Below, in pieces: positions 1 through 19,690 of a stretch of DNA of 19,690 bases. This DNA comes from an uncultured Eubacteriales bacterium. Lineage in GTDB: Bacteria > Bacillota > Clostridia > Christensenellales > Borkfalkiaceae. The stretch lies in the NCBI GenBank assembly GCA_905207385.1, contig CAJLLH010000002.1, positions 1 to 19,690 on the forward strand, read 5' to 3'. Within the stretch, counting starts at the first letter, position 1; each line of letters begins with the position of its first letter. Made by a program: the position numbers and the translations under genes. The notes below the pieces were generated by a model, which saw nothing but the letters and a program-made list of their open reading frames with translations, did not search any database and was not told the DNA's origin.

Positions 1-14
1 AGGAGGGATTTCAA

Positions 15-248
15 ATGAAAACAGTACAGATTTCATTAAACTCAATCGACAAAGTAAAAGCTTTTGTCAACGAAGTAACAAAGTACGATGCAGAGTTTGA
101 CTTAGTATCCGGAAGATACGTTATTGATGCAAAATCCATCATGGGTATTTTCAGCTTGGATTTGTCAAAACCAATCGACCTCAATATTCACAGCGAGAAC
201 AACATTGATGAAATTCTTGCTAAACTTGACGAGTTCATCGTTAAATAA
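15..248 (+). CDS. HPr-like protein without the active-site histidine
   Basis: A 77-residue protein with the size and C-terminal pattern of the PTS phosphocarrier HPr. The segment KSIMGIFSL (residues 40-48) matches the HPr region around the regulatory serine (Ser46 in HPr, here Ser41), the site used by HPr kinase. The N-terminal block that should read G-[LI]-H-A-R-P is S-I-D-K-V-K here, so the phosphorylatable His15 is missing (Asp12 aligns). It therefore cannot relay phosphate to sugar transporters, but could act like Bacillus Crh, which also lacks this histidine and serves in carbon catabolite control. That function is inferred. The start is supported by AGGAGG at the window's first bases, 8 bp before the ATG. 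The gene stands alone on the + strand and is followed by a terminator. The fold assignment is fairly sure; the role is not. Confidence 0.78.
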   Translation: MKTVQISLNSIDKVKAFVNEVTKYDAEFDLVSGRYVIDAKSIMGIFSLDLSKPIDLNIHSENNIDEILAKLDEFIVK

Positions 249-282
249 AAAATATAATATTGGGTTTGTTACTTAGCATGGG

Positions 283-308
283 GCGGCATGATGGCCGCTT
301 CTTTTTTT
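283..308 (+). terminator. Intrinsic terminator after the HPr-like gene
   Basis: GCGGC (283-287) pairs with GCCGC (294-298) around a six-base loop and is followed by a T-rich run (299-308). It lies 35 bp after the HPr-like stop codon. GGGGCGG at 280-286 can instead pair with CCGCCCC at 325-331, which would also give a hairpin for the convergent thiI transcript, so the region may serve both strands. Confidence 0.7.
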
Positions 309-339
309 GTCTCAAAACGACGCACCGCCCCACAAAATT

Positions 340-1527
340 TTATTCTGGTTTCACACAGATTACTTCACGTTCTTCAATCGCTTTCTTTACCATTTCATCG
401 ATTTTTTCCGCTAAGTTTTTCTCGGACTCTTCCATTTTTGCAATGTCCGGTTTCGTCACCGGATGCTTTGCCACAAAAATCGTACAGCAGTCTTCAAACG
501 GCTGAATCGACGTCTCAAAAGTATCAATCTTTTCCGCAATCTCAATAATTTCATTTTTATCAAAAGCAATTACAGGACGGAATACAGGCATATTACATAC
601 CGCATCCGTTGCCGCTAAACTCTGCATTGTCTGGCTCGCCACCTGTCCGACACTTTCGCCGGTAATCAGCGATAAGCAGTGACGTTCTCTCGCAATTTTT
701 TCTGCAATCCGCATCATGTATCTGCGCATAATAATTGTCAATTCATCGTGCGGACATTTATCATAAATATACAGCTGAATATCTGTAAAATTCACAATAT
801 GGAGATTGATATTACCCGCATACTCGGAAACAAGACGCGCTAAATCTACAACCTTTTGTTTGGCACGCTCACTTGTATATGGCGGTGCATGAAAATAAAC
901 TGCTTCAATTTTCACGCCACGTTTTGCCATCATATAGCCGGCAACCGGACTGTCAATACCTCCGGATAAAAGCAGCATTGAGCGGTCACTTGTACCAACC
1001 GGCATACCGCCGGGTCCTTTGATACTTGTCACATACACATAAGCACGTTTGCGGATTTCAATATACACTTTAATTTCCGGATGGTGCACATCAACCGACG
1101 CATTTGGCATATTTTCAATGATATACTCACCAGCCTGCATGCAGATATCCGGGCTTTTCATCTCATATTTTTTATCGCTTCGTTTGGCAAATACTTTGAA
1201 TGTGAATGGCCGGTCACCCAGTTCTTCTTTCATATGAGTCACCAGTTCCTCACATACATGGGAAAATGTTTTATCCTCCACTAGAACAACCGGACAGATA
1301 TGAGCAATACCAAAAACATGGCTCAGCCCTTCCATCACTTCTTCCTTGTCAAAATCATCCGAAAGAGCCTCCACGTAGACGCGTCCCTGCTCCTTCTCTA
1401 CCATAAATTCACCCACACAGCGGTCCAAACGCTCACGCACACGGCGAACCAATGCATTTTCAAATACATAACGGTTTTTTCCTTTAATTCCGATTTCTGC
1501 ATATTTAATCAAAAAAGCTCGTACCAT
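340..1527 (-). CDS. thiI: tRNA 4-thiouridine synthase ThiI
   Basis: ThiI activates U8 of tRNA with ATP and transfers sulfur to make 4-thiouridine; in many bacteria it also supplies sulfur for thiamine thiazole. The 395-residue protein has an N-terminal ferredoxin-like plus THUMP RNA-binding region (about 1-165), then a PP-loop adenylation domain with SGGIDSP at 188-194. A conserved pair Cys347-Cys348 follows in FEDCCTIF. There is no C-terminal rhodanese domain, so this is the short Bacillus type, not the long E. coli type. The short type needs a dedicated cysteine desulfurase partner, and one is encoded 12 bp upstream on the same strand. The ATG is preceded by AAGGAGAG. It is probably the last gene of a minus-strand operon. 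Confidence 0.96.
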   Translation of the reverse strand: MVRAFLIKYAEIGIKGKNRYVFENALVRRVRERLDRCVGEFMVEKEQGRVYVEALSDDFDKEEVMEGLSHVFGIAHICPVVLVEDKTFSHVCEELVTHMKEELGDRPFTFKVFAKRSDKKYEMKSPDICMQAGEYIIENMPNASVDVHHPEIKVYIEIRKRAYVYVTSIKGPGGMPVGTSDRSMLLLSGGIDSPVAGYMMAKRGVKIEAVYFHAPPYTSERAKQKVVDLARLVSEYAGNINLHIVNFTDIQLYIYDKCPHDELTIIMRRYMMRIAEKIARERHCLSLITGESVGQVASQTMQSLAATDAVCNMPVFRPVIAFDKNEIIEIAEKIDTFETSIQPFEDCCTIFVAKHPVTKPDIAKMEESEKNLAEKIDEMVKKAIEEREVICVKPE

Positions 1528-1539
1528 TTTTCTCTCCTT

Positions 1540-2703
1540 CTATCGTCTTGTATACCGTGCTAACACCGGTACCAATTGTTTTAATTCCGTAATTGTCTGT
1601 TTTAACTGCTCAATCTGTGTCTCCACGGAAAAACTAAACCGCAGCGTACAGTCAAGCCGCTCATTTGCAACGCCAATCGCTTTCAGCGTTCCACTGATTC
1701 CCGGATGATTTGAGGAACAGGCGGACCCGGAAGAAACATAAATTTCTTTTTCCTCAAGGGCATGCAAAAGCACCTCGCTTCGGACACCGTCAAAACTCAC
1801 ACTCACAATATGAGGTGCCGTCTCTTCTACCGCAGAAACATCACAGGCATTTACAACCGCCCCGTCAACTTCTCCGATATGGGAAACAAAATACTGTTTC
1901 AATTCATACAAGTGCTTTCTATTTTCCTCCAGATTTGCATACATTTTTTCTGCCGCCAGAGAAAGCCCGGCAATCCCCGGTACATTTTCCGTTCCGGAAC
2001 GCATCCCCTGCTGCTGCCCGCCGCCATGAATATAGGGATGAATTTTAACCTTATCCCCAACATATAAAAATCCGGTTCCTTTCGGTCCATGAATTTTATG
2101 ACCACTGACACTCAGCAAATCAATTCCCATTCGTTTTGGATAAATATTCATTTTCCCATATGCCTGAATCGCATCTACATGGAAAATAATATCCTTGTTA
2201 AATGCTTTTACAATTTTAGAAAATTTCTCGACATCCAAAATCGCACCAACTTCGTTATTCACAAGCATCGTAGAGACTAAAATCGTATCCTTACGCAATG
2301 CATTCTCAAGCGTTTCCTCACTCACATGCCCCATTGAATCCACGGGAAGGTAAGTGACTTCATAACCCATTTTTTCTAAATATAACAGCGGCTCATAAAC
2401 AGCCGCATGCTCAAAACAGGTTGTGATAATGTGCTTGCCTGCACGGGCATTTGCAAGTGCTGAACCAATCAGCGCCATGTTATTACTCTCCGTACCGCCG
2501 CTTGTAAAAACAATGTTTTTCGCCGCACACTTTAACGTTTTAGCAATCTGTTCTCTCGCCTGTCTCACATAACGCTCTGCGATAACACCTTTCATGTGAA
2601 GGGATGATGGATTTCCAAAGTCCTCGTACATCACCCGCGTCACCAAGTCACAGACCTCTGAAAATGGTCTCGTCGTCGCCGCATTATCCAAATAACATTC
2701 CAT
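1540..2703 (-). CDS. Cysteine desulfurase (NifS/IscS class), partner of ThiI
   Basis: A PLP enzyme that takes sulfur from L-cysteine, leaving alanine and an enzyme persulfide. The 387-residue sequence shows the class hallmarks: SGGTESNN (68-75), the cofactor-stacking His99, the Asp177-Gln180 pair in HVDAIQ, PLP lysine Lys203 in SGHKIHGPKG, and catalytic Cys329 in SSGSACSS. The short spacing in the cysteine loop fits group I enzymes. Its place directly upstream of a rhodanese-less thiI matches the Bacillus nifZ-thiI pair, so the likely job is persulfide donation to ThiI rather than general Fe-S assembly; that is inferred from context. Its ATG touches the rsmE stop codon (TAAATG), and the ribosome site (GAGGAAG) lies inside the end of rsmE, which points to translational coupling. 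Confidence 0.94.
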   Translation of the reverse strand: MECYLDNAATTRPFSEVCDLVTRVMYEDFGNPSSLHMKGVIAERYVRQAREQIAKTLKCAAKNIVFTSGGTESNNMALIGSALANARAGKHIITTCFEHAAVYEPLLYLEKMGYEVTYLPVDSMGHVSEETLENALRKDTILVSTMLVNNEVGAILDVEKFSKIVKAFNKDIIFHVDAIQAYGKMNIYPKRMGIDLLSVSGHKIHGPKGTGFLYVGDKVKIHPYIHGGGQQQGMRSGTENVPGIAGLSLAAEKMYANLEENRKHLYELKQYFVSHIGEVDGAVVNACDVSAVEETAPHIVSVSFDGVRSEVLLHALEEKEIYVSSGSACSSNHPGISGTLKAIGVANERLDCTLRFSFSVETQIEQLKQTITELKQLVPVLARYTRR

Positions 2704-3465
2704 TTATTCTTCCTCATTTCTTCCTTCGATTAAAAACATAAGAATCGACAACGCTGCTAACCCTGCCGTTTCCGTCCGCAAAATTCGCTTACCAAGGGAA
2801 ATCGGTTTAATCCCTTGTGCCACTGCCGCGTCCACTTCCCTGCGTTCAAAACCGCCTTCCGGTCCGATAAAAATGCCAATCCGACCGCCTCTTTTTATTT
2901 GAGAGGCCTCCGTAAAGGAAAGAACTGACTCTTTCATGCCCTCGCACAATTCGTAAGGAATCATCACATAATCCATTTCATTTGCCATAGAAAGTGCTTC
3001 CGAAAAACTTTTCACCGCCGTCACTTCCGGTAAAACACCTCTACCGCTTTGCTTTGCGGCCGATTCAGCAATCGTACGCCATCTTGTCACTTTCTTTTCT
3101 TCTTTTTTGGCGTCCAGTTTTACCACGCATCGTTTTGTTTTCACCGGCACAATGGATGCTGCTCCCAATTCCACTGCCTTTTGAATCACGAGTTCCATTT
3201 TATCTTTTTTCGGCAGTGCCTGAAACAAGGTAATTTTCACCGGAAGTTCTGAAACCGCCGGTTTTTCATCCCGAATCAAAAGACTTATCTCGCTATCGGA
3301 AACCGCCAGAATCTCGCACTCATAATCCACACCTTTCCCACAGGAAACCATTATCTTTTCCCCTTTTGTCATCCTGAGAACATTGCGGATATGGTTTACA
3401 TCATCCCCATGTATCACAATTTCATTTTCCGTGCGGTTTTCCTCCGGTACAAAAAAACGGTGCAT
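2704..3465 (-). CDS. rsmE: 16S rRNA m3U1498 methyltransferase RsmE
   Basis: RsmE methylates N3 of U1498 in 16S rRNA using S-adenosylmethionine. The 253-residue protein begins MHRFFV, as is typical, with a PUA-like N-terminal domain (to about residue 70). A SPOUT methyltransferase domain follows with the knot signatures IGPEGG (200-205) and SLGKRILRTETA (223-234), plus ESAAKQSGR (134-142). The frame is open for eight more codons to an ATG at 3489. The start at 3465 is chosen because a purine-rich ribosome site (GGAAAGGAAGAG) sits just before it and because the family starts with this MHRFF block. It is followed immediately by the desulfurase gene. In many Firmicutes rsmE follows prmA; that partner is not seen here. 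Confidence 0.94.
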   Translation of the reverse strand: MHRFFVPEENRTENEIVIHGDDVNHIRNVLRMTKGEKIMVSCGKGVDYECEILAVSDSEISLLIRDEKPAVSELPVKITLFQALPKKDKMELVIQKAVELGAASIVPVKTKRCVVKLDAKKEEKKVTRWRTIAESAAKQSGRGVLPEVTAVKSFSEALSMANEMDYVMIPYELCEGMKESVLSFTEASQIKRGGRIGIFIGPEGGFERREVDAAVAQGIKPISLGKRILRTETAGLAALSILMFLIEGRNEEE

Positions 3466-3495
3466 CCTTCTCTTCCTTTCCTTCAACATACGAAC

Positions 3496-3525
3496 GGCAC
3501 AAACAGCGTCCTTCCTGTCTGTGCC
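3496..3525. other. Intergenic hairpin between the FliD-like gene and rsmE
   Basis: GGCACAAACAG (3496-3506) can pair with CTGTCTGTGCC (3515-3525), 10 of 11 positions matching, with an eight-base loop. No T-run follows on either strand, so it is not a standard terminator. It may be a processing or stability element between two cotranscribed genes on the minus strand. Confidence 0.45.
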
Positions 3526-3554
3526 GCACGGTTGTATTCGTTTATTCTTTTTCG

Positions 3555-4232
3555 TTAAATCAACGTGCCAAACATCGTATATGTCGACTTGCCCTGATTC
3601 AATGCAATCTGGTTTGTACTCTGATTGTACAGTGTCGATGCTTTCTGTGCCACGCGGTCAGCAAGTGAACCGCTGCCTGAAAACAGTGCCTTCAAATCAC
3701 TCATATTTGCTGCCTTGAATTTCGTCTCATCCAAAGACAATGTATTATCGTCATTGATTGTAATTCCAACTTTATTCAAAAGTCCCTGACTCAGATTCAT
3801 CTGTTCCGTTCCCCATACAGCCGTCTGCAAAATACTATATGAGTTCATACTTTTTGTTGTGCCAAGTACACTGTTGTACTGGCTCACAAAGTTCTTCGCC
3901 TTATCTAATAAATCTTCTGCTTTTGTATTATCACCATAAGAAGCATTTTTTAAATCATTTGCTGCCTGATACAGCTTCTGTGACGAACTCTTTAAACCAG
4001 ACAACTTTGTGCCACTGTCTGCCGTACCGGAATTTTTAATCGTCTCCGCAGAATCACTGCTCTTCAGTTTTGCCACATAAGCTTTCATCGCTTTTTTGTA
4101 AGCACCTTTTTGAATCATCTGCAAGTCGCCAATCGATGACAAAAGTGAGCCACCACTTGTGCTGCTCGTTCCAAAAAATGTGTCTACAAATGAACTTGCT
4201 CCATATGTTCCTAATCCATACATATTATTCAT
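3555..4232 (-). CDS. FliD C-terminal-like (flagellar cap related) protein
   Basis: A 225-residue protein rich in Ser, Asn, Lys and Ala, predicted mostly helical. The stretch from about residue 160 to 205 resembles the C-terminal part of flagellar filament cap proteins (FliD): a DNTLSLDETKFKAA block, then a LKALFSGSGSLADR block and a helix. It is far shorter than FliD and has no visible N-terminal D0 hook-like region, so it may be a secreted or cap-derived relative; the cellular role is unknown. An in-frame GTG at 4241 would extend it by three codons but sits one base from the ribosome site AAAGGAG. The ATG at 4232 has an eight-base spacing and is chosen. A strong promoter and a structured leader precede it. 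rsmE follows 89 bp later. Confidence 0.6.
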   Translation of the reverse strand: MNNMYGLGTYGASSFVDTFFGTSSTSGGSLLSSIGDLQMIQKGAYKKAMKAYVAKLKSSDSAETIKNSGTADSGTKLSGLKSSSQKLYQAANDLKNASYGDNTKAEDLLDKAKNFVSQYNSVLGTTKSMNSYSILQTAVWGTEQMNLSQGLLNKVGITINDDNTLSLDETKFKAANMSDLKALFSGSGSLADRVAQKASTLYNQSTNQIALNQGKSTYTMFGTLI

Positions 4233-4279
4233 AACATTCACTCCTTTGATTACTGCACCGGTACTCCGTTACCTTAACT

Positions 4280-4299
4280 CTGCGACAATCCTATCGCAG
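4280..4299 (-). promoter_or_regulatory. Leader hairpin with AGGA loop, possible CsrA site
   Basis: In the 5' leader of the FliD-like gene, CTGCGA pairs perfectly with TCGCAG around an eight-base loop. On the transcribed (minus) strand the loop reads UAGGAUUG, placing GGA in a hairpin loop about 30 bases upstream of a ribosome site that also contains GGA. This is the layout of CsrA-controlled flagellin leaders in Bacillus. The hairpin is seen; the regulator is inferred. Confidence 0.4.
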
Positions 4300-4316
4300 T
4301 TTCATCCACTATCTTT

Positions 4317-4344
4317 AGTATAGCAGAAAATGGGTATGTGTCAA
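4317..4344 (-). promoter_or_regulatory. Sigma-A type promoter of the FliD-like gene
   Basis: Reading the minus strand, TTGACA (4339-4344) is followed after 16 bp by TATACT (4317-4322). The predicted transcript starts near 4310, leaving a leader of about 78 nt. The promoter is close to the vegetative consensus rather than a flagellar sigma-D pattern. It probably also drives rsmE, the desulfurase gene and thiI. Confidence 0.75.
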
Positions 4345-4516
4345 GTCGTTGGCACTTTTTGATTTCCGTAATTCAGGAGAAAAGTCAAAGAAACTGGCAA
4401 CGAATATTTGACGCAAACAAAACCAGCCAAACTCAGTTTATCCTTATCTTATAAATGCGTCCTAGAACACTTTCCTGTATACGGTTGTTACCACATCTAA
4501 TAACGATACACGGCCT

Positions 4517-4927
4517 CTAATTAAGGCTATCCCCCAACTGCTTCACTTTGTCGGCAAAAATGTAAAACAGATCAATATATTTCTTAACAATTGCGTCACA
4601 ATGCGTTTTCACAATTTCGCAATCATAATCATGAGTAAGTTCATTCCTCACTTTTAGCATTTCCATCCATGCCTCATCAGAAATCAAATTTGCTTTGAAT
4701 GCCTCTCGCAACACTTCCCTTGGGGAACCGGTAACAAAACCTGTTATTGCATAATACTGCACCAAAATATCCTTCATCACTTTCCACGCCAGGTCAAATG
4801 TAATGCTAAACTTAGCACTCGTTCCACTCAGCACAAATGAATCAGAAAAGTCTCTGTTCTTTGCCTCCGATAATGCATCCAGCGAATTACAAAATGATGT
4901 AAACCGGCGATTAAATTTTTCGTCCAT
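4517..4927 (-). CDS. HEPN toxin (HepT / HI0074-like)
   Basis: A 136-residue, mostly helical protein of the HEPN group paired with minimal nucleotidyltransferases. It contains R94-NELT-H99-D-Y101, an intact RX4HXY motif. In studied HepT toxins the Arg and His form the RNase site and the Tyr is the residue AMPylated by the MntA antitoxin. The N-terminal helices with FDLAWKVMKDIL (44-55) and GSPREVLREAF (67-77) are typical of the HI0074 branch. The gene overlaps the upstream nucleotidyltransferase by 17 bp; GGAGG lies 12 bp before the ATG. The motif set looks active. Whether it acts as a growth-arrest toxin or in phage defence here is inferred from the family. Confidence 0.88.
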   Translation of the reverse strand: MDEKFNRRFTSFCNSLDALSEAKNRDFSDSFVLSGTSAKFSITFDLAWKVMKDILVQYYAITGFVTGSPREVLREAFKANLISDEAWMEMLKVRNELTHDYDCEIVKTHCDAIVKKYIDLFYIFADKVKQLGDSLN

Positions 4928-5180
4928 ACTGTCTGATATCCTCCAATAACAACTGATTTTTACAAGTATCCATATTTACCATATCGACGCTGTATAATGT
5001 TGGCAGATTTTCCACTTCTTCGACAAGTGCATCAAAATCTTTGACACCGGTTACTGCAATGTCAATGTCGCTTCGTTCCCTCGCAGTTTCCTTTGCTCTT
5101 GAACCATATAATATAACTTCTTTTGCTCCAAAATCCCGACAAAGATTTGCCGTTTCTCTGATTACCTGCTCTGCTTTCAA
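4911..5180 (-). CDS. MNT-domain nucleotidyltransferase antitoxin (MntA-like)
   Basis: A minimal nucleotidyltransferase that in characterised pairs silences the HEPN toxin by adding AMP groups to its tyrosine. The signature GSRA...ERSDID fits GSX10DXD exactly, with Gly26-Ser27 and metal-binding Asp38 and Asp40 counted from the chosen start. The frame stays open to 5273, but the upstream residues are basic and unlike the family. The TTG at 5180 is preferred: AGGGGA lies five bases before it, a promoter ends just upstream, and the 89-residue product fits the usual size of about 90-110. It is the first gene of the pair and overlaps the toxin gene, as expected for coupled expression. The start choice is moderately sure and the family assignment strong. 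Confidence 0.85.
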   Translation of the reverse strand: MKAEQVIRETANLCRDFGAKEVILYGSRAKETARERSDIDIAVTGVKDFDALVEEVENLPTLYSVDMVNMDTCKNQLLLEDIRQYGRKI

Positions 5181-5202
5181 AAGTATCCCCTGCCTCTTTC
5201 CT

Positions 5203-5231
5203 ATACTAGCATTTTGTGAAGGAACTGGCAA
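5203..5231 (-). promoter_or_regulatory. Candidate promoter of the MNT/HEPN pair
   Basis: On the minus strand TTGCCA (5226-5231) precedes TAGTAT (5203-5208) with a 17 bp spacer. A transcript starting near 5196 would have a leader of about 16 nt holding only the ribosome site and the TTG start at 5180. The -10 is a 4/6 match, so this is a moderate call. Confidence 0.45.
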
Positions 5232-5430
5232 CTTCCTTATCCTCATCCTCTTTTTCTTTTGCCACATCAGCAATCTTTTGATTTAGTGTTCCCAAAGTAT
5301 TCATCTGGGATGCAGATGCTGACAATTTCTTCTGCTCCAGTTTTTCAAGCTCTTCTTGTTTCTTTTTAACGCTGCTGCTCTTTCTGCTTTCTGGCAATCT
5401 CGTTTTTAATATTTATGCTGCGAAGATTTT
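5206..5430 (-). pseudogene. Charged coiled-coil coding remnant at the composition boundary
   Basis: On the minus strand, 5206-5397 is open with a possible TTG start and would encode about 63 residues rich in Lys, Glu and Ser, ending in ...KEVASSFTKC. A neighbouring frame just upstream also reads like a charged helix (NIKNEIARKQKEQQR, then stop). The two could be one gene split by a frameshift near 5360. No convincing start or ribosome site is visible, and the reading frame cannot be followed past about 5430, where composition changes. It looks like the 3' part of a gene cut off at its 5' end. It could also be non-coding. The family is not recognised. Confidence 0.3.
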
Positions 5431-5485
5431 AAACATATTAAATATTTACCGCGTTTAATTTTGCCTTAAATTTTTCGCTATCTTG
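5400..5485. other. AT-rich gap at the left/right composition boundary
   Basis: This stretch is very AT-rich, carries no recognisable gene and separates Lachnospiraceae-like minus-strand genes from the differently composed plus-strand block. The whole interval between the MNT start (5180) and the copA start (5553) holds only a broken remnant, two promoters and this segment. Confidence 0.4.
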
Positions 5486-5514
5486 TTGACAAAAACAAAT
5501 CGTGTAGCTATAAT
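5486..5514 (+). promoter_or_regulatory. Perfect consensus sigma-A promoter of copA
   Basis: TTGACA (5486-5491), a 17 bp spacer and TATAAT (5509-5514) match the vegetative consensus at every position. Transcription should start near 5521, about 32 nt before the copA start. Such a strong core promoter normally implies repression, but no CopY-type box (TACANNTGTA) is visible. Confidence 0.9.
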
Positions 5515-5552
5515 TAAATCATACTAAAAAGGTAGGAATTATAAAAGTTACA

Positions 5553-8045
5553 GTGAACAAAACATACCAGATAACCGGAATGACGTGTTCGGCGTGCTCT
5601 TCGGGCATAGAGCGCGTAGTCGGTAAAATGGAGGGAGTAAACAAAGTCGAAGTAAGCCTTATGGGCAAGTGCATGAGTGTAGACTTCGATGAAAATGCCG
5701 TTTCAGAACAGGCTATATTTGAAGCGGTAAAATCTCTCGGCTACGGAATATATAACGAGGGCGAACAGCCCGCGGGCAAAGAAAAGGCTCAGGATAAGCA
5801 GCTTTTTATAAGGTTTATAATATCGCTGTGCATACTCGTGCCGCTTTTGTACGTTTCCATGGGGCATATGATATCGCTCCCGCTTCCTGAATTTATTGAC
5901 CCCGAATACTATCCGCAGTGGTTTGCGCTTTATCAGTGCATTCTCACGGCTGCGGTTATAGGCGTCAACTATAAATTTTTTACAAGCGGTACAAAAGCGT
6001 TATTCAAAAAAGTGCCGAATATGGATACTTTGGTATCGCTTGGCGCGGGCGTTTCGTTTTTATATTCGCTTGTAATGACCGTACTCATATTCGTCCGCTC
6101 GGGCGAGGCGGTGGCTCACGAATATGCGATGAACCTCTATTTTGAATCGGCTGCCACAATTCTGACGCTTGTAACCGTAGGAAAGTGGCTGGAAGAAAAG
6201 TCCAAGCGCCGCACGGGCACCGAAATTGAAAAGCTTTTGAAGCTTGCGCCCGATAAGGTTACCAAAGAAGTGGGCGGCGAGCAGATTGTTATACCCGTTT
6301 CTCAGGTTGTCGTTGGCGATATACTTGTGGTAAAGCAGGGCGAATATATCCCTGTAGACGGCGTTATAACCGAAGGCAGCTCGTTTGTAGATAAATCTGC
6401 GGTTACGGGCGAAAGTCTTCCCGTTGAAGTAACCGTGGGCGATGCCGTAACTTCGGCGGCGCTCAACAAAAGCGGTGTCATAAAAATTCGCGCGCAGAAA
6501 ATCGGCGCAGATACCACGCTTTCAAAAATTGTCAAAATGGTTCGCGAAGCGGGCGCTTCCAAACCTCCCATACAAAAATTTGCCGATAAGGTTGCGGGCG
6601 TTTTCGTTCCCGTAGTTACGGCGATAGCCTTGATTACTTTTGCCGTATGGTTAATAATAGACGGGGCTTTCGTGCCCGAGCATTGCGTGACTTATGCAAT
6701 AAGCGTGCTGGTCGTATCCTGCCCGTGCGCGCTCGGCCTTGCAACGCCCGTCGCAATTATGACGTCAACCGGCAAGGCGGCTTCGCTGGGAATTTTATAT
6801 AAAGATGCCGAAAGTCTGCAAAAAGTCTGCGACGTGAACGCCGTGCTTCTTGATAAAACGGCTACGCTTACTGAGGGCAAGCCTAAGGTAACCGATGTGC
6901 TTACCTTCGGTGTTTCGCGCGAAAAAGCGCTTGAAATTGCGGGCGGTATAGAAAAAAATTCCAATCATCCGCTTGCAAAGTGCATTTCCGATTATGCCGC
7001 TTCGGCTGCCGCTACACAGTCCTTCAATTATATTGTGGGCAAGGGCGCAGAAGCGACAATAGGCGGCGTCAAGTACCTTTTGGGCAACGAAAAGCTTGTT
7101 TCTGCCGTTAAATTAAGCGCGGAGGTCAGGCGCGCCGCGCTCAGCCTTTCAAAGCAGGGAAAGACGGTCGTTTACCTTGCGGACGAAAGCAAAGTCATAG
7201 CGCTTATAGCTGTTGCGGATACCCTTAAAGATGGCAGCAAAGAGGCTGTCGAACTTCTGAAAGACAGAAAAGTGCGCGTCGCTATGCTTACGGGCGATGA
7301 GGAGAATACGGCAAAAGCCATTGCCGACAGCGTAGGCATTGAAGACTTCATGTCTGAGGTTATGCCCGAAGACAAACTTCGCGCCGTAACGAACCTTCAG
7401 CAGGTTGGCGGATTTGTGGCAATGGTTGGCGACGGCATAAACGATTCGCCCGCGCTCAAGCAGGCTGACGTCGGTATAGCTATGGGCAGCGGAACTGACG
7501 TCGCAATCGATTCCGCCGACGTGGTTCTCGTAAGCGAGGACCTTCGCACGCTTGACGATATGTTCGAGCTTTCGCGCGCCACCGTGCGCAATATAAAGGA
7601 AAACCTTTTCTGGGCGTTTATTTACAATGTGATAATGATACCCGTAGCGGCGGGCGTGTTTGCGTGGGCAAACTTTACGTTCAATCCGATGATTGCGGCG
7701 GCGTGCATGTGCTTAAGTTCGCTGTTCGTGGTATTCAACGCGCTGAGACTGCTCAGGTTCAGAAATAAAAGGAATAAAAGACTTGCCGTGCCTGAAAACA
7801 ATCAAGAGGACAAGGCGGAGGAAGGTATTATGAAAACTATAGTAAATATAGACGGCATGTGCTGCGAACACTGCGCAAAGCGCGTAGAAAATGCTCTTTC
7901 TGCGGTCAGCGGAGTAGTCAGCGCAGACGTAAAACTTAAAAAGAACCTTGCAGTTGTGCGCAGCCGCGAACGCATTTCCGAAGAGGAAATCAAAAAGGTT
8001 GTTACCGATGCCGGTTATACCGTAACAAGCATTGAAGTCAAATGA
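5553..8045 (+). CDS. copA: Copper-exporting P1B-type ATPase with fused C-terminal CopZ-like domain
   Basis: An 830-residue membrane pump expected to export Cu(I) using ATP. In order: N-terminal heavy-metal domain with GMTCSAC (9-15), eight membrane helices expected, actuator TGES (285-288), CPC in helix 6 (390-392), phosphorylation site Asp434, HP (472-473), TGD (580-582), GDGIND (626-631), and the Cu(I) signatures YN (691-692) and MxxSS (719-723). After a charged linker comes a second metal-binding domain with GMCCEHC (768-774), normally a separate CopZ protein. The phosphorylation loop reads DKTATLT, not DKTGTLT. The GTG start matches the family N-terminus; its only ribosome-site candidate (GGTAGGA) is about 15 bases away, longer than optimal. 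An ArsR-family gene follows. Family certain; copper specificity very likely from the helix signatures. Confidence 0.95.
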   Translation: MNKTYQITGMTCSACSSGIERVVGKMEGVNKVEVSLMGKCMSVDFDENAVSEQAIFEAVKSLGYGIYNEGEQPAGKEKAQDKQLFIRFIISLCILVPLLYVSMGHMISLPLPEFIDPEYYPQWFALYQCILTAAVIGVNYKFFTSGTKALFKKVPNMDTLVSLGAGVSFLYSLVMTVLIFVRSGEAVAHEYAMNLYFESAATILTLVTVGKWLEEKSKRRTGTEIEKLLKLAPDKVTKEVGGEQIVIPVSQVVVGDILVVKQGEYIPVDGVITEGSSFVDKSAVTGESLPVEVTVGDAVTSAALNKSGVIKIRAQKIGADTTLSKIVKMVREAGASKPPIQKFADKVAGVFVPVVTAIALITFAVWLIIDGAFVPEHCVTYAISVLVVSCPCALGLATPVAIMTSTGKAASLGILYKDAESLQKVCDVNAVLLDKTATLTEGKPKVTDVLTFGVSREKALEIAGGIEKNSNHPLAKCISDYAASAAATQSFNYIVGKGAEATIGGVKYLLGNEKLVSAVKLSAEVRRAALSLSKQGKTVVYLADESKVIALIAVADTLKDGSKEAVELLKDRKVRVAMLTGDEENTAKAIADSVGIEDFMSEVMPEDKLRAVTNLQQVGGFVAMVGDGINDSPALKQADVGIAMGSGTDVAIDSADVVLVSEDLRTLDDMFELSRATVRNIKENLFWAFIYNVIMIPVAAGVFAWANFTFNPMIAAACMCLSSLFVVFNALRLLRFRNKRNKRLAVPENNQEDKAEEGIMKTIVNIDGMCCEHCAKRVENALSAVSGVVSADVKLKKNLAVVRSRERISEEEIKKVVTDAGYTVTSIEVK
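7817..8045 (+). other. Internal ribosome site and start inside copA for a possible free CopZ-like chaperone
   Basis: GGAGGAAGG (7817-7825) precedes an in-frame ATG at 7830 with eight bases between GGAGG and the ATG. Initiation here would give a 71-residue protein consisting exactly of the C-terminal metal-binding domain (MKTIVNIDGMCCEHC...), the size of CopZ copper chaperones. The site is far better than the ribosome site of copA itself. The signals are visible in the sequence; use in the cell is inferred. Confidence 0.55.
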
Positions 8046-8087
8046 CAAAGTTATATAATTTATGACTTAATGCGCCAATAATACATT

Positions 8088-8117
8088 TTGACATATCTGC
8101 ATACGAGGCATTATAAT
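8088..8117 (+). promoter_or_regulatory. Promoter of the ArsR-family gene
   Basis: TTGACA (8088-8093) and TATAAT (8112-8117) with an 18 bp spacer. The -10 lies in a 10 bp palindrome TATAATTATA (8112-8121), a possible but unproven repressor half of the site. Transcription would start near 8124. Confidence 0.75.
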
Positions 8118-8144
8118 TATATCAAAGATTATCGGAGGGCGCGT

Positions 8145-8495
8145 ATGCAGGATTTGGTGCAGGATACCATGCTTCTTGACAGACGCACAAAAGAACTTAT
8201 AAAGGAATATGTGCCCGAAGGCGAGGTGCTCAGCAGCATAGTGTGCTTTTTTTCGGTATTTGCCGACAGCACGCGCGTGCGTATGCTTTCTGCGCTGGCC
8301 ATTTCGGAAATGTGTGTAACCGATTTGTCGCGGGTGCTGGAAATTAATCAGACGACTGTATCGCATCAGCTGAGGCTTTTAAAAAACCTCGGCATAGTAA
8401 AATGCGAGCGGCACGGCAAGATTATATTTTACAGTCTTGTTAACGACACCGTGAACGACGTCATGCTCAAAGGCGTTGAGTTTTTAGGTTGCTGA
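8145..8495 (+). CDS. ArsR/SmtB-family metal-responsive repressor
   Basis: A 116-residue winged-helix repressor. FADSTRVRMLSAL (39-51) and the recognition region NQTTVSHQLRLLKNLGIV (68-85) followed by the wing KCERHGKIIFYSL are classic for this family. The frame extends upstream to an ATG at 8088, but that ATG overlaps the -35 box; CGGAGGG six bases before the ATG at 8145 fixes the start. The alpha-3 metal motif is EMCVTD, with one cysteine (Cys57) instead of the CxC of ArsR/CadC proteins. The alpha-5 zinc ligands (DxH...H) of SmtB/CzrA are absent. Cys34, Cys57, Cys87 and C-terminal Cys116 are candidate ligands. Its position 99 bp after copA suggests copper sensing, but that is only inferred. 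It has its own promoter and a terminator. Confidence 0.9.
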   Translation: MQDLVQDTMLLDRRTKELIKEYVPEGEVLSSIVCFFSVFADSTRVRMLSALAISEMCVTDLSRVLEINQTTVSHQLRLLKNLGIVKCERHGKIIFYSLVNDTVNDVMLKGVEFLGC

Positions 8496-8500
8496 AAAGT

Positions 8501-8527
8501 GCGGGTATAAAAACCCGCGCTTTTTTT
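8501..8527 (+). terminator. Intrinsic terminator after the ArsR-family gene
   Basis: GCGGGT (8501-8506) pairs with ACCCGC (8513-8518) around a six-base A-rich loop, followed by GC and seven T residues. It cleanly separates the copA/arsR unit from uvrC. Confidence 0.9.
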
Positions 8528-8548
8528 ATGCGCATTAAGGCATTAATA

Positions 8549-8578
8549 TTGCAAATATGCCCGCCGTTGTGCTATAAT
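8549..8578 (+). promoter_or_regulatory. Promoter of the uvrC operon
   Basis: TTGCAA (8549-8554) and TATAAT (8573-8578) with an 18 bp spacer; transcription would begin near 8585. The word AATCAAAG follows the -10 directly and recurs downstream of the tex -10. No SOS (LexA) box is evident. Confidence 0.7.
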
Positions 8579-8607
8579 AATCAAAGAATACTTTCGGTTA
8601 TTTTTTT

Positions 8608-10425
8608 ATGGATATTATAAGGGAAAAACTCAGGCTTCTGCCGGATAATCCGGGCGTTTATATAATGCTGGACAAGTACTCCAACATAATATACGTCGGC
8701 AAGGCGCGCGTGCTCAAAAACAGGGTGCGGCAATATTTTCATTCCACGCCTAAGCCCGATAAAGTTATGCGCATGGTGGAAAATATAGCCGATTTCAACT
8801 ATATCATCACCAAAACTGAGCGCGACGCGCTTGCGCTTGAAAATAACCTTATCAAAAAATATAAGCCGAAGTACAACATACTTTTAAAAGACGACAAAAC
8901 TTACCCTTATATAAAAGTTGACCTGCACGACGATTTTCCTGCCTTTTATGTTACCAGAAAGGTCAAAAAGGACGGCGCGCGCTATTACGGTCCGTATATG
9001 GGCGGCGTCAGCTATAAAGACATACTTGAAATAATTCAGCTTACGTTTCAGGTCAGGCTGTGCCATACAGCCATAGGCGAAAAGCCTAAGCGCGAATGCC
9101 TCAATTACCACATAGGCAGGTGTCTTGCCCCGTGTGCGCATAAGTGCACTAAAGCAGATTACGCCGCTTGCGTAAAAAAAGCTGTAAACTTCCTTGAAGG
9201 CAACTATAAGGACGCCGAAGCGCTGCTAAAGGAAAAAATGATGTCTGCCGCCGCGGGCGAAAATTTTGAACTTGCTCTCGATTACCGCAACAAGATTGAA
9301 ATGCTGTCCAAACTTGAGGCGCGCAGAATAACTTCGCTTTCAAACTTCCTCGACGCAGACATTATTGCGTATACAACAAACAATCTGTATTCCGCCATAA
9401 ACGTTCTCATAACGCGTAAGGGCGTAATGCAGGGCGGAACGAGCTACGCTCTGGAGGACGCTAACGCCTCCGACGCGGAAGCGCTTTCACAGTTTATTTC
9501 GCAGTATTATGCGGACAGGCTGCCGCCTTCGGAAATTATAACCGAAAGCTGCCTTGAGGACGAGAAGGAGCTTTTAGAGGCGTTCTTCAAAGAAAAATAC
9601 GAAAAATCTGTTAAAATAACGTTTGCCAAGCAGGGCGTAAAGGCTCAGCTTTTGCAGATGGCGCAGGAAAACGCGCGCGAATACCTTGAAAAATCGATAG
9701 ATAAAATAAGGCACAAAGACGATATGACCGTCAACGCCTGCAAGCGCCTCCAGAGCCTTCTTTCGCTTGAAGCTTATCCCCGACGCATGGAGTGTTACGA
9801 TATATCCAACGTCAGCGGTGTGGATAAGGTGGGCTCTATGGTCGTATTTGTAGACGGCGAGGCGGAGCGCAGCAGTTACAGAAGGTTCCGCATAAAGACG
9901 GTGGAAGGCGCAAACGACTTTGCGTCTTTGCAGGAAGTTTTAACGCGCAGACTTTCAAAGTTGGGAACGCCCGAAGAAGAGCGCTTCCCCAAGCCCGACC
10001 TTATAATAATCGACGGCGGCAAGGGACAGCTTTCCGCAGTTAAAAGCATTTTCGACGATATGGGCGTAAGCGGAATAGAGCTTATTTCGCTTGCAAAGCG
10101 CGAGGAGGAAGTTTTTACCTGCAACAGCGAAGAAAGCGTAAAAATAGACCACAGGGATTTTGCGCTTAAAATGTTGCAGAGAATAAGGGACGAGGCGCAC
10201 CGTTTTGCCATAACCTATTTCCGCAATCTTCATTCAAAGCGCAACCTTGAAAGCGTGCTTTCGGAAATAGACGGCGTGGGCAAAAAGAAGCGTATGGCGC
10301 TTATGGAAAAGTTCGGCACGATAGATAAAATCATGAGCGCGAGCGAAAAGGAACTTGCCGAAACGGAAGGCATAGGCCCTGCGCTTGCAAAAAACATCAA
10401 AGAATATTTTGAAGAGAAGTTATGA
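8608..10425 (+). CDS. uvrC: UvrABC system protein C (excinuclease subunit)
   Basis: UvrC makes both incisions around bulky DNA lesions after UvrA/UvrB recognition. The 605-residue protein has a GIY-YIG nuclease domain at the N-terminus (GVYIM 16-20, YVGKA 29-33), a zinc/cysteine region around CLNYHIGRCLAPC, and a UVR motif for UvrB binding near 200-235. The RNase H-like 5'-incision domain has Asp398 in ECYDISNVSG, and tandem helix-hairpin-helix motifs lie at about 551-600 (IDGVGKKKR, EGIGPALAK). Length is normal for the family. No Shine-Dalgarno sequence is visible in the short leader before the ATG (only T-rich sequence), so initiation may be weak or leaderless-like. It overlaps the next gene by four bases (ATGA), which implies coupling. 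Confidence 0.97.
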   Translation: MDIIREKLRLLPDNPGVYIMLDKYSNIIYVGKARVLKNRVRQYFHSTPKPDKVMRMVENIADFNYIITKTERDALALENNLIKKYKPKYNILLKDDKTYPYIKVDLHDDFPAFYVTRKVKKDGARYYGPYMGGVSYKDILEIIQLTFQVRLCHTAIGEKPKRECLNYHIGRCLAPCAHKCTKADYAACVKKAVNFLEGNYKDAEALLKEKMMSAAAGENFELALDYRNKIEMLSKLEARRITSLSNFLDADIIAYTTNNLYSAINVLITRKGVMQGGTSYALEDANASDAEALSQFISQYYADRLPPSEIITESCLEDEKELLEAFFKEKYEKSVKITFAKQGVKAQLLQMAQENAREYLEKSIDKIRHKDDMTVNACKRLQSLLSLEAYPRRMECYDISNVSGVDKVGSMVVFVDGEAERSSYRRFRIKTVEGANDFASLQEVLTRRLSKLGTPEEERFPKPDLIIIDGGKGQLSAVKSIFDDMGVSGIELISLAKREEEVFTCNSEESVKIDHRDFALKMLQRIRDEAHRFAITYFRNLHSKRNLESVLSEIDGVGKKKRMALMEKFGTIDKIMSASEKELAETEGIGPALAKNIKEYFEEKL

Positions 10426-11246
10426 ATAGGATAAATTGCGGACTCATTGTTTCCGATTTCGACGGAACATTGCTTACAACCAAACAGACTGTACCCCAAA
10501 AGGTAAAATCTGCCATAGAAGAATATATCGCCGCAGGCGGCATTTTTGCCGTGTGTACGGGCAGAATGCTTGCCTCTATTCTGCCGCAGGTGCGCGCGCT
10601 AGGGCTCAAAGGGCTTGTGGCGGCGTATCAGGGTACGGTAATTGCAGATATAGAAAGCGGAAAAGTAATAAAAAACGGCGGTTTCGCGCTTTCACAGTCC
10701 GTTGAAATATGCAAGACCATTGAGGCGCGCGGCGAAGCCATAAACGCGTACGCCGACGACGTGCTTTACACAACGCTTCCCAAAGACGACAAGCTTCTTG
10801 TAATGTACGAAAAGATAACGGGGATATATGCCGAACACGTTGACGGAAAAATGTCCGACTTTGTTGCGGCTCACAATCTTTACTGCCAGAAAATAGTAAG
10901 CGTTGTAATGCCCGATAGAAAACTGGCTCTTTATAAATACCTTGCCGAAGAGCTTGGCGAAAAGTACGAGGTAACCTACAGTGCGGCGGTGCTGGTGGAG
11001 GTGTCGCCAAAGGGCGACGATAAAGGCGAGGCGCTTAAATTTATTGCTTCGCACTATAACATACCAATCGAAAAAACCGTTGCCATAGGCGATAATCTTA
11101 ACGACCTGCCCATGATAAAGGCGGCGGGCACGGGTGTGGCGGTTGCTAACGCCGTGGACGAGTTCAGAACATTTGCCGACGACGTCTGCCATTCCTGCGA
11201 CGATGGCGGAGTGGCTGAAGTTATTAAAAAATACGGGCTTGCGTAG
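10422..11246 (+). CDS. Cof-type HAD-superfamily phosphatase
   Basis: A 274-residue hydrolase of the HAD superfamily, Cof/IIB type, which dephosphorylates small phosphorylated metabolites; the substrate cannot be read from sequence. Motif I is SDFDGTLL with nucleophile Asp12 and Asp14. Motif II is in CTGRM (45-49). A basic motif III lies around the KGDDKGEAL segment, and motif IV is GDNLND (223-228). The insertion between motifs II and III fits the type II (C2) cap. It starts inside the uvrC stop (ATGA) and ends four bases before the U32 gene, so the three are probably cotranscribed. There is no obvious functional link to UvrC. Confidence 0.93.
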   Translation: MNRINCGLIVSDFDGTLLTTKQTVPQKVKSAIEEYIAAGGIFAVCTGRMLASILPQVRALGLKGLVAAYQGTVIADIESGKVIKNGGFALSQSVEICKTIEARGEAINAYADDVLYTTLPKDDKLLVMYEKITGIYAEHVDGKMSDFVAAHNLYCQKIVSVVMPDRKLALYKYLAEELGEKYEVTYSAAVLVEVSPKGDDKGEALKFIASHYNIPIEKTVAIGDNLNDLPMIKAAGTGVAVANAVDEFRTFADDVCHSCDDGGVAEVIKKYGLA

Positions 11247-11250
11247 TACT

Positions 11251-13443
11251 ATGTGTGAGATATTAGCGCCTGCAGGCGATAAAAACAGCGCTTTTGCAGC
11301 TATAAACAGCGGCGCAGATGCCATTTACCTCGGTTTAAAGCAGTTTTCGGCGCGTTCTTCGGCAGATAACTTCGGACTGGACGAGTTAAAGGAAATTATA
11401 AACTACGCCGTGCTTTTCGGCGTGCGCGTACACGTAGCCATGAATACGCTTGTAAAACAGGCGGAAACGGAAGACTTTATAAATTGCACCAAAGCGGTGT
11501 GGCAGGCTGGCGCGGACGCAATTATCATACAGGATATTTTTCTTGGTCGGGCGATAAAAAAAGCCTGCCCGCAGATCGTGTTGCACCTTTCAACACAGGC
11601 GGGCGTGTGCAACGAATACGGTGCAAGGCTTGCCGCTGAATTCGGTTTTTCGCGCGTGATTCTTGCAAGGGAAACGCAGTTTAAGGATATTGAAAAAATT
11701 GCAAAAATCATAGAAACCGAAGTATTCGTGCAAGGCGCATTGTGCACCTGCTTTTCGGGGCAATGCTATCTTTCGTCCTTTGCGGGCGGAAACAGCGGCA
11801 ACCGCGGAAGGTGCAAACAGCCTTGCCGCAAGCTTTATTCGATTGACAGAAAGGGCTTTGAAGAAAAAGCGTACCGAATTTCGCTTTCCGACCTCTGCGC
11901 GGACGAAAACATTATAAAACTTAAAGATGCGGGCGTGTATTCGTTCAAAATAGAAGGCAGAATGCGCCGCCCCGAATACGTTTCCGCAGCGGTAACTTAT
12001 TATAAAGATATATTAAACGGCAATACGGGTGCAAAATCTTCCGACCTTTCGGCATTAAAGCGAACCTACAACCGCGGAAATTATACGCGCGGGCTTGCAT
12101 TCGGTCAGGATAAATCGTTTTTATCTTCGGCAGTGCAGGGGCATATAGGCGAATACGTCGGCACGGTAAAGGTTGCAAACGGCAAATTTTTCTGCGAAAG
12201 CGCACAGAAATTTGTAAAGGGCGACGGGTTCAAAATACTGCGTTCGGGCACGGAACTGTGCGGCGGAGTATTTGACGGCGAGGGTAAAGGCGGTTTTTAC
12301 ATCCGAACATCTCAGCGCCTTAAAAACGGCGACAAAGTTTTTGTAACTACCGATACTACTCTCAATGCAGCTCTTGTTTCCAAACAGCGCACGCTCAGCC
12401 CCGTCGTTTCGGCGTGGTTTGAAGAGGGTCAGTTCCCCCGCGTAAGCATTGACGGCGTTAAATATTCGGGAGCAGAAAAACTGGCGGCGGCAGAAAGCAG
12501 ACCGCTTTCCGAAGAAGACATAACGGCGTGCTTTAAAAAGGTTGGCAATCTGCCATTGAACGTTCAGTTCGATAAGGTTTGCATAAAAGGCAGACCCTAT
12601 CTCGGCATGGGTGCGCTCAATGCGTTCAGGCGCGCCGCTTACGAAAAATTTGTTTCAACCCTTACATTCAAAGACAGAACTAATTTAGACAGAAACGTTA
12701 CAATACCTGCGCCTTACAATAAAAATAATTCAAAAACAGCAGTAATAAGCACTGACCTTAACGGCGTGCGCGCCGATATAGGCATACTCAAGCTGAATAG
12801 TTTTGACGAAGATATCAAAGCGCTTACCAAAGATTTTTCCGGCGAAAAATTTCTGTTTCTGCCGCCTTTTTTAAGCGGCGATGAAGTGGAAAAAGTAAAG
12901 GACATCGCCGTTAATTTTGACGGAATATATTGCGACGGCTTTTACGGCATTGTGCTTGCGCGCGAACTTAATAAGCCGCTTTTTGCGGGTACGGGGTTCA
13001 ACGCGGCAAATACCTTTGCGGCAGAATACCTTAAAAACAATACAAAATATTACTGCATTTCAAAAGAACTTACTCTTGCAGAGAGCGCGCCGCTCCGCAC
13101 CGAAAATGCCTTTGCGCTTTATGCGGGCGGAATTAAGGTGATGGACCTTGTTTACTGTCCGTTCGGGCGCGCGTGCCAGTCTTGCGATAAGCGCAGGGTT
13201 TACACGCTTACCGACGATGCGGGCAGAGAATTCCCCTTAAGGCGCTACGAAACGTCGGTATGCAGATTCGAGCTGTATAACTGCGCAAATCTTTTAACTG
13301 CGCACGGCGATTTCGGAGCGCTTGCAGATTTTTCAGTTGAACGCGACCCTGTCGCGCTTTCAGCCTCTCTTTTGGAAGAAAACGCGCTTAAAAACAAGCT
13401 CGGCAAAGTTACGCGCGGGCACGGTCAGTCGCCCGTACTCTGA
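11251..13443 (+). CDS. Peptidase U32 family protein with long C-terminal extension (RlhA-like)
   Basis: A 730-residue member of the U32 family, which includes RlhA (23S rRNA C2501 hydroxylation) and TrhP (tRNA uridine hydroxylation) as well as proteins described as collagenases. The N-terminal region opens MCEILAPAGD with GADAIYLG (21-28). The U32 signature region is EVFVQGALCTCFSGQC, followed by GNRGRCKQPCR, giving a cysteine set (165, 167, 172, 188, 192) that may hold an iron-sulfur cluster. The usual HGALC is QGALC here. The extension of over 350 residues resembles the DUF3656-bearing long form and ends with another cysteine group (CPFGRACQSC). The frame is open from 11134, overlapping the HAD gene; the ATG at 11251 matches the family start. 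RNA hydroxylation is inferred from family. Confidence 0.88.
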   Translation: MCEILAPAGDKNSAFAAINSGADAIYLGLKQFSARSSADNFGLDELKEIINYAVLFGVRVHVAMNTLVKQAETEDFINCTKAVWQAGADAIIIQDIFLGRAIKKACPQIVLHLSTQAGVCNEYGARLAAEFGFSRVILARETQFKDIEKIAKIIETEVFVQGALCTCFSGQCYLSSFAGGNSGNRGRCKQPCRKLYSIDRKGFEEKAYRISLSDLCADENIIKLKDAGVYSFKIEGRMRRPEYVSAAVTYYKDILNGNTGAKSSDLSALKRTYNRGNYTRGLAFGQDKSFLSSAVQGHIGEYVGTVKVANGKFFCESAQKFVKGDGFKILRSGTELCGGVFDGEGKGGFYIRTSQRLKNGDKVFVTTDTTLNAALVSKQRTLSPVVSAWFEEGQFPRVSIDGVKYSGAEKLAAAESRPLSEEDITACFKKVGNLPLNVQFDKVCIKGRPYLGMGALNAFRRAAYEKFVSTLTFKDRTNLDRNVTIPAPYNKNNSKTAVISTDLNGVRADIGILKLNSFDEDIKALTKDFSGEKFLFLPPFLSGDEVEKVKDIAVNFDGIYCDGFYGIVLARELNKPLFAGTGFNAANTFAAEYLKNNTKYYCISKELTLAESAPLRTENAFALYAGGIKVMDLVYCPFGRACQSCDKRRVYTLTDDAGREFPLRRYETSVCRFELYNCANLLTAHGDFGALADFSVERDPVALSASLLEENALKNKLGKVTRGHGQSPVL

Positions 13444-13528
13444 TTAAACGACTTAAAATTAATGGTTTGCGGCAATCTGTTGCATAAAATATCGCCTTGA
13501 GCACAGAAAGTCAGGGCGGCGGAAGAAT

Positions 13529-15895
13529 ATGAATACTCAATTTTTTGAAAAACTTGAACTTAATAAAGTGCTTGCAAAGTGCGCCGAGTTCGCCGCGCTT
13601 GAAGGCGCTAAAAAGCTTATAGCGGAAAGTTTGCCTTCGGAAGATATAGAGGAGGTTCGTTCGCGCCTTAACCGCACGGAGGAAGCCGAGCTTTTGTTGT
13701 ACAGATACGGCGTTTCGGGAGTCGAGTACTTTGAAGACTGCTCCGACCTTCTTTCAAGAGCGGAAAAGGGCAGTACGCTTTCCTGCGGGGAACTAATGCA
13801 GGTTAACGCGCTCAACCGTGCGGCGCGCATTGCGCACACTTCGGTATCGTCTGCCGCAGACGAAAATATTACGCTTCTTAAGTCCGACTGCGCCAGGCTT
13901 TATTATGACCAACCGCTTGAAGACGATATAAACTTTGCCATACTTTCCGACAGCGAGGTAAACGACCACGCTAGCGAAAAACTTGCCGAAATCCGTACAA
14001 AAATCAAATCGCTGAACGCGAGGATAAGGGGCAAACTTTCGGAGTATATAACAGGTCCTACGGCATCATATCTTCAGGATGCGTCTGTTACCATGCGTAA
14101 CGACCGCTTTGTTATTCCCGTAAAGGCGGAGTATAAAAACAGAATACGCGGCTTCGTTCACGACCGTTCGCAGACGGGTGCAACATTTTTTATTGAACCT
14201 GAATATGTTCTTGAAATGAATAACGAGCTTATCGCCCTCACCATAGACGAGCGCGAGGAAGTGGAGCGCATATTAAAAAGCTTTTCCAAAAGATTCGGTG
14301 CGCTCTCCGATAAGCTTAAAACGGATATGGAAGTGCTCGCCTCGCTCGATTCTTGCTATGCCCGCGCGCAGTATGCATATTCGCTTAAAGCCGTAAAACC
14401 CAACGTTAACAAGCGCGGCTATATAAATATAGTCAAGGGCAGACATCCGCTTATCGATAAAACAAGGATAGTCCCCGTAAGCGTGGAGCTTGGCGGCAAT
14501 TACAATTTTCTGCTTTTAAGCGGCGCGAATACGGGCGGCAAAACGGTTACGCTTAAAATGACTGGTCTTTTCTGCCTTATGGCGGCGTGCGGACTTTTTA
14601 TTCCTGCCGTGGTCGGCAGTTCGGTAGGCGTGTTCGATAACGTTTTCTGCGACCTTGGCGACAGTCAGAGCATAGAAGAAAGTCTTTCAACGTTCTCTTC
14701 GCATATTAAAACAGTAATAGAAATTGTCAAGGGTGTAAACTCCGACAGCCTTGTGCTTATTGACGAACTCGGCGGCGGTACAAACCCCGACGAAGGTCAG
14801 GCGCTTGCCCGCGCCGTGGTAGAAAAACTGCTCGCCTCAGGTTGCAAAGGCATTGTAACAACGCATTTCACCGCGCTTAAGGAATTCGCCTTCGGCGCTA
14901 AAGGCATTGAAAATGCCAGTATGGAGTTTGATTCGGCAACTTTAAAGCCGCTTTATCGCATAAAAATAGGCATGCCGGGTTCGAGTAACGCGCTTGCCAT
15001 ATGCAGGCGTATGGGACTTCCAGAAGACGTGCTGGACAGCGCCGTTTCTTATCTTTCCGAAGGCGGGCGCGCATTTGAAAATATTGTGCGAAGTGCGGAA
15101 GAAAGCAGGGTCAAAGCCGAACAGCTTGTTACGGAAAACGAACAGTTAAAGTCTGAACTGAAGCGCAAAATAGCCGAAGCTGACGCAAAAGCTCAGTCGC
15201 TTGACAACGAGCGGGCAAAACTTTTCAATAACGCCAGGGCAGAGAGCCGCAGAATTGTAAACGAGCGCGCCGCCGAAGCCGAAGAGATGCTTGCTGAAAT
15301 AGAGGATATTTTCAAAAAGGAAGAAATTTCCGAAGCCGACCTTATAAAGGCGCGAACGCTGAAAAATAAAATAAAGGACGCCGCGTTCAGGGAGGAGGCT
15401 TCTCAGGAGCGGCAGACGCCATACGCTCCCGCGGATAAAAATAACGTGCATGTCGGCGACAGGTTTTTTGTAAAGCCTATGCAGACGGAGGGCGAAGTGC
15501 TTTCCTTTTCGCCGGCTAAGGGTGAAGCCGAGGTTGCGTGCGGGAGCATGAAGCTTAGGTGCAAGCTTGCCGAACTGCTCATCATAGGCGGAAAAAAGGT
15601 TACCGCCAAACAAGACAACGTGCGCGTAGTGCGCAAAATTGCGCCCTCCAGACCTCTGCTTGAAATCAACGTTCTGGGAATGACGGTAGAGGAAGCGCTG
15701 TACGAGGTCGATAATTTTATAGATAAAGCCGTAACCGATAACCTTGAAGAAATAAAAGTAATTCACGGCGTAGGTACGGGCAGACTGAGAAAGGCTATCG
15801 CCGAACATCTTAAAAGGCACAAAAACGTTGAAAGTTTTCGTTCTGGCAAATACGGCGAGGGCGAAACGGGCGTAACGATAATAAAACTGAAATAG
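13529..15895 (+). CDS. mutS2: MutS2 family ATPase/endonuclease
   Basis: MutS2 proteins lack the mismatch-recognition domain of MutS. They have been linked to suppression of recombination and, in Bacillus, to splitting collided ribosomes (RqcU/MutS2). The 788 residues show the MutS-like core and clamp helices. The ATPase has Walker A GANTGGKT (332-339; Pro of the usual GPN is Ala) and Walker B LVLIDELGGGTNP with Asp412-Glu413. A coiled coil lies at about 510-610, followed by a KOW-like segment and a C-terminal Smr domain (about 711-788). In the Smr domain the LDxR element is degenerate (EINVLG) while HGVGTG keeps the HGxG element, so nuclease activity is uncertain. The ATG is preceded by GCGGAAG. 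An 85 bp gap separates it from the U32 gene. Confidence 0.96.
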   Translation: MNTQFFEKLELNKVLAKCAEFAALEGAKKLIAESLPSEDIEEVRSRLNRTEEAELLLYRYGVSGVEYFEDCSDLLSRAEKGSTLSCGELMQVNALNRAARIAHTSVSSAADENITLLKSDCARLYYDQPLEDDINFAILSDSEVNDHASEKLAEIRTKIKSLNARIRGKLSEYITGPTASYLQDASVTMRNDRFVIPVKAEYKNRIRGFVHDRSQTGATFFIEPEYVLEMNNELIALTIDEREEVERILKSFSKRFGALSDKLKTDMEVLASLDSCYARAQYAYSLKAVKPNVNKRGYINIVKGRHPLIDKTRIVPVSVELGGNYNFLLLSGANTGGKTVTLKMTGLFCLMAACGLFIPAVVGSSVGVFDNVFCDLGDSQSIEESLSTFSSHIKTVIEIVKGVNSDSLVLIDELGGGTNPDEGQALARAVVEKLLASGCKGIVTTHFTALKEFAFGAKGIENASMEFDSATLKPLYRIKIGMPGSSNALAICRRMGLPEDVLDSAVSYLSEGGRAFENIVRSAEESRVKAEQLVTENEQLKSELKRKIAEADAKAQSLDNERAKLFNNARAESRRIVNERAAEAEEMLAEIEDIFKKEEISEADLIKARTLKNKIKDAAFREEASQERQTPYAPADKNNVHVGDRFFVKPMQTEGEVLSFSPAKGEAEVACGSMKLRCKLAELLIIGGKKVTAKQDNVRVVRKIAPSRPLLEINVLGMTVEEALYEVDNFIDKAVTDNLEEIKVIHGVGTGRLRKAIAEHLKRHKNVESFRSGKYGEGETGVTIIKLK

Positions 15896-16006
15896 CAACG
15901 GAATATGTCTGGCGCAGTTTTTAACGCGCGTCAGAATAAAAACAGGCAATAATTTACCTTAATGCTAATAATATATAAATAGTATTTGCTTTTTAGGGGT
16001 AAACTG

Positions 16007-16708
16007 TTGAAGAACAAGATTATTGCCATTGTAACAAACCTTATCATCTGCGCCGTTATCACGGTTACGGCGCTTGTAGGCTTTTTCGGCGCGGGGGCGG
16101 TTACCGTATCGGATAACGACAGTAACGTGTATTACCGCAGTCAATCTGAAAGCGAAGTGTGCCTGATGTTCAACGTATATCAGAACACGGACGAGGTTTA
16201 CGAAATTCTGGACCTTCTGGACGAGTACAACGCAAAAGCTACGTTTTTTATCGGCGGAAGCTGGGCGGACGATAACGTAGACTGCGTGCGCGAAATTTTT
16301 ACGCGCGGACAGGAGGTGGCAAGCCACGGCTATTTCCATAAGGACCATTCCCAGCTTTCCTACGACGGAAATATGGAGGAAATAGCGCCCAGCGCAAAGC
16401 TTATCAATATGATTTGCAACACAAAAATAAGCCTTTTTGCGCCGCCTTCGGGTGCGTTCAACGATTATACCGTAAACGCTTGCGCGGCGCTCGGATTAAA
16501 GCTTATAATGTGGAGCAAAGATACGATCGACTGGCGCGACAGCGATCCTGACCTCATATTTTCGCGCGCTACAAAGAATCTGCAAGGCGGAGACTTTATT
16601 TTGATGCACCCCACGGAGAGTACGGTAAAAGCTCTGCCTAAAATTTTTGGATACATAAGAAACAGCGGCCTTGCCGCCTGTACGGTTTCGCACAGTATAG
16701 GAGAATAA
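16007..16708 (+). CDS. Polysaccharide deacetylase-like protein (YlxY/PdaB type), probably catalytically altered
   Basis: A 233-residue membrane-anchored protein: one hydrophobic segment (about 4-32), then a NodB-like carbohydrate esterase 4 domain facing outside. Metal-binding histidines His107 and His111 in SHGYFH are present, as are the TIDW motif (164-167) and ILMHP with His201. The first motif, normally TFD, reads MFN (54-56), replacing the catalytic Asp by Asn. The third, normally RPP.G, reads APPSG (145-149), losing the Arg. A pseudoenzyme role is therefore possible. The start is a TTG with AGGGG seven bases upstream; an upstream in-frame TTG at 15986 has no such site. The next gene is an M16 peptidase, the same order as ylxY-mlpA in Bacillus. 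Confidence 0.82.
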   Translation: MKNKIIAIVTNLIICAVITVTALVGFFGAGAVTVSDNDSNVYYRSQSESEVCLMFNVYQNTDEVYEILDLLDEYNAKATFFIGGSWADDNVDCVREIFTRGQEVASHGYFHKDHSQLSYDGNMEEIAPSAKLINMICNTKISLFAPPSGAFNDYTVNACAALGLKLIMWSKDTIDWRDSDPDLIFSRATKNLQGGDFILMHPTESTVKALPKIFGYIRNSGLAACTVSHSIGE

Positions 16709-17947
16709 ATGGTACATTTTAAAACACTGGATAACGGAATAAGACTTGTCGTAAAGCGCATGGAAGGACTTATGTCTGTAAGCATGGGCGTGCTCGTTGG
16801 CACGGGCGCAAATGTTGAATCTGACGAGGAAGACGGCATTTCTCATTTCATAGAGCACATGATGTTCAAGGGCACCCAAAAGCGCTCAGCCTTTGCAATA
16901 TCCGACGAAATGGACAGAATAGGCGCGCAGACCAACGCCTTTACGGGCAAAGATCTTACGTGCTATTACGCAAAATCCACAACGGAAAACGCCGCCAAGG
17001 CTTTTGAAATTCTTGCCGACCTCTTTTTGAACAGCACTTTCCCCGAAGACGAGATGGCGCGCGAAAAGGGTGTAATAATCGAAGAAATAAGCATGAATGA
17101 AGATACGCCCGACGACCTCTGCCTTGACGTGCTCGGCGAAGCGTATTACGGCCGTGAAGGCTACGGCAGAAACATTCTCGGTCCGCGCAAAAACGTCAAC
17201 GGCTTTACAAAAGCCGACGTTAAAAAGTATATGAATTGCCGCTATACAACCGATAATATCGTTATTTCCATGGCTGGCAATATAGATATAAATCTTGCGG
17301 AAGAACTTGCCGAAAAATATTTTTCGAATCTTGCGCCCACTAAAAAAGACGTGCGTAATATTCCCGTAAATTTAAAGCATCAGTCGCTTGTTAAATATAA
17401 GGATATCGAGCAGGTGCACCTTGCGTTGTGCTATCCGTCGGTAAAGCGTTACGACAGATTGTACGACGCAGCTCAGGTAATGAATTCCGTGCTTGGCGGA
17501 AGCATGAGTTCGCGCCTTTTCCAGACCGTGCGCGAAAAGCTTGGTCTTGCCTATACCGTATATTCATACAACACTTCGTATTCCGATACGGGTACGCAGG
17601 TGATTTATGCGGGCGTAAATGCCGAGAATTTTAAAAAATCTGTAGACGCCATATATAAATGCATAGAAGACATAAAGCGCAAAGACATTAGCGTGGACGA
17701 GTTCAACCGTGGAAAGGAACAGCTTAAGGCGTCGTCCATTTTTGCCCAGGAAAGTACAAGCTCGCAGATGCTTCTTTACGGCAAGGAACTTATGTACAGC
17801 GGCAAGCTTTACGACTTTGAAGAGCGCATTGCAAGCGTCAACGCCGTTACCATGGACGACGTTTACGAATCGATAGACAACGCGTTCGACAGCTCGCGTA
17901 TGGCGGCTGCGGTAGTCGGAAAGGTTAAAAAGCCGCTTGAAATATAA
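16709..17947 (+). CDS. M16 family zinc peptidase (MlpA/processing-peptidase-like)
   Basis: A 412-residue zinc protease of the pitrilysin/mitochondrial-processing-peptidase family. The inverted zinc motif HFIEH (46-50) has His46, catalytic Glu49 and His50; the third ligand Glu126 lies in GVIIEEISMNED, 76 residues on, the usual spacing. The C-terminal half holds the second, inactive M16 domain with GLAYTVYSYN. Length matches Bacillus MlpA/YmxG. The ATG directly abuts the preceding stop (TAAATG) with AGGAG just upstream, so it is cotranslated with the deacetylase-like gene. Substrates in this clade are unknown; relatives process peptides and small precursors. The usual pnp neighbour is absent from this window. 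Confidence 0.95.
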   Translation: MVHFKTLDNGIRLVVKRMEGLMSVSMGVLVGTGANVESDEEDGISHFIEHMMFKGTQKRSAFAISDEMDRIGAQTNAFTGKDLTCYYAKSTTENAAKAFEILADLFLNSTFPEDEMAREKGVIIEEISMNEDTPDDLCLDVLGEAYYGREGYGRNILGPRKNVNGFTKADVKKYMNCRYTTDNIVISMAGNIDINLAEELAEKYFSNLAPTKKDVRNIPVNLKHQSLVKYKDIEQVHLALCYPSVKRYDRLYDAAQVMNSVLGGSMSSRLFQTVREKLGLAYTVYSYNTSYSDTGTQVIYAGVNAENFKKSVDAIYKCIEDIKRKDISVDEFNRGKEQLKASSIFAQESTSSQMLLYGKELMYSGKLYDFEERIASVNAVTMDDVYESIDNAFDSSRMAAAVVGKVKKPLEI

Positions 17948-17950
17948 TTT

Positions 17951-18445
17951 ATGTCAGACATAAAGTATGGTTTTGACCCCGTTTTCAACGCTGAAAGCCG
18001 CGTTCTTATTCTGGGAAGTTTTCCGTCAGTAAAGAGCAGACAGATTGAATTTTATTACGGAAACAAACAGAACAGGTTCTGGAAAACTTTGTGCAGCTTT
18101 TTCAATCAGCCCGTGCCGGACGGTACGGAACTTAAGCGCGCTTTTCTGCTTGAAAAGCGCGTGGCGTTGTGGGATATTGTTACCGAGTGCGAAATAGACG
18201 GGTCAAGCGACTCGTCTATAAAAAATTATAAGGTTGCGCGCCTTGAAGACGTGCTTTCGGTCGCGCCGATAGAGCTTATAATTTTAAACGGCGGCAAGGC
18301 GTTTGAAATTTTTAAAAAATATTATCCCGATATCTTGGTGCCGTGGGTAAAACTGCCGTCAACCAGTCCCGCAAACACACGGGACGGAACGGCGCAGTGG
18401 TACGAAGCTCTTGAAAAAGTTTTCGGCAATACAAACGCGCAATGA
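17951..18445 (+). CDS. DNA-deoxyinosine (hypoxanthine) glycosylase, uracil-DNA glycosylase superfamily
   Basis: A 164-residue protein matching the hypoxanthine-DNA glycosylase branch (family 6) of the uracil-DNA glycosylase superfamily. These enzymes remove deaminated adenine from DNA. Visible signatures are LILGSFPSVKS (19-29), YYGNKQNRFW (35-44) and the C-terminal LPSTSPANT loop that inserts beside the lesion. The length is as expected for this compact family. It begins three bases after the M16 stop, without a clear ribosome site, and is followed 15 bp later by an AlkD-like gene. The two together look like a small base-excision module. Lesion preference is inferred from family. Confidence 0.88.
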   Translation: MSDIKYGFDPVFNAESRVLILGSFPSVKSRQIEFYYGNKQNRFWKTLCSFFNQPVPDGTELKRAFLLEKRVALWDIVTECEIDGSSDSSIKNYKVARLEDVLSVAPIELIILNGGKAFEIFKKYYPDILVPWVKLPSTSPANTRDGTAQWYEALEKVFGNTNAQ

Positions 18446-18460
18446 GCGGGCGGAGGCAAT

Positions 18461-19156
18461 ATGGTTACATACGAAGAAGTTCTTGCTGAACTTTATAGCT
18501 TATCAGATAAAAATTTTGCAGATTTTCAGCGCAGAATTATAGCCGATAACAAGCTTGAAATTATAGGCGTGCGCACGCCCGATATGCGCCGACTTGCCAA
18601 AAAGTACAAAGGGGAGTACGCTGCCTTTGCAAGCTTTGAAGAAAGGTTTTACGAGGTAGTTTTTATAAAGCTTACGCTGGCGGCTCAGCTTCCGCTTAAG
18701 GAATTTTTGTCCGTTTCCGACAGTTGCGTAAACAGCTTAACCGACTGGGCGCTGTGCGACTGCTTTGCTCCCGCGTGCATTCAAAAGAATAGGGAAGAGT
18801 ATATTGATTTTATAAAAAGATATCTCTGCTGCGAAAACGGCTATAACGGCGGTGAGTACGTGCGGCGTTTTGCTCTGACTACGTTGCTGCATTTTTATGT
18901 TGAGGAAAAGTATCTGCCTTTAATATCGGAAAGCATACAAAACTGCAACCCGAATAAATATTATGTGATGATGGCGGCGGCGTGGTTGCTTGCTGAAGTG
19001 CTTATAAAGCATTACGAGGTCGGTTTGCAGATTTTGCAAAGTACTACGTGTGACGTAAAAGTCAGAAATAAAGCCATTTCCAAGGCTTGCGACAGCTTCC
19101 GCGTTACAAAAGAGCAGAAAGATTTTTTAAAATCGTTAAGAGTTAAAAACGGTTAA
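18461..19156 (+). CDS. AlkD-like DNA alkylation repair glycosylase (HEAT repeat)
   Basis: A 231-residue, all-helical protein of the AlkC/AlkD family, which excises positively charged alkylpurines from DNA without base flipping. GVRTPDMRRLAKKY (36-49) is the conserved entry motif. The DNA-facing residues of Bacillus cereus AlkD (Trp109, Asp113, Arg148) have matching residues at the same spacings here: Trp96, Asp100 and Arg135 in TDWALCD and YVRR. This suggests an active enzyme. GGAGG sits six bases before the ATG. It closes a run of plus-strand genes; no clear terminator follows, only a short hairpin between direct repeats. Confidence 0.92.
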   Translation: MVTYEEVLAELYSLSDKNFADFQRRIIADNKLEIIGVRTPDMRRLAKKYKGEYAAFASFEERFYEVVFIKLTLAAQLPLKEFLSVSDSCVNSLTDWALCDCFAPACIQKNREEYIDFIKRYLCCENGYNGGEYVRRFALTTLLHFYVEEKYLPLISESIQNCNPNKYYVMMAAAWLLAEVLIKHYEVGLQILQSTTCDVKVRNKAISKACDSFRVTKEQKDFLKSLRVKNG

Positions 19157-19186
19157 GTGCAGTCAGGCACAGTTAAAACGGTTTAA
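19141..19186. repeat. Direct repeats flanking a short hairpin at the end of the AlkD-like gene
   Basis: AGTTAAAAACGGTTAA (19141-19156, including the stop codon) is nearly repeated as AGTTAAAACGGTTTAA (19171-19186). Between them lies GTGCAGTCAGGCAC, which can form a four-pair stem. No T-run follows, so it is not a convincing terminator. Confidence 0.45.
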
Positions 19187-19272
19187 TCTTTGCTTTGATT
19201 CAGAGGTTAAAACAAGTCCTTAGTTTTTCTGCAATTTAAAATTGCCGCAATTTAAAATGCGAATAACGGAAA

Positions 19273-19434
19273 ATGAATCAATTTTTAAGCGCGGGGAGTA
19301 TGGCGTACGACATTGTGTCTTCGGCGGCTGAAACTGTTCCGGCGAAAACTTACTTAAATCAATTTGCCAAATTTTTGTACAAGTCTTGGTTTCTGCGCGA
19401 CAAAATTGGTGAGAGCAATAAATTTTGCTTATAA
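19273..19434 (+). CDS. Possible small protein of 53 residues, unknown
   Basis: An open frame from ATG 19273 (second in-frame ATG at 19300) to TAA 19434, beginning MNQFLSAGSMAYDIVSSAAE and containing FAKFLYKSWFLRDK. The amino-acid mix is plausible for a small soluble or amphipathic protein, but only a weak ribosome site (ACGGAAA) precedes the first ATG. GGGGAG sits one base before the second, too close to be used well. It could equally be chance or a decayed gene end. No family recognised. Confidence 0.25.
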   Translation: MNQFLSAGSMAYDIVSSAAETVPAKTYLNQFAKFLYKSWFLRDKIGESNKFCL

Positions 19435-19453
19435 GTAAAAATTAAAAAAAGTA

Positions 19454-19482
19454 TTGACTTAATTGCATTTTTTAATTAAAAT
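19454..19482 (+). promoter_or_regulatory. Promoter of tex
   Basis: TTGACT (19454-19459) and TAAAAT (19477-19482) with a 17 bp spacer. The next eight bases, AATCAAAG, are identical to those after the uvrC -10. The transcript would start near 19489, giving a leader of about 96 nt. Confidence 0.7.
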
Positions 19483-19501
19483 AATCAAAGTAAAAACTTT
19501 T

Positions 19502-19550
19502 GCCGACTGATTGTGCGGGTAAGTTAACGCCCTTCGGCACAGTCTTCGGG
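19502..19550 (+). promoter_or_regulatory. Structured leader of tex
   Basis: CCGACTG...TGTGC (from 19503) can pair imperfectly with GCACAGTC..CGG (19537-19549), giving a bulged stem around the start of the leader. No T-run follows, so termination is unlikely. A 12-codon frame (ATG 19556 to TAA 19594) overlaps the tex start by ten bases. Function is unknown. Confidence 0.3.
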
Positions 19551-19584
19551 AAAATATGAAAAAAGTTTTACGGGAAAAATTTTT

Positions 19585-19690
19585 ATGGAAATAATTGAGC
19601 AACTTACAGAAGAATTCAAACTTAAACCCGAACATGCAAAAAACATTGTAACTCTTCTTGACGAAGGCAACACTATTCCTTTCATAGCGC
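19585..19690 (+). CDS. tex: Tex family S1-domain transcription accessory protein (5' end only)
   Basis: The first 35 codons, cut off by the window end. The reading MEIIEQLTEE...HAKNIVTLLDEGNTIPFIA matches the N-terminus of Tex/YdcI proteins, where the LLDEGNTIPFIARYRKE block is strongly conserved. Full-length Tex (about 720-780 residues) carries HtH, YqgF-like, HhH and S1 RNA-binding domains and affects transcription and stress survival. The ribosome site is weak (GGGA, about ten bases away). Confidence 0.88.
   Translation, partial: MEIIEQLTEEFKLKPEHAKNIVTLLDEGNTIPFIA

Follow-up and report, generated by a model that had tools for sequence, protein, structure and literature searches.

A conserved in-frame start site within clostridial copA genes points to an embedded CopZ-like copper chaperone

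The copA locus and its embedded HMA frame

The window, by which we mean the whole 19,690-nucleotide stretch of DNA from an uncultured Eubacteriales bacterium that was analysed, carries a copper ATPase gene with a second potential translation start close to its 3' end. The features of this region are as follows.

5486..5514, + strand: sigma-70 type promoter-like site of copA, TTGACA-17-TATAAT, 12 of 12 consensus positions (scan of 5300-8700)
5553..8045, + strand: copA, P1B copper ATPase of 830 residues with an HMA domain at the N- and at the C-terminus, GTG start, weak Shine-Dalgarno (SD) site
7758..7829, + strand: linker between the last membrane helix and the C-terminal HMA domain, boundary approximate; variable in relatives except for the SD region
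7817..7825, + strand: internal SD site GGAGGAAGG, -9.5 kcal/mol, conserved in position in relatives
7830..7832, + strand: internal start codon ATG (Met760); ATG in 53 and TTG in 1 of the 54 close relatives, window included
7830..8045, + strand: CopZ-like chaperone frame embedded in copA, 71 residues, complete HMA domain with GMCCEHC
8148..8495, + strand: ArsR/SmtB-type regulator, directly downstream of copA, presumably a copper sensor

By its match to TIGR01511 (copper-translocating P-type ATPase; 574.7 bits in a profile search, cut-off 397) the copA product is classified as a copper-translocating P1B ATPase (CopA), and transport of Cu(I) is predicted. The nearest relatives found for the gene come from uncultured Clostridia and Candidatus Coproplasma, and it matches the related locus L001 at 91% over the ATPase core. 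SD energies were calculated with RNAduplex against CACCUCCUUU, which may not match the host's own 16S end, and a threshold of -5 kcal/mol was our choice. An earlier note on this DNA, made from the letters and their translations, had described the pump start as a GTG with a poorly spaced GGTAGGA; this motif was confirmed at 5531-5537, 15 nt upstream of the GTG, and the SD energy of this start is -3.3 kcal/mol.

The consensus scan of 5300-8700 gave weaker + strand promoter matches within copA at 6630 and 6931 and more after 8031, and listed no + strand site between 6960 and 8031 that could serve as a separate chaperone promoter. The pump and the putative chaperone would therefore probably share one mRNA. 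The regulator gene has its own perfect TTGACA-18-TATAAT promoter-like site (region 8088-8495), and a homolog lies directly 3' of copA in 112 of the 231 loci with enough flank. The -10 boxes of the copA and regulator promoters lie in similar AT-rich stretches, TATAATTAAATCATA and TATAATTATATCAAAG, which may be a candidate operator. Upstream of copA, the minus strand at 4517-5273 harbors two adjacent small genes, for a nucleotidyltransferase domain protein (PF18765, PF01909) and a nucleotidyltransferase substrate-binding-like protein (PF08780), which we take to resemble an MNT/HEPN-type toxin-antitoxin arrangement.

The earlier note had also proposed that an ATG near the 3' end of copA starts a separate copper chaperone, and its description of the site was correct in every point checked. 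ATG 7830 is in frame as codon 760 of the 830-codon open reading frame, GGAGGAAGG precedes it with 8 nt between GGAGG and ATG, and the 71-residue product, beginning MKTIVNIDG, is a complete HMA domain (PF00403 positions 2-62 of 62, 54.1 bits, cut-off 24.8), similar in sequence to HMA domains in the solved structures of copper ATPases and of CopZ (6ff2, E 2e-10). Taken alone, the 71 residues score below the curated CopZ cut-offs of NCBIfam (NF033794, 65.7/95; NF047957, 60.8/85; NF033795, 56.4/91; TIGR00003, 50.8/62) and the product is therefore named CopZ-like here, not CopZ.

SD energies as strong as the -9.5 kcal/mol of this site are found at 1.1% of 3,390 internal ATGs in frames of at least 250 codons from the window and 53 related loci. 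When the amino acids are held fixed and the codons redrawn from each gene's own usage, the SD site of the window gene alone is not significant (p 0.20) because the acidic linker residues alone already favour an SD; the linker amino acids by themselves give a mean of -7.1. RNA structure at the internal site of the window is unremarkable (z -0.91). As the single-gene test is not significant, the case rests on the relatives.

Conservation of the start and its ribosome site in relatives

The close-relative search found 80 related loci, and 54 genes, the window included, have a readable fused C-terminal HMA domain. The wider search covered 201 genomes of the family of genome G002 and 248 of its order, with copA read from part of the matches listed. 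Our first set consists of the window, 63 loci from the close-relative search and 123 from the family search (187 loci), the order set of 60 loci, and the class-level sample of 47 copA regions read from 196 genomes searched, 19 of these 47 having been chosen for a match that extended into the C-terminal domain. Two pairs in the class sample have near-identical linkers (L335/L336 and L359/L362), while the 230 fused genes of the other two sets have 229 different 27-base upstream stretches. Left out were L127 (its contig is shared with L030), L129, L131, L132, L254-L256, L317 and L318 (the same places as other loci), L081-L126 (places of loci already included) and L063-L069 and L071-L080 (other lineages or cut genes, eight of which served as tree outgroup). 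Contig ends cut L048, L051, L053, L212 and L288, and L070 is broken into two frames and absent from the tree.

Among the close relatives the one gene with TTG at the Met760 codon retains a strong SD, and the SD is at or below -5 at 98% of these internal sites; the corresponding shares are 17.7% for the 3,390 internal ATGs and 51.6% for 124 gene starts judged unambiguous by our rule. The anti-SD pairing profile of the relatives has one sharp peak 7-9 nt 5' of the start, although the linkers vary in sequence and length. In the close relatives its minimum, a mean of -7.5 kcal/mol, falls on a nine-base stretch that ends 8 nt 5' of the start, and the values from 38 to 15 nt 5' of the start are +0.1 to +0.9. 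Weaker troughs lie further upstream (about -2) and within the domain (-4.5 at +27); the latter is independent of the Met and is also present in seven distant contrast genes, which were treated as start-less and include L061, a gene with an ATG 9 codons before the CxxC.

Start codons were first defined as lying 8-15 codons 5' of the CxxC. By this definition 147 of the 174 fused genes in the first set have a start, with an SD at or below -5 in 146/147, and the 27 fused genes with no start at the usual place have such an SD in 2. The order set contains 56 fused genes, 46 with a start (SD in 43) and 10 without (SD in 2), and in 4 of its loci the C-terminal HMA domain is missing from the frame. An anti-SD peak further upstream in the start-less group led to a wider start search, over 8-39 codons. 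It revealed an ATG 16-21 codons before the CxxC in 18 of the 37 fused genes of the two sets that lack the usual start. There are 19 such genes in all, L280 being the nineteenth, each shifted ATG having its own SD of -8.5 or better. The GTG codons of L280 and L282 were rejected as starts for want of an SD; L280 has the shifted ATG and L282 has none. Shifted starts extend the small protein N-terminally, for example with MFFKKK or MCFKKE, and such extensions are seen at L232, L237, L238, L243, L248, L259, L261, L274, L276, L286 and L287.

The internal starts are thus ATG, GTG or TTG codons 9-21 codons 5' of the CxxC, and the SD shifts along with the start. A start with an SD is present in the linker of 208/230 fused genes when the first and order sets are combined (ATG in 205/208; L044, with a weak ATG and an unrelated distant GTG, was not counted) and of 43/43 in the class sample (ATG 42, GTG 1), which amounts to 251 of 273 fused copA genes in a count uncorrected for kinship. 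Non-ATG starts with a strong SD are the TTG of L001 and the GTG of L137, L291 and L345. The commensal Subdoligranulum variabile (L368) likewise has a fused copA that contains the internal site. By comparison, 13% of 4,600 random 32-codon windows of the same genes hold an ATG with such an SD, a value that reaches 35% per window in the class sample when GTG and TTG are also counted.

The earlier note had weighed fused relatives that lack both the site and the Met against its own proposal, and 22 of the 273 do not have a start with an SD. Twelve of these 22 (L057-L060, L062, L201, L203, L213 and L215-L218) fall in one 20-row clade, which also includes 7 start-bearing rows, and no separate small HMA frame was found in the 12 genomes behind them. 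For a contrast corrected for kinship a tree was built on the ATPase core and independent pairs were compared, using the narrower start definition, which misses the shifted ATGs. Seven of 8 pairs in the first set point in the expected direction (median p 0.07). With the order set added there are 12 pairs, of which 8 are as expected, 1 is opposite and 3 are equal, giving a median p of 0.039 (range 0.008-0.23; 0.02 with an SD limit of -6). The kinship-corrected contrast thus lends modest support to a link between start and SD.

Ribosome site, protein constraint and other explanations

Where the boundary could be set, linker length ranges from 12 to 108 codons, with a median of 23. Across the 147 start-bearing genes of the first set, 59 different tripeptides are encoded beneath the SD core, which occurs in all three codon phases; the residues under the SD are mostly E, D, K and G. 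The SD is stronger than the synonymous mean in 182 of 193 genes (-8.83 vs -5.80), the observed sum lying outside all 1,000 simulations, and in 40 of 43 genes of the class sample (-9.41 vs -5.55), while 764 control ATGs of the same genes show no SD excess (-2.38 vs -2.60). Gene by gene, p falls below 0.05 in 0/54 close relatives and the pooled results alone speak. Of 21 Met columns other than Met760 with a Met in at least 20 genes, 20 have an SD at or below -5 in at most 27% of cases. The remaining column, Met624, reaches 87% within a conserved protein stretch, presumably for protein reasons, so an SD-like signal can arise from protein constraint alone. The least RNA structure is found at the start, with -1.5 to -1.7 kcal/mol per 40 nt as compared to about -8 to -10 in the flanks, and this minimum coincides with the lowest GC content, 31%; in genes lacking the usual start the same position shows -3.9. 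These comparisons indicate that SD and start are conserved together, more than the protein sequence by itself would demand, with the kinship-corrected contrast being modest.

The Met624 case and the dominance of E, D, K and G under the SD are what would be expected if acidic residues followed by a Met ahead of the HMA domain served the folding or regulation of the pump. We consider this very improbable, given that the SD spans so many tripeptides and every phase, that synonymous codons lean towards SD pairing and that the Met itself ranges from 9 to 21 codons before the CxxC with the SD following it. An SD-like stretch might instead pause elongating ribosomes, so that the membrane domain is inserted before the C-terminal domain is made and no initiation occurs. 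The site presumably lies shortly past the last membrane helix, which would suit such a role. A pause, however, needs no start codon at fixed spacing, and ATG is replaced by GTG and TTG. Moreover, 14 of the 16 fused genes with no linker ATG also lack an SD at or below -5 at the usual place (the exceptions are L058, -5.8, and L315, -5.6), and there is hardly any chance that pausing is the explanation.

Slightly more room, yet still little, is left for the site being an unused relic of a copA-copZ fusion, or a product of chance, in which case the fused domain would be only a tethered metal-binding domain. Fusion itself is plausible, since on enterococcal plasmids the two genes are separate and adjacent; some relatives also have a fused domain that is preceded by no start and in most cases by no SD, and the SD of a single gene is not beyond codon expectation. 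A relic should decay, however, and the SD peak persists although the linkers differ throughout; the pooled SD exceeds codon expectation, and start and SD have shifted together. The earlier note had offered internal initiation or a recent fusion that kept the old ribosome site. Internal initiation of the chaperone is supported by the relatives, while a recent fusion fits badly: the fused form with the site is spread over the samples from family, order and class, with identity to the window as low as 42% among the order-level matches listed, and linkers differ throughout. The note had further suggested looking for relatives with a stop codon in the linker, and these, or relatives with an adjacent separate copZ, turned out to be few: six loci with a pump that lacks the C-terminal domain and an adjacent copZ (L236, L281, L301, L309, L326 and L334) and the enterococcal plasmids.

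From the comparisons above we conclude that internal in-frame initiation very probably makes a CopZ-like chaperone from copA mRNA.

Separate copZ genes and the two predicted products of copA

If the internal start replaces copZ, separate copZ genes should complement it, and this pattern was not found. Other HMA frames of at most 140 codons are present in 22 of 47 internal-start genomes vs 2 of 14 fused start-less genomes, and in 7 of 9 genomes whose pump read here lacks the C-terminal domain; the other 25 of the 47 internal-start genomes have none. A further small set gave 7/8 with the internal start, 4/5 fused without it and 4/4 with a pump lacking the C-terminal domain. These frames were tallied by eye in assemblies that may be incomplete, which makes the absences soft. 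L242 and L314 are fused, start-less and adjoin a copZ, and no copZ was seen next door to the pumps lacking the C-terminal domain at L193, L204, L206, L208, L209, L228, L244, L249, L329 and L330. Five loci combine the fused domain and its Met with a separate copZ behind copA, and their internal SD energies are -3.5 (L044), -7.2 (L010), -7.4 (L012), -8.8 (L043) and -11.6 (L046). With L001-L009 at -9.5 to -12.3, L010 and L012 are weaker, and L043 and L046 were not counted as weakened. Database proteins of 71 residues were rejected as evidence of split genes: of the 120 in the list, 5 match the fused C-termini of sampled loci exactly and 9 match fused proteins exactly, and many come from short contigs.

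In E. coli, according to two papers, -1 frameshifting on copA yields a 70-residue putative copper chaperone, CopA(Z) (PMC5009743, PMC9548414). This is the same economy that we propose here, one gene for a pump and a putative chaperone of about 70 residues. The E. coli short product is encoded by the 5' portion of copA and arises through frameshifting, whereas in the window the C-terminal domain would be released by an in-frame internal start. An E. coli-type frameshift was discarded for the window copA, which has no CCCAAAG and reaches its first zero-frame X XXY YYZ heptamer only at codon 467, a long way past the N-terminal domain. The suggestion of the earlier note that an E. coli-like outcome is reached at the opposite end of the gene by another mechanism gains from the comparative evidence, which favours the in-frame start. 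Alternative in-frame starts that give N-terminal proteoform pairs from one gene are named for clpB, infB, arcB and others in PMC11005335; these encode other proteins, whereas the short form from copA would act as a metallochaperone in its own right for the long form. The arrangement also resembles adjacent copA-copZ genes (enterococcal tcrZ; the HMA gene behind copA in E. faecalis), in which the pump gene precedes an HMA gene that has a start of its own. On two enterococcal plasmids the genes are set apart by a stop codon, with gaps of 84 and 21 nt between them, whereas in the window the frame runs through, and we infer that its C-terminal domain is made tethered and also free. Our search of the open-licence literature found one paper, on frameshifting, and none on an internal or alternative start in copA or copper chaperones, though such papers may exist; the E. 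coli papers appear in the reference list of a copper review (PMC7558416).

In the mechanism proposed for these gut Clostridia one copA mRNA would have two in-frame translation starts. The weak GTG at 5553 would give the 830-residue pump with its HMA tail, and the strong linker SD with ATG 7830 would give this HMA domain on its own, as a free CopZ-like protein of 71 residues that would pick up Cu(I) in the cytosol and pass it on to the pump. Initiation at ATG 7830 is presumed here, as are the stability of the product and its carriage of copper. Across the class Clostridia it is likely, if somewhat less so than for the mechanism itself, that a chaperone gene is commonly hidden in copA behind a movable start with its ribosome site, convergent with E. 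coli CopA(Z), which uses the other end of the gene. In that case, genomes recorded as copZ-negative would possess such a gene after all. If the frame is expressed, annotation misses soluble copper chaperones in many Clostridia, and there is a second, independently evolved route to pump and chaperone from one copA, kept across many Clostridia lineages. An SD and a start that move together inside a reading frame would also be an evolutionary signature for finding other hidden in-frame genes.

The two starts presumably set the ratio of the products, with more chaperone than pump. In 165 of 204 genes the internal SD surpasses the best one around the pump start (medians -8.9 vs -6.5), a comparison that required an internal SD at or below -5, which favours the internal start, and took as pump SD the best one near the N-terminal domain. 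This difference, which in the window is -9.5 vs -3.3, would be compatible with a surplus of chaperone over pump, SD strength being no measure of output. L001 and L005 have the same GTG pump start as the window, but with AGAGG nearby, while the SD of the window (5520-5560) is poorly spaced, and the pump ribosome site of the window may have been weakened relative to these two loci.
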